A DNA stretch of 64,000 nucleotides. Origin: Microbacterium sp. Yaish 1. GTDB taxonomy: Bacteria > Actinomycetota > Actinomycetes > Actinomycetales > Microbacteriaceae. Positions 1 to 64,000 of this stretch are shown one piece after another. Where the stretch lies: positions 971,557-1,035,556 of the forward strand of contig NZ_NPMR01000002.1 of assembly GCF_002245215.1 (NCBI RefSeq), in the 5' to 3' direction. The position numbers and the translations under genes are program-made. The notes under the pieces are model-generated. The model was not told the DNA's origin and searched no databases. It saw only the letters and a program-made list of their open reading frames with translations. Position 1 is the stretch's first letter. Each line of letters starts with the position of its first letter.

Positions 1-420
1 GTGATGCAGGCCCATCTTGGGCTTGAGCAGCGTATAGATCGCGACCGCGACGACCGCGACGAGGACGATCGGGGTCAGGAGCTCCCGGGGGACGTAGCGC
101 GACAGCGCGGCCCCCACGGCCGATCCGGCGAAAGCTCCGGCCACGAGCGGCACGAGCAGCACCAGCTGCACCCGGATGCGACGCAGGTAGACCCAGCTCG
201 CCGAGAGCGTGCCCGCGAAGGACGACAGCTTGTTCGTCCCGAGGATGAACGGCGTCGCGACATCCTTCGGCACGCCGATGACGAGCGCGGGAAGCTGGAT
301 CAGCCCTCCCCCGCCGACGACCGCGTCGACCCATCCAGCCACCCCGGCTGCGACGACGAGGAAGATCAGCGCTGAGACGGAGACGGGGAGCCAGTCGGCG
401 AGCAGAGGACCATCGAGCAC
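1..420 (-). CDS. TauE/SafE-family sulfite exporter-like permease (C-terminus cut off by window edge)
   Basis: The reading frame is open from a GTG at 420 to the window edge, giving the first 140 residues of a membrane protein. A GGAG ribosome-binding site lies nine bases upstream of this GTG. Hydrophobic segments lie near residues 12-28, 84-103 and 112-130. The glycine-rich motif GGGGLIQLPAL (about 35-45) and the GTNKL motif (about 60-64) are hallmarks of the TauE/SafE family, which moves sulfite, sulfonates or other small anions across the cytoplasmic membrane. Family members usually have about 250 residues, so roughly half is missing. The substrate cannot be assigned. The GrpB-family gene upstream on the same strand gives no functional hint. 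Confidence 0.85.
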   Translation of the reverse strand, partial: MLDGPLLADWLPVSVSALIFLVVAAGVAGWVDAVVGGGGLIQLPALVIGVPKDVATPFILGTNKLSSFAGTLSASWVYLRRIRVQLVLLVPLVAGAFAGSAVGAALSRYVPRELLTPIVLVAVVAVAIYTLLKPKMGLHH

Positions 421-483
421 CGATCGATTCTCCGGTTCGGTGAGCGCCGCGTCCAATCGGCGGAGCCGGGCTCGCGCCGCGGC

Positions 484-1059
484 TCAGCCGCGCATGTCGC
501 TGAAGAACGCCGTCTTGGCTCGGGTGTAGTCGTCGTAATCGGCCTTGCCCGCGTTCGCGGCCGACAGGCGACGCTTGAGGTCCTGATACCGAGCGCGGAG
601 CACGGAGTCGGAACAAAGCGCGTCGCGGAATCGCACCGTCTCGCGTGCCCACGGCGAATCCGAGCGGCGCACGTGCAGGATCACGTCGGCGCCGGGCGCG
701 ACGTAGAGCCGCTTCTCCCAGACCTCGTCGGGGACGTCGTCGACGCCCCGTGGGATGTCGCGGCTGACGCCGGGCGAATCGGGGCGGGATCCCCACTCGC
801 GGCGGAAGCCCGCGGGCCGGAGTCGCGCGCTGAGCTCGTCTTCGGCCGGCAGCGGGAGGATGGCGACCTGGAGGTCGATGACGGGCTTGGCGTCGAGTCC
901 CGGAACCGCCGTCGACCCGATGTGGTCGAAGCGAGCGGCATCCGCCCCCGGCAGCCCGTCGAGCGCTGCTCGGATGCGATCGAGAATCGCGCGGGCCTCG
1001 ACGATCCACACCGGATCGTGCGGCTGGAGCTGCGCGGGGTTGCGGGGCTCTTCGGCCAT
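484..1059 (-). CDS. GrpB family protein (UPF0157)
   Basis: This is a 191-residue soluble protein. The motif HIGSTAVPGLDAKPVIDL near residues 46-63 is the defining signature of the GrpB/UPF0157 family, which has a nucleotidyltransferase-like fold. The tail KADYDDYTRAKTAFF is also typical of the family. Some relatives are fused to or placed beside dephospho-CoA kinase, but no cellular reaction is firmly established, so no function is claimed here. The start lies four bases after the stop of the histidine phosphatase gene upstream, which suggests the two are co-transcribed. Length is normal and nothing appears broken. Confidence 0.88.
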   Translation of the reverse strand: MAEEPRNPAQLQPHDPVWIVEARAILDRIRAALDGLPGADAARFDHIGSTAVPGLDAKPVIDLQVAILPLPAEDELSARLRPAGFRREWGSRPDSPGVSRDIPRGVDDVPDEVWEKRLYVAPGADVILHVRRSDSPWARETVRFRDALCSDSVLRARYQDLKRRLSAANAGKADYDDYTRAKTAFFSDMRG

Positions 1060-1063
1060 CGGC

Positions 1064-1663
1064 TCAGACGGGAAGGATGTCGGGAAGGCCCGTGCGCAGT
1101 TCGACCGGGAGGTGCGAGAGGTCGTTGTGCGACACCATCGTCCAGGGGCGGCCGGGGCGCTGCGCGAGCACGGTCAGCCCGCAGTGCGCCTGGTTGATCG
1201 TGAGCCAGCGCCAGTCGGGCGCCTGCAACACCTCTCGGACGAACCACGCGATGACGAAGTTATGGGTGATCAGCAGCTCGTGGGTGTCGGGCTTGCGCGC
1301 GAGGAACTCCCCGACGGCGTCCGCCATCTGCGCCGCACCGGCCTCGGTCTCGGCCTCGGTGTACGACCCGAAGAAGGGTTCGTAGGCCGCGGGAGTGTCG
1401 GGCGTCATCCCGGTCGGGACGCAGTCGAACAGCAGCGACGAAGCCTGCGGCGCCAGGGCGGGGAGGCGCTTGGCGACGGCGCGGGCCGTTTCTTGAGCGC
1501 GCTCGAGCGGCGAGTGCCACACCGCGTCGAGCGGCACGCCGGAGATGCGATCGGCCAGCAGCTCGGCTTGACGGCGCCCACGGGGAGACAGCGGACCGTC
1601 TTCGAGACCGTGCTCGGCGTCCTGATGCTCTCCGTGGCGCACGAGATAGAGATACTGCGTCAC
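1064..1663 (-). CDS. Histidine phosphatase family protein (phosphoglycerate mutase-like)
   Basis: This 199-residue protein has the LVRHGE motif near its N-terminus, where the catalytic histidine accepts the phosphoryl group. A second histidine lies in ITHNFVI near residue 145. Both are expected of branch-2-like histidine phosphatases. The GTG at 1663 is chosen because it puts the RHG motif at residues 9-11, as usual in the family. A longer frame begins at 1702, but its first codon lies inside a TAGGGT hexamer that looks like a -10 element. The substrate is unknown; candidates are small phosphate esters or phosphoproteins. It precedes the GrpB-family gene by four bases. Confidence 0.85.
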   Translation of the reverse strand: MTQYLYLVRHGEHQDAEHGLEDGPLSPRGRRQAELLADRISGVPLDAVWHSPLERAQETARAVAKRLPALAPQASSLLFDCVPTGMTPDTPAAYEPFFGSYTEAETEAGAAQMADAVGEFLARKPDTHELLITHNFVIAWFVREVLQAPDWRWLTINQAHCGLTVLAQRPGRPWTMVSHNDLSHLPVELRTGLPDILPV

Positions 1664-1748
1664 AGAAGCTCGATTCGAAACGATGAACAGGGCGCCATCC
1701 ACCCTACGTCACCCCTCAGACAGCCGCTCCGAGGGATCACGGATCGGA

Positions 1749-2762
1749 TCACTCAACGGCGCGCGCGATCTCCGCGAGATGCGAGCGGCCGAGCCGGGCG
1801 CCGACACCCTGCACGAGCTGGTCGACGTGCGCGGGCCGGCTCGCGTTCACGATCGGCGCCGTGACGACGCGCTGAGCGAGAAGCCACGAGACCGCGATCG
1901 CCGCCGTCGAAACCGACAGCTCCTCCGAGATGCGGTCGAGCGCCTTCAGCGTCCGGGCGCCGCGACGGTTCATCCAGGCGGCGAGCTGCGAGCCGCGCAC
2001 CGATGACGACAGACCCGCACGATCGCGATGACGCCCGGTGAGATAACCGTGCTCGAGAGCCTGGGAGGGCGTGACGGCGAGCCCCTGCGCTCCGGCGATG
2101 AGGCGCAGATCGCCGTCGAAGTCCGAGCGGTGCAGGAGGTTGTAGGGAACGTCGAGGGCGGCGAAACGCGGGTAGCCCGCGGAAGACAGGATGCGGGCCT
2201 CGACGAGCTGCATCGCCGTGTAGCCGGCGGCCCCCAGGGCGCGGACCTTGCCGCTGTCGACGAGCCACTCCGCCGTCGCGAGCGTGTCTTCGAGCGCCGT
2301 GACACCGTCGGTCGCGGCATCCAGGTAGAGAAGATCGATGCGCTCGATGCCGAGGCGCCCGAGCGAAGCTTCCACCGACCGCACGAGGTTGACCGATCCG
2401 AGGCCGGGGTTGTCGGGGTTGCCCCCGACCCGCACCGTGACGACGATCTCGTCGCGGTTGCCCCGGCTGGCGAGCCAGCGTCCGATGATGTGCTCGCTGC
2501 GACCCGACGCGTAGCCGTCGGAGGTGTGCAGGGCGTTGCCGCCGCGCTGCACGTAGGCGTCGAGCACGGCGTGGCTCGCCGCGAGATCGATCGTCCAGCC
2601 GAACTCGGAGCCGCCGAGGATCAGGGGGAAGATCCGCATGCCGCTCTCGCCGAGGTCCACGCGGATGTCGGCCCCGAGGGGCTTGCCGTGGACGGGGATC
2701 GGGCTGGATGGATGCACTGCGGCAGCAGCGGCTGCGACCTGAGCCACCCGGTCCCCCGACAT
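1749..2762 (-). CDS. Aldo/keto reductase
   Basis: This 337-residue NADPH-dependent oxidoreductase belongs to the aldo/keto reductase superfamily, a TIM barrel. The motif TSDGYASGRSE (residues 80-90) holds the conserved aspartate (82) and catalytic tyrosine (84). The ATG at 2762 is preferred because GGAGG lies four bases upstream and the N-terminus then matches family length; an in-frame start at 2816 has no such support. The physiological carbonyl substrate cannot be predicted. Class members reduce aldehydes, ketones or keto-sugars in the cytoplasm. A possible -10 hexamer, TACTCT, lies upstream on this strand. Confidence 0.87.
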   Translation of the reverse strand: MSGDRVAQVAAAAAAVHPSSPIPVHGKPLGADIRVDLGESGMRIFPLILGGSEFGWTIDLAASHAVLDAYVQRGGNALHTSDGYASGRSEHIIGRWLASRGNRDEIVVTVRVGGNPDNPGLGSVNLVRSVEASLGRLGIERIDLLYLDAATDGVTALEDTLATAEWLVDSGKVRALGAAGYTAMQLVEARILSSAGYPRFAALDVPYNLLHRSDFDGDLRLIAGAQGLAVTPSQALEHGYLTGRHRDRAGLSSSVRGSQLAAWMNRRGARTLKALDRISEELSVSTAAIAVSWLLAQRVVTAPIVNASRPAHVDQLVQGVGARLGRSHLAEIARAVE

Positions 2763-2913
2763 CACACACCTCCGTCGACACCGAGGAAACGCGGGGCGCG
2801 GCTCCTCGGCGCGCACTTCGAGAGTAGGACACCCCGCACCGGTGGGCGCGTATTGTCGCGAACGGGCCGTGAATTCCAGATAACTGTTTCATCACGGCGT
2901 GCTCCGGGAACGA

Positions 2914-2948
2914 CGGATGCCCGCCCCCGAGGCGGGGACGGGCATCCG
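2914..2948 (-). terminator. Hairpin terminator downstream of pnp
   Basis: The ten-base arms CGGATGCCCG (2914-2923) and CGGGCATCCG (2939-2948) enclose a further C-rich/G-rich inner stem. The hairpin lies just past the pnp stop codon. There is no clear T-tract, as is common for hairpin terminators in high-GC actinobacteria. Confidence 0.7.
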
Positions 2949-2961
2949 GGCGATCCGCGGA

Positions 2962-5241
2962 TCAGCCTTCGGCGGGAGCCTCCGGGCCCTCGCTCGCTGC
3001 GGCCGAGCCGTCCTGGTCAGCGGTCTCTTCGAGAACGGGCTCGAGGGAGAGCTTGCCGCGGTCGTCGATCTTCGTGATGCGCACGAGGATCTTCTGGCCG
3101 ACACCGAGGACGTCCTCGACGTTCTCGACGCGCTTGCCGCCGGCGAGCTTGCGGACCTCGCTGACGTGCAGCAGTCCGTCCTTGCCGGGCAGGAGCGAGA
3201 TGAACGCGCCGAACGTCGCGATCTTCACGACGGTTCCGAGGAACTGCTCGCCGACCTCCGGGTTGGTGGGGTTGGCGATCGCGTTCACGCGGGCACGGGC
3301 GGCCTCGGCCGAGGGGCCGTCGGTCGCTCCGATGTAGACGGTGCCGTCCTCCTCGATCGAGATGTCGGCGCCGGTCTCGTCCTGGATCGAGTTGATCGTC
3401 TTGCCCTTGGGGCCGATCAGCTCGCCGATCTTGTCGACCGGGATCTGGACGCTGATGACGCGCGGAGCGGTGGGAGCCATCTCGTCGGGGCTGTCGATCG
3501 CCGCGTTGAGGACGCCGAGGATCGTCAGACGAGCCTCCTTGGCCTGGGTCAGCGCCGCCGAGAGCACCGACGACGGGATGCCGTCGAGCTTCGTGTCGAG
3601 CTGGATGGCCGTGACGAACTCGCTCGTACCGGCGACCTTGAAGTCCATGTCGCCGAGCGCGTCCTCGGCGCCGAGGATGTCGGTCAGCGCCGCGTAACGG
3701 GTTTCTCCGTCGACCTGGTCGGAGACGAGACCCATCGCGATGCCGGCGACCGGGGCACGCAGGGGCACACCGGCGTTCAGCAGCGAGAGGGTCGAGGCGC
3801 ACACCGAGCCCATCGAGGTCGAGCCGTTCGACCCGAGGGCCTCGGAGACCTGACGGATCGCGTACGGGAACTCCTCGCGGCTGGGCAGCACGGGCACGAG
3901 GGCGCGCTCGGCGAGGAAGCCGTGCCCGATCTCGCGACGCTTCGGGCTGCCGACGCGGCCGGTCTCACCGGTCGAGTAGGGCGGGAAGTTGTAGTGGTGC
4001 AGGTAGCGCTTGCTCGTCGTGGGCGACAGCGAGTCGATCTGCTGCTCCATCTTCAGCATGTTCAGCGTGGTGACGCCCAGGATCTGGGTCTCGCCGCGCT
4101 GGAAGATCGCCGAGCCGTGGACGCGCGGGATGACCTGCACCTCGGCGTCGAGCGGACGGATGTCGGCCAGGCCGCGACCGTCGATGCGGACGCCCTCGCT
4201 GAGGATGCGGCCGCGGACGATCTTCTTGGTGACCGACTTGTATGCAGCGGAGAACTCCGCGAGCGCGGATGCCGGGAGCTGCTCGGCCTCGACGGCAGCG
4301 GCGACCTCGCCCTTGACGCGCTCCTTGATGGCGTCGTCGGCGTTCTGGCGCTCCTGCTTGTCTGCGATCTGGTAGACGCTCGTCAGCTCGCCGTAGGCGC
4401 GCTCGGCGACGAAGTCGTAGACCTCGGGGGCGTACGGCGGGAAGACCGGGTAGACGCCCGGCTCACGCGACGCGGATGCCGCCATCGAAGCCTGCGCCTC
4501 GACGAGCTGCTTGATGAAGGGCTTCGCGGCCTCGAGGCCCTGTGCGACGACCTCTTCGCTCGGCTTGACGGCGCCGCCCTTGATGAGGTTCCAGCTGCCC
4601 TCGGTCGCCTCGGCCTCGACCATCATGATGGCCACTTCGCCGTCGGGGAGGACCCGGCCGGCGACGGTGAGGTCGAAGACGGCCTCTTCGACGACCTTCT
4701 GGTTCGGGAAGACGACCCACTGGTCCTCGTGCTCACCATGACCGGGAACGAGCGCCAGGCGGACACCGGCGATCGGGCCGGAGAACGGCAGGCCCGAGAT
4801 CTGCGTCGAAGCGGATGCCGCGTTGATCGCGAGGGCGTCGTAGTACTCGCCGGGCGCGATCGAGAGGACCGTGATGACGATCTGGACCTCGTTGCGCAGG
4901 CCGTCGACGAACGACGGGCGCAGCGGACGGTCGATCAGACGGCAGACGAGGATCGCCTCGGTCGAGGGGCGTCCCTCGCGACGGAAGAACGAGCCGGGGA
5001 TCTTTCCGGCGGCGTACGAGCGCTCTTCGACGTCGACGGTGAGCGGGAAGAAGTCGAAGCCTTCGCGCGGGTGCTTGCCGGCGCTGGTGGCCGAGAGGAG
5101 CATCGTCTCCTCGTCGAGGTAGGCGGCAACGGCGCCCTGCGCCTGCTGTGCCAGGCGTCCGGTCTCGAACCGGACGGTGCGGGTGCCGAAGCGGCCGTTG
5201 TCGAGGACGGCTTCGGCTGCGGTGATTTCTGGACCTTCCAA
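2962..5241 (-). CDS. pnp: Polynucleotide phosphorylase (polyribonucleotide nucleotidyltransferase)
   Basis: This 759-residue exoribonuclease degrades RNA 3' to 5' using phosphate and releases nucleoside diphosphates; it is a core part of mRNA turnover. The order is two RNase PH cores (about 15-150 and 340-570, with FFRREGRP near residue 88), a KH domain (about 597-664, IGPKGKTIN) and a C-terminal S1 domain (about 665-735, [10 protein letters not shown]). The start is the TTG at 5241, because AAGGAGG lies about seven bases upstream and the protein then begins at the conserved EGPEI sequence; the open frame continues 221 codons further without support. In many actinobacteria pnp directly follows rpsO, but here rpsO lies about 12.9 kb upstream. 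Confidence 0.97.
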
Positions 5242-5350
5242 GAGGTCCCTCCTTCTTTGTTTAGACTCGCACGCGCGTTTCGCGCACGAGATCGTGCGAA
5301 GGAGCGGGGCAGATATGGGCGCGCGGACGAAACCGCGAGAACCGCCTGCG

Positions 5351-5424
5351 CTGGTCACCAGTCGAAGATCACCATCTCCGCGACCGGGATTCGATCGGGA
5401 TGGGAACCCACCACAGGGGACCAG
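5351..5424 (-). ncRNA. Structured pnp leader; candidate Actino-pnp cis-regulatory RNA
   Basis: On the minus strand, about 110-185 bases before the pnp TTG, the arms CTGGTCCCC and GGTGACCAG can close a long hairpin around a GC-rich interior. A conserved RNA named Actino-pnp has been described in pnp leaders of actinobacteria. Position and a strong closing stem make this a candidate. I did not align it to the published consensus, so the family name rests on context. A possible -10 (TAGGCT) lies upstream at about 5492-5497. The rest of the 289-base gap between pnp and the next gene holds no credible reading frame. Confidence 0.5.
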
Positions 5425-5530
5425 CTTCCTGCCGGATCCGCTCCATGAGCTCAGTGTTGAGTTGAGCGGGTGCCGGACGGCAACCTGCCCCAGCCTACCA
5501 GCGAGACCCTCGCCTGCGTATCGTGGCCTC

Positions 5531-5713
5531 ATGAGCGAAGCAGACAAGCCCGCGGGCGCGGCATCCGACGATGTGAAGCGCAAGTTCCGCGAGGCGCTCG
5601 AGAAGAAGAACGCCCAGCACCGCACGGGAGAGGCGCACCTCGACGGCGATTCGTCGGTGCACGCGTCGCACGGCGCGATGACCAAGCGGGAGTTCCGCCG
5701 CAAGAGCGGGTGA
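5531..5713 (+). CDS. DUF5302 domain-containing small protein
   Basis: This 60-residue charged protein has the pattern [14 protein letters not shown] near the N-terminus and ends in KREFRRKSG. It matches the actinobacterial DUF5302 family, whose members have the same size and the same basic tail. The function is unknown. The sequence has no signal peptide or membrane segment, and its composition suggests a helical or partly disordered cytoplasmic protein. The ATG at 5531 is preceded by a -10-like hexamer TATCGT (5519-5524) with only six bases between, so translation is probably leaderless. It is divergent from pnp, and the two promoters share one intergenic region. Confidence 0.8.
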
Positions 5714-5832
5714 GACCGAACGGCCACCCGTGACGGGGCTCGGATGCTGGCGCGTCCGGGCCCCGTCCGGTTCTCGGGCGCTTCGGGGGCTGTGGAGAGT
5801 GACGACGCGATGTCGGAGGTCCGTGACATGAT

Positions 5833-5848
5833 TCGAACATGCATTCGA
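5833..5848. promoter_or_regulatory. LexA-type (SOS) box overlapping the start codon of the DUF222-HNH gene
   Basis: The sequence TCGAACATGCATTCGA matches the mycobacterial SOS-box consensus TCGAAC-N4-GTTCGA at every specified base except one (A at 5843 in place of G). The flanking AT pairs extend the symmetry to 5831-5850. The proposed ATG (5839-5841) sits in the four-base spacer, so bound LexA would cover the initiation site. LexA itself is not in this window. Confidence 0.65.
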
Positions 5849-7287
5849 ATGGCGGACTCGGCGGCGGGATGGGCAGCGACGGTGACGTCGACGTCCTCGC
5901 TCAACTGGTCGCGGATGCCGAGGGGGTTTCGGATGCCGCGCGGGCGGTCCAGGTCCGGGAGGTTCGGGTGCTCGCGGCGGCCGGGGTACTCGCGGAGAAG
6001 CAGGCCGCTGGGGCATCCGAGAAGGTCAAGGCGCGAGAGATGGCGTTACGCGGGATCGCCGCGGAGCTCGCCGGGGTGTTCGTCGCGACCGACCGGACCC
6101 TGCAGCGCCGGATAGATGAAGCCCGCGATCTGGTTGAGAACTACCCGGTGACGATGACGGCCTGGGAAGCCGGGCGCATCGTCCGCGGGCACGTGCGGGT
6201 CATTCAGGAGGTCGGGTGTCTGGTGCCCGCGGGCGAGCGGGCGGAGTTCGAACGCGTCGCGATCGAACGGTGCGAGGGCGAAAGGCCCAACCGGGTGCTG
6301 GAGGCATTGCGGATGATCGCCGAGCGCATGCACCCGCGGACGTTCACCGAGCGGCACGAGGAGGCCGCGGCGGGACGGTGCGTGCGGGTGCAGCCCAGTT
6401 CGGATGGGATGTCGGATCTCATCGCGACGCTGCCGACCGTCATCGCCGACGGGATCGTGGACCGGCTCACGCGGCAGGCACGGGAGATCATCAACGCACG
6501 GGCGCAGGCTGACGCTGCGAGCGCGGGGGCGGGCGCCGGGGGCGATGCCGCCGCGGGTGCCGACGCGGGGAGAGCTGACGCCCTGTTCGACCCGGACGCG
6601 ACCGGCGCCGACGGGCTGGTCGCCCCCACCCACGGCGACGTGTCCTCGTTCGTCGACGATGCCCGAACGATCGACCAAGTCCGCGCCGACGTGTTCAGCG
6701 ACCTCCTCCTCGCCGGGACGCCCACCCTCGACCCGACCGCCACGGGCGACGGGAACGGGACACTCGGGGCGATCCGCGCGCACGTCCAGGTCGCCGTCTC
6801 CGCGCTCACGCTCATAGGGCAAGACGACGGGCCCGCCGATCTAGCCGGCCGCTCCCCCATCGACGCCGCCACCGCCCGCGAACTCGCCGGCAACGCGACC
6901 TCGTGGGACCGGCTGCTCACCCACCCCGTCACCGGAACCGTGCTCGAGTGCGACAGCTACCGGCCTACCGCCGCCATGGTGCGACTGCTGCGAGCGAGGG
7001 ACCGGCACTGCCGGTTCCCCGGATGCCGACAACCCGCCATCAGGTGCGAGTTGGACCACACGATCGCCGCCTCAGAGGGCGGAGCCACGCACGTGGGCAA
7101 CCTCGCCAACCTCTGCAAGAGACACCACGACGTCAAACACCACACCCGATGGCGAGTCCGACAACTCCCGGGCGGGAGGCTGATCTGGACCTCACCGACC
7201 GGGCGCATCTACCGCGAAGACGCACCACCACCACTCGTCGCCTTCACCGTCGCCGAGCCACCCGACCCCGGGCCTCCGCCATTCTGA
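5839..7287 (+). CDS. DUF222/13E12-repeat-type HNH endonuclease-like protein
   Basis: This 482-residue protein has an N-terminal DUF222 helical region (about 20-380), interrupted near residues 226-250 by an Ala/Gly-rich low-complexity stretch. A C-terminal HNH nuclease motif (about 391-437) shows paired cysteines (CRFPGC), the metal site DH in CELDHT, and CKRHH. The family is highly repeated in actinobacteria (REP13E12 in mycobacteria). Its function is unsettled, with DNA cleavage or mobility suspected. Several M. tuberculosis members have LexA-controlled promoters, and this gene has a near-consensus SOS box over its start. GGAGGT at 5816-5821 is too far from 5839 to act as its ribosome site, so the message may be leaderless; an ATG at 5869 is the alternative. 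No flanking repeats indicate recent transposition. Confidence 0.85.
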
Positions 7288-7365
7288 GCAGTCGTCTTCC
7301 CGCTTGTCGCTGCTGTGCCTGTCGTCCTGCCCGCCGGCGTGCCGGTTCGTCCTCCGCCGAGCATG

Positions 7366-7408
7366 CCGGTGGCCGCGGCATCCGATCTCTCGGACCCGCG
7401 GCCACCGG
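7366..7408. terminator. Bidirectional hairpin terminator between the HNH gene and dctA
   Basis: Perfect 13-base arms CCGGTGGCCGCGG (7366-7378) and CCGCGGCCACCGG (7396-7408) lie between two convergent genes, so one hairpin can stop transcription from both sides. Confidence 0.8.
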
Positions 7409-7421
7409 ACGGGGACAACCG

Positions 7422-8870
7422 TCAGCGGGTTGCGGCCTCGCGGCGGAAACGAGCGCGCTCCTCCTTCGCCGCGGCCTCATCGAGGGCGGCGTCGCCGAGG
7501 CCCTGCGTGTTGACGGCGCCGGTGTCGTTCGACATCCCGTCGTGACCGTGACCGGAGAGCATCGCCTCGTCGAACGGGCGCTCTCCGCTGAGCACGGCGC
7601 GGGCCTGGTCGCGGTCGAACTCGCGGGTCCAGGTTCCGATGAGGATCGTGGCGACCGCGTTGCCCGTGAAGTTGGTCAGGGCACGACCCTCCGACATGAA
7701 GCGGTCGATGCCGACGATCACGCCGACGCCGTTGACGAGATCGGGACGGTACGCCTGCAGACCGCCGGCGAGGGTCGCGAGGCCCGCACCGGTGACTCCG
7801 GCCGCACCCTTCGAGGCGATGATCATGAAGACCAGCAGGCCGATCTGCTCCGGAATCGACATCGGGGCGCCCATGCCCGCGGCGATGAACAGCGACGCCA
7901 TCGTGAGGTAGATGGCCGTCCCGTCGAGGTTGAACGAGTATCCCGTGGGGACGGTGATGCCCACGACCGGCTTCGAGACGCCGACGTGCTCCATCTTCGC
8001 GATGAGCCGGGGCAGCGCGGACTCGCTCGACGACGTCCCGACGATCAGCAGGTACTCGCGGGCGAGGTACTTCATCAGGCTGAAGATGTTGATCCGCGCC
8101 ACGGCGTAGAGCAGCGTGCCGAGCACCGCGACGATGAACACGATGCACGTGATGTAGAACGCGATCATCAGCACGCCCAGGCTCACGATGGCGGCGACAC
8201 CGGTCTTGCCCACCACCGCGGCGATCGCACCGAAGGCGCCGATCGGAGCGAGCCACAGGATCATGCCGAGGATGCGGAAGACGAGCGTCTGCAGGTTCTT
8301 CACGGCGCTCATGATCGGCGCGCCCTTCTCACCGAGTCCCTGCAGCGCGAATCCGACCAGCAGCGCGATGAACAGCACCTGGAGCACGCTCTCGCCGGTG
8401 AACGCCGAGAAGAACGTGATGGGGATGATGCCGAGCAGGAAGTCGGTCGTCGACTTCGCCTCGGCCGCCGCCCCGGCGTCGTAGACCGCGCTCTGCATGT
8501 TGAGCCCCTCACCCGGGTGGATGATGTTGCCCACGATGAGACCGATCGCCAGGGCGAACGTCGACATCACCATGAAGTAGAGCAGCGCGAGGCCACCGAT
8601 GCGTCCGACCGTCGCGGCCTTCGCGATCGAGCCGACGCCCACGACGATCGTGCAGAAGATGATCGGCGCGATCATCATCTTGATGAGGTTGACGAAGCCC
8701 TTCCCGAGCGGCTCGAGGCCGACGGCGAAGGTAGGCCACACGAGGCCGACGATCGCGCCCAGCACGACCGCGAGGATGACCGAGACGTAGAGCCAGGTGT
8801 GCTTGTCCCAGGCCTGCTTGCCCTTCCGGGCGTTGTACCCCGGCAGGCGGAAAGATGATGTGAGAGCCAT
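7422..8870 (-). CDS. dctA: C4-dicarboxylate transporter DctA (DAACS family)
   Basis: This 482-residue integral membrane protein imports succinate, fumarate, malate or related acids with cations. Family signatures are the serine-rich hairpin GTSSSESALPRL, the segment GYSFNLDGTAIYLTMA and the substrate/cation site TNFTGNAVA. About eight transmembrane helices and two re-entrant loops are expected. The tail beyond about residue 435 is hydrophilic and variable. GGAGGAG stands just before the ATG at 8870. It is divergent from a CitA/DcuS-like sensor kinase and regulator across about 155 bases, a classic arrangement for dicarboxylate-induced control. A CATAAAT stretch near 8960 on this strand may be its -10. 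Confidence 0.93.
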   Translation of the reverse strand: MALTSSFRLPGYNARKGKQAWDKHTWLYVSVILAVVLGAIVGLVWPTFAVGLEPLGKGFVNLIKMMIAPIIFCTIVVGVGSIAKAATVGRIGGLALLYFMVMSTFALAIGLIVGNIIHPGEGLNMQSAVYDAGAAAEAKSTTDFLLGIIPITFFSAFTGESVLQVLFIALLVGFALQGLGEKGAPIMSAVKNLQTLVFRILGMILWLAPIGAFGAIAAVVGKTGVAAIVSLGVLMIAFYITCIVFIVAVLGTLLYAVARINIFSLMKYLAREYLLIVGTSSSESALPRLIAKMEHVGVSKPVVGITVPTGYSFNLDGTAIYLTMASLFIAAGMGAPMSIPEQIGLLVFMIIASKGAAGVTGAGLATLAGGLQAYRPDLVNGVGVIVGIDRFMSEGRALTNFTGNAVATILIGTWTREFDRDQARAVLSGERPFDEAMLSGHGHDGMSNDTGAVNTQGLGDAALDEAAAKEERARFRREAATR

Positions 8871-9026
8871 GGTCTCCTCCAGCTGAACAGTCGTTGTCCG
8901 ATGCCGACGTCTCTGTCGGTGCGCTCTCAGCGTCGGCCGGTTCCGCTCGGACGCCGATTTATGGTCGTATTGGTCGCGGCCCGCGACCCGGGCGCACCCG
9001 ACGATGACGACGAGAGCGAGAGCGGC

Positions 9027-10289
9027 ATGACAACGCGCACCCACAGCGCCGCCTCGCTCGTCTTCGTGGCGGTCGCCGTGGCCGTGGCCGTCCTCACCCT
9101 GGCGATCGCCGGCATCCTCATCGCCGACGGGCAGCGGTCCGCGCGGGCCGAGGCCGAGCGCGTCACTCAGGCCGTCGCGCAGACCGTCGCCGACTCGGCG
9201 CAGGTCGCCGACCTCCTCGCCGCCGGCGACCGCGACGTCGCGTCCGCGGAGCTGCAGCCCCAAATAGAACAGGTCATCGTCGACGCCCGCGTCGACTTCG
9301 TCACGATCATGGATCCCGGCGGCATCCGGATCACGCATCGCGACGCCGAGCGGATCGGCGAGCGCTACCTCGGCTCCATCCCCACCGCATCCCGCGCGCT
9401 CACCGAGGAGTTCACGGGCACTCTCGGCCCCTCGATCCGCACGATCGTGCCCGTCGAGAGCAACGGCGCCGTCGTCGGATGGGTCTCGGTCGGCGTGACG
9501 ATCGGCAGCATCGCGGCGACGCTGGGGCCCCGCATCCTCGTCGTCGTCGGCATCGCGGCCGCGCTCCTCGCAGCCGGTCTCGTCGGAGCCGTCGTCGCGC
9601 GGCGGGCGACGCGGCAGGTCACCGGAGACCTGCCCGCCGGCGCTATCCGCGACGCCGTCTCGTCGTTCGAGTCGCTCCGCACCCTCGGGGAAGCCCTGCG
9701 GGCGCAGACCCACGAGCACGGCAACCGCATGCACACCGCCATCGCGCTGCTCGAGCTGGGCCGCACCCCCGAGGCGATCGAGATCCTCGCCGAGACCTCG
9801 CGGCAGAGCCAGGTGCTGGTCGACGAGGTCGCCGCCCGCCGCGAGGGCGATCCGACCGTCGGAGCGCTGCTGCTCGGCAAGGCCTCGCAGGCCAAGGAAC
9901 ACGGCATCCGGTGGCGCTCCCGCATCGAGCCCGACGCGCCTCGCTCGGTGCTCTCGCCGGTCGACGCCGTCTCAGTCGTCGGTAATCTCATCGACAATGC
10001 GCTCGATGCCGCCGCCGGCGGACCCGAACCGCGCTGGGTGGAGATCAGGATGACGCGCACCGAGGAGGACGAGCTCGAGATCGCCGTCTCCGACTCGGGA
10101 ACCGGCGTTCCTCCCGAGCTTCGGCGCCGGATCTTCGAGCACGGCTTCTCCACGAAGCCGGCCGGCGCCGAGGGTCGCGGTGTGGGGCTCGCCCTCGTCG
10201 CAGCGATCGTCGACGACGCCGGCGGTACCCTCACCCTCGATCACGACCCGACGACGTTCCGCGTCATCCTGCCGAGGAGGGAAGCATGA
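9027..10289 (+). CDS. Sensor histidine kinase, CitA/DcuS type
   Basis: This 420-residue membrane kinase has a helix at about 10-33, an extracytoplasmic sensor region (about 35-165) of the PAS-like CitA/DcuS kind, and a second helix (about 168-192). The HisKA-7TM-like box THEHGNRMHT contains the likely phosphorylated His229. The ATPase core has the N box NLIDNALDA, DSGTGVPPE and GRGVGLALV. The ATG at 9027 is favoured because it puts the first membrane helix at the N-terminus; upstream in-frame codons at 8901 and 8961 are possible. It overlaps the response regulator by four bases (ATGA). Divergence from dctA suggests it senses external C4-dicarboxylates or citrate. Confidence 0.87.
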   Translation: MTTRTHSAASLVFVAVAVAVAVLTLAIAGILIADGQRSARAEAERVTQAVAQTVADSAQVADLLAAGDRDVASAELQPQIEQVIVDARVDFVTIMDPGGIRITHRDAERIGERYLGSIPTASRALTEEFTGTLGPSIRTIVPVESNGAVVGWVSVGVTIGSIAATLGPRILVVVGIAAALLAAGLVGAVVARRATRQVTGDLPAGAIRDAVSSFESLRTLGEALRAQTHEHGNRMHTAIALLELGRTPEAIEILAETSRQSQVLVDEVAARREGDPTVGALLLGKASQAKEHGIRWRSRIEPDAPRSVLSPVDAVSVVGNLIDNALDAAAGGPEPRWVEIRMTRTEEDELEIAVSDSGTGVPPELRRRIFEHGFSTKPAGAEGRGVGLALVAAIVDDAGGTLTLDHDPTTFRVILPRREA

Positions 10290-10966
10290 TCGGTGTGCTG
10301 CTGGTCGACGACGAAGCCCTCACCCTCGACCTGCACCGTCACTACATCGATCGGCTCGAGGGGTTCCGTGTCGTGGCCGAATGCAGCGGGGCGCGCGCGG
10401 CGCTGCGGGCACTCCTCGACAGCCCCACCGCCGACGAGATCGACCTCGTCCTGCTCGACATGACGATGCCCGACGGATCGGGACTCGACGTCCTCCGCCA
10501 TCTGCGGGCACGAGCGCGCGACGTCGACGTCATCGCGATCACCTCCGTGCGCGATGCGGACGTCGTGCGCCAGGTCGTCGGCCTCGGCGCGGTGCAGTAC
10601 CTCGTGAAGCCATTCACCTTCGCCGACTTCCAGGAGCGGATGTCGCAGTACGCGCGATTCCGCGCACGTGCGAGCCAGACCACGGGCGCAGCGACCCAGG
10701 CGGAGATCGACGCACTGCTCGGAGCGCTGCGACCCGTCACCGCTCCGATCCCGAAGGGCCTCGCCCCCGAGACGCTCGAGCGCGTGTCGAATCGGCTCCG
10801 CGACGCGGGAGCCCTCTCGGCGCGCGAGGCTGCGGAGGCGCTCGGGATGTCGCGCGTCGCCGCCCGTCGATACCTCGAGCACCTCGCCGACGCCGGCCGC
10901 GCCGAACGGGCCCAGCGCTACGGCGCCCCCGGCCGTCCCGAGGCGGAGTACCGCTGGCGCGCCTGA
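10286..10966 (+). CDS. Response regulator, CitB/DcuR type
   Basis: This 226-residue cytoplasmic regulator is paired with the kinase that overlaps its start. The receiver domain (1-120) has acidic residues at VDDE, the phosphoacceptor Asp58 in LVLLDMTMP and the conserved lysine in LVKPF. The C-terminal part (about 165-215) carries a helix-turn-helix, LSAREAAEALGMSRVAARRYL, typical of the CitB family. It most likely activates the divergent dctA gene when dicarboxylates are present. No other target can be named from this window. Confidence 0.88.
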   Translation: MIGVLLVDDEALTLDLHRHYIDRLEGFRVVAECSGARAALRALLDSPTADEIDLVLLDMTMPDGSGLDVLRHLRARARDVDVIAITSVRDADVVRQVVGLGAVQYLVKPFTFADFQERMSQYARFRARASQTTGAATQAEIDALLGALRPVTAPIPKGLAPETLERVSNRLRDAGALSAREAAEALGMSRVAARRYLEHLADAGRAERAQRYGAPGRPEAEYRWRA

Positions 10967-10980
10967 CCCCTCCCCCGCCT

Positions 10981-11054
10981 CGCCGAGAACGCACCGCCAC
11001 CGCGAGATCGCACCCTCGTCGGTGTGCGCTCGCGGCGACGGTGCGTTCTCGGCG
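10981..11054. repeat. Nested inverted repeat, copy A (convergent intergenic element)
   Basis: Outer arms of 16 bases, starting CGCCGAGAACGCACC at 10981-10996 and mirrored at 11039-11054, enclose an inner imperfect stem (CGCGAG at 11001-11006 with CTCGCG at 11029-11034). It fills the gap between the convergent response-regulator and glycosyltransferase genes. The same outer arm occurs at 17985. It probably acts as a bidirectional terminator and belongs to a dispersed repeat family. Confidence 0.75.
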
Positions 11055-11070
11055 GGAGACGGGAGGCGGG

Positions 11071-13059
11071 CTATTGCTGCGGGGAGGGCGAGCGGCGCGG
11101 GGCCGTGGGGCCGATCCGGACGTAGGCGGGGAGCTTGGGGGCGACGCCGTCGCCGGCTGTGCGGCCACGCAGGCGCCGCCACACCCACGGGAGAGCATCG
11201 CGCCGCAGCCATGTCCCCGGCACGACGGGGTCGTCATCGAGGTGGAAGGCCTCGTCGAGACCGGCCAGCGCCTCGGCATGGGGCACCCCGAGCGTCTCCG
11301 CGGCGCGATAGGCCACGAGCCGGTGCCCGCGCGAGCGCAGATGCACCTTGTCGTCGGCCCACAGCTCGAGACGGGCGAGCTCCGGCACCGCCTCGAGATC
11401 GAGCAGGATCGCACCCGTCGTCGCTGCGACCGTCCGCAGCCGCGCGTTGTAGGCGGCGAAGCGTCGGGCGAAGATGCCCGCGGCGGCCCGGCCGGGAAGG
11501 AACACGGTGGCGAGCAGCACGTCGGCGCCGGACTCCCGCAGCCTCCGAACGGCGATCTCGACCTCATCGGCGACGCTCGCGACGTCGACCCGGGCCTGCA
11601 CGAGATCGTTGGCTCCGATGAGCACCGACACGAGGTCGGGTCGCAGCGCCAGACACGCCGGCACCTGCTCGTCGACGAGGTGGCGCACCCGCTTGCTGCG
11701 CACGGCGAGGTTCGCGTACTGGAAGGCGCCCGTTCCCCCACCGACGCGCGGCGCCGCCGAGGCGAGCAGCTGCGCGAGGCGGTCGGCCCAGCCCCGGTGC
11801 ATCCCCGCGGGCATTCGGGACGTGTCGCAGAGCCCCTCCGTGATCGAATCGCCCAGCGCGACGTAGCGCCGCCAGAGCGGGGGGCCGTCGCCGGCGGCGG
11901 GCAGCTCGGCTCGCGGCCACACGCGGGCCCGACGCGCGCGATCGATCGCATGCAGCTCGCCCGCACGCTCGTAGTGGCCGAGCAGGGCGTCGCCGAGGCT
12001 CTCCCAGGTCCGCCCGGCCACGGCCGCCCGCGCGGCGGCACCGAACGCTCGTCGTTTGGCGGTATCCCCCGCGAGGTCGGCGACCCGGCTGCGGAGGTCG
12101 CCCGGGTCACCGGGCCGGTAGAGCCAACCATCGACGCTGCTGCGGACGAGATCGAGGGGTCCCCCGCGCCCGGTCGCGACGACCGGCACACCGCTCGCCT
12201 GCGCCTCCTGGATGGTCTGGCCGAACGTCTCGCTCTCGCCCGGATGCACGAACACGTCGAAGCTCGCCATCGCGGTCGCCAGCGCGTCGCCCTGCAGATG
12301 CCCGAGGAACACGGCATCCGGCAGCAGGCGCTCGAGCCCCGCCCGCGAGGGGCCGTCGCCCACGATGACCAGTCGCACCCCGGGCAGCGAGCTCAGGGCA
12401 GCGAGGTCCTCGATCTGCTTCTCGGGTGCGAGCCGCCCGACGTAGCCGACCACGACCTCGCCGTTCGCCACCCCCGGCACGACCCGGGCCCGCCACGCGT
12501 CGTCGCGCCGGTGCGGTGCGAAGCGGATGCCGTCGACCCCGCGGCCCCAGATCGCCACGCGATCCACGCCGAGCCCGGCGAGCTGGCGTCGAGCCGCATC
12601 GGCGGGAGCGAGCGTCAGCGTCGCGCGGCGATGCAGTCGCCGCACGTGGGCTGCTGTGAGCGCGGTGGCGTGCGGCAGGCCGTAGCGCTCGGTGTACGCG
12701 ATGACGTCGGTCTGGTAGACGGCGACGCTCGGCACACCGAGGCTTTCGGCCGCGAGCAGGCCCTGCCACCCGAGGAGGAAGGGCGACGCCAGGTGCACGA
12801 CGTCGGGCCGGAACGAACGCAGGGCGCGGGTGACCGACGCCACGGGCGGAGCGGCGACGCGCACCGCCGGGTACCGGGGCATCGGGATCGACCGCACCGA
12901 CCGGCCCGGAACAGCGAGCGGATGCCGGCGTCCCGCGCCCGGCGCGACGACGAAGGCCTCGTGCCCGCGACGCTCGAGATGCTCGAGCACCCGCAGCACG
13001 GAACCGGTCACCCCGTTCATGTGGGGCAGGAAGGACTCGGTGACCACCGCGACTCTCAC
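11071..13059 (-). CDS. Fusion of a GT4 glycosyltransferase and an SGNH/GDSL hydrolase
   Basis: This 662-residue protein joins two enzymes in one frame. Residues 1-375 form a GT-B glycosyltransferase of family 4: an N-terminal VAVVTESFLPHMNGV motif, a donor-site EKQIEDL (213-219) and an EX7E motif (Glu277-Glu285). Residues 395-640 form an SGNH hydrolase: block I GDSITEG with Ser405, block III GAND (482-485) and the Asp570-x-x-His573 pair. All catalytic residues are present, so both halves may work. There is no signal peptide, so the product is cytoplasmic. Sugar transfer plus deacylation of a glycolipid or glycoconjugate is a plausible job but is not shown. The GTG at 13059 puts the first beta strand at the N-terminus; an upstream start at 13125 is less likely. 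Confidence 0.85.
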   Translation of the reverse strand: MRVAVVTESFLPHMNGVTGSVLRVLEHLERRGHEAFVVAPGAGRRHPLAVPGRSVRSIPMPRYPAVRVAAPPVASVTRALRSFRPDVVHLASPFLLGWQGLLAAESLGVPSVAVYQTDVIAYTERYGLPHATALTAAHVRRLHRRATLTLAPADAARRQLAGLGVDRVAIWGRGVDGIRFAPHRRDDAWRARVVPGVANGEVVVGYVGRLAPEKQIEDLAALSSLPGVRLVIVGDGPSRAGLERLLPDAVFLGHLQGDALATAMASFDVFVHPGESETFGQTIQEAQASGVPVVATGRGGPLDLVRSSVDGWLYRPGDPGDLRSRVADLAGDTAKRRAFGAAARAAVAGRTWESLGDALLGHYERAGELHAIDRARRARVWPRAELPAAGDGPPLWRRYVALGDSITEGLCDTSRMPAGMHRGWADRLAQLLASAAPRVGGGTGAFQYANLAVRSKRVRHLVDEQVPACLALRPDLVSVLIGANDLVQARVDVASVADEVEIAVRRLRESGADVLLATVFLPGRAAAGIFARRFAAYNARLRTVAATTGAILLDLEAVPELARLELWADDKVHLRSRGHRLVAYRAAETLGVPHAEALAGLDEAFHLDDDPVVPGTWLRRDALPWVWRRLRGRTAGDGVAPKLPAYVRIGPTAPRRSPSPQQ

Positions 13060-13209
13060 GAGACCAGGGTGTCGCCCGAGACGCGCCCGCGTGCGCCGAT
13101 GCGGCAGGTATCGCGTACTGTTCACGCGTTCCTCGGCGGCCGGTCACCTCGCGGACGCCTGACCGTCGCCGTTCCCGCACCGTTCATCCCCGGCTGATAG
13201 AGATGCCGC

Positions 13210-13893
13210 GTGCTGGCCGACCTGCTGACCGCGATCTCCGGCGGGCCGTGGCTCCTCGTCGCGGTCTTCGGGCTCGTCCTGCTCGATTCCGTCCTGGTCG
13301 TCGTCCCCGGCGAAGTCGCGGTGACGGCGGCGGGCGCGCTCGCGGCGTCGACCGGCGATCCCCCGCTGGCGGCCGTCATCGGTGCCGCCGCGGGCGCCGC
13401 GTTCTGCGGCGACGCCCTCTGCTACACCGTGGGGCGTCGGATCGGCCTCCGCCGATGGCGATGGATGCGGCGTCCGCGCGTACAGCGCGCGTTCACATGG
13501 GCGGACGCTCGGCTGCGGCGGGGAACGGCGACGGTCGTCTTCACCGCCCGCTTCATCCCCTTCGCGCGCCTCGCGGTCAATCTCACCGCCGGCGCCACGC
13601 GGGTATCGGCCGTGCGGTTCCTCGCCATCGGCGCAGGCGCGGCGACGGCCTGGGCCTCCTATCAGAGCGTCATCGGCGCGGCGATCGGTGCCCTCCTGCC
13701 CGATGCCCCGCTGCTCGCGGTGCTCCTGTCGGTGGCCGCGGCGCTCGCGCTGGGCGCCGCGATCGATCTGATCACGGCCGCCGTCGCGCGGCGCCGCGGA
13801 CGGGTCACTCCCCCGCGAGACCTCCGAGCAGATGACCGAACGACTTGCCCTCGCCCAGGTACGAGGCCGGATCGAACGGATCCGCATCGGTGA
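13210..13893 (+). CDS. DedA/SNARE-associated family membrane protein
   Basis: This is a 227-residue membrane protein of the DedA superfamily, whose members flip or scavenge lipid carriers or support membrane homeostasis. Seen here are PGEVAVTAAGALAA (about 33-46), GDALCYTVGRRIG (about 67-79) and the conserved FTARFIPFARL-NLTAGATRVS stretch (about 110-131), followed by two C-terminal helices. The start is GTG at 13210. The last 29 codons overlap the 3' end of the FMN reductase gene on the other strand by 89 bases, and the protein tail there is polar and unlike the family. The specific lipid substrate is unknown. Confidence 0.82.
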   Translation: MLADLLTAISGGPWLLVAVFGLVLLDSVLVVVPGEVAVTAAGALAASTGDPPLAAVIGAAAGAAFCGDALCYTVGRRIGLRRWRWMRRPRVQRAFTWADARLRRGTATVVFTARFIPFARLAVNLTAGATRVSAVRFLAIGAGAATAWASYQSVIGAAIGALLPDAPLLAVLLSVAAALALGAAIDLITAAVARRRGRVTPPRDLRADDRTTCPRPGTRPDRTDPHR

Positions 13894-14449
13894 CCGGCGT
13901 GCGTGCCACGACGGCGGCAGCGAGCTCACGCGCGCCGCGCTCGACCCGGGCGCTCAACGGAGCGACCTCGTCGGCCTTGCTCCCCCAGTCGCTCGACGCC
14001 GCGAAGACGCCGGTCGAGACGGGCGCCGCGTGCAGGTAGGCGAACAGCGGGCGGATGGCGTAGTCGATCGCGAGCGAGTGACGGGCCGTGCCCGCGTTGG
14101 CCCCGATGAGCACCGGCTTCCCGGTGAGCGAGTCGGGGTCGAGCACGTCGATGAACGACTTGAACAGCCCCGAGTAGCTCGTCGAGAAGATCGGCGTCAC
14201 CGCGATGAGCGCGTCGGCCGAGACGACGGAGTTGATCGCCGACTCGAGCGCGGGCGGCGCGAAGCCGGTCAGCAGGTTGTTGGTGATGTCGTGCGCGAGA
14301 TCGCGCAGCTCGATGACGTCGGCGGTCGCGGTGATGTCGGATGCCGCGAGCTCCGCGATCGTCGCGGTCGCCAGCCGATCGGCCAGCATCCGCGTCGACG
14401 ACGGGTTCGACAGCCCCGCCGACACGACGGCGATACGGCGCGCGCTCAT
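13805..14449 (-). CDS. NAD(P)H-dependent FMN reductase, CE1759 type
   Basis: This 214-residue flavodoxin-fold reductase begins with VVSAGLSNPSSTRMLAD, the phosphate-binding loop for FMN, and continues with TPIFSTSYSGLFKSF, typical of NADPH-dependent FMN reductases. It should make FMNH2 for the neighbouring luciferase-like monooxygenase, whose stop codon it overlaps (ATGA, 14446-14449). The two families are regularly found together in actinobacteria as CE1758/CE1759. The 3' end overlaps the DedA gene on the opposite strand by 89 bases. Expression probably comes from the SigR/SigH-like promoter in front of the monooxygenase. Confidence 0.9.
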   Translation of the reverse strand: MSARRIAVVSAGLSNPSSTRMLADRLATATIAELAASDITATADVIELRDLAHDITNNLLTGFAPPALESAINSVVSADALIAVTPIFSTSYSGLFKSFIDVLDPDSLTGKPVLIGANAGTARHSLAIDYAIRPLFAYLHAAPVSTGVFAASSDWGSKADEVAPLSARVERGARELAAAVVARTPVTDADPFDPASYLGEGKSFGHLLGGLAGE

Positions 14450-15681
14450 CGTGCCGCCGCCACGCCGAAGGCCGAACCCGCGGGCGCCGGGGCGTCCTGG
14501 TAGGGCGAAGGGCCGCTGAGGTTGTCGCCGCGGTTGGCGCGGGGACGCGCCTCGCGTGCGGGGCCGTCACCGTACACCTCGCGGACGCGCGCAGCGTGCG
14601 TCGGGGCGTCGGGCACCGCGGCGCCGCGTCCCTGCGCGAGCTCCTTGCGCAGCACGGGAACGACCTCGCCGCCCAGGATGTCGAGCTGCTCGAGAACCGT
14701 CTTCAACGGCAGCCCCGCGTGGTCGATGAGGAACAGCTGACGCTGGTAGTCGCCGAACGTCTCGCGCATGGCGGCGTATCGGTCGATGACCTGCTGCGGC
14801 GATCCCACCGTCAGCGGCGTCATCTCGCTGAAGTCCTCGAGGGAGGGGCCGTGACCGTAGACGGGGGCGTTGTCGAAGTACGGGCGGAACTGCCGGACGG
14901 CATCCTGCGAGTTCGCACTCATGAACACCTGGCCGCCGAGGCCGACGATCGCCTGCTCGGGCGTGCCGTGGCCGTAGTGCGCGAAGCGCTGACGGTACAG
15001 GTCGATCAGGCGCTGGTAGTGCTCCTTGGGCCAGAAGATGTTGTTCGCGAAGAAGCCGTCGCCGTAGTAGGCGGCCTGCTCGGCGATCTCGGGGGTGCGG
15101 ATCGAGCCGTGCCAGACGAACGGCGCGACACCGTCGAGCGGGCGGGGCGTCGAGGTGAAGCCCTGCAGCGGGGTGCGGAACTTGCCCTCCCAGTCGACGA
15201 CGTCCTCACGCCACAGCTTGTGCAGCAGGGCGTAGTTCTCGATCGCGAGCGGCAGGCCCTGACGGATGTCCTTGCCGAACCACGGGTACACGGGGCCGGT
15301 GTTGCCGCGCCCCATGATGAGGTCGACGCGGCCGCCCGACAGGTGCTGCAGCATCGCGTAATCCTCGGCGATCTTCACCGGGTCGTTCGTCGTGATGAGC
15401 GTCGTCGCCGTGGAGAGGATGAGGCGCTCGGTCTGCGCCGCGATGTAGGCGAGCGTCGTGGTGGGCGAGGACGACCAGAACGGCGGGTTGTGGTGCTCGC
15501 CGATCGCGTAGACGTCGAGCCCGACCTCCTCGGCGTGCTTGGCGATGGTCACGGCTGCGCGGATCTTCTCCGCCTCGCTCGGGGTGTGGCCGGTCGTCGG
15601 GTCAGCCGTGATGTCGCTCACGGAGAAGATGCCGAACTGCATCCCCGACCAGCCGGTGTGTTCGCTCGTGTGCGTGTTCAC
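14446..15681 (-). CDS. FMN-dependent luciferase-like monooxygenase, CE1758 family
   Basis: This 411-residue TIM-barrel flavin monooxygenase belongs to the bacterial luciferase superfamily. Characteristic stretches are GLDVYAIGEHHNPPF (about 55-69), TLITTNDPVKIAEDYAML and RGNTGPVYPWFG. The substrate is unknown; the enzyme uses reduced FMN and oxygen, with FMNH2 supplied by the overlapping CE1759-type reductase. The GTG at 15681 has GGGAAGG nine bases upstream and precedes the conserved MQFGIFSV; an in-frame ATG at 15720 would translate a hairpin-forming leader and is less likely. A GGGAAT-N17-GTTG promoter upstream suggests thiol- or oxidative-stress control. Confidence 0.9.
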   Translation of the reverse strand: MNTHTSEHTGWSGMQFGIFSVSDITADPTTGHTPSEAEKIRAAVTIAKHAEEVGLDVYAIGEHHNPPFWSSSPTTTLAYIAAQTERLILSTATTLITTNDPVKIAEDYAMLQHLSGGRVDLIMGRGNTGPVYPWFGKDIRQGLPLAIENYALLHKLWREDVVDWEGKFRTPLQGFTSTPRPLDGVAPFVWHGSIRTPEIAEQAAYYGDGFFANNIFWPKEHYQRLIDLYRQRFAHYGHGTPEQAIVGLGGQVFMSANSQDAVRQFRPYFDNAPVYGHGPSLEDFSEMTPLTVGSPQQVIDRYAAMRETFGDYQRQLFLIDHAGLPLKTVLEQLDILGGEVVPVLRKELAQGRGAAVPDAPTHAARVREVYGDGPAREARPRANRGDNLSGPSPYQDAPAPAGSAFGVAAAR

Positions 15682-15740
15682 GTCGGTCCGCCTTCCCGGA
15701 TGCCGCAGCATCCGTTTCATGCAAATGAATATAAACCATG

Positions 15741-15767
15741 CAACGCCGTCGCGCTCGGACTATTCCC
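15741..15767 (-). promoter_or_regulatory. SigR/SigH-like ECF promoter of the CE1758/CE1759 operon
   Basis: On the minus strand, GGGAAT (15767-15762) is followed by 17 bases and then GTTG (15744-15741). This fits the SigR/SigH consensus GGGAAY, about 18 bases, GTT. It lies about 60 bases upstream of the proposed GTG start. Confidence 0.55.
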
Positions 15768-15777
15768 GCGGGATAGT
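15759..15777. promoter_or_regulatory. Interrupted palindrome in the divergent promoter region
   Basis: ACTAT-T-CCCGCGGG-ATAGT is symmetric except for one unpaired base. It overlaps the -35 of the monooxygenase operon and a TAGTGT hexamer that may be the -10 of the acyltransferase gene. It may be an operator, but no regulator gene is adjacent. Confidence 0.4.
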
Positions 15778-15789
15778 GTTTCATCCACG

Positions 15790-16953
15790 ATGACGCATCC
15801 CGCCACCGGCACGACCGGAACGCGCCCGAAGCGGCGTGTGCCCTTCTGGGACAACGCTCGCTTCGCCTGCATCGTGCTGGTGGTGCTGGGACACGCGATC
15901 CAGCGCCTGACGTACGACTCCGACATCGCGATGGCGATGTACCTCGTGATCTACGCGTTCCACATGCCCGCGTTCGCGATCATCTCGGGCTACTTCTCGA
16001 AGTCCGATCCGCCGTCGCGGCGACAGATGGCCCGCGTCATCACCGACATCATCGTGCCGTACGCGATCTTCGAGGGCCTGTGGACGCTCACGAAGTTCCT
16101 CGTCGAGGGGCACGCGAACCCCAACCCGACGCAGCCCTCGTGGACGCTGTGGTTCCTGCTGGCTCTCGGCATCTTCCGTCTCGTGCTCCCCTATCTCGCG
16201 CTCCTGCGGTGGCCGCTGCTGTGGGCCTTCGCGATCTCGATCGTCTCGGGCTACCTCCCGAACATCGACTCGACCCTGTCGCTGTCGCGCACCCTCGGAT
16301 TCCTGCCCTTCTTCGTGCTGGGCTGGTGGCTGCGCGACCGCGACGTGGTCGACCGGCTCGACCTGCTGCGACGCAATCCCGCGACCGTGACGGCCGCCGT
16401 CGCAACACTCGGGCTCACCGGCTGGGCGGCGTGGGCCTTCATCGGCACGTGGCGCGACATCAACCTCGGCAAGTGGATGTTCTACGACGCGAGCTACTCC
16501 GACGCGGGCAGCTCCGAGTGGTGGGCGGGAGCGGTGCGGGTCGCCCTCGTGCTCGTGGCGCTGGCCCTCACGGCATCCTTCTTCGCTCTCATCCCCCGCG
16601 GCTCGCACCGCTGGACCCGCCTCGGGCAGTACACGATGTACGTCTACCTGCTGCACTCGTTCGTGCTCTACCCGTTCCGGGAATCGGGCGTGCTGCGCGA
16701 TGCCGAGCCGACGTGGGTGTGGCTGCCGCTCGTCATCGTCGCGTCGGTCCTCATCGCGCTCGGGCTCGCCACTGCGCCGGTGCGACGCGTGTTCCGGCGG
16801 CTCGTCGAGCCGCGCCCCGCCTGGCTGTTCCGCGACCCGGAGCTCGCCGGACGCGAGGGCCGGCGCAACGATCCCACGGGCTCGCGTCGTCCGCGAGATC
16901 CCGGCGCGGTCATCCCGCGCAACAATCGAGCAGACGCCCCGGACGGCTCGTAA
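15790..16953 (+). CDS. Acyltransferase family 3 membrane protein
   Basis: This 387-residue protein with about ten transmembrane helices belongs to the acyltransferase_3 family. Members move acyl groups, often acetyl or succinyl, onto cell-envelope sugars or lipids from the membrane. It starts with FWDNARFACIVLVVLGHAIQ, the family motif containing the conserved Arg and catalytic His, and later has HMPAFAIISGYF and YTMYVYLLHSFVLYP. The tail after about residue 340 is polar. Its acceptor is unknown. A TAGTGT hexamer lies ten bases before the ATG, so the leader is very short or absent. The stop codon (TAA) forms part of the -10 of the next gene. Confidence 0.87.
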   Translation: MTHPATGTTGTRPKRRVPFWDNARFACIVLVVLGHAIQRLTYDSDIAMAMYLVIYAFHMPAFAIISGYFSKSDPPSRRQMARVITDIIVPYAIFEGLWTLTKFLVEGHANPNPTQPSWTLWFLLALGIFRLVLPYLALLRWPLLWAFAISIVSGYLPNIDSTLSLSRTLGFLPFFVLGWWLRDRDVVDRLDLLRRNPATVTAAVATLGLTGWAAWAFIGTWRDINLGKWMFYDASYSDAGSSEWWAGAVRVALVLVALALTASFFALIPRGSHRWTRLGQYTMYVYLLHSFVLYPFRESGVLRDAEPTWVWLPLVIVASVLIALGLATAPVRRVFRRLVEPRPAWLFRDPELAGREGRRNDPTGSRRPRDPGAVIPRNNRADAPDGS

Positions 16954-16962
16954 CCTCGCTGC

Positions 16963-17976
16963 ATGAGCGAGCTCTCCCTCCCCGTTCTCGACTTCTCTCA
17001 GCTCGACGGCGACGCCGACGACATCGCGCGCTTCCGCGACGAGCTGCGCGCCGCGACGCACGACGTCGGCTTCTTCTACCTCACCGGCACCGGCATCCCC
17101 GCGGGTCTCGAGGACCGCCTGCACCGTGTCGCGCGGGAGTTCTTCGCTCTCCCCGAGGCCGACAAACTCGCGATCGAGAACGTCAACAGCCCGCACTTCC
17201 GCGGCTACACGCGCGTGGGCGGCGAGCTCACCCAGGGCAGGGTCGACTGGCGCGAGCAGATCGACATCGGGCCCGAACGGCCCGAGGTGACGGATCCCGA
17301 AGCCCCCGACTACGCGCGCCTCATCGGGCCGAACCTCTGGCCCGCGGCGCAGCCCGAACTGCGTGAGGTCGCCGACGCCTGGGTCGCCCACCTCTCGGAC
17401 GTCGCGCGGCGCCTGCTCCGCGCCTGGGCCGAGGCCCTCGGCGCGCCCGCGACGTACTTCGACGACCACTTCGGCGAACCCCAGACGCTGCTGAAGATCG
17501 TCCGGTATCCGGGCAAGGACGACCCGACGCCGCAGCAGGGCGTCGGGGCGCACAAGGACTCGGGCGCCTTGACGCTGCTGTGGGTCGAGCCCGGGAAGGG
17601 CGGCCTGCAGGTGCAGCGCAACGGCGAATGGGTCGACGCTCCGCCGGTGCCGGGAGCCTTCGTCGTCAACATCGGCGAACTGCTCGAGTACGCGACCGAC
17701 GGCTATCTCATCGCGACGAACCACCGCGTCGTGTCGCCGCGCTACCCCGACGACCGCATCTCGGTGCCGTTCTTCTTCAACCCCGCCCTCGACGCCCGAT
17801 TCCCGCTCATCGACCTGCCCGCCGAACTCGCCGCCGAGGCGAGAGGCGTCACGAAGGACCCGAGCAACCCCATCCACGGGGTGCACGGCGAGAACGCACT
17901 GAAGTCGCGCCTGCGGGCCCACCCCGACGTCGCCGAGCGCTGGCACGCCGACCTGCTCGCCGCGGCTCGCCACTGA
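16963..17976 (+). CDS. Isopenicillin N synthase-family Fe(II) dioxygenase
   Basis: This 337-residue non-haem iron enzyme has a double-stranded beta-helix fold. The iron ligands are visible as His197 and Asp199 in HKDSGALTLL and His254 in NHRVVSP. Arg265 and Ser267 in RISVPFF bind the 2-oxoglutarate carboxylate. The N-terminal LPVLDFSQL is typical of the family. It should oxidise a small molecule, using 2-oxoglutarate and oxygen; the substrate is unknown. A TAACCT hexamer (16951-16956), which includes the upstream stop codon, stands six bases before the ATG, so this gene probably has its own leaderless promoter. Confidence 0.9.
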   Translation: MSELSLPVLDFSQLDGDADDIARFRDELRAATHDVGFFYLTGTGIPAGLEDRLHRVAREFFALPEADKLAIENVNSPHFRGYTRVGGELTQGRVDWREQIDIGPERPEVTDPEAPDYARLIGPNLWPAAQPELREVADAWVAHLSDVARRLLRAWAEALGAPATYFDDHFGEPQTLLKIVRYPGKDDPTPQQGVGAHKDSGALTLLWVEPGKGGLQVQRNGEWVDAPPVPGAFVVNIGELLEYATDGYLIATNHRVVSPRYPDDRISVPFFFNPALDARFPLIDLPAELAAEARGVTKDPSNPIHGVHGENALKSRLRAHPDVAERWHADLLAAARH

Positions 17977-17984
17977 CCGCCGGC

Positions 17985-18058
17985 CGCCGAGAACGCACCC
18001 TCGTGCCGAGCGCGCACCATCCGGGGTGCGTGCTCGCGGCGAGGGTGCGTTCTCGGCG
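17985..18058. repeat. Nested inverted repeat, copy B (convergent intergenic element)
   Basis: Perfect 19-base outer arms (17985-18003 and 18040-18058), beginning with the same CGCCGAGAACGCACC as copy A at 10981, enclose an inner 12-base stem (CGAGCGCGCACC at 18007-18018 with GGTGCGTGCTCG at 18025-18036, one G-U pair). It lies between the convergent dioxygenase and rpsO genes. Confidence 0.8.
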
Positions 18059-18095
18059 TGCTCGGGCGTGCTCGGGCGTCGTCGGCCGAGAAAGC

Positions 18096-18127
18096 CGAAG
18101 GCCGCCCCACACCTGGGACGGCCTTCG
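18096..18127 (-). terminator. rpsO terminator hairpin
   Basis: CGAAGGCCG at 18096-18104 pairs with CGGCCTTCG at 18119-18127, extended by CCCA/TGGG after one mismatch. It follows the rpsO stop by about 40 bases. Confidence 0.75.
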
Positions 18128-18166
18128 CAAGAATGTTTTGCGCGATTGTGCGCGGGGTCGCTCTCC

Positions 18167-18436
18167 TTAGCGGCGGAGACCGAGGCGCTCGATCAGCGTA
18201 CGGTAACGCTGGATGTCGAGCTCCTGGAGGTAGCCGAGCAGTCGACGGCGCTGACCGACGAGCAGGAAGAGCCCACGGCGCGAGTGGTGGTCGTGCTTGT
18301 GGGTCTTGAGGTGCTCGGTGAGGTCCTTGATACGCTGCGACATGAGCGCGACCTGCACCTCGGGGGATCCGGTGTCACCGGGGTGCGTCGCGTACTCTTC
18401 GATGATCGCCTTCTTGACGTCTGCTTCGAGTGCCAT
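18167..18436 (-). CDS. rpsO: 30S ribosomal protein S15
   Basis: This 89-residue protein is the primary 16S rRNA-binding protein that nucleates the central domain of the 30S subunit. It shows the conserved blocks [30 protein letters not shown] and RRRLLGYLQ. The ATG at 18436 follows a GGAAGGGG ribosome site. It is transcribed toward pnp as usual, but pnp is 12.9 kb away rather than adjacent, with a terminator and many genes between. Candidate promoter elements (TTGCCG and TAAAGA, 16-base spacing) lie 50-90 bases upstream on this strand. Confidence 0.97.
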
Positions 18437-18554
18437 AGATGGGATCCCCTTCCTTCTCATTGCGCGGCGCTCGTCACCCGATGTGCGAGCTCTCTTTATC
18501 CGCGGCCGATCGAACGGCAACCGCTCTACTGTACCAGTCATCTAGGCTCGTCTG

Positions 18555-19859
18555 ATGCGCCTGCGTCGGGATCACCTCATCGACCTGCGGCCGTTGACCA
18601 CCTCCCCGGCCTTCGCGCGCATGTGGGTCGGGTCGACCCTCGCCGGGCTCGGCGGGCAGCTGACGATCGTCGCGATCATGCTCCACATGTACGACCTGAC
18701 GGCGTCGACGTTCGCCGTCGCGATGATCGCGGTCGCCGGACTCGTGCCGATGATCATCGCCGGCCTCTACGGAGGCATGCTCGCCGACGCGTTCGACCGG
18801 CGGCGGGTCGCCATCATCGCGGCATCCGTGACGTTCGTCTCGACGGCGGTCCTGATGGTGCTCACGTGGAGCGGCGGCGAGACGGTCGCGTGGCTGTACG
18901 CCATCGCGGTCGTGAACTCCGCGGCCAACTCCGTCGTGATGGCCGCGCGTCAGGCGATCGTGCCGCGCCTGATCCCCCGCGAGCTGCTGCCCGCGGCCTC
19001 GGCGCTCGGGGGCATCACGATGGGCATCATGGTCTCGGTCGGGCCCGCCGCCGCCGGACTGCTCGTGGCCTTCACCGGGTACGGCTGGACCTACACGATC
19101 GACCTCGTGCTGATGAGCGCCCTCTTCCTCGGGCTCTGGTCGCTGCCCAGCATCCGTCCCGAGGGCACCGTCGTGCGCCCGGGGCTGCGCTCGCTCGCGG
19201 ACGGCTGGCGCTTCATCAAGCAGGCCAAGAACATCCGGCTGCAGTTCATCCTCGACATCATCGCGATGACCTTCGGCCAGCCCACCGCGCTCTTCCCGGC
19301 GATCGGCGCCGTCCTCCTCGGCGGCGGTGCGATCACGACGGGGCTGCTGACGGCCGCCATCGCCGTCGGGGCGTTCTTCTCGAGCCTCTTCTCGGGTCCG
19401 ATCGCCCGCTATCCCTTGCACGGCCGTGGCATCGAGAGGGCGATCATCGCCTACGGCGTCACGATGGCCCTGTTCGGCGGCGTGCTGCTCGCGGGGTCGT
19501 TCGGTGCGCTCTCCCCCGGGACCGTGGGCGAGGAGTCCGCGAACGTCGCCCTCATCGCCCTCGCGGCCCTCGCGCTGGCCGGGTCCGGCGCTGCCGACAA
19601 CGTCAGCTCGATCTACCGGAACACGATGGTGCAGGCCGCCGTCCCGGATGCGATCCGGGGCCGCCTGCAGGGCCTGTTCATCGTCGTCGTGGCGGGCGGT
19701 CCGCGTCTGGGCGCGCTGTACGCCGGCACGCTCGCGACGGTCACGGCGCTGTGGTTCCCGCCGCTGCTCGGCGGGTTCATCATCGTCGGGCTGGTGGCGC
19801 TGCTCGTGCGCCTCGCCCCCGCGTTCCGCGCCTACGACGCGACACACCCGACGCCCTGA
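18555..19859 (+). CDS. MFS transporter (exporter-like)
   Basis: This 434-residue, 12-helix major facilitator protein shows the motif-A-like loop GGMLADAFDRRRV after the second helix (about 75-88). The remaining architecture resembles the EntS-like exporter branch (DUF894-type), with an N-terminal AFARMWVGSTLAGLGGQL. Drug, siderophore or metabolite export is likely, but the substrate cannot be read from the sequence. TAGGCT (18543-18548) lies six bases before the ATG, so the transcript is probably leaderless. It is divergent from rpsO and convergent with yceI, with a strong terminator after it. Confidence 0.85.
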   Translation: MRLRRDHLIDLRPLTTSPAFARMWVGSTLAGLGGQLTIVAIMLHMYDLTASTFAVAMIAVAGLVPMIIAGLYGGMLADAFDRRRVAIIAASVTFVSTAVLMVLTWSGGETVAWLYAIAVVNSAANSVVMAARQAIVPRLIPRELLPAASALGGITMGIMVSVGPAAAGLLVAFTGYGWTYTIDLVLMSALFLGLWSLPSIRPEGTVVRPGLRSLADGWRFIKQAKNIRLQFILDIIAMTFGQPTALFPAIGAVLLGGGAITTGLLTAAIAVGAFFSSLFSGPIARYPLHGRGIERAIIAYGVTMALFGGVLLAGSFGALSPGTVGEESANVALIALAALALAGSGAADNVSSIYRNTMVQAAVPDAIRGRLQGLFIVVVAGGPRLGALYAGTLATVTALWFPPLLGGFIIVGLVALLVRLAPAFRAYDATHPTP

Positions 19860-19885
19860 GCCGGCCGAACCGGGCCGATGACACG

Positions 19886-19919
19886 ACGAGGGGCGGATGC
19901 CGCAGCATCCGCCCCTCGT
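19886..19919. terminator. Bidirectional terminator between the MFS gene and the YceI gene
   Basis: Perfect 15-base arms ACGAGGGGCGGATGC (19886-19900) and GCATCCGCCCCTCGT (19905-19919) have a CGCA loop, set between two convergent genes. Confidence 0.85.
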
Positions 19920-19933
19920 GGTTATCCGGGCGA

Positions 19934-20488
19934 TCAGGCCTGGATGGAGCCCTGCAGGTCGAGCTCGATCGTGACGTCCTTGCCGACGAGCACGCCGCCG
20001 GTCTCGAGTGCGGCGTTCCAGGTGAGGCCGAACTCCTCGCGGTTGATGACGGTCTTCGCGGTCGCGCCGGCCTTGTAGTTGCCCCACGGGTCGGTACCGA
20101 AGCCGCCGAACTCGACCTCGAAGGTCACCGGCTTGGTGACGTCCTTGATGGTGAGGTCGCCGTCGACGAGGAAGTCGCCGCCCTGCTGACGCACGCCGGT
20201 CGAGACGAACGTGATGTTCGGGTAGTTCTCGACGTCGAAGAAGTCGGCGCTGCGCAGGTGGTTGTCGCGCCCCTCGTCCTTCGTGTTGATCGAGGCGACG
20301 TCGACCTTGGCGTCGAGCGTCAGCTCGAGCGGGTTCTCGGGGGCGACGATGGTCGCCTCGGCGACGGCGAAGGTGCCGCGCACCTTCGAGATCATCATGT
20401 GGCGGACGCTGAAGCCCACCTCGCTGTGGGAGGCGTCGAGCACCCAGGTGCCAGACTTGTAACCGGGGATGTCGGTGGTCGTGGTCAT
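19934..20488 (-). CDS. YceI family protein
   Basis: This 184-residue protein is an all-beta lipocalin-like barrel that binds polyisoprenoid or other hydrophobic ligands. Conserved features are WVLDASHSEVGFSVRHMMI near the N-terminus, VRGTF and FGLTWNAALETGGVLVG near the end. There is no signal peptide, so it is cytoplasmic here. Family members are often linked to isoprenoid quinones, and some respond to stress. AAGGACGATC is a plausible ribosome site. A GGGAAT-N18-GTTG promoter lies 50-78 bases upstream, placing the gene with three other redox genes in this window that carry the same element. Confidence 0.93.
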   Translation of the reverse strand: MTTTTDIPGYKSGTWVLDASHSEVGFSVRHMMISKVRGTFAVAEATIVAPENPLELTLDAKVDVASINTKDEGRDNHLRSADFFDVENYPNITFVSTGVRQQGGDFLVDGDLTIKDVTKPVTFEVEFGGFGTDPWGNYKAGATAKTVINREEFGLTWNAALETGGVLVGKDVTIELDLQGSIQA

Positions 20489-20538
20489 GATCGTCCTTCG
20501 TCGTAGGGGTCCGGGAGGGGTCCGGCGTACAGGGGCGG

Positions 20539-20566
20539 CAACGCGACCCTCGCACAGCCTATTCCC
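20539..20566 (-). promoter_or_regulatory. SigR/SigH-like ECF promoter of the YceI gene
   Basis: On the minus strand, GGGAAT (20566-20561), an 18-base spacer and GTTG (20542-20539) match the SigR/SigH consensus exactly in sequence and spacing. The -35 is embedded in CGCGGGAAT, also found upstream of the CE1758 operon and at 62042-62050. A TAGGCT that could serve a vegetative sigma factor overlaps the region. Confidence 0.6.
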
Positions 20567-20596
20567 GCGAATGTAAATTTCCGGTGGCCGGATGAC

Positions 20597-20633
20597 GACG
20601 GGCGGATGCCGCGTCGCGCAGCATCCGCCCGTC
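20597..20633 (-). terminator. Terminator downstream of the FKBP gene
   Basis: Thirteen-base arms GACGGGCGGATGC (20597-20609) and GCATCCGCCCGTC (20621-20633) lie just past the stop codon of the FKBP-type isomerase. Confidence 0.78.
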
Positions 20634-20650
20634 GAGAGGTGTTCGCCCGG

Positions 20651-21019
20651 TCAGCCGACCGCGAGCAGGTCGATGATGAAGATCAGGGTCTTGCCGCCGA
20701 GGAAGTGGCCGCCGGCGGGGCCGTAAGCGAGGTGCGGCGGGATCACGAGCTCGCGGCGTCCGCCGACCTTCATGCCCGGGATGCCGTCCTGCCAGCCCTG
20801 GATGAGGCCGCGGAGCGGGAACTGGATGCTCTCCCCGCGGTTCCACGACGAGTCGAACTCCTCGCCGGAGGTGTACTCGACGCCGACGTAGTGGACGGTG
20901 ACGGTGTCGCCGGGCTTGGCCTCGGCGCCGTCGCCGACGATCAGGTCGCGAACGACGAGGTCATCGGGCGCGGGGCCCTCGGGGGCGTCGATCTCGGGCT
21001 TGGTGCGGTCGTCAGTCAT
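20651..21019 (-). CDS. FKBP-type peptidyl-prolyl cis-trans isomerase
   Basis: This 122-residue protein is essentially one FKBP domain. Motifs are TVTVHYVGVEY, FDSSWNRGESIQFPL, VIQGW-like LIQGWQDGIPGMKVGGRREL and LAYGPAGG. Such enzymes rotate prolyl bonds to help proteins fold. There is no export signal, so it acts in the cytoplasm. The ATG at 21019 gives MTDDRTKPE and normal family length; an ATG at 21028 is also in frame. It is a single gene with its own terminator. Confidence 0.93.
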   Translation of the reverse strand: MTDDRTKPEIDAPEGPAPDDLVVRDLIVGDGAEAKPGDTVTVHYVGVEYTSGEEFDSSWNRGESIQFPLRGLIQGWQDGIPGMKVGGRRELVIPPHLAYGPAGGHFLGGKTLIFIIDLLAVG

Positions 21020-21121
21020 GGTGTCCATCCAACCCGAGGGCGCGGGCCGGTGCAACGCGGCGCCCACCCGAGCGCACCTCTTGACGCGACGCGGCGGCGG
21101 GAGGATCATGAGGGCAGGCCA

Positions 21122-21172
21122 ACTCAGCGCCCGGGAGACATGCAGGCATCGCCGCAGCACCGGGCGCTGAGT
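21122..21172. terminator. Inverted repeat between the PrsW and FKBP genes
   Basis: Thirteen-base perfect arms ACTCAGCGCCCGG (21122-21134) and CCGGGCGCTGAGT (21160-21172) lie 50 bases past the PrsW stop codon on the minus strand. The position fits a terminator. The 25-base loop is long, so another regulatory role is possible. Confidence 0.55.
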
Positions 21173-21221
21173 CTTTCACCGGGCTGGGTCTTTTATCGGG
21201 CGGTACCGTCCCGGAGGCGCG

Positions 21222-22391
21222 TCACGGGCGCAACAGCGTCTGGCGCAGGCGCGTGGCCCGGGCGAGGTGCTCGCGCTCGTCGGCGAGGGCCTCATCGTCG
21301 CGGCCGGTCAGCGCTCGCTGGCGCGCCGCAGCCAGACGTGTGGCCTCGGCTATGAACGCCCGCATCGTCTCGCTGCGGTCGCCGGGAAGCGTCCGCGCCC
21401 AGGCGAGAGCGCGCCGCCGGCCTCCCCCGGTGGCGAGCAGATCGACTTCGACGGGGGTGAACCATCCCGCCGCGGCGTAGTCGTCGAGGCGCTCGCGCGT
21501 GAGCCGCGCCTCCTCGCGGCGCAGCAGCAGCACACCGAGCACGAACCCGATGAACAGGGGCACCTGCAGCGTGACGTAGAGAGCGAAGAAGTCGGCGAAG
21601 GCGGCCGAGCCGTTCCAGAGCGCGTGGAGGAGGATCGCGACGGCGAGGCCCGTCGCCCAGGGCCCGAAGACGGCGCCGCCGCGCGCGCCGCGGCGCACCG
21701 CGAGTCCGACCGCGAAGCCGGTGGCGGCCGTGAACATGACGTGGGCGAAGGGCGAGAGGATGCCGCGCAGCACGAAGGTCACCGACACCTGCGCGAGGCC
21801 GCCGGTGATGAGGCTGTCGGCGAAGTAGAGGATGTTCTCGGTGAAGGCGAAGCCGGCACCGATCATGGCGCCGTAGACCACGCCGTCGACGGGGCCGTCG
21901 AAGTACCGGCGCCCGATGCGGAGCATGAGGAGGATGCCGACGCCCTTCGCGATCTCCTCCACGATCGGCGCCTGCACGACGCTCCCCATCGCCTGCGCGA
22001 TCGGGTCGCGTGCGGGACCCGCCACGATCGTCACCAGCAGGTCCACCCCCAGCGCGATGACCACCGAGGCGACGGCTCCCCACCCGAGGGCGAGCCACAG
22101 CAGCCGCGGCGGCTCGGGCTCCCACCGATCGACGAGGCGGACCGCCCAGAGCACGCCGAGCAGCGGAAGCAGGGCCAGCACCGCACCCACGATCGCCGCG
22201 AACCACCCCAGGAAGGAGACGAGGTAGGCGACGAGTCCGAGCAGCAGCAGCACGAGAACGGCACCCACCCAGAGCGCGGCCCACCCGCCGGGGCGTGCCC
22301 GTACCGGCACGATGGGCGGCGAGGTCGGCGCGGCCGGGATGGGACCGGGGTGGCCGGGTTGCGGCTGCGAGAGAGGCGACGGGAACGACAC
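21222..22391 (-). CDS. PrsW-family intramembrane metalloprotease
   Basis: This 389-residue membrane protein has a proline-rich N-terminus and about eight helices. The protease motifs are intact: Glu145-Glu146 in PIVEEIAKG, Glu185 in FAFTENILY, His217 in FAHVMF and His256 in HALWNG. In Bacillus, PrsW starts the cleavage of an anti-sigma factor; the target here is unknown. The cytoplasmic tail after about residue 300 is charged. The start is GTG at 22391, with TAGGGT six bases before it (22398-22403), so the message is probably leaderless. The adjacent TAXI/kinase operon ends just upstream and is a separate unit. Confidence 0.92.
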   Translation of the reverse strand: MSFPSPLSQPQPGHPGPIPAAPTSPPIVPVRARPGGWAALWVGAVLVLLLLGLVAYLVSFLGWFAAIVGAVLALLPLLGVLWAVRLVDRWEPEPPRLLWLALGWGAVASVVIALGVDLLVTIVAGPARDPIAQAMGSVVQAPIVEEIAKGVGILLMLRIGRRYFDGPVDGVVYGAMIGAGFAFTENILYFADSLITGGLAQVSVTFVLRGILSPFAHVMFTAATGFAVGLAVRRGARGGAVFGPWATGLAVAILLHALWNGSAAFADFFALYVTLQVPLFIGFVLGVLLLRREEARLTRERLDDYAAAGWFTPVEVDLLATGGGRRRALAWARTLPGDRSETMRAFIAEATRLAAARQRALTGRDDEALADEREHLARATRLRQTLLRP

Positions 22392-22448
22392 GCCCCCACC
22401 CTAGGGGGCGGGCGGGCTCGGAGAGCCCGCCGAGCTCGTGCGCGGCGC

Positions 22449-23387
22449 TCAGCCGTACCGGTCGCGATAGGCAGCGAGTGCATCCGGATGCAGGGCGATG
22501 GGGGCGGTGTCGATGAGCGACGACTCGGTGAGGTATTGCACGCCGAGGGTGCCCGGCGGCACGAGCCGCGGGGCCTCGTCGAGCAGTACGTCCACGAGGC
22601 GTCGCACCGCGTCGGAGTCGACCTCGGGTCGGACGAGGAGGAGGTTGGGGATGCCGACGGTCGTGACATCCCGTTGGCCGGGGTAGACGCCGGCGGTGAT
22701 CTCGGCCGTTCGATAGAATTCCGGCCAGGTCCGCCGCAGGTCCTCCGCCGGCGCCGAGAGATCGAGCAGACGGACACCGGAGCGCGGAGGATGATCCACG
22801 AGCTCGGGGATCGGCACTCCTCCCGAGAAGAACACCGCGTCGAGCTCTCGGGCCTCGAGCGCGTCGAGGGCGGACCGCAACGGCAGCTGCCGCGCACTGG
22901 CTGCTCCCCCGTGGGCCGTGACGGCGTCGAGCATCCGGCGCGCGGCCAGCGTCGCTCCCGATCCCGGTGCCCCCACTGAGACGGCGCATCCCGACAGGTC
23001 GGCGGCGACAGCCAGATCGGAGTCGGAGCGGACGAGGCATTGGAGATAGTTCTGATAGACGCGGCCGACAGCCAGCAGGTCCCCCGCCCGCTCCGCGGCG
23101 AGGTCGGCGAGGCAGAGCCCGAGATCGGCTCGAGCCGCACGAAGCAATGCGACGTTGGCGTCGCTCCCTTCGGTCTCGACGACCGTCAGCCCGCCGGGCC
23201 CGCGAGCCACGACGCGATCGCGGAGATTCTCGGCGAACTGCAGGTACGTGCCGCCGCGCTCGCCGCTCGCGAGACGCAGCGGGGAGTCCGCGTCCGTCGG
23301 CCCGCAGCCGGTCATGGCCGTGAGCGCGAGAGCTCCTCCCCCGAGCCCGAGCCCCAAGCCGAGAAGCTCGCGCCGCGTCAGCTCCAC
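22449..23387 (-). CDS. TAXI-family solute-binding lipoprotein (no TRAP permease nearby)
   Basis: This 312-residue exported protein has the start TRRELLGLGLG, which resembles a twin-arginine signal, and a lipobox ending at Cys28 (AMTGC). The mature part matches the TAXI family of TRAP transporter binding proteins, with LASGERGGTYLQFAENL and later VYPGQRDVTTVGIPNLLLV. No TRAP permease gene (DctQ/DctM or fused) is in the window. Instead it is the last gene of an operon whose first two genes encode a response regulator and a histidine kinase; it overlaps the kinase gene by ten bases. It may present a ligand, probably a carboxylate, to that kinase. This role is inference from gene order. Confidence 0.87.
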   Translation of the reverse strand: MELTRRELLGLGLGLGGGALALTAMTGCGPTDADSPLRLASGERGGTYLQFAENLRDRVVARGPGGLTVVETEGSDANVALLRAARADLGLCLADLAAERAGDLLAVGRVYQNYLQCLVRSDSDLAVAADLSGCAVSVGAPGSGATLAARRMLDAVTAHGGAASARQLPLRSALDALEARELDAVFFSGGVPIPELVDHPPRSGVRLLDLSAPAEDLRRTWPEFYRTAEITAGVYPGQRDVTTVGIPNLLLVRPEVDSDAVRRLVDVLLDEAPRLVPPGTLGVQYLTESSLIDTAPIALHPDALAAYRDRYG

Positions 23388-24748
23388 GTCGACCCCGCGA
23401 GCGTGACGGTGACGACGAGGCCGCTCGGCTGCGCACGAGAGACCGAGACGGTGCCGCTGTTGGCGTGCACGATCGCGGCGAGCACGGCGTGCCCGAGCCC
23501 GGTGCCGGGCAGCGAGCGATGCGCCTCAGCGCGCCAGAACCGGGTTCCCAGACGCGCGAGGTCTTCGTCCGCCAGTCCGGGCCCGTCGTCGGCGACGCGT
23601 AGCACGGCGCGACCGTCTTCGGCCCACAGCGCGATGGCAGCGCGCGGCGAGGTGCCACCGTACTTCCGGACGTTCTCGAGGAGGATGAACGCGATGTCCT
23701 CGAGATCGCTCCGGCGGCACCCAACGAGCACCTCGCCCCGTGTCGTCGGGTCGATCCGGATGCCCTCGAGGTCACGCCGCTGACGGAAGAGCGCCGCGAG
23801 CGCGGCGGCCGAGGTGACGTGCTCGCCGACCGCGGCCTCGCCCTCGGGGCTGGCCCGCTGCTCGACCTCGGCGATCGCGAGCAGCCGGTCGAGGGTGGCG
23901 CTCAGCCGCTCCAGGTCTCCGTCCAGAGCCGTGATCGCCTCGGAGCCGGGGTCGTCGGCCAGCAGATCGTCGACGCGGTAGCGCATGGCCGTGAGCGGGT
24001 TCCGCAGCTGATGGGAGACGTCGGCGACGAGCCCGCGCTGACGCTGCAGCGCTTCCTCGCGCGCCTGCGTCATGCGGGCCACCGATCGGGAGAGCCGTTG
24101 GATCTCCGGCGGCCCCAGCGGTACCGCCGGCAGCACGCCGGTGTCGGCGGCACCCTCGGCGGCCGCCGCGTCGAGGATGCGGACCGGGCGGAGGACCCAG
24201 TCGGCGAAGCGCAGCGACAGCACGACCAGGACGCCGAGGAGCAGCAGCGCGGCACCCACCGCGATCAGCCATGACCGGGTCACGTCGGCGCGCGCGTCGG
24301 CCACGTCGACGACGAGCAGGGCCCCGCCCTGCGCGACCTCGGAGCCGCGACGCACGGGAGCGGCGATGGGCTGGGCGTCAGGCGACCACGGGAACACCAC
24401 CGGGAGGTCGTACTGCGGCAGATTGCGTTGCGCCGACAGCAGCATCCGATCGGCACCTTCCGGGTCGGGGACCTCGCCCACCGCGGCGACGGGGCGGCCC
24501 TCGCCGTCGACGACGAGGACGGGTTCGCCGTGCACGTCGAAGAATCGGTCGAGGTAGCGCTGTAACGTGACCGGCTCGTCGTCGCCGGTGGTCGTGGCGA
24601 CCGCGACGATCTCGTCGAGCGCGGCTCCCCGCTGCAGCAGAAGCGCCTGCGTGCGCGCGGACGCGAGCGCGCCGAGCAGCGGAACGAGCACGGCAACGAG
24701 ACTGACCCCTCCCAGCAGCAACAGCCCGATGAGCATCCGCGCCTTCAT
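23378..24748 (-). CDS. Sensor histidine kinase, TctE-like
   Basis: This 456-residue kinase has an N-terminal helix (about 5-27), an extracytoplasmic sensor region (about 30-158), a second helix (about 160-180) and a HAMP-like linker. The HisKA box VADVSHQLRNPLTAM carries His246, and the ATPase motifs are LLENVRKYG, DDGPGLADED and GTGLGHAVL. The architecture and the carboxylate-type neighbours resemble TctE. The ATG at 24748 overlaps the stop of the regulator gene (ATGA), and its own 3' end overlaps the TAXI gene, so all three should be made together. The extracytoplasmic part could contact the TAXI lipoprotein. Confidence 0.88.
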   Translation of the reverse strand: MKARMLIGLLLLGGVSLVAVLVPLLGALASARTQALLLQRGAALDEIVAVATTTGDDEPVTLQRYLDRFFDVHGEPVLVVDGEGRPVAAVGEVPDPEGADRMLLSAQRNLPQYDLPVVFPWSPDAQPIAAPVRRGSEVAQGGALLVVDVADARADVTRSWLIAVGAALLLLGVLVVLSLRFADWVLRPVRILDAAAAEGAADTGVLPAVPLGPPEIQRLSRSVARMTQAREEALQRQRGLVADVSHQLRNPLTAMRYRVDDLLADDPGSEAITALDGDLERLSATLDRLLAIAEVEQRASPEGEAAVGEHVTSAAALAALFRQRRDLEGIRIDPTTRGEVLVGCRRSDLEDIAFILLENVRKYGGTSPRAAIALWAEDGRAVLRVADDGPGLADEDLARLGTRFWRAEAHRSLPGTGLGHAVLAAIVHANSGTVSVSRAQPSGLVVTVTLAGSTWS

Positions 24749-25404
24749 GAACCCGTCTCGAGGCGGTAGCCGTACCCGCGGATCGTCGTGATGGTTGCGC
24801 CGGGAAGCTTCTGCCGCAGCGCCGTCAGGTGGACGTCGAACGATCGCGACGACGCAGCATACGCGTCGCCCCACACCACATCGAGGAGGCGATGACGGCT
24901 CACGGCACGGCCGGCGGATCGCGCGAGCTCGGCGAGCATCGCGAACTCCGTCGGGGTGAGATGCACGTCGCCCGTGTCGCTCGTCACGCGGTGGGCGTCG
25001 AGGTCGACGTCGATGCCCCCACCGATGCGCACCCGCTCGACGCGCGGGGCGTCGAGTCGACGGCGCGCGACGGCCTCGACGCGCGCGAGCAGCTCCGGGA
25101 TGCGGACGGGCTTCACGACGTAGTCGTCGGCCCCTGCTCGCAGGGCACGCACGGTGGACTCCTCATCACCGCGCGCGGTGACGACGATGAGCGGCACCTC
25201 GGTCATCCGTCGCAGCCGCCGGAGCGCCTCGATGCCGTCGAGATCCGGCAGCCCGAGATCGAGCAGCACGACGTCGTGGTCGTGATGGCGCAGCAGCAGG
25301 TCGCTCGCACGTGCGACACGGGTCGCGGCATGCGGCGACCGCCGCAGCGCCGCGAGGAGGGCCGCCGCGACCGAGTCGTCGTCCTCCACGATGAGCAAAC
25401 GCAT
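24745..25404 (-). CDS. OmpR/TctD-family response regulator
   Basis: This 219-residue regulator has a receiver domain with VEDDD near the start, phosphoacceptor Asp49 in VVLLDLGLPDLDG and Lys in YVVKPV. It is followed by a winged-helix DNA-binding domain (about 125-217) with LTPTEFAMLAEL and IRGYGYRLE. It is the first gene of the regulator-kinase-TAXI operon. TAACCT (25410-25415) stands five bases before the ATG, suggesting a leaderless start. The likely target is the divergent symporter gene, whose promoter region holds two GTAAAG repeats eleven bases apart. Confidence 0.9.
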   Translation of the reverse strand: MRLLIVEDDDSVAAALLAALRRSPHAATRVARASDLLLRHHDHDVVLLDLGLPDLDGIEALRRLRRMTEVPLIVVTARGDEESTVRALRAGADDYVVKPVRIPELLARVEAVARRRLDAPRVERVRIGGGIDVDLDAHRVTSDTGDVHLTPTEFAMLAELARSAGRAVSRHRLLDVVWGDAYAASSRSFDVHLTALRQKLPGATITTIRGYGYRLETGS

Positions 25405-25467
25405 ACTGCAGGTTACGACGGATCGGACGGTGCCCCTCGGGCGTCCGCGCGCGCCGGCGCCCCGACT

Positions 25468-25484
25468 GTAAAGGCGAGGTAAAG
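25468..25484. promoter_or_regulatory. Tandem GTAAAG repeats, candidate response-regulator site
   Basis: GTAAAG occurs at 25468-25473 and again at 25479-25484, a period of eleven bases as used by dimers of OmpR-type regulators. The pair is about 95 bases before the MHS symporter gene and 65 before the regulator gene. Confidence 0.5.
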
Positions 25485-25577
25485 ATCGGCACTGCTCAGG
25501 GCAGGCCGCCGACATCCTGGGTCACGGACGATCCGGCGAACGCATCGGCGCGCTCGCCGCACAGAGAGGAACGACTC

Positions 25578-26942
25578 ATGTCGACGGCGACTGCATCACC
25601 GCCACGGAGCGTCAAGCGCTCCGTGCTCAACACCCTCAAAGGCTCCGCTGGAAACCTCGTCGAGTGGTACGACGTCTACGTCTATTCCGTGTTCCTGACG
25701 TACTTCGAATCGCAGTTCTTCAGCGCCGACGACCAGAACTCGACGCTGTACGCGTGGGCGATCTTCGCGGTGACGTTCCTCATGCGCCCGCTCGGCTCGT
25801 GGTACTTCGGGCGCCTCGCCGACCGTCGCGGACGACGGTTCGCCCTCACCGTCTCGGTGACCGTCATGGCCGCCTGCTCGGCCCTCATCGCCCTCGCCCC
25901 GACGGCCGCGACGATCGGGGCCGGGGCCGCCGTCATCCTCCTCATCGCGCGGCTCGCTCAGGGATTCGCGACCGGCGGCGAGTACGGCGCGAGCGCCACC
26001 TACATGTCAGAGGCCGCCGTCCCCGGACACCGGGGATTCCTGTCGTCGTTCCACTACGTGACCCTCGTCGGCGGGCATGTGCTCGCGCAGACCACGCTGC
26101 TCGTCATGGTGCTCACCCTCACGCCGGCGCAGATCAGCGAGTGGGGCTGGCGCGTCGCGTTCGGGATCGGCGGATTGGCGGCCGTCGTGGTGTTCTGGCT
26201 GCGGCGGACGATGGACGAATCGCTCAGCGACGAGGCCCTCGAGGCCGTCCGCACGGGACAGTTCACCCGCGCCGGCTCGATGCGCGACCTGCTCGTCGTG
26301 CAGTGGCGCCCCCTGCTGCTGTGCTTCCTGGTGACGATGGGCGGCACCGTCGCGTTCTACACGTACTCCGTGACCGGACCGAACATCGTCAAGAACGCCT
26401 TCGCCGGGGGCGACGTGATCGCCGGCACCGTGATCAATCTCATCGCGCTGACGGTGCTCATGCTGCTCCAGCCGATCGGCGGCTGGATTTCAGACCGGGT
26501 CGGCCGACGTGCCCTGCTGATCTTCTTCGGGATCGGCGGCGTGCTCTACACCTGGTTCTTCCTCACCTATCTCCCCCAGCAGACCGACCCGGTGATCGCC
26601 TTCGCCCTCCTCATCGGCGCATTCGTCATCCTGACGGGCTACACGTCGATCAACGCCATCGTGAAGGCCGAGCTGTTCCCGACGTACATCCGCGCTCTCG
26701 GCGTCGGATTCGGCTACGCGATGGCGAACTCGATCTTCGGCGGCACCGCCCCGCTGCTCTTCAGCGCGGCCAATGCGAGCTCGCAGGTGCCCCTCTTCAT
26801 CGCCTATGCGACAGTCGTGATCGCCCTCTCGCTCGTCGTCTACGTGAGGTTCCTCAAGACCGACACGACGAATTGGTTGGACCCCGACAAGCAGCCCGAG
26901 TCGTCGCGCGAGCGCGCCGCGACCGAGTCGCGAGCCGGGTAG
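25578..26942 (+). CDS. MHS-family MFS symporter (dicarboxylate/2-oxoglutarate permease-like)
   Basis: This 454-residue, 12-helix proton symporter belongs to the metabolite:H+ symporter branch (KgtP, ShiA, ProP, CitA relatives). Family marks are GNLVEWYDVYVYSVF near residues 25-39, FGRLADRRGRRFAL (about 76-89), RLAQGFATGGEYGASATY (about 125-142) and ISDRVGRRALL. A small organic acid is the likely cargo. AGAGAGGAAC is the ribosome site. The gene is divergent from the TctDE-like/TAXI operon and is followed after nine bases by an FAH-family enzyme, so uptake, sensing and catabolism of one compound look linked. Confidence 0.88.
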   Translation: MSTATASPPRSVKRSVLNTLKGSAGNLVEWYDVYVYSVFLTYFESQFFSADDQNSTLYAWAIFAVTFLMRPLGSWYFGRLADRRGRRFALTVSVTVMAACSALIALAPTAATIGAGAAVILLIARLAQGFATGGEYGASATYMSEAAVPGHRGFLSSFHYVTLVGGHVLAQTTLLVMVLTLTPAQISEWGWRVAFGIGGLAAVVVFWLRRTMDESLSDEALEAVRTGQFTRAGSMRDLLVVQWRPLLLCFLVTMGGTVAFYTYSVTGPNIVKNAFAGGDVIAGTVINLIALTVLMLLQPIGGWISDRVGRRALLIFFGIGGVLYTWFFLTYLPQQTDPVIAFALLIGAFVILTGYTSINAIVKAELFPTYIRALGVGFGYAMANSIFGGTAPLLFSAANASSQVPLFIAYATVVIALSLVVYVRFLKTDTTNWLDPDKQPESSRERAATESRAG

Positions 26943-26951
26943 CCTGACAGT

Positions 26952-27821
26952 ATGCGCTTTGCCCACGTGATGACCGCGGGGGCCGACGATCCCCGCCTCG
27001 TGCTCGTCGAAGACGACCGGGCCACCTTCGTCGGCGACCTGTTCGCCGGCGCACCCGAACGACTGCAGCAGCTCATCGAGCTCGGCGACGACGGGCTCGC
27101 GCGCGTCGCCGACGCGTCGACGGGCGACGGCGTCGCGTGGCACGGCATCGACGGGTCCACGTTCGCGTCGGCCGTCCTGGCCCCGCCGATCGTTCTCGCC
27201 GTCGGCCTGAACTACGCCGCGCACTCGAGCGAGCTGGGCCTGAAGGCCGACACCGCGCCCACCGTCTTCACCCTGTGGCCGAACTCGCTCACGGCGCACG
27301 ATGCGATCACGTCGTGGCCGCGGAGCCTCAGCGAGTCCGTCGACTACGAGGCCGAGCTGGGCGTCATCATCGGAACGGCGGCGAAGGATGTCGCCGCCGA
27401 CGCGGCTCTCGACCACGTCTGGGGCTACACCGTCGTCAACGACATCACCGCCCGCGACATCCAGTTCTCCGAGGCGCAGTGGTCGCGCTGCAAGTCGTTC
27501 GACGGTTTCACCCCGACGGGGCCGTACGTGGTGACCGCCGACGAGATCCCCGACCCGCAGGATCTGCACATCTGGGCCGTCGTCGACGGCCAGACGGTGC
27601 AGGACGCCTCGACGGGACAGATGATCCGATCGGTGGCCACGCTCGTCGCGCACCTCTCGACGGCGGCCACGCTGCTGCCCGGCACGCTCATCTCGACCGG
27701 GAGCCCGGGCGGCGCCGGCTATTCGCGCGACCCGCAGATCTTCCTGCGCGACCGCTCCGTCGTCACCGTCGGGATCGACGGGATCGGCGAGCTGCGGACG
27801 CACTGCCGCATCACGGACTGA
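26952..27821 (+). CDS. Fumarylacetoacetate hydrolase-family protein
   Basis: This 289-residue enzyme belongs to the FAH superfamily. Its members cleave or decarboxylate 2-oxo acids: fumarylacetoacetate, acylpyruvates, oxaloacetate, or homoprotocatechuate intermediates. The metal site is seen in YEAELGVIIG (two Glu) and VVNDITARDIQ (Asp), and GLNYAAHSSE precedes it as usual. The exact reaction is unknown. It lies nine bases after the MHS symporter gene, but TAGCCT (26940-26945), overlapping that gene's stop codon, stands six bases before its ATG, so it may also have a leaderless promoter of its own. Its last eleven bases overlap the lacI-type gene on the other strand. Confidence 0.9.
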   Translation: MRFAHVMTAGADDPRLVLVEDDRATFVGDLFAGAPERLQQLIELGDDGLARVADASTGDGVAWHGIDGSTFASAVLAPPIVLAVGLNYAAHSSELGLKADTAPTVFTLWPNSLTAHDAITSWPRSLSESVDYEAELGVIIGTAAKDVAADAALDHVWGYTVVNDITARDIQFSEAQWSRCKSFDGFTPTGPYVVTADEIPDPQDLHIWAVVDGQTVQDASTGQMIRSVATLVAHLSTAATLLPGTLISTGSPGGAGYSRDPQIFLRDRSVVTVGIDGIGELRTHCRITD

Positions 27822-28965
27822 CCGCGCACCCGCAGCTTCCGCCGACCCGGAGTCCGACCTCGACGCGCACGCTTCGGCGCGCTGACCCGTCGCCCGGGTC
27901 GTTCAGCAGCAGGTGGGCGGCGATGCGCCCCATGAGTTCCATCGGCTGACGTACGGTCGTGAGCGGCGGCGAGGACATCCCCGCCGCCTGGATGCCGTCG
28001 AAGCCCGCCAGGCGGACGTCGCTCGGCACCCGCACGCCGCGGGCGTGCAGCACATCGAGCGCGGCGAGCGCGATCTGATCCGTCGCGCACAGGACCGCGT
28101 CGGGCAGCGCGCCCGCGTGCGCCCGTGAGCTGAGCCCCGGGAACACCGGCGCGCGCTCGAGCTCGACGGTGTCGATGATCTCAGCACTCGCGCCGGGATG
28201 GGCCGCGACGGCATCGAAGAAGGCGGCGCGGCGCTCATCGGTGTCGAAACCGGCGGGTGCGTCGATCCACCCGAAGGTGGAGACGCCGTGGACCTCGACG
28301 AAATGATCGACGAGCATCCGCTCGCCGCCCGCGTTGTCGGCGAGGACGTGGTGCGCGTCGCCGAGCGGGGAACTCAGCACGGCGACCGGAAGCGTCGACG
28401 ACACCGAGCCGAGGGACGCCGTCACCGTCGGCCCCGGGAGGATCGCGAGACCGTCGACCTGACCCGCCGTGTCGGCGATCTCGGACGCCCCCAGCCCCCC
28501 GGTACTCAGCAGCACCGCGGTGCCGGCCCGCTTGCACTCGAGCACGAAGCCGCGCTGGATCTCGTCGACGTAGAGCGGGAACGTCCGCGGAGCACTCCGA
28601 CGGACGTCCTCGTCGGCGTCCCACCCGATCAGGTCGACGTCGAGGTCGAGCTCGGCGAGATCGGTGAGCCCGGGTGGCGGCGTCGCTCCCGCGGATGGCG
28701 CTCCCGCCGTCAGCCCCGTCTCGACGGGCGGCGCCGATTCGACCAGCAGGTCGAACAGGTGCAGCCCGAGCACACCGGTGCGGCCGCGCGCGAGGTTCCG
28801 GGCCGATCCGCTCGGGACGTATCCGAGCTCGCGCGCCACGCGCAGCACTGTGTCGCGCGTCTCGGTGCGCACCTTGTCGGGGCGCCGGAACGCGAAGGAG
28901 ACCGTCGCGATCGACACCCCGGCCCGTTCCGCGACGTCGTACACCGTGGGCCGTCCGACCACCAT
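27811..28965 (-). CDS. LacI-family transcriptional regulator with an unusual insert
   Basis: This 384-residue repressor has a helix-turn-helix at residues 6-25 (TVYDVAERAGVSIATVSFAF), the hinge helix region (about 50-62) and a periplasmic-binding-protein-like effector domain. Between GVLGLHLFDLL (to about 74) and RTFPLYVDEIQRGF (from 127) there are about 50 extra Pro/Gly/Ala/Asp-rich residues where typical members continue directly into the first helix; this may be a flexible loop. It is the last gene of the ABC/GH3 operon, 37 bases after the GH3 gene. The paired operator upstream of the binding-protein gene is its probable target, giving autoregulation. Confidence 0.9.
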   Translation of the reverse strand: MVVGRPTVYDVAERAGVSIATVSFAFRRPDKVRTETRDTVLRVARELGYVPSGSARNLARGRTGVLGLHLFDLLVESAPPVETGLTAGAPSAGATPPPGLTDLAELDLDVDLIGWDADEDVRRSAPRTFPLYVDEIQRGFVLECKRAGTAVLLSTGGLGASEIADTAGQVDGLAILPGPTVTASLGSVSSTLPVAVLSSPLGDAHHVLADNAGGERMLVDHFVEVHGVSTFGWIDAPAGFDTDERRAAFFDAVAAHPGASAEIIDTVELERAPVFPGLSSRAHAGALPDAVLCATDQIALAALDVLHARGVRVPSDVRLAGFDGIQAAGMSSPPLTTVRQPMELMGRIAAHLLLNDPGDGSARRSVRVEVGLRVGGSCGCAVSP

Positions 28966-29002
28966 GACTACCTCGATTCCCCGGGGAGTCTACCGACGCG
29001 CC

Positions 29003-30847
29003 TCACGCCGGCACGATCGACAGCCCGGTCCCCCGCGGGAAGATCGGCTCGTCGGTGTCGCCCGGGACGTCGGTCCGGGCGCGACGCACGGCCTCCATGG
29101 ATCGCGGGATCTCGACCGGCAGCTTTCCGCGCGGCGGCACCGCACCGGTGAGAGCGGCGAGCACCGCGGCATCCGAGCTGCCGTAGTCGGCGACGATCGC
29201 CGAGGCGATGGGGACGAAGGGGGTGAGGACGGCGGGCCGGTCGAGACCGACGACCAGCACCAGCGGGGCGTGGGCCGCGACACGGCCCAACCGCGATACG
29301 AGTCCGGGCCCGAAGTCGAGAGAACCCTGGTGGAACCACTTCTCGAGGAACAGGTCGTCGCGGGGCTCGAAGGGCGCTCCGACGCGGACGATCGCGACGT
29401 CGGCGTCCTCGGGCCGCTCGACGCGGTCGCCGTACGCGGCGAGTGCGCTGTCGCCGACGTTCTCGGCGTAGATCCTCGGCCGGGACTCCGAGCGGATGGG
29501 CAGCACGTCGTCGCGGTTCTGCAGGACGGTCAGCGACTCCGCCTGTGCGCGGGTCCCGAGCGCCCGGAAATCGGCGTTGCCGACGATGCGCTCGGCTGCG
29601 TCCTCGTCGACGTACGGGTCATCGAAGAGACCCAGCCGGAACTTCACGAGCAGGATGCGGCGGGCCGACACGTCGATGCGCTCGATGGGCACGGTGCCGG
29701 ACTCGACGAGGTCGACCAGCAGCTCCGTGCACTCCTCACCGCCGAACTGATCGACACCGGCATCCAGAAGCCGCAGCATCCGCTCGGTCGGGTCGAGCTC
29801 CTCGACCCCCCACGCGCGCGCGGGCAGCACCTGATCGCCGACGTGATTGTCGTTGACGAGCTCCCAGTCCGTGACGACGACGCCGTCGTAGCCGAGCTCG
29901 TCGCGCAGGAGGTCGGTCACGATCTGGCGGTTGTAGGCGAACCCGACCTCGGCGATCGGCACCCCGTTCCGCTCGAGCCCGACGGGCATGCCGTAGTACG
30001 GCATCATGCCGGCCGTCCCGCGCCGGATCGCCTCGCGGAAGGGCTCCAGGTGGTAGTCGAACATGCCGCCGGGGTAGACCTGCTCGCGTCCGTACGGGAA
30101 GTGCGCGTCCTCGCCGTCGAGCTGCGGCCCGCCGCCGGGGAAGTGCTTCGTCGTGCACGCGACGCTCTCGGCACCGAGCTCGTCGCCCTGGAAGCCCCGG
30201 AGGTAGGCGGCGGTGATCTGCGAGACCCGCTCGGCGTCGAAGCCGAAGGTCTGCGCCTGCCGCCCCCAGCGAGCCTCGGTGGGCAGGTCGATCTGCGGGT
30301 GCAGCGCGGCTCGGATGCCGACCGCGCAGTATTCGCGTCGGGCGACGTCGGCGAACTGCTCGATGACCTCGAGGTCGTCGAGGGCGGCGAGGCCCAGCGG
30401 CTCGGGCCACTGCGAGAACGGTCCCGCGGAGAAGGCGACCCCGGTGTTCTCGACGAACGCGTGCCGCGGATCCGTGCTGATCGTGACCGGGACGCCGTGC
30501 GGCGTGCGCTCGGCGAGACGCTGGAGGTTGTTGTTCCACCGCGCGCCCTCACGGGCGGTCCGGATGGCGTGCACGTTGAAGTGCGTCATGTTCTTGCCGA
30601 CCACGACGTCGGTCGTGGGCGACTTCGAGATGGCCCCCGGCGTCTCGAGGAGCTCGCCGTCGGGGCCGATCTCGATGACGGTCTGGAACATCAGGCCGAT
30701 CTTCTCGGCCGGCGACATCCGGCCGAGAAGATCGTCGGTGCGTTCCTCGGGGGTCAGGCGCGGGTCCTCGTACGGGTCGAGGATGCCGTTGCCGTTGAGG
30801 TCGCGGAAGCGGGTTCCGTCGGGGGCGGTGTGGAATTCGGGTCGCAT
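29003..30847 (-). CDS. Glycoside hydrolase family 3 protein (beta-glucosidase-like)
   Basis: This 614-residue GH3 enzyme has an N-terminal barrel and a C-terminal sandwich domain. The nucleophile region is VVVTDWELVND (about residue 310), and KHFPGGGPQLDGEDAHFPYG is the conserved substrate loop. The first 30 residues contain DLNGNGILDPYED, an EF-hand-like calcium motif also seen in related GH3 proteins. There is no signal peptide, so it should act inside the cell on oligosaccharides brought in by the ABC importer encoded just upstream. Beta-linked gluco- or xylo-oligosaccharides are likely, but the linkage cannot be read. It belongs to the binding-protein/permease/permease/GH3/LacI operon. 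Confidence 0.9.
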   Translation of the reverse strand: MRPEFHTAPDGTRFRDLNGNGILDPYEDPRLTPEERTDDLLGRMSPAEKIGLMFQTVIEIGPDGELLETPGAISKSPTTDVVVGKNMTHFNVHAIRTAREGARWNNNLQRLAERTPHGVPVTISTDPRHAFVENTGVAFSAGPFSQWPEPLGLAALDDLEVIEQFADVARREYCAVGIRAALHPQIDLPTEARWGRQAQTFGFDAERVSQITAAYLRGFQGDELGAESVACTTKHFPGGGPQLDGEDAHFPYGREQVYPGGMFDYHLEPFREAIRRGTAGMMPYYGMPVGLERNGVPIAEVGFAYNRQIVTDLLRDELGYDGVVVTDWELVNDNHVGDQVLPARAWGVEELDPTERMLRLLDAGVDQFGGEECTELLVDLVESGTVPIERIDVSARRILLVKFRLGLFDDPYVDEDAAERIVGNADFRALGTRAQAESLTVLQNRDDVLPIRSESRPRIYAENVGDSALAAYGDRVERPEDADVAIVRVGAPFEPRDDLFLEKWFHQGSLDFGPGLVSRLGRVAAHAPLVLVVGLDRPAVLTPFVPIASAIVADYGSSDAAVLAALTGAVPPRGKLPVEIPRSMEAVRRARTDVPGDTDEPIFPRGTGLSIVPA

Positions 30848-30903
30848 GAGGGGCTTTCGATCGTGGGGGGACGGATGCGGCGACGCGGAGGTCCGCGCGA
30901 GGG

Positions 30904-31788
30904 TCACTTCAGGCCGGTGGTGGCAACGCCCCGGATGAACCAGCGCTGCAGGAACACGAACAGCACGATGATGGGCGCGATGACGAGCACCGAGCCAGCC
31001 AGGAGCAGTCCGTAGTTGGTCGCGTTCTGCCCCGTCGAGTAGAGCGACAGCGCGACGGGGAGCGTGTACATCTCCTCGGTCTGGGCTGCCACGAGCGGCC
31101 ACAGGAAGTTGTTCCACGACGCGAGGAACGTCAGGATGCCGAGGGTCGCGAGCGGCGGCCCGCACAGCGGCATCACGATGCGCGAGAAGATGCGCCACTC
31201 CCCCGCCCCGTCGAGGCGGGCCGCCTCGAGCAGCGCGTCGGGGATGCCCATGATGAACTGCCGCATGAGGAACACGCCGATGGGGGCGGTGATGAAGGGG
31301 AGGATGAGCGCGGGATAGGTGTTGACGAGCCCGAGCGAGGAGACCATCACGAACAGGGGCACGAAGGTGACGACTCCCGGCACCATGAGCGTCACCATGA
31401 CGAGGACGAAGAGCACCTTCTTGCCGGGGAACTCCATCTTCGCCAGGGCGTAGCCCACCATCGAGCAGAACACGATGTTGCCGAGGACGGTGACGACCGC
31501 GACGATGAGGCTGTTGCCGAAGAAGTGACCGAAGTCGAGGGGGCCGAACCACCGCGCGAAGTTCTCGCCCGTCGGATTCTCCGGGAACCACGTCGGCGGA
31601 CGCCGCAGGATCTCGCCCTGCGTCTTGACCGACCCCAGCACCATCCACAGGAACGGGATGAGCCAGAGGGCGAGTCCGACCGTCAGGACGGTGTAGGTGA
31701 TCGCGCGCGGGCCGAACCGACGACGGCGGCGCCGGGGAGCGGGCGGCGGCGTGACGGTGTCCACCACGGGAGCGGGGATGGTTGTCAT
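30904..31788 (-). CDS. Carbohydrate ABC transporter permease (MalG type)
   Basis: This 294-residue inner-membrane permease has six predicted helices. The cytoplasmic EAA loop, which touches the ATPase, is visible as EAARLDGAGEWRIFSRIVMPL (split across about residues 200-220). It is a member of the CUT1 family, which imports di- and oligosaccharides. The start lies four bases after the stop of the partner permease. No ATP-binding subunit is encoded in this operon, so a shared MsmK/MsiK-type ATPase from elsewhere in the genome is probably used. Confidence 0.93.
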   Translation of the reverse strand: MTTIPAPVVDTVTPPPAPRRRRRRFGPRAITYTVLTVGLALWLIPFLWMVLGSVKTQGEILRRPPTWFPENPTGENFARWFGPLDFGHFFGNSLIVAVVTVLGNIVFCSMVGYALAKMEFPGKKVLFVLVMVTLMVPGVVTFVPLFVMVSSLGLVNTYPALILPFITAPIGVFLMRQFIMGIPDALLEAARLDGAGEWRIFSRIVMPLCGPPLATLGILTFLASWNNFLWPLVAAQTEEMYTLPVALSLYSTGQNATNYGLLLAGSVLVIAPIIVLFVFLQRWFIRGVATTGLK

Positions 31789-31792
31789 CGGG

Positions 31793-32743
31793 TCAGTCCT
31801 TCGAACGGAGCAGCCGGAACTGCAGCAGGCTCAGCAGTGCGATGGCCAGGAACAGGACGTAGCTCGCGGCTGACGCCAGTCCGTACTCGCCGAAGCCGAA
31901 CTGCTGGAAGGTGTAGTACGCGACCGACAGGGTGGAGTCGAGCGGCCCGCCCTTGGTCATGACGAACGCCTCCTCGAAGAACTGCAGGTAGCCGACGGAG
32001 ATGAGCACCGCGCCGAGGAGGATCGTGGGGCGCAGCAGCGGCAGGGTGACCGAGGTCAGACGCCGCCAGGCTGACGCGCCGTCCATCGTCGCGGCCTCGT
32101 TGACGTCCTGCGGCACGGCCTGCAGGCCCGCGAGGAAGATGACCATGAGCGTGCCGACGTTGCGCCACACCGCCATCATGATCAGCGAGGGCAGGGCGAA
32201 AGCGGGATCGTTCAGCCAGTTGGGGCCGTCGATACCGACGAGCGCGAGGGCCGAGTTGAGCAGGCCGTCCGGCTGGAGGATGTAGCGCCAGACGACCGCG
32301 ACCGCGACGATGCTCGTGACCACCGGCGCATAGAAGCCGACCCGGAAGAACGCGACGATGCGGCCGCCGCCGCTGTTGAGTGCGAGGGCGAGGGCGAGCG
32401 CCAGCACCATCGTGACCGGGATGCCGACCACGACGAAGATCGCGGTGACGCCGAGGGACGTGAGGAAGCGCGGGTCGCCGAAGAGGGTCGCGAACTGGTC
32501 GAACCAGACGAAGTTCACCGCGAACGGCGAGGTGATGTCGCGCGCCGTGAAGTCGGTGAACGACATCGCGAACGACCCGACGATCGGGAACAGCATGAAG
32601 ACGGCGAAGACCGCGACGAAGGGCAGGCAGAACGCCCAGGCGATGAGGGCCTGGCGCTTGCGCTGCCTCGCGTGCAGCCCGCCGGGGCGGGAGGCCCCGC
32701 GGCCGGAGTCGACTCCGGCCGCGGGGAGGGTGGTGGTGGACAT
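31793..32743 (-). CDS. Sugar ABC transporter permease (MalF type)
   Basis: This 316-residue permease with six helices forms the membrane channel together with the MalG-type subunit. The EAA motif is present in VNEAATMDGASAWRRLTSV, and the N-terminal helix region LIAWAFCLPFVAVFAVFML is typical of CUT1 proteins. The ATG at 32743 is favoured since it begins five bases after the binding-protein gene's stop and gives the usual short, charged N-terminus. It is part of the LacI-controlled operon. Confidence 0.92.
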   Translation of the reverse strand: MSTTTLPAAGVDSGRGASRPGGLHARQRKRQALIAWAFCLPFVAVFAVFMLFPIVGSFAMSFTDFTARDITSPFAVNFVWFDQFATLFGDPRFLTSLGVTAIFVVVGIPVTMVLALALALALNSGGGRIVAFFRVGFYAPVVTSIVAVAVVWRYILQPDGLLNSALALVGIDGPNWLNDPAFALPSLIMMAVWRNVGTLMVIFLAGLQAVPQDVNEAATMDGASAWRRLTSVTLPLLRPTILLGAVLISVGYLQFFEEAFVMTKGGPLDSTLSVAYYTFQQFGFGEYGLASAASYVLFLAIALLSLLQFRLLRSKD

Positions 32744-32748
32744 CGAGG

Positions 32749-34014
32749 TCACTCGAGTCCGATCGCGTCGGCGTCGGCCTGCAGCTTCTGCAGCACCGCG
32801 GGAACGTCGGCGCCACCGCGACGCAGCTGCTCGAGGGCCTGGTCGCCCTTCGCGGCGACCTGCACCCAGCTGGTCGTCACGGGCGGAGCCTTCGCGGTCT
32901 GGAGCTGTTCGCCGAAGGTCGTCAGGCTCGCATCGTCGGCCAGCGCAGGAGCGTCCCACGCGGCCTGGAGAGCGGGCAGGTCACCCGTCGTCTCGTAGAA
33001 CGCCGCCTGAGTCTCCGGCTCGCTCAGCCAGCGGACGAGCTTCCACGCCGATTCGGCGTTCTTGCTCTGGTTGAACACGACGAGGTTCGCGCCGCCGCTG
33101 AACGAGACCGACCCGGTGTCGGCGGGCAGGACGGCGGTGGCGTACTTCGAGGCGAAGTCCGCACCGCCCAGCAGCTCGAGCTGACCACGCAGGAACGGGC
33201 CCTCGACGACCATCGGGGTGGTCCCCGCCACGAACTCCGCCTCCGTCGCTCCGGACGAGATGTCGGCGTTCGCGTCGGCGAGGCCCTTGTCGAAGAAGCT
33301 CTTGTAGTACTCCAGCCCCCTGGTCATCTCGGGGGTGTCGAGCGTCCAGGCGTCGCCGTCGGTGAGCTCGGCGCCGGCGGACCACGGCATCCACATCGCG
33401 CCCTGGAACGAGTCGTTGCCACCGGGCATCCGGATGCCGTACTGGGCGCCCGCCTTCTCCTTCATGTCGGCGGCGAGCTGCTGCAGCTCATCCCACGTCG
33501 TGGGCGCCTGCGTCCAGCCCGCCTGCTGCGCGAGGTCGGTCCGGTAGTAGAGCACGCGGGTGTCGACGTACCAGGGCACTCCGGCGGCACGATCGTCGAA
33601 CTCGGTCGTGCTGAGAGCGCCGGGGAAGAAGCCGTCGGTCGCGATCTCGGCCGGGACGGTGGCGAACGCGTCGCCGAAGTCGGCCATCCAGGTCGAGCCC
33701 ACCATGGCGACGTCGGGGGTGTTGCCGCCGGCGATCGCCGTCTGGAACTTGTTGTGCGCCGCGTCCCAGGGGATGGCGGTGACGTCGATCTTCACGTCGG
33801 GGTTGGCTTCCTGGAACTCTTCAACGAACTCCGGCAGCGCCTCGCCCTCTGCACCCATCGCCCACACGCTGATCGTGCCCGTGGCGGGGCTGTCGTCGAT
33901 CGTGGTGACCTCGGCCGGCCCGGCGGCCGACTCGTCCGCACGGCCGCAGCCGGTCAGGATGAGCGACACCGCAGCGAGGGTGGCGATGCCACCTGCCACT
34001 GTCTTGAACTTCAC
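32749..34014 (-). CDS. Extracellular sugar-binding lipoprotein (ABC importer)
   Basis: This 421-residue protein is a family 1 solute-binding protein for oligosaccharides. The signal peptide ends in a lipobox, LTGC, with Cys23 as the lipid anchor. The mature domain contains ISVWAMGAEGEAL and NPDVKIDVTAIPWD, typical of CUT1 binding proteins. The start is the GTG at 34014, with GGAGGA five bases upstream; an open frame reaches 34053 but without a ribosome site. It is first in the operon and follows two inverted AAGCGCTT operators. The sugar is unknown; the linked GH3 enzyme points to beta-linked oligosaccharides. Confidence 0.93.
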   Translation of the reverse strand: MKFKTVAGGIATLAAVSLILTGCGRADESAAGPAEVTTIDDSPATGTISVWAMGAEGEALPEFVEEFQEANPDVKIDVTAIPWDAAHNKFQTAIAGGNTPDVAMVGSTWMADFGDAFATVPAEIATDGFFPGALSTTEFDDRAAGVPWYVDTRVLYYRTDLAQQAGWTQAPTTWDELQQLAADMKEKAGAQYGIRMPGGNDSFQGAMWMPWSAGAELTDGDAWTLDTPEMTRGLEYYKSFFDKGLADANADISSGATEAEFVAGTTPMVVEGPFLRGQLELLGGADFASKYATAVLPADTGSVSFSGGANLVVFNQSKNAESAWKLVRWLSEPETQAAFYETTGDLPALQAAWDAPALADDASLTTFGEQLQTAKAPPVTTSWVQVAAKGDQALEQLRRGGADVPAVLQKLQADADAIGLE

Positions 34015-34050
34015 GTCTTCCTCCTTGAATCGCGGGACCGCCGCGGCGAT

Positions 34051-34062
34051 CAAAGCGCTTAA
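34051..34062. promoter_or_regulatory. LacI-type operator, proximal half of a pair
   Basis: CAAAGCGCTTAA has the central CG and dyad AAGCGCTT typical of LacI-family sites. It lies about 40 bases before the binding-protein gene and is the mirror image of the site at 34083-34094. Confidence 0.75.
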
Positions 34063-34082
34063 CCTTTGCGCCGTCGTCGAGT

Positions 34083-34094
34083 TTAAGCGCTTTG
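34083..34094. promoter_or_regulatory. LacI-type operator, distal half of a pair
   Basis: TTAAGCGCTTTG is the exact reverse complement of the proximal site. The two dyad centres are 32 bases apart, about three helical turns, so two repressor dimers would sit on the same face of the DNA. Confidence 0.75.
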
Positions 34095-34140
34095 AGCGAG
34101 AGACGCAATCGCACCCGGGAGTCCTGAGCCAGGCATGAGA

Positions 34141-34171
34141 AAACCCCCGCGGATCGGATCCGCGGGGGTTC
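34141..34171 (-). terminator. Intrinsic terminator of the DUF4190 gene
   Basis: AACCCCCGCGGATC (34142-34155) pairs with GATCCGCGGGGGTT (34157-34170), and on the minus strand the stem is followed by TTTTCTC. It lies just past the stop codon and separates this gene from the sugar operon promoter. Confidence 0.88.
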
Positions 34172-34188
34172 TCGGTGCTGACGTCGGC

Positions 34189-34596
34189 TCAGTACCGCGC
34201 GGACGAGCAGGGCTGGGTCTGGCCCCAGACCGTCACGGTGTCGGCACCCTCCACGACGCAGGTCTGGTAGATCTCGTTCGCCATGTTGCCGAAGACGGTG
34301 AACAGCACGATCGCGACGACGACGCCGATGACCAGGAGCACGGAGCTGATGATGATCGCGGCGAGCGCGAACCCGTTCTTGTGCCCCGCCTTCTTGCTCT
34401 GGACGAGGGCGACGATGCCCAGGATGAGACCGATGAGCTGCGCGAAGAACGACAGGACGAAGGCGACGATACCGAGGGTCTTGCCCGGAATCGGGGCGTT
34501 GGGGTTGCCGTACGAGGCGTCGGAGGATGACGTCGGGTATGCCGGGGGCTGGTAGGCCGGAGGCTGGGGCGCGGACGGGTTGTTCGGGTCGGTCAT
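34189..34596 (-). CDS. DUF4190 domain-containing membrane protein
   Basis: This 135-residue protein has a Pro/Tyr-rich N-terminus (residues 1-38, repeated PPAYQPPAYP pattern) and two membrane helices (about 40-62 and 75-100) joined by ALVQSKKAGHKNGFALAA, the DUF4190 core. A short outer tail contains two cysteines, at TCVVEG and PCSSARY, that could form a disulfide. The function is unknown; such proteins are common in actinobacteria. GGGGGATCCC before the ATG is the ribosome site, and a strong terminator follows. It is a single gene. Confidence 0.85.
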   Translation of the reverse strand: MTDPNNPSAPQPPAYQPPAYPTSSSDASYGNPNAPIPGKTLGIVAFVLSFFAQLIGLILGIVALVQSKKAGHKNGFALAAIIISSVLLVIGVVVAIVLFTVFGNMANEIYQTCVVEGADTVTVWGQTQPCSSARY

Positions 34597-34673
34597 GGGA
34601 TCCCCCGGTCGGTCGGAAAAGAGGTGGACTTCTCGACGTTAGCGAGAGCCCACCCCCGGGCACAAAGGGGTGG

Positions 34674-36137
34674 TCAGCCCGACACGCTCTCCTCGGCGTC
34701 GGCGAGGACGATCGGGATGGCCGCCGTCACGGCCTGCAGACCCGACAGCCGCGCCGGCGAGAGCTGCTTGTCGACCTCCTCGCGCGACATCAATCCCGCC
34801 TCGACGACGAGGTCGCCCACGTTGCGGTGGGTCAGCAGTGCCGTCTTGGCCAGCGCCGCCGCCGCCGCATAACCGATGAAGGGGGTGAGCGCCGTGACCA
34901 CGCCCACCGACGAACCGACCATCGCGCCCAGCCGCTCGCGGTTGGCGGTGATGCCGTCGACGCAGTTGACGCGCAGCGTCCGCATGGCCCGCCGCATCCA
35001 CGTGATCGATTGGAAGATCGAGTGGGCGATGATCGGTTCGAATGCGTTGAGCTGCAGCTGTCCGCCCTCGACCGCCATCGTCACCGTCAGGTCGGCGCCG
35101 GCGACGGCGAACGCGACCTGGTTGACGACCTCCGGGATCACCGGGTTCACCTTGCCGGGCATGATGCTCGACCCCGCTTGGCGCGCCGGGAGGTTGATCT
35201 CGCCCAGGCCCGCCTGGGGGCCGCTCGAGAGCAGCCGCAGGTCGTTGCTGATCTTCGAGAGCTTGATGGCGTTGCGCTTCAGCGACGAGGAGAACGACAT
35301 GAACGAGCCCGTGTCGCTCGTCGACTCGACGAGGTCGACGGCGCTGGAGAGGTCGAGGCCGGTGATCTCGCGCAGGTGGCGGACGACCGCGGGACGGTAC
35401 TCCGGATGCGTCGTGATGCCCGTGCCGATGGCCGTCGCACCCATGTTGATCTCGTAGAGCAGCGATGCGTTCTCGCCGAGGCGGGAGTGGTCCTCCCCCA
35501 GGGTCGTGGCGAAGCCGTGGAACTCCTGTCCGAGCGTCATCGGAACGGCATCCTGGAGCTGCGTGCGCCCGACCTTGAGGACGTCGTGGAACTCGACGGC
35601 CTTCGCCAGGAACGATTCGCGCAGCAGCGCCAGCTCGTCGAGCAGTCCCTGCAGGTCGAGGGCGAGCCCGACCTTGATCGCCGTCGGGTAGACGTCGTTG
35701 GTGGACTGGCTGCGGTTGGTGTGGTCGATCGGCGAGAGGAAGCCGTAGTCGCCCTTGGAGCGGCCCGCCAGCTCGAGGGCGATGTTGGTGATGACCTCGT
35801 TGGCGTTCATGTTCGTCGAGGTGCCGGCACCGCCCTGGACGACGCCGACGACGAACTGGTCGTGGTACTCGCCGTCGATGACGAGTTGCGCGGCCCGGTC
35901 GATCAGCTCGGCGCGCTCCGCATCGAGCACACCGATCTCGCGGTTCGCGCGTGCCGAGGCCTGCTTGACCATCGCGAGCGCTCGGACCAGGTCGCGGTAG
36001 ACGGAGATCGGCCGCTGCGAGATCGGGAAGTTCTCGAGCGCGCGAGCGGTGTGCACGCCCCAGTAGGCGTCGGCGGGGATCTCGAGCGAGCCGAGCGAAT
36101 CGGTCTCGGTACGGGTGGCAGAAGTGGACGACATCAT
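34674..36137 (-). CDS. aspA: Aspartate ammonia-lyase
   Basis: This 487-residue enzyme of the fumarase/aspartase superfamily reversibly converts aspartate to fumarate and ammonia. The signature GSSIMPGKVNP, the flexible loop with the catalytic serine, is intact near residue 330. GGAGTSTNMNANEV (about 100-113) and SPIDHTNRSQSTND are also present. Length and motifs favour aspartase over fumarase, though these are close relatives. It links amino-acid catabolism with C4-dicarboxylates, for which transporters lie elsewhere in the window. AAGGACC precedes the start; ATG codons at 36137 and 36134 are both usable. Confidence 0.9.
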   Translation of the reverse strand: MMSSTSATRTETDSLGSLEIPADAYWGVHTARALENFPISQRPISVYRDLVRALAMVKQASARANREIGVLDAERAELIDRAAQLVIDGEYHDQFVVGVVQGGAGTSTNMNANEVITNIALELAGRSKGDYGFLSPIDHTNRSQSTNDVYPTAIKVGLALDLQGLLDELALLRESFLAKAVEFHDVLKVGRTQLQDAVPMTLGQEFHGFATTLGEDHSRLGENASLLYEINMGATAIGTGITTHPEYRPAVVRHLREITGLDLSSAVDLVESTSDTGSFMSFSSSLKRNAIKLSKISNDLRLLSSGPQAGLGEINLPARQAGSSIMPGKVNPVIPEVVNQVAFAVAGADLTVTMAVEGGQLQLNAFEPIIAHSIFQSITWMRRAMRTLRVNCVDGITANRERLGAMVGSSVGVVTALTPFIGYAAAAALAKTALLTHRNVGDLVVEAGLMSREEVDKQLSPARLSGLQAVTAAIPIVLADAEESVSG

Positions 36138-36188
36138 GCACGGGTCCTTGTGGGTCTCACGGCGATGGGAGGGACGATCCCAGCCTAG

Positions 36189-37136
36189 TCAGCGCTTGCG
36201 GGAAAACGCCTCGAGACGCTCCTGCGGCGACAGCTTCGCCATCTCGGCGACCCACTCGGCGGAGAAGTAATCGCCCGTCGGAGCCTCGACGACGGGCACG
36301 ACGGTGTGAGTGACCACGTCGTCGTACACGTGGACGAGCTGGAAGGCCTGGCCGGCATCCATGCCGTTGACCGCCTGCGGGGGACGCTGGAGGTTCATCG
36401 TGTAGCAGGTGGCCGATGCGACCGAGACCGGGATGCCCGCGAACGTCCCGGAGGTGGAGTAGTGCAGGTGACCGGCGAGGATGCCGCGCACGTCGGTCCC
36501 CGCGATGGTCTCTGCCAGCGCCTCCTGATGACGCAGCTCGAGGATGTCGAAGAACGGCACGTGGCTCGGCAGCGGCGGATGGTGCATCGCGAGCATCGTG
36601 CCGTGGGGCGCGGGCTCGGCGAGGACCTCGCGGAGCCAGTCGCGCTGATCCGCGTCGATGTCGCCGTGGTGCCAGCCCGGAACCGTGGAGTCGAGGGCGA
36701 TGAGCCGCAGTCCCGACAGGTCCCACACCCCGGTCAGCGGCTCCTGGCTCGGCGGTCCGCCGAACAGGCCGACGCGCATCGCGTCGCGCTCGTCGTGGTT
36801 GCCCGCCACCCAGACGATCGGCGCCGCCAGCCGCTCCGCCACGGGCTCGACCGCTTCGCGGAGGCGGCGATACGCGTCCGGCTCGCCGAGGTCGGTGAGG
36901 TCACCGGTGAAGACCAGGGCGTCGGGTCTGACGCCGGTGCGCTCGACGGCCGCGAGGGTGGCTTCGAGGTTCGCCTCGACGTCGTAGCGCCCGCCGAGCG
37001 CAGCGCCACCCGCCAGCAGGTGGGTGTCGCTGACGTGGACGAGGACGTGACCGGCGGGCTCATGACGGCCGAACCGCACGGATGCCGCGGGGTCGCGGTG
37101 CTGCGTGGAACCGTCCGACGGCGCTGCTGAGGTCAT
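36189..37136 (-). CDS. Class III cyclic-nucleotide phosphodiesterase-like metallophosphoesterase
   Basis: This 315-residue calcineurin-like phosphoesterase has the full set of metal motifs: VSDTHL, FTGDLTD, AGNHDE, MHHPPL and AGHLHY. The architecture resembles CpdA/Rv0805, which hydrolyse cyclic nucleotides or other phosphodiesters. The ATG at 37136 is preferred over the GTG at 37142 because TAGGCT (37143-37148) ends six bases before it, so the GTG would sit at the +1 side of the -10 and not be fully transcribed. It is monocistronic, located between aspA and the phosphate transporter pair. Confidence 0.88.
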   Translation of the reverse strand: MTSAAPSDGSTQHRDPAASVRFGRHEPAGHVLVHVSDTHLLAGGAALGGRYDVEANLEATLAAVERTGVRPDALVFTGDLTDLGEPDAYRRLREAVEPVAERLAAPIVWVAGNHDERDAMRVGLFGGPPSQEPLTGVWDLSGLRLIALDSTVPGWHHGDIDADQRDWLREVLAEPAPHGTMLAMHHPPLPSHVPFFDILELRHQEALAETIAGTDVRGILAGHLHYSTSGTFAGIPVSVASATCYTMNLQRPPQAVNGMDAGQAFQLVHVYDDVVTHTVVPVVEAPTGDYFSAEWVAEMAKLSPQERLEAFSRKR

Positions 37137-37159
37137 GGCCACAGCCTATGCCGGGGGTC

Positions 37160-37495
37160 CTACCGTCCCGCCACGATGAGGACGATGCCTCCGAGGACGG
37201 CGAGACCGCAGAGGGTGAACGCACCGTAGGCGGCCACGAGCGCGACCCTCTTCTGCGCTGCCGTCAGCGGGTTCTTCTTCGCCGCCTTGGCCGCGGCCTT
37301 CGCGTGACGGCGCGCCTGCTTCTCGCTGATGACCGCGATCGCGTCGGTGAACTCCGCGGGAGTCACCACCGGCACGCGGCCCGCGCGCACCAGCATCCGC
37401 AGGCCGAACGCGTAGAAGCCGACGACGAGCACGGCGCCGGTGATGGCCGCCGCGAACACCTGGACGAAGGCGAACCAGTCGATCGAGACGTTCAT
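37160..37495 (-). CDS. Small two-helix membrane protein coupled to the PiT transporter
   Basis: This is a 111-residue protein I do not recognise as a named family. Two membrane helices (about 7-30 and 85-108) flank a basic cytoplasmic segment rich in Lys/Ala/Arg (about 58-80, KQARRHAKAAAKAAKK). The ATG at 37495 overlaps the stop of the phosphate transporter gene (ATGA), so translation is coupled. The tight link suggests a role with that transporter, for example assembly or regulation, but this rests on position alone. The composition is otherwise like its neighbours. Confidence 0.75.
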   Translation of the reverse strand: MNVSIDWFAFVQVFAAAITGAVLVVGFYAFGLRMLVRAGRVPVVTPAEFTDAIAVISEKQARRHAKAAAKAAKKNPLTAAQKRVALVAAYGAFTLCGLAVLGGIVLIVAGR

Positions 37496-38736
37496 CGCTC
37501 GCCCTCCGTCTGCTCCGAGCCCGACTTCTTCGCCGCGGCCGCCGCCTTCGCGCGCCGCTGCCGCCGTGTGGGCGGCGGATCGGCCGGCACCTCGACGGCG
37601 AGACCGGAATCGGCGACTTCGCTCATCGCGTTGCCCGCGTGCACCTCGTTGCGACGCGACCGGAGGAACAGGGCGAGGACGATCGCGACGGCGGCGATCG
37701 CGTCGACGACGATGCCGACGGGGCCGAACCACACCACGAGCAGAGCGGCGACGGCCCCCACGGCCCCGGAGGCGGGAAGGGTCAGCAGCCAGCCGACCGC
37801 GATGCGGCCCACCGTGGCCCAGCGGACCGTCGAGCCGCGGCGTCCGAGCCCGGAGCCGATCACCGAGCCCGACGCGACCTGCGTCGTCGACAGCGCGAAA
37901 CCGAGGGCGCTCGAGGCGAGGATCGTCGACGCCGTCGACGCCTCGGCCGAGAACCCCTGTGCGGGCTTGACGTCGGTGAGCCCCTTGCCGAGGGTGCGGA
38001 TGATGCGCCATCCCCCCATGTAGGTGCCCAGCGCGATCGTGACGGCGCACGCCACGATGACCCACAGCTGAGGCTCGGCGTGCTCGGCGCTCTGCCAGCC
38101 GGCCGCGATGAGGGCGAGGGTGATGACGCCCATGGTCTTCTGCGCATCGTTGGTGCCGTGCGCGAGCGCGACGAGAGAGGAGGTGAAGATCTGCCCCCAG
38201 CGGAAGCCGTCGCGACCGTCGGGCTTGCCGTCGTGGCGACGGGTCACGGCGTAGGCGACCTTCGTGACGGTGAACGCGATGACGCCGGCCGTCACGGGCG
38301 CGATCAGCGCGGGCAGGATGATCTTGCTCAGCACGACGCCGAAGTCGATCGCCATCGCCCCGACGCCCACGAGAGTCGCGCCGATGAGGCCGCCGAAGAG
38401 GGCGTGCGACGAGCTCGACGGCAGTCCCAGCAGCCACGTGAGCATGTTCCACGTGATGGCGCCGATCAGCCCCGCGAAGATCAGCGGCAGCAGCGCGGTC
38501 GCGGCGAGCTGATCCTCGTGGATGATCCCGTGCGAGACGGTCTTGGCGACCTCCGTCGACAGGAATGCTCCGACGAGGTTGAGGCCGGCGGCCAGGAGGA
38601 CGGCGACCTTGGGCTTGAGCGCCCCCGTCGCGATCGGCGTCGCCATCGCGTTCGCGGTGTCGTGGAAGCCGTTGGTGAAGTCGAAGAAGAGTGCCAGTCC
38701 GATGACCAGCAGAAGAATGAGTACAGCGGTCTCCAC
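37492..38736 (-). CDS. pit: Low-affinity inorganic phosphate transporter, PiT family
   Basis: This 414-residue membrane protein carries the PiT signature in both repeats: GFHDTANAMATPIATGAL near residue 24 and AHGTNDAQKTMGVITLAL near residue 195. It imports phosphate, probably as a metal-phosphate complex, with protons. The tail after about residue 375 is charged. The downstream small membrane protein overlaps its stop. Upstream, two 11-base units starting GTTCA (38825-38846) resemble the actinobacterial PHO box, so PhoR/PhoP control is likely. Confidence 0.94.
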   Translation of the reverse strand: METAVLILLLVIGLALFFDFTNGFHDTANAMATPIATGALKPKVAVLLAAGLNLVGAFLSTEVAKTVSHGIIHEDQLAATALLPLIFAGLIGAITWNMLTWLLGLPSSSSHALFGGLIGATLVGVGAMAIDFGVVLSKIILPALIAPVTAGVIAFTVTKVAYAVTRRHDGKPDGRDGFRWGQIFTSSLVALAHGTNDAQKTMGVITLALIAAGWQSAEHAEPQLWVIVACAVTIALGTYMGGWRIIRTLGKGLTDVKPAQGFSAEASTASTILASSALGFALSTTQVASGSVIGSGLGRRGSTVRWATVGRIAVGWLLTLPASGAVGAVAALLVVWFGPVGIVVDAIAAVAIVLALFLRSRRNEVHAGNAMSEVADSGLAVEVPADPPPTRRQRRAKAAAAAKKSGSEQTEGER

Positions 38737-38824
38737 TGTGCGCTCTCTGTGCGTGCGGGCCCGCGAACGCGGGTCCTCGATTACGGGATCGGGATGCCGC
38801 GGCAGCGGCGGGCGCGAACGAAGA

Positions 38825-38846
38825 GTTCACCGTCTGTTCAGGGTCC
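38825..38846. promoter_or_regulatory. PHO-box-like tandem repeat upstream of pit
   Basis: GTTCACCGTCT and GTTCAGGGTCC are adjacent 11-base units, as in PhoP sites of Streptomyces, where GTTCACC-type units repeat every eleven bases. It lies about 90 bases before pit and about 90 before the divergent ptrB gene. Confidence 0.55.
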
Positions 38847-38936
38847 GGCAACCGGACCATCGAATCCTGCCACACCATCGCCGTCACCGTGAATCCGAGC
38901 GGCCGGATCAGGCGGTCACGGCGCTAGCGTGGAACG

Positions 38937-41096
38937 GTGACCGACACCCGCGACATCCGCACCCCTTCCTCCTCCGACGCTCCCGCGGCCCCTGTAGCGG
39001 CCGTGCGCGAGCACCGCCGCACCCACCACGGCGACGAGTTCGTCGACCGCTACGAGTGGCTGCGCGAGAAGGACGACGCCGAGGTGATCGCGCACCTCGA
39101 GGCCGAGAACGCCTACACCGACGCCCGCACGGCGCACCTGAGCGGGCTGCGCGAGCGGATCTTCGAGGAGATCAAGGGGCGCACGCTCGAGACCGACCTG
39201 TCCGTTCCGAGCCGCCGCGGCGACTGGTGGTACTACAGCCGCACGGTCGAGGGCAGCCAGTACGGAATTCACTGCCGCGCTCCCCTCACGTCGCCCGACG
39301 ACTGGACACCGCCGCAGCTCGAGCCCGGCGTCGATGTGCCCGGCGAGCAGGTGCTTCTCGACGGCAACATCGAGGCCGAGGGCGCGGAGTTCTTCTCGCT
39401 CGGGAGCTTCGAGGTCTCGGCCGACGGTTCCCTGCTGCTGTACGGCGTCGACACCGAGGGCGACGAGCGATACACGCTGCGCCTTCGCGACATCGCCACC
39501 GGCGAGAACCTGCCCGACGAGATCACCGGGACCTTCGCGGGAGCCTCGCTGTCGCCCGACGGCCGGTTCGTCGTCTACTCCACGGTGGATGACGCGTGGC
39601 GGCCGGACTCGGTCTGGCTGCACGAGATCGGCACCGACACGACCTCCGACGAGCGTCTGTTCCACGAGCCCGACGAACGCTACTGGGTGGGTGCGGGCTT
39701 CACGCGCAGCGACCGGTACCTGGTGATCGAGGTCGGCTCGTCGATCACGAGCGAGGAGTTCCTCGTGCCGGCCGACGATCTGCGGGCGGAACCGCGCTCG
39801 GTGTGGCCGCGCCGGGAGGGTGTGGAGTACTCCGTCTCCCACGCGATCGTGGACGGCGAGGATGTGCTCTACGTCCTGCACAACGACGGCGCGCTCGACT
39901 TCGAGCTCGTCCGGGTCTCGGCCGACGACCCGACGGGTGCGCGCCAGGTCGTGCTCCCCCACGAGCCGGGACGCCGCCTCGAAGGCCTCTCGACGTTCCG
40001 CGACTGGGCGCTGCTCGGCTACCGGCGCGACGGACTGCAGCGTCTGGGCATCTTCGACTACGGCTCGGCCTCGGTCACCGAGCTCGAGTTCGACGAGCCG
40101 CTCTACACCGTGGGCTCGGGCGGCAACCCCGAGTGGGCGCCGCCCGTCCTGCGTCTCGGCTACGGCTCGTTCGTCACCCCCGGCACCGTCTACGACTACG
40201 TCGTCGCGACCGGGGAGCTGCTGCTGCGCAAGCGCCAGCCGGTGCTGGGCGGGTACGACCCCGCGGACTACGAGCAGCGACGGGTGTGGGCGACGGCCGA
40301 CGATGGGACGCGCATCCCGGTCTCGGTCGTGTGGAAGCGGTCGTTCGGCGACCCCGCCGACAGCGGGGCCGGGCAGCCGCGCGCGCTGCACCTGTACGGC
40401 TACGGGTCGTACGAGCACTCGATCGACCCCGCGATGTCGGTGGCGCGCCTGTCGCTCCTCGACCGCGGCGTCGTGTTCGCCGTCGCCCACGTGCGAGGCG
40501 GCGGCGAGATGGGGCGGCAGTGGTATGAGGACGGGAAGCTGCTGCACAAGCGCAACACGTTCACCGACTTCGTCGCCGTCGCGCGCCACCTCGTCGAGAC
40601 CGGCTACACCTCGCCCGACCGGATGACCGCCGAGGGCGGGTCGGCCGGCGGCCTCCTCATGGGCGCCGTCACGAACCTCGCCCCCGAGCTGTTCTCCGGT
40701 GTGCTGGCCGCGGTGCCCTTCGTCGATGCGCTCACGACGATCCTCGACCCGTCGCTGCCGCTGACCGTCATCGAGTGGGACGAATGGGGCGACCCGCTGC
40801 ACGACCCGGACGTGTACGCGTACATGAAGTCGTACTCGCCGTACGAGAACGTGCGCGAGGACGTGACGTACCCGCGCATCCTCGCGGTCACCTCACTCAA
40901 CGACACTCGCGTGATGTACGTCGAGCCCGCGAAGTGGGTCGCCCGTCTGCGAGAGGTCGGGGCCGACGCGTTGCTGAAGTGCGAGATGGTGGCCGGTCAC
41001 GGTGGCGTGAGCGGCCGGTACAACTCCTGGCGCGAGCGCGCGTTCGAGCTCGCGTGGCTGCTCGACGTCGTCGGCCTCGCTGACCAGCCGGCCTGA
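38937..41096 (+). CDS. ptrB: Oligopeptidase B-like serine peptidase (S9)
   Basis: This 719-residue prolyl-oligopeptidase family enzyme has an N-terminal seven-bladed propeller (about 80-430) that limits entry to short peptides, and a C-terminal alpha/beta hydrolase domain. The triad is visible: Ser569 in GGSAGG, Asp656 in NDTR and His688 in AGHGG. The overall match is to protease II, which cuts after basic residues. There is no signal peptide, so it is cytoplasmic. The start is GTG at 38937, six bases after TAGCGT (38925-38930), suggesting leaderless translation. Confidence 0.93.
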   Translation: MTDTRDIRTPSSSDAPAAPVAAVREHRRTHHGDEFVDRYEWLREKDDAEVIAHLEAENAYTDARTAHLSGLRERIFEEIKGRTLETDLSVPSRRGDWWYYSRTVEGSQYGIHCRAPLTSPDDWTPPQLEPGVDVPGEQVLLDGNIEAEGAEFFSLGSFEVSADGSLLLYGVDTEGDERYTLRLRDIATGENLPDEITGTFAGASLSPDGRFVVYSTVDDAWRPDSVWLHEIGTDTTSDERLFHEPDERYWVGAGFTRSDRYLVIEVGSSITSEEFLVPADDLRAEPRSVWPRREGVEYSVSHAIVDGEDVLYVLHNDGALDFELVRVSADDPTGARQVVLPHEPGRRLEGLSTFRDWALLGYRRDGLQRLGIFDYGSASVTELEFDEPLYTVGSGGNPEWAPPVLRLGYGSFVTPGTVYDYVVATGELLLRKRQPVLGGYDPADYEQRRVWATADDGTRIPVSVVWKRSFGDPADSGAGQPRALHLYGYGSYEHSIDPAMSVARLSLLDRGVVFAVAHVRGGGEMGRQWYEDGKLLHKRNTFTDFVAVARHLVETGYTSPDRMTAEGGSAGGLLMGAVTNLAPELFSGVLAAVPFVDALTTILDPSLPLTVIEWDEWGDPLHDPDVYAYMKSYSPYENVREDVTYPRILAVTSLNDTRVMYVEPAKWVARLREVGADALLKCEMVAGHGGVSGRYNSWRERAFELAWLLDVVGLADQPA

Positions 41097-41105
41097 CGCC
41101 GCACC

Positions 41106-41139
41106 CGAGGGGCGCTGTCAGAGCTGGCGGCGCCCCTCG
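41106..41139. terminator. Bidirectional terminator between ptrB and recR
   Basis: Arms CGAGGGGCGC (41106-41115) and GCGCCCCTCG (41130-41139) lie between the convergent genes. The right arm falls inside the last codons of recR. Confidence 0.7.
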
Positions 41140-41711
41140 AACGCGCGGCCGAGGGTGACCTCGTCGGCGTACTCGAGGTCGCCTCCGACGGGGAGGCCCG
41201 ACGCCAGCCGCGTCACGCGGATCTCGAGAGCCGTCAGGAGGCGACTGAGGTAGGTCGCAGTGGCCTCTCCCTCGAGGTTCGGGTTGGTCGCGAGGATGAC
41301 CTCCTGCACGGTGCCGTCGGCCAGACGCTGCATGAGCTGCGCGATGCGGAGGTCGTCGGGGCCGATGCCGCCGATGGGACTGATCGCGCCGCCGAGCACG
41401 TGGTACAGGCCGCGGAACTCGCGCGTGCGCTCGATCGCGGCGACGTCCTTGGCGTCTTCGACGACGCAGATGAACGTGCCGTCACGCCGCGGGTCGCGGC
41501 AGATCGCGCAGCGCTCGTGCTCGGACACGTTGCCGCAGACCTCGCAGAAGCGCACGCGCTCGCGCAGCTCGCCGAGCAGGTGCGAGAGCTTGGAGACGTC
41601 GAAGGTGGGAGTCTGCAGGATGTGGAACGCGATGCGCTGCGCCGACTTCGGCCCGATGCCGGGCAGGCGGCCGAACTCGTCGATGAGGTCCTGGACGATG
41701 CCGTCGTACAT
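41118..41711 (-). CDS. recR: Recombination mediator RecR
   Basis: This 197-residue protein works with RecO and RecF to load RecA on gapped DNA. Features in order are helix-hairpin-helix ([15 protein letters not shown], about 15-29), the zinc finger [16 protein letters not shown] (about 57-72), a Toprim domain (about 80-175, [10 protein letters not shown]) and the C-terminal Walker-B-like [13 protein letters not shown]. Length and motifs are fully canonical. It begins three bases after dnaX on the same strand, the usual order in many bacteria. Confidence 0.97.
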
Positions 41712-41714
41712 GGC

Positions 41715-44009
41715 TTAGCCGAATCTCGTGGGTGAGGTGAAGGGTTCTTCGCGAACGAAGGTGGCTCCGAGCATCTGGCGGACGACCGCCTCGCCGTAGC
41801 GCTCGATACCGCCCCGGGCGGGTGCCGCGTTCGAGCGGCCGTTCGACGGCGCCGGGGCGGCGACGGCAGCCTCCGGCGATGCCGGTGCGGGGCCTGTCGT
41901 CGCCGGGGCGGTGGTCATTGGCCGTTCGACGGCGACCGGCGCGCGCGGGGGCAGGGGCGCGTAGTCGTCGACGGGAGGCGGCGGGTAGTCGCGGTCCTCC
42001 TCGTCGATGGGCGGCAGGGGCTCGGGGTAGGGGTCGACGTCACCGTCGTGGGGCGCCGTGAGCGTGCGCACGGGGGCGGCGACGGCATCCTCCGGCTCGT
42101 CGTCCACCGCGAACTGCGGCGCCGGGTCGCCCTGCGGGATGGGCGCGACGGCCCACTCGGTGACGGGGCCGGCGGAGGAAGCGGAGCCGGATGGTGACGC
42201 GGATGCGGCCGGACGGGCGCCCGCCGACGCCGAGGGTGCGCCCGCGGTGCGCTGACCGCCGGGAGCCGGCTGCGACGACGGGGCGGGCGCGGACTGCCGG
42301 TGATCCCCCGCGGGATGCTGCCGTGGTGCGCCACCCGACTGCCCGCCCGGCTGCGGGGCCGGAGGCCCCCCGGGTGCGGGGCCGCCGCCGGGGTCGGAGT
42401 CGTGGCGGGCGACGTACTTGACGCGCACGCCGAGGACGCTCAGAATCGCGCCACGCAGATCTTCGCTCGGGCCCTTGCCCGCGTTGAGCTTCTTGAACTG
42501 CAGGACGTCGGACTGGCTCTGGAAGGACAGCGTCAGCACACCCGTCTCGGAGAACGCGACAGGCGTGGCGACGGAGGCGATCATCCACGAGGTGCGGCTG
42601 ATCGACTCGAGACGCTGCAGCACCTCGGGCCACGCATCGCGCATCTGCGCGAGCGTGACGGTCGACGGATCGCGCGGTTCGGCCGGGGCCGGGGCCGGGG
42701 CCGGGGCCGGGGCCGCGGGAGGCTGCGCGGCGGGGGCGGGGGCAGAGGACGGCGCGGACGCGGTGCGCTCGGGCTGCGCGGGGGCCGGAACCTGCGCCGG
42801 GGCGGGCGTGACGATGCGCGGCGGAGCTGCGGGCGCGGCCGCGGGAGACGAGGCGTGCGACGCGGGAGCGGCGGCGACCGGGGCCTGGTCGGCGGCGGGA
42901 ACGCTGTGCTGCGCGGCGGCGAGGACGCGCGCCACCAGCAGCTCCAGCTGAAGCCGCGGCGACGTGGCGCCCGACATCTCGTCGAGGGCGGTGACGACGA
43001 GGTCGGCCGTGCGCGAGAGACGGTCGGTACCGAAGAGCGAGGCCTGCCGCCCCATCCGCTCGAGCTCTTCCGCGGACACGCCGCGCAGCACGGCGGATGC
43101 GCCCTGGCCGGTCGCCGACACGATGATGAGATCGCGGAGGCGCTCGAGCAGGTCGTCGACGAAACGGCGCGGGTCCTGACCGGTCTGGATGACCCGGTCG
43201 ACCGCCGCGAAGGCCGCTGCGGCGTCGACGGCGCCGAACGCCCCGACGACCTCGTCGAGCAGCTCGGCGTGGGTGTAGCCGAGGAGGGCCACGGCGCGCT
43301 CGTACGCGACGGCGCCGTCGTCGGACCCGGCGATCAGCTGGTCGAGCAGCGAGAGCGTGTCTCGCGGCGACCCGCCCCCGGCCCGCACGACGAGCGGCAG
43401 CACGCCGGCCTCGACCTGCACGCCCTCCTGGGTGCACAGCTGCTCGACGTACTCGAGCATCGCGGCGGGCGCCACCAGCCGGAACGGGTAGTGGTGGGTT
43501 CGCGAGCGGATCGTGCCGATGACCTTCTCGGGCTCGGTCGTCGCGAAGATGAACTTCACGTGGGCCGGCGGCTCTTCGACGAGCTTCAGCAGAGCGTTGA
43601 AGCCCTGCGCCGTCACCATGTGCGCCTCGTCGAGGATGAAGATCTTGAAGCGGTCGCGGGCCGGGGCGAAGACGGCGCGCTCGCGCAGGTCGCGGGCGTC
43701 GTCGACACCGTTGTGGGAGGCCGCGTCGATCTCGACGACGTCGAGTGAGCCGCCGCCGCCACGGCTCAGCTCGACGCAGCTGTCGCACGTGCCGCACGGG
43801 GTGTCGGTTGGTCCCTGCGCGCAGTTCAGACAGCGGGCGAGGATGCGGGCCGAGGTGGTCTTGCCGCAGCCGCGGGGACCGGAGAAGAGGTACGCGTGAC
43901 CGACGCGGTCGGAGCGGAGCGCCGTCATCAGGGGTTCGGTCACCTGCGACTGGCCGATCATCTCGCCGAACGCTTCGGGACGGTAGCGGCGGTAGAGGGC
44001 GGTGGTCAC
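41715..44009 (-). CDS. dnaX: DNA polymerase III subunit gamma/tau
   Basis: This 764-residue clamp-loader ATPase has Walker A GPRGCGKTTSA (about 44-54), a zinc site (CLNC and CGTCDSC, about 64-79) and Walker B FILDEAHM (about 123-130). From about residue 370 there is a long Pro/Ala-rich linker with an Ala-Pro alternation at about residues 430-450, then a conserved tau-type domain near 455-545 and a further disordered tail. No A-rich slippery site for a gamma frameshift is apparent. The start is GTG at 44009, six bases after TAGTCT (44016-44021), so the message is probably leaderless. It is followed by recR. Confidence 0.96.
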   Translation of the reverse strand: MTTALYRRYRPEAFGEMIGQSQVTEPLMTALRSDRVGHAYLFSGPRGCGKTTSARILARCLNCAQGPTDTPCGTCDSCVELSRGGGGSLDVVEIDAASHNGVDDARDLRERAVFAPARDRFKIFILDEAHMVTAQGFNALLKLVEEPPAHVKFIFATTEPEKVIGTIRSRTHHYPFRLVAPAAMLEYVEQLCTQEGVQVEAGVLPLVVRAGGGSPRDTLSLLDQLIAGSDDGAVAYERAVALLGYTHAELLDEVVGAFGAVDAAAAFAAVDRVIQTGQDPRRFVDDLLERLRDLIIVSATGQGASAVLRGVSAEELERMGRQASLFGTDRLSRTADLVVTALDEMSGATSPRLQLELLVARVLAAAQHSVPAADQAPVAAAPASHASSPAAAPAAPPRIVTPAPAQVPAPAQPERTASAPSSAPAPAAQPPAAPAPAPAPAPAEPRDPSTVTLAQMRDAWPEVLQRLESISRTSWMIASVATPVAFSETGVLTLSFQSQSDVLQFKKLNAGKGPSEDLRGAILSVLGVRVKYVARHDSDPGGGPAPGGPPAPQPGGQSGGAPRQHPAGDHRQSAPAPSSQPAPGGQRTAGAPSASAGARPAASASPSGSASSAGPVTEWAVAPIPQGDPAPQFAVDDEPEDAVAAPVRTLTAPHDGDVDPYPEPLPPIDEEDRDYPPPPVDDYAPLPPRAPVAVERPMTTAPATTGPAPASPEAAVAAPAPSNGRSNAAPARGGIERYGEAVVRQMLGATFVREEPFTSPTRFG

Positions 44010-44062
44010 CCAGACAGACTACGGCGTACCGCTGACACCGGCCCTGTCGGCATCCCCACGTC

Positions 44063-44090
44063 GGGAACAGTGCGCACCCGCGCACGGTTG
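44063..44090 (+). promoter_or_regulatory. SigR/SigH-like ECF promoter of the flavin monooxygenase gene
   Basis: GGGAAC (44063-44068), an 18-base spacer and GTTG (44087-44090) fit the SigR/SigH consensus. The ATG follows eight bases later, so the transcript would begin at or next to the start codon. Confidence 0.58.
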
Positions 44091-44098
44091 CACGGGGC

Positions 44099-45238
44099 AT
44101 GGAAGCCGCACGCGTCGACGTCGTCGTCATCGGCGCCGGGCAGGCCGGGCTCTCGGCCGCCTACCATCTGCGCCGCCGCGGGTTCGTTCCCTTCTCCCCC
44201 GGCGACATCCCCTCCGACACGTCGGCGCGGACGTTCGTCGTCCTCGACGCCGAGGACGCTCCCGGCGGCGCCTGGCAGCACCGGTGGGAATCGCTGCGCA
44301 TGGAGACGGTCAACGGCATCCATGAGCTGCCCGGTTTCGCGGTGCCGCCGGCTGATCCGGCTGCTCCGGCCCGTGCCGTGCTTCCCGCCTATTTCGACGA
44401 CTACGAGCGTCGCTTCGACCTCCGGGTGCACCGCCCCGTGGAGGTGCGGCGCGTCGAACGCGAGGACGCCGACCCGCACGGTCGCTTGCGGGTGGTCACC
44501 GGAACCGGGTCGTGGTCGGCGCGCTGGGTGGTCAATGCCACGGGGACGTGGCGCCGCCCGTTCTGGCCGCGCTACCCGGGAGCCGACACCTTCGTGGGGC
44601 GCCAGCTCCACGTGCACGACTACGTCTCGGCCGACGAGTTCTCGGGGCAGCGGGTCGTCATCGTCGGCGCCGGGATCTCGGCCATCCAGCTGCTCGACGA
44701 GATCTCCCGCGTCGCCGACACCTTCTGGGTGACGCGCGACGAGCTGCGGTGGGACGCCGGCGGGTTCGACACCGCCGTGCGCATCGCGGCGATCGCCGGG
44801 GTCGAGGAGCGCGTGCGGCAGGGGCTCCCGCCCGGCAGCGTCATCTCGGTCACCGGCCTGCACTGGAACCGCTGGGCGGAGTCGGCTCAGCAGCGCGGCG
44901 TACTGGTCCGGCATTCGATGTTCGAGCGGATCGAGCCGACCGGCGTGCGCATGCCGGACGGCCGGCTCGAGCCCGCCGACGCGATCCTGTGGGCGACCGG
45001 CTTCCGCGCCGACATCCCGCACCTGGCCCCGCTGGGCCTGCGCACCGCCGCCGGCGGCATCCGGGTCGCGAACGGGCGAGCGATCGACGAGCCGCGGCTC
45101 TTCCTCATCGGCTACGGACCGTCGCAGTCGACGGTCGGCGCCAACCGCGCGGGCCGCGACGCCGTGCGCGCGATCATGTCCGAGCTCGCCGTGCCCACGG
45201 GGTCCGCGCCTGCGACCGTCGCGGCGGCGCTGCCCTGA
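44099..45238 (+). CDS. Flavin-containing monooxygenase-like NAD(P)/FAD oxidoreductase
   Basis: This 379-residue protein has two dinucleotide folds: VVIGAGQAGLSAAYHL near residue 10 for FAD, and VVIVGAGISAIQLLDEI near residue 185 for NAD(P)H. ATGFRADIPHLAPLGL near residue 299 is the conserved ATG-type motif of this superfamily. The substrate is unknown; such enzymes oxidise N, S or carbonyl groups, or act as thioredoxin-reductase-like proteins. The upstream GGGAAC-N18-GTTG promoter suggests a role in thiol or oxidative stress. No ribosome site is seen before the ATG, in line with a leaderless message. It is divergent from dnaX. Confidence 0.87.
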   Translation: MEAARVDVVVIGAGQAGLSAAYHLRRRGFVPFSPGDIPSDTSARTFVVLDAEDAPGGAWQHRWESLRMETVNGIHELPGFAVPPADPAAPARAVLPAYFDDYERRFDLRVHRPVEVRRVEREDADPHGRLRVVTGTGSWSARWVVNATGTWRRPFWPRYPGADTFVGRQLHVHDYVSADEFSGQRVVIVGAGISAIQLLDEISRVADTFWVTRDELRWDAGGFDTAVRIAAIAGVEERVRQGLPPGSVISVTGLHWNRWAESAQQRGVLVRHSMFERIEPTGVRMPDGRLEPADAILWATGFRADIPHLAPLGLRTAAGGIRVANGRAIDEPRLFLIGYGPSQSTVGANRAGRDAVRAIMSELAVPTGSAPATVAAALP

Positions 45239-45268
45239 GCTGGCCCGCCAGGAGCGACCCCCGCGACG

Positions 45269-47848
45269 TCAGGAGTCGGTGCCCACCTGCTGGTCGGCGA
45301 AGGTCTGCGCGTAGTCCTCGACGACGGGAACCTCGCCGGTGATGATGGGAACCTCGGTCGTCACCGTCGGGATCGACGTCGTGACCGTCGCGTCGGGGAT
45401 CGAGGCCGACAGCAGCGACCCGTCCTCGCGGCGCGACTGCGCGAGCTGGCGCAGCGACGGCCGGCCCGACAGGAGCGGCCCCTGACCGGCGAGCGGGATG
45501 CGGACGGTCTCGCCGCCCGCGACCCGGAACTCGCGACCGCGCACCGAGAAGTCCACCGCATCGCCCGGCCCCGCGGCGACGGTCATAGCCTCGGCGGTCA
45601 GCGTGATGTCCAGGCGCGTGCCCTGCCAGTGCAGGGTGTACTCCAGCGACGGCCAGTCGCGCGGCAGGCGCGGGTCGAAGCTCAGGGCGCCGTAGTGGTC
45701 GCGCATGCCGCCGAATCCGGAGACGAGAGCGGTCCACACGCCGCCGGCGGAGGCGACGTGCACGCCGTCCGAGGCGTTGCTGTGGAGGTCGCCGAGATCG
45801 ACGTAGATCGACTCGAGGAAGTACTCCAGCGCGAGGTCCTGGTAGCCGACCTCGGCCGCGAGAATCGACTGCACGACACCGGACAGCGTCGAGTCGCCGG
45901 TCGTGAGCGGGTCGTAGTACTCGAAGTCGGCCAGCTTCTCCTCGTCGGTGAAGTGGTTGCCCTGGAGGAACAGCGCCAGCACCACGTCGGCCTGCTTGAG
46001 CACCTGGTAGCGGTAGATCACGAGCGGGTGGAAGTGCAGCAGCAGCGGCCGCTGGCTGTCGGGGGTGTTCTCCAGGTCCCACACCTCGCGGTCGAGGAAC
46101 ACCGCGTCCTGCGGGTGGATGCGCAGCGACTCGCTGAACGGGATGAGCAGCGCCTCGGCCGCCCGCTCCCACCCGTCGGCCTCTGCGGGGTCGAGGTCGA
46201 GACGCTCGATGAGCGCGCGATACGCCTCGGGCGCCTCCTCGGCCATGTCGCGCACCGTCCGCGCGGCGAACCGCAGGTTGAACCGAGCCATCACGTTCGT
46301 GAAGAGGTTGTCGTTGACGACCGTCGTGTATTCGTCGGGTCCGGTGACGCCGTGGATGTGGAACGACTCCGCGGCACCGTCCTCGCCGAAGCGCCAGAAC
46401 CCGAGCGTCGACCACAGCCGTGCCGTCTCGACGGCGATGTCGACGGCCTCGCGGTAGAGGAAATCGACGTCGCCCGTGGCCCGCACGTACTTCGCGAGGG
46501 CGAAGCTGACGTCGGCGTTGATGTGGTACTGCGCGGTGCCGGCGGCGTAGTAGGCGGAGGCCTCTTCGCCGTTGATCGTGCGCCACGGGAACAGGGCGCC
46601 GGCCTCGTTGAGCTGACGCGCCCGGCGGCGCGCGGCGGGGAGCATGAGGTAGCGCATGCGCAGCGCGTTCCGGGCCCACAGCGGAGTCGTGTAGGCCAGG
46701 AAGGGCAGGACGTAGACCTCGGTGTCCCAGAAGTAGTGGCCGCTGTATCCCGACCCGGTGACGCCCTTGGCGGGCACGCCCTGCCCGTCGGCTCGGGCGG
46801 CCGCCTGCGCGAGCTGGAACAGGCACCAGCGGGTCGCCTGCTGCAGGTCCTCGTGGCCGCCGATGCGCACGTCGGAACGACGCCAGAAGTCGGCGCACCA
46901 CGCCGCCTGCCGCTCGAACTGAACCGCGACTCCCTCCTCGCGGACCCGGTCGAGCACCCGGCGACTGCGCTCGACGAGCTCGCGAGCCGGCACGCCGCGC
47001 GACGTGTGGTAGCTCACGAGCTTGGTGACGGTGATGGGGACACCCTGCCGCGCGTTCACCCGGAAGACGTTCTTGGCGATGTCGGGCTCGATGAGGCGAC
47101 GGGAGGAGTACTCGTTCTCGGTCTCGACGAGGTGGTCGGCGACGACCGACACCGTCATCCCGGAGTTGGTGGACTTGTACGACAGGACCGACCGGCCGTC
47201 CTCGTCCTGCCAGTACTCCTGCGGCTGGAGGACCCGCTCCTCGATCTTCTCGGTCTTCCGCGGGTCGAAGCCCGCGGTGGCGCGGCCCGGCGCCGATCCC
47301 CCGTAGACGTCCTCGCCGTCCTGGCGGTTGACGATCTGGCTGCTCACCGAGACCGGGGCGTCGGAGTTCAGCACCGTCACCGTCAGGCGCATGATCGCGA
47401 GGTGCTTCTGCTCGAACGACACGAGGCGCTCGAAGTCGACCTGCACCTCCTTGCCGCTCGGGGTGACCCACAGCAGCTTCCGGGTGAGCACGCCGGTGCG
47501 CATGTCGAGGACCCGCTCGTAGTCGCGGATGTCGGCGACGTCGAGCGAGAGCGGCTCGTCGTCGACGTAGACACGCATGACCTTCGCGTCGGGCGCGTTG
47601 ATGATCGTCTGGCCGACCTCGGCGAAGCCGAAGGCCTGCTCGGCGTGGCGGATCGGGAAGATCTCGTGGAAGCCGTTGATGAAGGTGCCGTGCTCGTGCG
47701 CGTAGCGTCCCTCCGGGTGGTTGCCGCGCAACCCGAGGTAGCCGTTGCCGACCGCGAACAGCGTCTCGGTCACGCCGATGTCCTCGACCGAGAACCTCTT
47801 CTCGACGAGACGCCAGGGGTCGACGGGGAAGCGATCGCGATCGATCAT
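45269..47848 (-). CDS. Glycoside hydrolase family 65 sugar phosphorylase
   Basis: This 859-residue protein has an N-terminal beta-sandwich (about 1-280), a linker, an (alpha/alpha)6 barrel (about 330-720) and a small C-terminal domain. The general acid is Glu506 in HGVTGPDEYTT, and YFWDTEVYVLPF is the phosphate/substrate region. GH65 enzymes split maltose, trehalose, kojibiose or nigerose with phosphate, giving beta-glucose 1-phosphate. The co-transcribed beta-phosphoglucomutase fits this product. The last 70 residues are an Asp/Thr/Val-rich extension that looks flexible. GGAAGG precedes the ATG. It is the last gene of the pta-ackA-pgmB-GH65 operon. Confidence 0.93.
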   Translation of the reverse strand: MIDRDRFPVDPWRLVEKRFSVEDIGVTETLFAVGNGYLGLRGNHPEGRYAHEHGTFINGFHEIFPIRHAEQAFGFAEVGQTIINAPDAKVMRVYVDDEPLSLDVADIRDYERVLDMRTGVLTRKLLWVTPSGKEVQVDFERLVSFEQKHLAIMRLTVTVLNSDAPVSVSSQIVNRQDGEDVYGGSAPGRATAGFDPRKTEKIEERVLQPQEYWQDEDGRSVLSYKSTNSGMTVSVVADHLVETENEYSSRRLIEPDIAKNVFRVNARQGVPITVTKLVSYHTSRGVPARELVERSRRVLDRVREEGVAVQFERQAAWCADFWRRSDVRIGGHEDLQQATRWCLFQLAQAAARADGQGVPAKGVTGSGYSGHYFWDTEVYVLPFLAYTTPLWARNALRMRYLMLPAARRRARQLNEAGALFPWRTINGEEASAYYAAGTAQYHINADVSFALAKYVRATGDVDFLYREAVDIAVETARLWSTLGFWRFGEDGAAESFHIHGVTGPDEYTTVVNDNLFTNVMARFNLRFAARTVRDMAEEAPEAYRALIERLDLDPAEADGWERAAEALLIPFSESLRIHPQDAVFLDREVWDLENTPDSQRPLLLHFHPLVIYRYQVLKQADVVLALFLQGNHFTDEEKLADFEYYDPLTTGDSTLSGVVQSILAAEVGYQDLALEYFLESIYVDLGDLHSNASDGVHVASAGGVWTALVSGFGGMRDHYGALSFDPRLPRDWPSLEYTLHWQGTRLDITLTAEAMTVAAGPGDAVDFSVRGREFRVAGGETVRIPLAGQGPLLSGRPSLRQLAQSRREDGSLLSASIPDATVTTSIPTVTTEVPIITGEVPVVEDYAQTFADQQVGTDS

Positions 47849-47913
47849 GAGGGCCTTCCGGAGGACGGGCCCCGCCGCTGGAGGCGGGCGATGCGGGCGG
47901 GTGTTGACGTTGG

Positions 47914-48672
47914 TCAGACGAAAGCGTCGAGATCGTCGACGACGACGTGGGCTCCGAGCGCGCGGAGCGCGTCGGCGCCGGCGCCGCGATCGACGCCGAC
48001 CACGAGAGCGTAGCCTGCCGCGACCGCCGACTCGACACCCGAGTGGGCGTCCTCGATCGCGACGGAACGGGCCGGGTCGACGCCGAGCATGCGCGCGCCC
48101 TCCGCGAAGACGTCAGGCGCGGGCTTGGAGGGCAGGTGGCGCTCCTCGGCGATCACGCCGTCCATGACGACGGGGAACCTGTCCAGAAGCCCGGCGACCG
48201 CGAGGACCTCGCGCGCGTTCTTCGAGCTGGAGACCACGGCGATCGAAACCCCGGCGGCCTGGAGCTTGTCGACCAGGGCCAGCGATCCGGGGTACGGCGC
48301 GATGCCCTCGGCTCGCAGGACGCGCTCGAACACCGCGTTCTTGCGGTTGCCGATGCCGCAGATGGTGTCGGCCGACGGGTCGTCGCCGGGGTCGCCCCAC
48401 GGCACCTCGACGTCGCGTGAGCGCAGCAGGCTCGCGACGCCGTCGTAGCGCTTCTTGCCGTCGAGATGACGGAAGTAGTCGTCCGCGGTGTACTCCGGCG
48501 TGATCCCCCAGGCCGTGAACAGCTCGGTGAACATGGTCTGCCACGCGTGCATGTGCACGTCGGCGGTCGGGGTGAGCACGCCGTCGAGGTCGAACAGAAC
48601 GCCGTCGTAGGTGGTCAGGTCGGGAAGCTGAGCCGAGGTCACGGAACCAGCGTAATGAGGTCCGGCGGTCAC
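47914..48672 (-). CDS. pgmB: Beta-phosphoglucomutase family HAD hydrolase
   Basis: This protein of up to 252 residues belongs to the haloacid dehalogenase superfamily. The nucleophile motif is FDLDGVLTPTADVH (about residues 26-39), with KPAPDVFAEGARML and IEDAHSGVESAVAAGY further on. It should turn beta-glucose 1-phosphate from the downstream GH65 phosphorylase into glucose 6-phosphate. The GTG at 48672 overlaps the ackA stop (GTGA), which favours coupling; a second GTG at 48642 would give 242 residues and is equally close to family length. It lies 65 bases before the GH65 gene. Confidence 0.9.
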   Translation of the reverse strand: MTAGPHYAGSVTSAQLPDLTTYDGVLFDLDGVLTPTADVHMHAWQTMFTELFTAWGITPEYTADDYFRHLDGKKRYDGVASLLRSRDVEVPWGDPGDDPSADTICGIGNRKNAVFERVLRAEGIAPYPGSLALVDKLQAAGVSIAVVSSSKNAREVLAVAGLLDRFPVVMDGVIAEERHLPSKPAPDVFAEGARMLGVDPARSVAIEDAHSGVESAVAAGYALVVGVDRGAGADALRALGAHVVVDDLDAFV

Positions 48673-49898
48673 GCCGTCACGGCGATGGTCTGCCGCGCGA
48701 TCTCCAGCTCCTCGTTCGTCGGGACGACGAGCACCTCGACCCGGGAGGCATCCGTGGAGATCCGGCGGATGCCGCGCCCGCGCTGCTCGTTTCGGGCCGG
48801 ATCGATCTCGACACCCGCGAACCCGAGCGTCTCGAGGGCCGCGGCGCGCACCAGCGGGGAGTTCTCCCCCACGCCGGCGGTGAAGGAGATGACGTCGACC
48901 CCGCCGAGCTCTGCGAGGTACGCACCGGCGTAGGCGCGCAGCCGGTGGGCGTACACCTCGAACGCCAGCGTGGCCGCCTCGTCGCCGCGCTCGACCCCGT
49001 CCTCGATGTCGCGCATGTCGGAGACCCCCGCCAGGCCCAGCATGCCGCTCCGCTTGTTCAGGAGATCGTCGAGCTGCGGGATGGTCATCTCGGCGCGGCG
49101 GGCGAGGTGGAAGATGACGGCGGGGTCGATGTCGCCCGACCGCGTGCCCATGACCAGGCCCTCCAGCGGCGTCATCCCCATCGACGTGTCGACCGAACGA
49201 CCGCTGTCGATCGCCGTGACGGATGCGCCGTTGCCGAGGTGGAAGACGATCTGGCGCAGCTCGGCGAGCGGACGGCCGAGGTGAGCCGCGGCCGCCTCCG
49301 AGACGAACTTGTGCGAGGTGCCGTGGAAGCCGTAGCGGCGGACGCGGTGCGCCTCGGCGAGCGCCGTGTCGATCGCGTAGGTGTAGGCGGCGGGCGGCAT
49401 CGTCTGGTGGAAGGCGGTGTCGAAGACCGCGACGTGCGGCAGGTCGGCGAAGGCGGCCTTGGCCGCGCGGATGCCTTGCAGTGCGCCGGGGTTGTGGAGG
49501 GGCGCGAGCACCGACAGCTCGTCGATGTTGATCTCGACGAGGGGCGTGATGAGCGTGGGTTCGAAGAACCGCGCGCCGCCGTGGACGACGCGGTGGCCGA
49601 CGGCGACGGGCGCGTGCTGCTCGAGCGACGGGCCGTTCTCGGCGAACGCGTCGAGCATGAGCTGGAAGCCGGCGGTGTGGTCGGCGATCGGGAGCTCGCG
49701 CTCGTAGGTGGCGTCGGTGGCGGTGACGGCGGCCTCCCCGGCAGCGGCCGGCGGGAAGAACACGGTGTGTTTGACCCGGCCCTGCTCCTGCCCGATGCGC
49801 TCGACGAGGCCCGACGCGTGAGGGAGCCCGGTCTCGGCGTCGATCAGCTGGTACTTGAACGACGACGAGCCGCTGTTGATGACGAGCACGATGCTCAT
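48669..49898 (-). CDS. ackA: Acetate kinase
   Basis: This 409-residue ATP:acetate phosphotransferase belongs to the ASKHA fold. Seen are LVINSGSSSFKYQLI at the N-terminus, the FHGTSHK stretch and GLVMGTRSGDIDPA. It interconverts acetyl phosphate and acetate with ATP. The ATG overlaps the pta stop (ATGA) and its own stop overlaps the pgmB start, so the four genes form one tightly coupled operon. Length is normal and no key residue is missing. Confidence 0.97.
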   Translation of the reverse strand: MSIVLVINSGSSSFKYQLIDAETGLPHASGLVERIGQEQGRVKHTVFFPPAAAGEAAVTATDATYERELPIADHTAGFQLMLDAFAENGPSLEQHAPVAVGHRVVHGGARFFEPTLITPLVEINIDELSVLAPLHNPGALQGIRAAKAAFADLPHVAVFDTAFHQTMPPAAYTYAIDTALAEAHRVRRYGFHGTSHKFVSEAAAAHLGRPLAELRQIVFHLGNGASVTAIDSGRSVDTSMGMTPLEGLVMGTRSGDIDPAVIFHLARRAEMTIPQLDDLLNKRSGMLGLAGVSDMRDIEDGVERGDEAATLAFEVYAHRLRAYAGAYLAELGGVDVISFTAGVGENSPLVRAAALETLGFAGVEIDPARNEQRGRGIRRISTDASRVEVLVVPTNEELEIARQTIAVTA

Positions 49899-52012
49899 GC
49901 GGATGCCCCTCCCTGGGCCTGGATCGCGGTGATGGCGATCGTGTTGACGATGTCTTCGACGAGGGCTCCGCGGGAGAGGTCGTTGATCGGCTTGTTGAGG
50001 CCCTGCAGGACGGGGCCGATGGCGACGGCGCCGGCCGAGCGCTGGACGGCCTTGTACGTGTTGTTCCCGGTGTTCAGGTCGGGGAAGACGAACACCGTCG
50101 CCTTGCCCGCGACGGACGATCCGGGCATCTTCTTCGCCGCGACGGCCGCGTCGGTCGCCGCGTCGTACTGGATGGGGCCCTCGACCAGTAGCTCGGGGGC
50201 GCGCTCGCGCACGAGCGCGGTGGCCGCCCGCACCTTGTCGACGTCGGCGCCGGACCCCGACTCCCCCGTCGAGTACGACAGCATCGCCACGCGCGGGTCG
50301 ATGCCGAACTGGCGCGCCGTCTCGGCCGACGACACGGCGATGTCGGCGAGCTGCTCGCTCGTGGGGTCGGGGATGACGGCGCAGTCGCCGTAGACGAGGA
50401 CGCGGTCGGCGAGCGCCATGAGGAAGACGCTCGAGACGACCGAGACGCCCGGCTTGGTCTTGATGATCTCGAAGGCCGGACGGATCGTGTGCGCCGTCGT
50501 GTGGGCGGCACCCGAGACCATGCCGTCGGCGAGACCGAGGTGCACCATGAGCGTGCCGAAGTACGACACGTCGGTGACGGTGTCGGCCGCCTGGCCGTAC
50601 GTCATGCCCTTGTGGGCGCGCAGACGCTCGTACTCGCGGGCGAACTTGTCGACGTGGACGGCGTCGAAGGGCGAGAGGATCTCGGCTCCGCGCAGGTCGA
50701 GACCGAGCTCCAGCGCGCGCGAGCGCACCTCGATCTCCTCGCCCAGCAGCGTGATGTCGGCGATGCCGCGCGCGAGCACGATCGAGGCGGCGTGCAGCAC
50801 GCGGTCATCGTCGGCTTCGGGCAGGACGATGCGGCGGCGGTCGGTGCGGGCCCGCTCGACCAGGCCGTATGCGAACATCAGCGGGGTCACGACGGTGGAC
50901 CGCGCGAGCCCGAGCGCCTCGGTGAGCTCGTTGGTGTCGATGTGCCGCTCGAAGAGCGCCGCGGCGGCCTCGTAGTGCCGCCGCGAATCGGCCGCGAGGC
51001 GCCCCCGCGTGCCCATGATGCGGGCCGCGGTCTCGTAGGTGTCGAGATCGGTGGCGATGATCGGCAGCGTCTCGCCGACGCCGTCGATCAGCCGGTCGAC
51101 CGCCTCGGGCAGCGGGAACCCGCCGTTGATGACGATCGCCGAGAGCGAGGGGAAGGTGCCCGACGCGTGTGCGAGCAGCGTGGCCAGGAGCACCTCGGCC
51201 CGGTCGGACGGGATGACCACGACCGAGCGCTCGCTGAGCCGCGGGAGCACGTTGACCATCGACATCGCACCGATGACGACCCCGAGCACCTCGCGCCCCA
51301 GCAGGTCGGCGTCGCCCTTGACGAGCGACCCCTCGACGGCGGCGAGGACGGTGCTCACCGACGGCGACACGAGGAAGCGGTCCTCCGGCACGGCCCAGAC
51401 CGGGACGTTCTGCGGCACCGCACCGCGCACGGCCTCGATGATCTCGTCGAGACGATCGCCGTCCGCGCGGTTGGCCACGACGGCGAACAGCTCGGCTCGG
51501 TCGTCGCGCAGCTCCGACACCGCCAGCGATGCGATCTGTCCCATCTCGTCGGGGGTGCGTGCCGGGGCGGACCCGAGCTTCTCGCCGCCGCCCTGCCCCG
51601 CTCGTCCGCCGAGCACCAGCAGCACCGGTGCCCCGAGGTTCACCGCGATGCGGCCGTTGTAGCTCAGCTCCGCGGGGGAACCGACATCCGTGTAGTCGCT
51701 GCCCATGATGACGACGGCGTCGCACTTGGCCTCGACCGACTTGTAACGCTCCACGATGCGAGAGAGCGCCCCGTCGGGGTCGCGCCGCATGTCGTCGTAG
51801 GTGACGCCGATGCACTCGTCGTACGCGAGGTCGACGCCGTCGTGGTCGAGCAGCATCTCGAGGACGTAGTCGCGTTCCTCCGTCGACCGGGCGATCGGCC
51901 GGAACACTCCGACGCGGGGCGCGACACGGCTGAACGCCTCGAGCACCCCCAGCGCGATGATCGACTTCGCGGAATGGCCTTCTGCGGACGTGATGTAGAT
52001 GCTCTGAGCCAC
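49895..52012 (-). CDS. pta: Phosphate acetyltransferase (long form)
   Basis: This 705-residue long-type Pta has an N-terminal P-loop-like region related to dethiobiotin synthetase (about 1-200), a DRTGG domain (about 210-320) and the catalytic acetyltransferase domain (about 375-700) with GLVERARTDRRRIVLPEADDDR split over its start and GMVSGAAHTTAHTIRPA. It makes acetyl phosphate from acetyl-CoA for AckA. The start is GTG at 52012. There is no ribosome site, but TAGGCT (52019-52024) lies six bases upstream, pointing to a leaderless operon promoter. The SRP RNA gene is just upstream on the same strand. Confidence 0.96.
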   Translation of the reverse strand: MAQSIYITSAEGHSAKSIIALGVLEAFSRVAPRVGVFRPIARSTEERDYVLEMLLDHDGVDLAYDECIGVTYDDMRRDPDGALSRIVERYKSVEAKCDAVVIMGSDYTDVGSPAELSYNGRIAVNLGAPVLLVLGGRAGQGGGEKLGSAPARTPDEMGQIASLAVSELRDDRAELFAVVANRADGDRLDEIIEAVRGAVPQNVPVWAVPEDRFLVSPSVSTVLAAVEGSLVKGDADLLGREVLGVVIGAMSMVNVLPRLSERSVVVIPSDRAEVLLATLLAHASGTFPSLSAIVINGGFPLPEAVDRLIDGVGETLPIIATDLDTYETAARIMGTRGRLAADSRRHYEAAAALFERHIDTNELTEALGLARSTVVTPLMFAYGLVERARTDRRRIVLPEADDDRVLHAASIVLARGIADITLLGEEIEVRSRALELGLDLRGAEILSPFDAVHVDKFAREYERLRAHKGMTYGQAADTVTDVSYFGTLMVHLGLADGMVSGAAHTTAHTIRPAFEIIKTKPGVSVVSSVFLMALADRVLVYGDCAVIPDPTSEQLADIAVSSAETARQFGIDPRVAMLSYSTGESGSGADVDKVRAATALVRERAPELLVEGPIQYDAATDAAVAAKKMPGSSVAGKATVFVFPDLNTGNNTYKAVQRSAGAVAIGPVLQGLNKPINDLSRGALVEDIVNTIAITAIQAQGGASA

Positions 52013-52107
52013 GGGTTCAGCCTAAGAGGGAGAGGCCTGACCACGAGCCGTGAATATCGCCACGGTCGTGGCGGCGGATGCCGCAGGCCACGACGGTGGG
52101 GAAAAAG

Positions 52108-52199
52108 TAAGACTCTCCGCGAACCCGGCAGAGCCCGGTTACCCTTGCTACGTTTCCGTCCTGGGGGAGTTGGCCTGGATGCCGCCTCGCGGAGAGCTG
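52108..52199 (-). ncRNA. ffs: Signal recognition particle RNA (small bacterial type)
   Basis: On the minus strand the RNA folds into one long hairpin. Terminal arms CTCTCCGCGA (from 52196) and TCGCGGAGAG (to 52113) close it. The tip has CCAGG-ACG-GAAA-CGT-AGCAAGG, the domain IV symmetric loop and GNRA tetraloop bound by Ffh. A T-rich run follows at 52107-52103. A -10-like TAGACT at 52210-52205 places the transcript start near 52199. Exact ends are estimated. The rest of the 296-base gap between pta and moxR holds only the two promoters. Confidence 0.9.
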
Positions 52200-52308
52200 A
52201 CACCAGTCTAACCCGGAACCTGAGTCCTCCCGTCACCGGGGCCGGTTAGGCTCTCGCCAGACGGGCGCGACGCGGCGGGACACGCGGCGCGGAGAACGAG
52301 GGGATCGC

Positions 52309-53301
52309 ATGACCAACGACGGCAGCCAGGCAGCTTTGGGTCCCGACCGGTTCGCCGCCACCACCGATGCGATCTCGGCGAGCATCGCCCGCGTCATCGA
52401 CGGCAAGCCCGAGGCGGTGCGCTCCGCGCTCGTCTGCCTCCTCGCCGAGGGGCACCTTCTCATCGAGGACGTGCCGGGCGTCGGCAAGACGATGCTCGCG
52501 CGTGCGCTCGCCGCGACCGTGGATGCCACGGTGCGCCGCATCCAGTTCACCCCCGACCTGCTGCCCGGCGACGTCACGGGCGTGAGCGTCTTCAATCAGG
52601 CCGACCGCGAGTTCGAGTTCAAGCAGGGGGCGATCTTCGCCCACATCGTCATCGCCGACGAGATCAACCGCTCCTCCCCCAAAACGCAGTCCGCGCTGCT
52701 CGAGGCGATGGAGGAACGCCAGGTGACCGTCGACGGGCGCACCCACGCGCTGCCCGCCCCGTTCCTCGTGGTCGCGACGCAGAACCCCCTCGAGATGGAG
52801 GGCACCTACGCCCTACCGGAGGCGCAGCGCGACCGCTTCATGATGCGCATCTCGATGGGCTATCCCGACGCCGCGTCCGAAGCCCGGATGCTGCGTCAGC
52901 GCGACACCGTCAACCCGCTGTCGTCGCTCGCCCCGGTCATCACGGCGAACGAGGTGCAGGACCTCATCGCCTGGGCGCGCAGCCTGCATGTCTCGCCCTC
53001 GGTCGAGGAGTACGCGGTCGCGATCGCCCGCGCCACCCGCGACCACCGCGATCTGCGCCTGGGGGCGAGCCCCCGCGCCACCCTGCAGCTCGTCCGCGCC
53101 GCGAAGGTGTGGGCAGCGCTCGACGGCCGCCCCTTCGTCATCCCGGACGACATCGTCGCGCTGCTGCAGCCGGTCTTCGCCCACCGCCTCATCCCGGCGC
53201 GGACGACCGGCGCCTCCCGCGGCCGCAGCGGCGCGGAAGTGGTCGAGGCGGCGTTGGCCGACATCGCCGCGACGGTCCCGGTGCCGCTCCCGGTCCGCTG
53301 A
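52309..53301 (+). CDS. MoxR-family AAA+ ATPase
   Basis: This 330-residue cytoplasmic ATPase has Walker A DVPGVGKT (residues 54-61), Walker B HIVIADEINRSSPKTQ (about 112-127) and the sensor stretch VVATQNPLEMEGTYALPEAQ. MoxR proteins act as chaperones that insert cofactors or remodel partner proteins. Here it is the first gene of a common actinobacterial triad with a DUF58 protein and a transglutaminase-like membrane protein. GAGGGG before the ATG is the ribosome site. The client is unknown. Confidence 0.93.
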   Translation: MTNDGSQAALGPDRFAATTDAISASIARVIDGKPEAVRSALVCLLAEGHLLIEDVPGVGKTMLARALAATVDATVRRIQFTPDLLPGDVTGVSVFNQADREFEFKQGAIFAHIVIADEINRSSPKTQSALLEAMEERQVTVDGRTHALPAPFLVVATQNPLEMEGTYALPEAQRDRFMMRISMGYPDAASEARMLRQRDTVNPLSSLAPVITANEVQDLIAWARSLHVSPSVEEYAVAIARATRDHRDLRLGASPRATLQLVRAAKVWAALDGRPFVIPDDIVALLQPVFAHRLIPARTTGASRGRSGAEVVEAALADIAATVPVPLPVR

Positions 53302-53309
53302 GCCCCGCC

Positions 53310-54590
53310 ATGACCGGTTCTTCCCGTCCGGCTCACCGCCGGCGCCCGCTGGGCCCCGCCCTCCGGCGGGCCTGGCCGCTGACGGCCCGCGGCGCCGGTG
53401 CGGTGCTGATCGCCGTCGCCGCCATCGTCTGCGCCCACGCCTTCGGCGTCGCGGAGCTCGTGTACGTCGGCGTGCTGCTGATCGCGACCGTCGCGCTGGG
53501 CTGGGTGTCGCTGTGGTTCGTCCACCGATACGGCGACGTGTCGCGTTCGTTCTCCCCCGACGTGGCCGCCGTCGGGAGCGAGAGCGTCGTGACGGTTCAC
53601 GCGACGGCCCGCGGCGGGTTCTCCGGCGCGATCGCCCGATGGACCGACGCGCTGCCGGACGGCGTGGAGGGAGACGCGTCCGGCATCCTCACCGGTGCGG
53701 CCGCTCTCGACCGCATCCGCCTGACCTACCGCATCCGGGGCACACGGCGCGGCATCCGCGACGTCGGTCCTTTCGCCGTCGTCGTGACCGATCCCTTCGG
53801 GTTCACCCGCCGGAGCGTCCGCATGGGCGGGGCTGAGCCGATCACCGTCGCACCGGCGACCGTGATGCTCCCCCCGCTGACGGAGTACCCCGGCGAGGCG
53901 GGTGGCAGTCTCCACACCGCGACCCACCAGCTGGGCGAGGGCGCCGACAACCTCATCCCCCGGGCCTATGCGCCGGGCGACTCGATGCGGCGGATCAATT
54001 GGCGCGCGAGCGCGCACCACGACGAGCTGATGGTGCGTCAGGAGGAGCAGGAGTCCACTCCCGAGGCCACCGTCGTGCTCGACCGGGCGGCGTCCCGCTG
54101 GGCTCCGGCGGCGTCGCGACCCGGCGAGGACCCGGCGTTCGAGACCGCCGTGACGGCGGCGATCTCGGCGGTCGCTCGTCTCGCGCGCGAGGGCTACGAC
54201 GTCACGGTCATCGACGCGGAAGGACACCCGGTCGGTGCGCCCGTTCCGGCCGGCGATGCCGTCGCCGTCGAGCAGCTGGCCCTCGACCTCGCCACGATCG
54301 TCGCCGGCTCCGGCGATCGATTGGCCGTGCTTCCCCGCCTGTTCGCGGGCACCGTCGCAGGGCCGGTGGTCGTCATCTCCGCTCGCGTGACGGCGGCCGA
54401 CGCCGATGCGCTGGCGCCGCTCGTCGCGCACAGCGCGCTTCCCGTGCTGCTGGCGGCCGAATCCTCGGACGGGGCGCTCGCACGAGCGGCCGCGGCCGGA
54501 TGGCGGGCCGGCGTGCTGACTCCCGACGGCGACCTCACCGAGAGCTGGCGCGCCGCGACCGAACGGGGGACCGCTCGTGCCGCGTACTGA
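53310..54590 (+). CDS. DUF58 domain-containing membrane protein
   Basis: This 426-residue protein has two N-terminal helices (about 25-45 and 48-70) and a cytoplasmic or external DUF58 region. The DUF58 hallmark is APGDSMRRINWRASAHHDELMVRQEE (split across about 222-247), followed by a VWA-like fold. It always accompanies MoxR ATPases and TgpA-like proteins; a role in envelope or cofactor assembly is suspected but not defined. The start lies eight bases after moxR, and its stop is inside the next gene by fourteen bases, so the triad is one operon. Confidence 0.9.
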   Translation: MTGSSRPAHRRRPLGPALRRAWPLTARGAGAVLIAVAAIVCAHAFGVAELVYVGVLLIATVALGWVSLWFVHRYGDVSRSFSPDVAAVGSESVVTVHATARGGFSGAIARWTDALPDGVEGDASGILTGAAALDRIRLTYRIRGTRRGIRDVGPFAVVVTDPFGFTRRSVRMGGAEPITVAPATVMLPPLTEYPGEAGGSLHTATHQLGEGADNLIPRAYAPGDSMRRINWRASAHHDELMVRQEEQESTPEATVVLDRAASRWAPAASRPGEDPAFETAVTAAISAVARLAREGYDVTVIDAEGHPVGAPVPAGDAVAVEQLALDLATIVAGSGDRLAVLPRLFAGTVAGPVVVISARVTAADADALAPLVAHSALPVLLAAESSDGALARAAAAGWRAGVLTPDGDLTESWRAATERGTARAAY

Positions 54591-56904
54591 GCCGTCGCGC
54601 CGGTGGCGGCATCGTCCGACGATGCCCTCGCGCGCCGAACTGAGCCGCACCGGCGACACACCGCTGGCGGCCGTCCTCCTCCTGTCGATCGTCGCCGCGA
54701 TCCTCCCGCTGCTGCGCGTCGTGGCCGCCGGCACGTGGCTCGTCGTCGCGGTCGCCGTGGCGGCAGCCGTGCTGCTCGTCGGCGTCGGACTGCGACGGCT
54801 GAATCTGCCCGCCGTCGTGGTCACCCTCGCCGAGCTGGTGACGGCGGGCGCCCTCGTCACCGCCGTCTACTTCGGCGACACCGCGCTTCTCCTCGTCATC
54901 CCGACCCCCGGGACCTTCGCCGAGGTGCCGTCCCTCATCACCGGCGCGAGCGGGCAGATCATCAACGGGGTCGCGCCCCTCACCGCGGACCGGCCGCTCG
55001 CGGTCCTCGCCGTGACGGCGGTCGCCGCCCTCACGGTCCTGCTCGACCACACCGTCATCACGGCCCGGATGCCGCTGCTGGCGGCCATCGCCCTCGTCGC
55101 GGTGTGGCTGATCCCGGCACTGTCGGTGCCCGCCCCCGTCGACCTGATCGCGTTCGTCGTGTTCGCGGCCGCGGTGCTCCTGCTCATCCGGACCGAGACC
55201 CGCTCGCGCGAACGTGCGCTGGCCCGATCGGTCGCAGCGGTCAGCGCCACCGAGGCGCGACAGCGCGGCGAGGCGGAACCACGTCGGCGCCGGTCACGCT
55301 CGGGTGCCGTGCTCGCGGCCGGTCTTGCGGTGACCGCGATCGTGGCGACCGTCATCGTGGTGCCCGAGCTCCCCCGCCCCGCTCCGCGCATCGGAATCGG
55401 AACAGGCCCCGCCACCACCATCAACGCCAGTCTCGAGCTCGGCGACGATCTGCGGCGCCCCACCGACGTCGAGGTGCTCACAACCCGCACCAACGCGCCC
55501 AGCATGCCCTACCTGCGTGCCGCGACGCTTTCGAGCTTCGACGGACGCGTCTGGGAACCCGACCGCGACGAGACCACTCCCCTCACTCCCGAGGCGCTCG
55601 GTCCGGTCGTCGCCGACCCCGACGTGCGGGTGACCGAATATCAGACGACCGTCAGCATCACGCAGCTCTCGTCGGCATGGCTGCCGGTGCCCGGCCCGGC
55701 CGTGCGCGTGGACGATCTTTCCGGCGGCTGGGAGGCGATGCCGTCCAACCGCACGGTGGTCGCCGCGGACACCGACACGCAGGGGCAGGAGTACGTCACG
55801 ACCACCCATGTCGTGCGTCCGACCCTCGAGCAGATCCAGGCGGCCGGGACGACCACCGACGGCCTCCCCGATGCCGTCACCCAGCTGCCCGCCGACATGC
55901 CCGCCTCGATCGAGCGGACGGCGCGCGAGGTCACCGCGGGGGCGGAGAACGATTACGACCGGCTCGCCGCCCTGCAGCGCTGGTTCCGCAGCGCGGAGTT
56001 CACCTACTCGCTCGACGCGCCGGTCTCCGACGGGTTCGACGGATCGGGCGTCGACGCGATCGCGGACTTCCTCGAGGTGCGCAGCGGCTACTGCGTGCAC
56101 TTCGCCTCCGCGTTCGCCGTCATGGCGCGAACCCTCGACATGCCCTCCCGCATCGTCGTCGGATACCTGCCCGGAACGCTGACCGGCCGCGTCGTGGACG
56201 GCGAGAGCGTCGCGACGGTGCTGAGCTCGCAGCTGCACGCGTGGCCCGAGGTGTACTTCGCCGGCATCGGCTGGGTGCCGTTCGAGCCGACGAACAGCCT
56301 CGGCACCCCCGCCAGCTACGCGCGCTCGGCGCAGCCGCTGCCCGACGACGGCGGGCAGGACGTGACCCCCGCGCCCGCGCCGCAGCAGACGGCGACGGTC
56401 GCGCCCGACGGCGGGCCCACTCCGACGCCGACCACCTCGACGGGGCCGAGCGCGGGCTCCGAAGGCTCGCCTCTCGCGCTCGTGCTGCCCTACGGCGGAG
56501 TCGTCCTCGGCTTCGCGGCGCTCGTGCTGCTTCCCGCCCTCCTCGGAGCGGCGCGGCGGCGGTGGCAGACGACGGCGGCCGAACGCGGCGATGTGCTGGC
56601 GGCGTGGCGGATCGTCCGCGAGAGCGCCCGCGACGTCGGCCTGCGCGTCGACGATGCCGAGAGCCCCCGCGCCCTCGGCATCCGCCTGGCGGCCATGCCG
56701 ACGGTTCCCGACGAGCGCGTCGACGCGCTCGTCGCCGCGGTCGAACGCACGAGCTACGACGTTCCCGACAGCGAGCGCGACGCGGCGGGCGGCCGCGCCG
56801 CGGCATCCGACGCCCTGGCCGTCCGCCGAGGGCTGCTCGCGTCCGTCTCGACGCCGCGGCGCATCAGCGCCGTCCTGCTCCCCCGCTTCCTCGTCCGCGC
56901 CTGA
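54577..56904 (+). CDS. TgpA-like transglutaminase-domain membrane protein
   Basis: This 775-residue protein has about seven N-terminal helices (residues 25-215, DUF3488-like), a large outer domain with a transglutaminase core and a last helix near 635-660 before a cytoplasmic DUF4129-like tail. The catalytic Cys506 lies in RSGYCVHFASAF and His554 in LHAWPEVYF; the usual third residue, Asp, is replaced by Glu in WVPFEPTN, as in other actinobacterial members. The region after about 590 is Pro/Thr-rich. The start is GTG at 54577, overlapping the DUF58 gene. A protease or transglutaminase role at the cell surface is likely. Confidence 0.9.
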   Translation: MPRTEPSRRWRHRPTMPSRAELSRTGDTPLAAVLLLSIVAAILPLLRVVAAGTWLVVAVAVAAAVLLVGVGLRRLNLPAVVVTLAELVTAGALVTAVYFGDTALLLVIPTPGTFAEVPSLITGASGQIINGVAPLTADRPLAVLAVTAVAALTVLLDHTVITARMPLLAAIALVAVWLIPALSVPAPVDLIAFVVFAAAVLLLIRTETRSRERALARSVAAVSATEARQRGEAEPRRRRSRSGAVLAAGLAVTAIVATVIVVPELPRPAPRIGIGTGPATTINASLELGDDLRRPTDVEVLTTRTNAPSMPYLRAATLSSFDGRVWEPDRDETTPLTPEALGPVVADPDVRVTEYQTTVSITQLSSAWLPVPGPAVRVDDLSGGWEAMPSNRTVVAADTDTQGQEYVTTTHVVRPTLEQIQAAGTTTDGLPDAVTQLPADMPASIERTAREVTAGAENDYDRLAALQRWFRSAEFTYSLDAPVSDGFDGSGVDAIADFLEVRSGYCVHFASAFAVMARTLDMPSRIVVGYLPGTLTGRVVDGESVATVLSSQLHAWPEVYFAGIGWVPFEPTNSLGTPASYARSAQPLPDDGGQDVTPAPAPQQTATVAPDGGPTPTPTTSTGPSAGSEGSPLALVLPYGGVVLGFAALVLLPALLGAARRRWQTTAAERGDVLAAWRIVRESARDVGLRVDDAESPRALGIRLAAMPTVPDERVDALVAAVERTSYDVPDSERDAAGGRAAASDALAVRRGLLASVSTPRRISAVLLPRFLVRA

Positions 56905-56925
56905 CTCCGCGGGCCCCGCGCATGC

Positions 56926-56995
56926 CGATGGGGCGCACATCCCGACCTCGAGCGCAGAAGAAACTGCGCCGGATGCCGAGAAGCGCGCCCCATCG
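56926..56995. terminator. Bidirectional terminator between the transglutaminase and DAACS genes
   Basis: Arms CGATGGGGCGC (56926-56936) and GCGCCCCATCG (56985-56995) enclose a smaller hairpin (GCGCAG/CTGCGC at 56952-56969), between convergent genes. Confidence 0.7.
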
Positions 56996-57011
56996 CGGAT
57001 GGGCGCGGGCG

Positions 57012-58409
57012 TCAGGCCCGGGCGGGGGTCTCCAGCTCGTCGGCGCTGTCGTCGGCGAACGGGTCGCCCGAGCGCTCGGCGTCGTACAGCTCGCGATCGA
57101 GGATGCCCTCGCGCTTGGCCACGATCGTCGGCACGAGCGCCTGCCCCGCGACGTTGACGGCCGTGCGGCCCATGTCGAGGATCGGGTCGATCGCCAGCAG
57201 AAGGCCGACGCCCTCGAGCGGCAGGCCCAGGGTGGACAGGGTCAGCGTCAGCATGACGGTCGCACCCGTCGTGCCCGCCGTCGCGGCCGATCCCACCACC
57301 GAGACGACGACGATCAGCAGGTACTGCACCGCGTTCAGCTCGAGGCCGAAGAACTGCGCGACGAAGATCGCGGCGATCGCCGGGTAGATGGCAGCGCAAC
57401 CGTCCATCTTGGTCGTCGCCCCGAACGGCACGGCGAACGATGCGTACTCGCGAGGAACGCCGAGGTTGCGCTCGGTGACGCGCTGCGTGAGCGGCAGGGT
57501 GCCGATCGAGGAGCGCGAGACGAACGCGAGCTGCACCGCGGGCCAGACACCCGAGAAGTACTGCCGCACCGACAGGCCGTGGGTCTTCAGCAGCACGGGG
57601 TAGACGACGAAGAGCACGAGAGCGAGGCCGATGTAGATGGCGACGGCGAACCAGAGCAGCGTCGTGAGCTTCTCCCAGCCGTACGTGACGACGGCCGACC
57701 CGATGAGGCCGAGGGTGCCGATCGGGGCGATGCGGATGATCCACCACAGCACCCGCTGGACGACCTTCAGGGCCGACTCGGTGAACGACACGAAGGCTTC
57801 GGCGCGCTTGCCGAGCTTGAGGGCGGCGATGCCGATCGCGACCGAGATGACGATGATCTGGAGCACGTTGTAGCCGACGCTCGAGCTCGCGGCGCCCGTC
57901 TCGGGGTCGATCGAGGTCGACACCGACAGACCGAGGAAGTTCTGCGGGATGAGTCCCGTGAGGAAGCTCCACCAGGAGCCGACGCTCGAGGGGACGTCGG
58001 GGGTGAGCTGGCCGGCGTCGACGCGCGCGCCCGGCTGGATCGTGACGCCGAGCACGATGCCGATGGTCACGGCGATCAGCGCGGTGATCCCGAACCACAG
58101 CAGGGTCTGACCCGCCAGGCGCGCGGCGTTGGTGACGTTGCGCAGCTGCGTGATCGAGGCGACGATCGCGAGGAAGATCAGCGGCACGACCGCCGTGCGC
58201 AGCAGTGTGACGTAGCCGCTGCCGATCGTCGACAGCGTCGCGGCGAGCCCGTTCGGGTTGCCCTCGGCATCGGGCCCGAGCTGACGTGCCAGCAGGCCGA
58301 GGAGAACGCCCGCGACGAGGGCGATCGTGATCTGGAAGCCGAACGAGCGGTAGAAGGGCTTCTTCCGCTTCGCCGGGGCGGCGGCGTTCTTCGAGGTGGC
58401 AGAACTCAT
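57012..58409 (-). CDS. Dicarboxylate/amino-acid:cation symporter (DAACS family)
   Basis: This 465-residue transporter of the glutamate/C4-dicarboxylate family is the second in this window after DctA but is clearly distinct. Motifs are SRSSIGTLPLT for the first re-entrant loop, FGATTKMDGCAAIYP, AGTTGATVMLTLTL for the second loop and DPILDMGRTAVNVAGQ. The DMGRTAVNV form resembles members that move neutral or acidic amino acids, so glutamate, aspartate or serine uptake is possible; the substrate is not certain. The ATG at 58409 has an AGGAGCACCACC stretch in front. No regulator gene adjoins it. Confidence 0.9.
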   Translation of the reverse strand: MSSATSKNAAAPAKRKKPFYRSFGFQITIALVAGVLLGLLARQLGPDAEGNPNGLAATLSTIGSGYVTLLRTAVVPLIFLAIVASITQLRNVTNAARLAGQTLLWFGITALIAVTIGIVLGVTIQPGARVDAGQLTPDVPSSVGSWWSFLTGLIPQNFLGLSVSTSIDPETGAASSSVGYNVLQIIVISVAIGIAALKLGKRAEAFVSFTESALKVVQRVLWWIIRIAPIGTLGLIGSAVVTYGWEKLTTLLWFAVAIYIGLALVLFVVYPVLLKTHGLSVRQYFSGVWPAVQLAFVSRSSIGTLPLTQRVTERNLGVPREYASFAVPFGATTKMDGCAAIYPAIAAIFVAQFFGLELNAVQYLLIVVVSVVGSAATAGTTGATVMLTLTLSTLGLPLEGVGLLLAIDPILDMGRTAVNVAGQALVPTIVAKREGILDRELYDAERSGDPFADDSADELETPARA

Positions 58410-58609
58410 GGTGGTGCTCCTGAGAGGGATGACGTCGCGATGGCGACCCACCGACGCTAAACCCGAATCGGGGTCGTCGGGGCCATATGACCCTCCATGA
58501 CACCCGCCGGCTCCGTCGCGTCGTCGCTTTCGGGACACGGTCGCTCTGATGTCTGCCGGAGTCCGCATCGGGGCGGTCGTGGCCCTTGCCGCCACCGGAG
58601 AATGAGCGC

Positions 58610-59218
58610 GTGACCCGCGATCTCGACCGCCTCCTCGCCCCGCCGACGCCCACCGCCGCGCTCGCCCTCGAGGCGGTGAGCCGGTGGTCCTCGCCCGCGC
58701 TCGTGGACCACGGCGTCCGGTCGTGGGCCTGGGCGCGGCTGCGAGCCGAAGCGCTCGGGCTCGATCACGACCCCGAGCTGCTGTTCGTCGCGGCGATGCT
58801 CCACGACCTCGGCGTGACCCCCGCGTTCGACGCTCACGAGATGGCGTTCGAGTCGGCCGGCGGCGCCGCGGGATGGCTCTTCGCGGCCGGTGCGGGGTGG
58901 CCCGCGGAGCGCCGCGAACGCGTGCGCGAGGTCATCGAGCGGCACATGTGGCTGAGCGTCGACCCGGCACTCGATCCGGAGGGTCATCTGCTGGAGGTCG
59001 CGACGAGCCTCGACGTCTCGGGAGTCGCGCCGGAGCTGTGGGATGCCGAGACCCTGCGAGCCGTCACCCGGCGGCATCCGCGTCGGGACTTCACCGCGCA
59101 GTTCGCGCAGTGCATCCACGCACAGGCGCGCCGCAAGCCCGGCACTCCCTCGGCCCGCCTCGACGCGTCGCAGCGCATCGCCGAGGGCGGGCGGGTGTGG
59201 GACGGCATCCTGGCATGA
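58610..59218 (+). CDS. HD-domain metal-dependent hydrolase-like protein
   Basis: This 202-residue protein has the HD superfamily metal ligands: His in LVDHGVRSWAWA (about 33-44), His-Asp in AAMLHDLGV (about 63-71) and a later ERHMWLS. The first motif and overall length resemble the cyanamide hydratase-like HD subgroup. The reaction is not known. GTG at 58610 has GGAG nine bases upstream; a TTG at 58586 is an alternative. A strong terminator follows directly. It is divergent from the symporter gene across about 200 bases in which nothing else is evident. Confidence 0.83.
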   Translation: MTRDLDRLLAPPTPTAALALEAVSRWSSPALVDHGVRSWAWARLRAEALGLDHDPELLFVAAMLHDLGVTPAFDAHEMAFESAGGAAGWLFAAGAGWPAERRERVREVIERHMWLSVDPALDPEGHLLEVATSLDVSGVAPELWDAETLRAVTRRHPRRDFTAQFAQCIHAQARRKPGTPSARLDASQRIAEGGRVWDGILA

Positions 59219-59253
59219 CGAAGGGCGCCACCCTCGCGGAGTGGCGCCCTTCG
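59219..59253. terminator. Terminator between the HD gene and tRNA-Ser
   Basis: Perfect 12-base arms CGAAGGGCGCCA (59219-59230) and TGGCGCCCTTCG (59242-59253) are followed by TTTC on the plus strand. They serve the HD gene and may also stop the convergent tRNA transcript. Confidence 0.85.
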
Positions 59254-59259
59254 TTTCGG

Positions 59260-59348
59260 CGGAAGTGACAGGATTTGAACCTGCGAGGCGAGTTACCCCG
59301 CCTACATGGATTCCAGCCATGCTCCTTAGGCCGCTCGGACACACTTCC
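59260..59348 (-). tRNA. tRNA-Ser (anticodon GGA)
   Basis: This is an 89-base class II tRNA. The acceptor arms GGAAGTG and CACTTCC pair fully, the anticodon stem CATGG/CCATG holds the loop CTGGAAT (anticodon GGA), a long variable arm TAGGCGGGG-TAA-CTCGCCTC follows, and the T-arm has TTCAAAT. The discriminator base is G, as expected for serine. The 3' CCA is not encoded. Confidence 0.97.
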
Positions 59349-59421
59349 GTCGACGAGTTTATCAGTCCCGGGCGCGCACTCCCGCCGCGTCGGTCTCGGG
59401 CCGCGGAGCTAGGCTCGTGAC

Positions 59422-60462
59422 GTGACTGATTCCTCTCTCGTCCTGGTCGCCAACGCGGGTGACAGCAGCATCAGCGTGTTCCGTCTCGACGGCGACGCCC
59501 TCGAACGGCTCTTCGTCGCCGACGGCCTCACCGGAACCGGCACCTTCGCGATCGACCGCGAACGCGACCTGGTCTACGCGGGCGTCAAGGGGGCGACCTC
59601 GGACGAGCCCGCGGCGATCGTGACACTCGGGCTCGATCGCGCCACGGGCGAGCTCACCCCCCGCTCGCGCTTCGCGCTTCCGGACGGGTCGGTCAGCTAC
59701 ATCGCGCTCACCCGCGGGGGCACGGCGCTGCTCGCTGCGTCGTACGGCGGCGACTACGGCTTCGTCGCCCCGATCACCGACGGCGTGATCGGCGACCCGA
59801 CCGGCCGTGTCGAGTTCGCCAAGCTCCACTCGGTGCTGCCCTCCTCCGACGGCCGCTTCGCCTATTTCGTCTCGCTCGGCGACGACCTCGTCGGCCAGTT
59901 CGCGCTCGGCTCCGACCTGACGCTGACTCCGGTCGGCTCGGGCACCGCCGCAGCGCCCGCCGGCAGCGGCCCCCGCCATCTCGTGCTCAACAGCGCCGAG
60001 GACGCCGTCTACGTCATGACCGAGTACTCCGGCGAGGTGCTGCACTACGCGCGCGACGCGGCGACGGGCGGCCTGGAGCTGCGCTCCCGGGCCAACGCGG
60101 TCGACCCCGCAGCCGGGCTCGTACGCGGTGAGATCGGCGGCGACCCCGTCGCCAACCACGCCGTCTGGGGCGCCGACATCCACTTCGGCGCGGACGAGCG
60201 GTACCTCTGGATCTCGGAGCGCTCGACGAGCACGCTCGGCGCCGCACCCGTCGCCGAGGACGGCACCGTGCAGGACGTCTCGTCGTTCATCCCCACCGAG
60301 CCGCAGCCGCGCGGATTCGTCCTCTCCCCCGCGGGAGACCGTCTGATCGCGGCGGGCGAGAAGTCGCGCACGGTCTCGCTCTACGCCGTCGACGGCGCCG
60401 AGCTGACGCTGCTCGAGCAGGCCGAGACGGGCGCGGGCGCGAACTGGGTCCGCTTCGCCTGA
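59422..60462 (+). CDS. Lactonase family beta-propeller protein
   Basis: This 346-residue protein of the seven-bladed YkgB/Pgl-like lactonase fold has repeats with patterns such as YIALTRGGTALLAASYGGD, GSGPRHLVLNS and EPQPRGFVLSPAGDRLIAAGE. Members include 6-phosphogluconolactonases and muconate cycloisomerase-like enzymes; the actual lactone here is unknown. There is no signal peptide. GTG at 59422 lies six bases after TAGGCT (59410-59415), so the transcript is probably leaderless. The siderophore-interacting gene begins about 30 bases downstream but has its own -10. Confidence 0.88.
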   Translation: MTDSSLVLVANAGDSSISVFRLDGDALERLFVADGLTGTGTFAIDRERDLVYAGVKGATSDEPAAIVTLGLDRATGELTPRSRFALPDGSVSYIALTRGGTALLAASYGGDYGFVAPITDGVIGDPTGRVEFAKLHSVLPSSDGRFAYFVSLGDDLVGQFALGSDLTLTPVGSGTAAAPAGSGPRHLVLNSAEDAVYVMTEYSGEVLHYARDAATGGLELRSRANAVDPAAGLVRGEIGGDPVANHAVWGADIHFGADERYLWISERSTSTLGAAPVAEDGTVQDVSSFIPTEPQPRGFVLSPAGDRLIAAGEKSRTVSLYAVDGAELTLLEQAETGAGANWVRFA

Positions 60463-60491
60463 CCCGCGGCGCCCCGGGTACCGTGGGTGAG

Positions 60492-61268
60492 GTGGCCCTC
60501 TCCTCTCGCACTGCTCCCCGTACCCCGCGCCCGAGCATCGAGCTCGAGGTCGTCGGAACCGAACGCCTCTCAGCGCACCTGGTGCGCGTGACCCTCGGGG
60601 GCGAGGGCTTCGCGGCGTTCCAGAACCGGCCCGAGACCGACAAGTACGTGAAGCTGAAGTTCACGACGCCCGCGCCCGAGTCCGCGCCGGTCACGCGGAC
60701 GTACACGGTCCGACGGGTGGATGCCGTCGCGGGCACCCTCTCGATCGACTTCGTGGTCCACGGCGACGAGGGCCTCGCCGGGCCGTGGGCGGCGCGCGCG
60801 CAGGTCGGCGACCGGATCGAGCTGATGGGACCGGGCGGCGGCTACGCACCGGATGCCGCCGCCGATTTCCATCTCTTCGCCGGAGACCTCTCGGCCGTTC
60901 CGGCGATCGCCGCCGCACTGGAGGCGCTGCCGTCGGATGCGGTCGGACACGCGTTCGTCGAGGTGGAGTCCGACGACGCGATCCTGGCCCTCGAGGCGCC
61001 CGCCGGGGTAGAGGTTGAGTGGATCGTCGACCCCACCCACGATCCCGCGGCTCTCGCCGCCGTCGTGCGGCAGTACGACTGGCCGGCGGGCGACGTGCAG
61101 GTCTTCGCCCACGGTGAGCGCGAGTCGATGAAGGCGCTGCGGCGCGTGCTCTTCGACGAGCGCGGACTCGAGCGCGGCCGGGTCTCGCTGTCGGGCTACT
61201 GGGCCCGGGGGCGCAACGAGGACCGGTTCCAGGCGGAGAAGCGCGAGCCCATCGGCCAGATCCTCTGA
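60492..61268 (+). CDS. Siderophore-interacting protein (NAD(P)H-dependent ferric siderophore reductase-like)
   Basis: This 258-residue protein has an FAD-binding domain (about 15-125) with VTRTYTVRR near residue 75 and LMGPGGGY, and a C-terminal NAD(P)H-binding domain with the SGYWARGRNEDRFQ end motif typical of SIP/ViuB proteins. It reduces ferric siderophores so that iron is released in the cytoplasm. GTG at 60492 is preferred over the GTG at 60483 because TACCGT (60479-60484) covers the latter and lies seven bases before the former. No siderophore transporter is next to it. Confidence 0.9.
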   Translation: MALSSRTAPRTPRPSIELEVVGTERLSAHLVRVTLGGEGFAAFQNRPETDKYVKLKFTTPAPESAPVTRTYTVRRVDAVAGTLSIDFVVHGDEGLAGPWAARAQVGDRIELMGPGGGYAPDAAADFHLFAGDLSAVPAIAAALEALPSDAVGHAFVEVESDDAILALEAPAGVEVEWIVDPTHDPAALAAVVRQYDWPAGDVQVFAHGERESMKALRRVLFDERGLERGRVSLSGYWARGRNEDRFQAEKREPIGQIL

Positions 61269-61299
61269 GCCCGCCGTATCAAACGACCCGGTGCATCCT

Positions 61300-61497
61300 T
61301 CATTCTGCGCTGTCGGAGAAGATGTCCTCGATCGCGCATCCGAACACCCGAGCGAGCCGGAACGCCAAGGGGAGGGACGGATCGAAGCGCCCGCGTTCAA
61401 TGGAGATGATGGTCTGGCGCGACACCCCGAGCTCATCGGCGAGACGCTGCTGCGACCACCCCCGGTCGCGTCGGCGCTCGGATACTGAATTCTCCAT
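61300..61497 (-). CDS. XRE-family small transcriptional regulator
   Basis: This 65-residue protein is one helix-turn-helix domain with GWSQQRLADELGVSRQTIISIERG (split near residues 13-36) and the tail LAFRLARVFGCAIEDIF. It matches the YozG/Cro-like group that typically autoregulates with a small membrane protein. It begins two bases after the membrane gene on the same strand. The GTAAA/TTTAC half-sites upstream of that gene are its likely operator. Confidence 0.9.
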   Translation of the reverse strand: MENSVSERRRDRGWSQQRLADELGVSRQTIISIERGRFDPSLPLAFRLARVFGCAIEDIFSDSAE

Positions 61498-61499
61498 GC

Positions 61500-61982
61500 T
61501 CAGCCGCGTCGCTGCTCGGCCAGGTAGCGCACCGCCACCGAGCCCATCGCGATCATCAGTACCGCTGACAGAGCGATGAGGGTCGGGACCTCGACGCGCG
61601 TGAACGCGAGAGTCGCCGTACCGAGACCCACGATGAGGAGGGTGTCAGTGAGAGCGCCGCTCGTGGCCCGCTCGAACCACCGCGACTCGACCGACTGCTC
61701 GGGCTGCTCGGCGGCTCCCCGCAGAGTGGACCGGTCGACGACCGCCACCCAGGCGAAGCCGATGCACGGGCCGAGCGTGAGAGCGACGATCACGGCCGCT
61801 CCGACCACGGGCTGCGGACCGCCGCCGCCCGTCGCGACGACGACCGCCGCGAGTGCGGACGACACGAGCGCACCCGCAGGGATCGCGATCCACAGCGCGG
61901 AGAGCCGGCGATCGCCGAATCTCATGCGTCCCCAGCGGGGGCGCTTGTCGACGGCGGACGGCGTGCTCCGGTTCTCGTTCAT
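61500..61982 (-). CDS. Membrane protein paired with an XRE regulator
   Basis: This 160-residue protein has four membrane helices (about 31-53, 60-82, 110-128 and 132-150). I do not recognise a named family with certainty; such proteins regularly accompany XRE regulators in actinobacteria and firmicutes, and their function is unknown. GGGAACG before the ATG at 61982 could be a weak ribosome site. It is the first gene of the pair. The upstream region holds three GTAAA/TTTAC half-sites. Confidence 0.78.
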   Translation of the reverse strand: MNENRSTPSAVDKRPRWGRMRFGDRRLSALWIAIPAGALVSSALAAVVVATGGGGPQPVVGAAVIVALTLGPCIGFAWVAVVDRSTLRGAAEQPEQSVESRWFERATSGALTDTLLIVGLGTATLAFTRVEVPTLIALSAVLMIAMGSVAVRYLAEQRRG

Positions 61983-62005
61983 CGTTCCCTCAGTGTCAAG
62001 TGGAC

Positions 62006-62027
62006 TTTACTGTAAACGATACTTTAC
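62006..62027. promoter_or_regulatory. Cluster of GTAAA/TTTAC half-sites, candidate XRE operator
   Basis: TTTAC (62006-62010), GTAAA (62012-62016) and TTTAC (62023-62027) form two overlapping inverted repeats, 24-45 bases upstream of the membrane/XRE pair. Confidence 0.5.
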
Positions 62028-62044
62028 ACACGTTCGAACCCCGC

Positions 62045-62072
62045 GGGAATGCCGGCGCCGGTTCCAACGGTT
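62045..62072 (+). promoter_or_regulatory. SigR/SigH-like ECF promoter of the F420-reductase-like gene
   Basis: GGGAAT (62045-62050), within CGCGGGAAT as at the YceI and CE1758 promoters, is followed by 19 bases and GTT (62070-62072). The ATG at 62082 is nine bases farther. The spacer is one base longer than optimal. Confidence 0.45.
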
Positions 62073-62081
62073 CACCTCCCC

Positions 62082-62717
62082 ATGACCACTGTGGGAATCA
62101 TCGGAGCAGGACACATCGGAAGCGCTCTCGCCGAAGGGCTGGTCGCACGCGGCTACGACGTCGTGATCGCCAATTCGCGCGAGCCTGAAACGCTCAGCGA
62201 CCTCGTCGCGCGGCTCGGCGAGCGCGCACGGGCGGCGACCGCGCAGGAAGCGGCCGAGGCGGCGCATTGGGCCGTCGTGACGGTGCCGCTGAAGGCACTC
62301 GAAGACGTCCCCGCCGAACCCCTCGCCGGCAAGATCGTGCTCGACACGAACAACTACTACTGGGAGCGCGACGGCCGCATCGCCGAGCTCGAGGAGAAGC
62401 GCACCACGACATCCGAGATGGCACAGTGCCATTTCGCCGAGTCGAAGGTCGTGAAGGCGTTCAACCACATCCCCGCCGCCGACATCAACACCGACGGCTC
62501 CCCCGCCGGCACCCCCGACCGTCGAGCGCTCGCGACCGCGAGCGACCACCCGGATGCCGTCGCGCACGTCACCGCGCTCTACGACGAGTTCGGCTTCGAC
62601 ACCGTCGACATCGGTTCGCTCGCCGAGAGCTGGCGCGTCGAGCGCGACCAGCCCGCCTACGTCGTGCGGCAGAACGCCGACGAGCTGCGCGCCAACCTCG
62701 CTCGCGCCCAGCGCTGA
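62082..62717 (+). CDS. NADPH-dependent F420 reductase-like oxidoreductase
   Basis: This 211-residue Rossmann protein has TVGIIGAGHIGSALA at residues 3-17 and ANSREPE soon after, where the Ser-Arg pair favours NADP. KAFNHIPAADI near residue 130 is typical of the FNO/YdhF-like family, and many members are simply annotated NADPH-dependent F420 reductases. F420 use here is not proven. The ATG at 62082 puts the nucleotide fold at the N-terminus; an ATG at 62049 would add eleven unconserved residues. No ribosome site is seen, and a SigR-like promoter ends nine bases before the start. Confidence 0.85.
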   Translation: MTTVGIIGAGHIGSALAEGLVARGYDVVIANSREPETLSDLVARLGERARAATAQEAAEAAHWAVVTVPLKALEDVPAEPLAGKIVLDTNNYYWERDGRIAELEEKRTTTSEMAQCHFAESKVVKAFNHIPAADINTDGSPAGTPDRRALATASDHPDAVAHVTALYDEFGFDTVDIGSLAESWRVERDQPAYVVRQNADELRANLARAQR

Positions 62718-62757
62718 TCGAAGCGTCGCAACGCCCACGCGGACCCGTTCGAGCAGA

Positions 62758-63255
62758 TCACCATCCCATCGAACCGGGGACGCCCTTGAACGGGCCCGCG
62801 AGGTTGGACGTCACCCAGCCGCCGTAGAAGCCGCCGGGCTGCGGTACGACGACCTCGCCGTCGACCGTGCACCGGTCCATTCCGCCCGCATAGACGGCGA
62901 CGCGTCCGACGAGCTCCTCATACCCCGGCGACGGGTTCGGGTAGCCCCACGCGGCACGCTCGCGCACGGCCGTGCCACGGACGACGTCGAAGTACTCGGC
63001 TGCGCCCTTGAACTCGCAGAAGGAGCTGCCGGCCGCCGGTACCAATGAGCCGGGCACGAACGCCGCGGCCGGCAGGTAGTACACGGGCGGATGGCTCGTC
63101 TCGAGCACTCGCACGACGTCGTCCGTCTCGACGATCGTGACGGCGGCGAAGTCGATCGTCACGCGCGCGTGGACGCGTTCGAGGCGGGGCGGACGGGGAT
63201 AGTCCCAGACGGACTCCTGTCCGGGACCGACGGGATCGGGGGTGGGGCGGCGCAT
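62758..63255 (-). CDS. DUF427 domain-containing protein
   Basis: This 165-residue protein has the DUF427 core: VYYLPAAAFV, FCEFKGAAEYFDV, AAWGYPNPSPGYEELVGRVAVYAG and CTVDGE. Family members are small beta-rich proteins of unknown function, common in actinobacteria and proteobacteria. The ATG at 63255 has TAACCT (63263-63268) seven bases upstream and no ribosome site, so a leaderless message is likely. The tail GGFYGGWVTSNLAGPFKG is conserved. It is followed by a gap before the plus-strand oxidoreductase and is not part of an operon with it. Confidence 0.9.
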   Translation of the reverse strand: MRRPTPDPVGPGQESVWDYPRPPRLERVHARVTIDFAAVTIVETDDVVRVLETSHPPVYYLPAAAFVPGSLVPAAGSSFCEFKGAAEYFDVVRGTAVRERAAWGYPNPSPGYEELVGRVAVYAGGMDRCTVDGEVVVPQPGGFYGGWVTSNLAGPFKGVPGSMGW

Positions 63256-63265
63256 GCCCGACAGG

Positions 63266-63670
63266 TTACGCGCGGGGAGCGACATCCCGGCTGCGAGGAC
63301 GCCCACCGCGGCGCGACCGCAGCGAACGGATGCCGCGGGCGATGAGGCGCCATCCGAGCAGCAGCACGAGCAGCGTCAGCGTCGCGACGATCACGAACGG
63401 CAGCGCCGTCCCCTGACCCGACACGGCGCGAAGCAGCATCCCGCCGACGACCGTGACGATCCACACGACGAGACCCGTCGGCACGATCCCGGTCGGCGAT
63501 CGCCATGCCCGCACGGCGATCCACGCCACCAGCAGGCCGGCGAGGAACGGCCACGAGGTCTGCCAGAGGCCCGCGAGCACATCGGAGTCATGGCTCGCCC
63601 GGCCGGTCGCCGCGAACGCCACCACGAGGACGGCATCGAGCAGGAAGGCGAGGACGGACGCACGGATCAT
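63266..63670 (-). CDS. DUF3054 domain-containing membrane protein
   Basis: This 134-residue protein has four membrane helices (about 3-20, 38-55, 62-82 and 88-108). Conserved stretches are FAATGRASHD and SGQGTALPFVIVATLTLLVLL, which define DUF3054, a family found mostly in actinobacteria, with no known role. The C-terminus is basic (RSLRSRRGGRPRSR). GGAGAGGATGGGGAC precedes the ATG. It is ten bases upstream of the DUF427 gene on the same strand and may be co-transcribed with it. Confidence 0.9.
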   Translation of the reverse strand: MIRASVLAFLLDAVLVVAFAATGRASHDSDVLAGLWQTSWPFLAGLLVAWIAVRAWRSPTGIVPTGLVVWIVTVVGGMLLRAVSGQGTALPFVIVATLTLLVLLLGWRLIARGIRSLRSRRGGRPRSRDVAPRA

Positions 63671-63725
63671 GTCCCCATCCTCTCCCGCCACAGCGGTGTC
63701 GGCCGCCCTCGATAGCGTTGCAGGC

Positions 63726-64000
63726 GTGCGACTGCTCCTCCTCTCCCTGCATCCCGGCGCGCTGAGCTCGTTCCTCGACGGCGGTGACCGTCCGGGCCCG
63801 ATCGTGTACATCGACGACGCGCAGGCGGCGTTCCGCGACGCGCCCTTCGTCGCCGCCGAACGCGAGGCGGTGAGCTCGTGCGGCCGCGACGTGATCGATG
63901 CGACGCTGCGAGACACCGCCCCCGAGGACGCGGACCGTCTGCTCTCGCGCGCGGGGGCGGTGTACGTCGCCGGCGGAAGCACCTTCGCTCTGCTCGAAGC
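63726..64000 (+). CDS. Peptidase E / type 1 glutamine amidotransferase-like protein (C-terminus cut off by window edge)
   Basis: The first 91 residues are in the window. They begin LLLLSLHPGALSSFL and reach AVYVAGGSTFALLE, the segment that precedes the nucleophile loop in the peptidase S51 (dipeptidase E-like) family. The catalytic serine itself lies beyond the window or at its end and cannot be checked. GTG at 63726 has TAGCGT (63713-63718) seven bases upstream, so translation is probably leaderless. It is divergent from the DUF3054 gene. Confidence 0.8.
   Translation, partial: MRLLLLSLHPGALSSFLDGGDRPGPIVYIDDAQAAFRDAPFVAAEREAVSSCGRDVIDATLRDTAPEDADRLLSRAGAVYVAGGSTFALLE

Follow-up and report, generated by a model that had tools for sequence, protein, structure and literature searches.

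The pta-ackA and pgmB-GH65 genes of Microbacterium probably form two adjacent bicistronic transcription units

Genes of the locus and their products

The window (the whole 64,000-nucleotide stretch analysed here) carries on its minus strand, in this order, a small SRP RNA, pta, ackA, pgmB and a GH65 gene; for the four protein-coding genes, set and order agree with those given by an earlier sequence-only reading. The SRP RNA (52105-52201) scores 54.2 bits against Rfam RF00169, where the gathering score is 40. Next to it lies pta (49895-52012), which encodes a long-form phosphate acetyltransferase with PTA_PTB, DRTGG and AAA_26 domains above the Pfam cut-offs and with profile scores above the cut-offs of NF004167 and TIGR00651. 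The acetate kinase gene ackA (48669-49898; TIGR00016 above cut-off, Pfam Acetate_kinase) overlaps pta by 4 nt, as had been described, and the 65-nt gap ahead of GH65 was also given correctly. On the side of GH65, the same strand carries dnaX (41715-44009; Pfam DNA_pol3_delta2 and DNA_pol3_gamma3) and recR (41118-41711; Pfam RecR domains and Toprim), while a MoxR-type ATPase gene that starts at 52309 diverges from pta. A flavin monooxygenase-like gene (44099-45238) is convergent with GH65; its product scores 303.7 bits to ArsO, below the cut-off of 425, and 15 of 23 named loci have a relative on the downstream side of GH65.

The GH65 gene (45269-47848) begins with an ATG preceded by a Shine-Dalgarno-like GGAAGG and encodes an 859-residue protein of the inverting alpha-glucoside phosphorylase type, with the N-terminal, catalytic and C-terminal domains (Glyco_hydro_65N, 65m and 65C) all above their Pfam cut-offs. 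It is 97-98% identical to the proteins of Microbacterium sp. AG238, M. arborescens DSM 20754 and Microbacterium sp. SMR1, and aligns with kojibiose and maltose phosphorylases. Its Glu506 aligns with Glu487 of maltose phosphorylase 1h54, which we take to be the catalytic acid, and Lys618, Gln619, Ser653, Thr654 and His697 correspond to what are presumably the phosphate-site residues of that enzyme (KQ, SS or ST, and His671). Across 88 loci, among which are the window's own and what are probably duplicates, the aligned Glu506, Lys618, Gln619 and Ser653 are always present, position 654 holds Thr in 81 loci and Ser in the other 7, and His697 is found in all 87 loci that cover it. The NCBIfam scores fall below their curated cut-offs and, since PRK13807 reaches 448.5 against a cut-off of 838, the specificity of the enzyme cannot be named. 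Neighbours of pgmB-GH65 at 10 loci from other genera were compared, using a simple ORF caller, for a wider conserved neighbourhood that could name the substrate; no cluster recurred in more than 2 of the 10.

Two further observations concern the distribution of GH65 genes. At least 18 of the 129 Microbacterium genomes sampled carry a second GH65 gene of 38-42% identity, and proteins 80-93% identical to that of the window occur on three contigs (L033, L037 and L061) labelled as a Mycobacterium MAG, Stenotrophomonas maltophilia and a Verrucomicrobiaceae MAG, which are probably contamination or mislabelled bins.

The pgmB product is a beta-phosphoglucomutase-type HAD protein, with the PF00702 domain above cut-off and the motifs DLDG, SSSK and KPAPD. 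It scores 151.2 bits against the subfamily model TIGR02009, just under the cut-off of 153.35, and 106.9 bits against the beta-phosphoglucomutase equivalog TIGR01990, short of the required 189.4. Its best PDB relative is 8h5s (E 1.6e-53), named as a beta-phosphoglucomutase and, we presume, Rv3400.

The ackA-pgmB junction

The pgmB reading frame can be drawn up to position 48672, and it is this GTG at 48672 that the proposed stop-to-start overlap of ackA and pgmB needs. That start is lost among close relatives. Of six compared, one (L052) still allows the same reading, two (L031 and L055) have a junction one nucleotide shorter that places a stop in the frame, and three (L032, L034 and L035) have a longer junction unlike that of the window. 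All six retain TACGCT-N6-GTG, 30 nt downstream. We have thus corrected the start, as judged from this conservation, to the likely GTG at 48640-48642, so that pgmB would span 47914-48642 and begin 26 nt past the ackA stop. The resulting 26-nt gap contains a -10 box, TACGCT (48649-48654, minus strand), which begins 14 nt past the ackA stop, has its first T 12 nt before the GTG and leaves 6 nt between box and start, the arrangement of a predicted leaderless promoter. A second such candidate, TAGGCT (52019-52024, minus strand), lies 6 nt before the GTG of pta and is the predicted promoter of pta-ackA. Zheng et al. 2011 (PMC3160421) report TANNNT before leaderless bacterial genes at about the window's 12-nt distance, and Cortes et al. 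2013 (PMC3898074) found that TANNNT precedes 73% of the primary transcription starts of M. tuberculosis.

Conservation of these signals was assessed in 114 genomes, the window's own included, in which ackA and GH65 are separated by less than 1.2 kb, with the junction taken from the ackA stop to the codon before Gly24 of the long-form PgmB. Of these 114 junctions, 91 contain TACGCT where shuffles predict 2.55, and 106 contain TA[CG][GC]CT where they predict 6.25; these expectations overstate significance because the genomes are related and the trials not independent. The sequence that flanks the box varies among genomes while the box itself is preserved. Among the remaining eight junctions, four have another TANNNT (L148, L209, L211 and L212) and four (L150, L174, L180 and L213) lack all the -10 box types looked for. 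By a loose classification script, 39 of the 114 junctions are leaderless, 67 combine a box with a Shine-Dalgarno-like site, 4 are of other types and 4 are box-less. Of the 39 that the script called leaderless, 7 come from a sub-clade that carries another start further downstream, led by a Shine-Dalgarno site. In a separate count, an ATG or GTG in frame with pgmB stands 5-8 nt after a TANNNT in 39 of the 114 genomes, where 1.5 were expected.

The same leaderless pattern precedes pta in 111 of the 112 genomes whose sequence reaches far enough upstream (1.35 expected), and in all 112 when the stretch is made slightly wider. Before ackA and before GH65 it occurs in 0 of 114 genomes each, which, with 0.2 expected, serves as a contrast rather than as evidence of depletion. 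The box is likewise found in 0 of 114 pta-ackA and 0 of 114 pgmB-GH65 junctions, a weak control given how short these junctions are: pta ends in the overlap form ATGA or GTGA in 107 of the 114 genomes, and the median gap between pgmB and GH65 is 3.5 nt, with 57 genomes having no gap or an overlap. The two genes of either pair are tightly coupled in this respect, in keeping with two bicistronic units.

These observations bear directly on the proposal that all four genes form one overlapping operon, through which the phosphorolysis of sugars would be adjusted jointly with acetate overflow or uptake. The genes share one strand and are separated by short gaps, and no intrinsic-terminator-like site was found in the window's ackA-pgmB junction. 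In addition, in the four box-less genomes, whose junctions measure 42-73 nt into pgmB, co-transcription by read-through is more likely than in the others. However, the single-operon proposal assumed a junction free of internal promoters, and a conserved promoter-like -10 box is found precisely there, while the overlap of ackA and pgmB is not itself conserved. Together with the insertions and losses described below, this weakens the proposal to the point where we consider it quite improbable.

The lack of a terminator-like site means that transcription could read through from the first gene pair into the second. A variant compatible with two units, in which partial read-through from pta-ackA would give loose co-expression of pgmB-GH65, comes close to an even chance in our estimation; the position of the box so near to the ackA stop is in keeping with it, but genomes in which the two pairs are interrupted or separated show that read-through is not required.

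The conserved TACGCT might also be an operator, an RNA element or some other feature instead of a promoter. In a Microbacterium sub-clade (e.g. L187, L194 and L207) an inverted repeat, GGCAC-N6-GTGCC, stands right behind the box, and may represent an operator or a short reading frame upstream of the gene. Against this, the 6-7 nt between box and start in the leaderless cases fits the published -10 pattern, matching boxes stand at pta, and folding of 61 distinct pgmB leaders gave a mean MFE of -12.0 versus -12.08 for shuffles, with 28 of the 61 below their own shuffle mean. A non-promoter role for the box is, on balance, very improbable indeed. The same folding, in which the consensus structure has no pairs, led us to reject a conserved RNA hairpin as a general property of pgmB leaders.

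Conservation and separability of the two gene pairs

A match to GH65 is present in all 129 genus genomes (in two pieces in G318, partial in G290 and with internal stops in a few), making the enzyme a candidate worth a substrate assay. For ackA, a match was obtained in 125 of the 129. In 121 it lies upstream of GH65 on the same strand with 0.75-6.2 kb between them, the basis on which the order could be held to favour a single operon, and in 114 the spacing is under 1.2 kb. The exceptions are instructive. Four genomes (G222, G235, G294 and G300) have GH65 and no ackA match; in G202 ackA is 0.8 Mb from GH65; in G252 and G296 it is on another contig within other surroundings; and in G234 the two genes are on two contigs. 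Leaving G234 aside, ackA has been lost or relocated in seven genomes, which counts against a single four-gene operon. In G300, G202, G252 and G296 the SRP RNA and MoxR remain near pgmB-GH65 in the order of the window and pta-ackA is absent from the site.

At four loci where pta-ackA is missing (L073, L074, L076 and L080) the SRP RNA lies upstream of pgmB-GH65. The pta-ackA genes of G202 and G252 (L075 and L081), at 69-75% identity, are within a few kb of tRNA clusters, and have perhaps been moved or re-acquired.

In six genomes the distance from ackA to GH65 is 2.9-6.2 kb, corresponding to about 2-5 kb of extra sequence between ackA and pgmB, a further point against one operon. The insert at L063 holds genes for PTS EIIA and EIIBC, a glucosamine-6-phosphate isomerase-type gene and a GntR/UTRA regulator; as this is a PTS operon, an entire operon can be accommodated between ackA and pgmB. 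Judged by ORF size only, L064, L066 and L067 have similar inserts, of about 5 kb each, while that of L069 consists of an HNH/DUF222 gene and a histidine phosphatase-type gene. All six insert loci (L063-L067 and L069) keep TACGCT before pgmB. The pgmB-GH65 pair therefore survives loss, relocation or interruption of pta-ackA.

Retention of the order within the genus does not itself set the ackA-pgmB linkage apart. In 21 of the 23 named loci that reach 20 kb or more, ackA lies upstream of GH65; MoxR is upstream in 20, and dnaX and recR are downstream of GH65 in 19 each. Since the unrelated neighbours MoxR, dnaX and recR are retained about as often as ackA, the linkage is not exceptional, and mild selection would fit the 121 of 129 genomes that keep the pairs together as well.

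Conservation of the order in sister species, which the sequence-only reading took as essential, holds inside the genus and fails outside it. In the family sample, GH65 was matched in 89 of 199 genomes; omitting the window's own genome and seven with a distant paralogue only left 81, of which 8 are without a listed ackA position, and 70 others lie outside the genus. Among the ackA positions listed, none of these 70 has ackA within 20 kb of GH65: in 30 the two genes share a contig, the closest pair being separated by 53 kb, and in the others they are on different contigs. In the order sample, GH65 was matched in 117 of 198 genomes, and 83 were compared after omission of 34 already counted or without a listed ackA position. 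Here ackA is within 20 kb of GH65 in 0 of the 81 genomes outside the genus, 30 of which have both genes on one contig, the nearest at 64 kb. The four-gene arrangement was thus not seen outside Microbacterium, again at odds with a single operon.

In loci L002-L030, pgmB adjoins GH65 in 29 of 29, and in the 26 of these from other genera no ackA was found in the 1.5-kb flank of the pair. In other genera recR is on the downstream side of ackA in 7 of 10 loci, dnaX adjoins the pta-ackA neighbourhood in several, and the SRP RNA occurs in 7 of 9 scanned ackA loci (L102 lay outside the scan); in 4 it precedes pta and shares its strand, and in 3 it is elsewhere or in another orientation. The pta-ackA/recR neighbourhood is common, though not uniform, across other genera. 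This suggests pta-ackA-dnaX-recR as the older order, into which pgmB-GH65 would have been inserted between ackA and dnaX. Because pta-ackA is often near recR elsewhere and pgmB-GH65 is not with it, the insertion probably took place in the Microbacterium ancestor, the direction of rearrangement being deduced from this comparison.

Two units and their relation to known systems

Taken together, these observations make it probable that the locus consists of two adjacent bicistronic transcription units, pta-ackA and pgmB-GH65, with promoter use predicted from sequence. The first unit would start at the leaderless promoter that precedes the GTG of pta by 6 nt, and its enzymes would interconvert acetyl-CoA and acetate. 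The second would be transcribed from a promoter of its own within the ackA-pgmB junction; in the window species this would be leaderless, and in many others it would be placed further upstream and accompanied by a Shine-Dalgarno-like site. Its GH65 enzyme is expected to split an alpha-linked disaccharide with inorganic phosphate, releasing beta-glucose 1-phosphate, which PgmB would convert to glucose 6-phosphate. Once the Microbacterium ancestor had gained pgmB-GH65 between ackA and dnaX-recR, ordinary synteny may have held the pair in place. More generally, in high-GC Actinobacteria a gap of 26 nt is room enough to conceal a leaderless promoter, and short distances and an apparent start-stop overlap are no proof of an operon there.

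The proposed coupling of sugar breakdown and acetate metabolism through a shared phosphate pool found no support beyond the adjacency of the genes. A link through phosphoketolase-fed acetyl phosphate, which would tie sugar breakdown to AckA, was also considered and rejected, as the window's own genome has no XFP_N match (0 of 1; 4 of 14 control genomes match). It is conceivable, if rather unlikely, that after its insertion behind ackA the pgmB-GH65 pair came under dual control by its own promoter and by read-through from the acetate operon. If so, Microbacterium, unlike its relatives, would step up disaccharide phosphorolysis as acetate overflow increases.

Each element of the locus has a known counterpart. 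GH65 phosphorylase genes are paired with pgmB in lactic acid bacteria (maltose phosphorylase-pgmB) and in mycobacteria (Rv3401-Rv3400), and Microbacterium has the same adjacent enzyme pair, but here the pair sits behind pta-ackA. As in the pta-ackA operon, a long-form Pta and AckA are encoded by genes with overlapping ends; unlike in that operon, pgmB-GH65 stands between pta-ackA and dnaX-recR. A literature search over titles and abstract openings returned no description of the pta-ackA-pgmB-GH65 arrangement. Finally, the putative promoters identified here from sequence resemble the leaderless TANNNT promoters of Actinobacteria (PMC3160421, PMC3898074): the first T lies the same 12 nt before the start, and no difference is evident.
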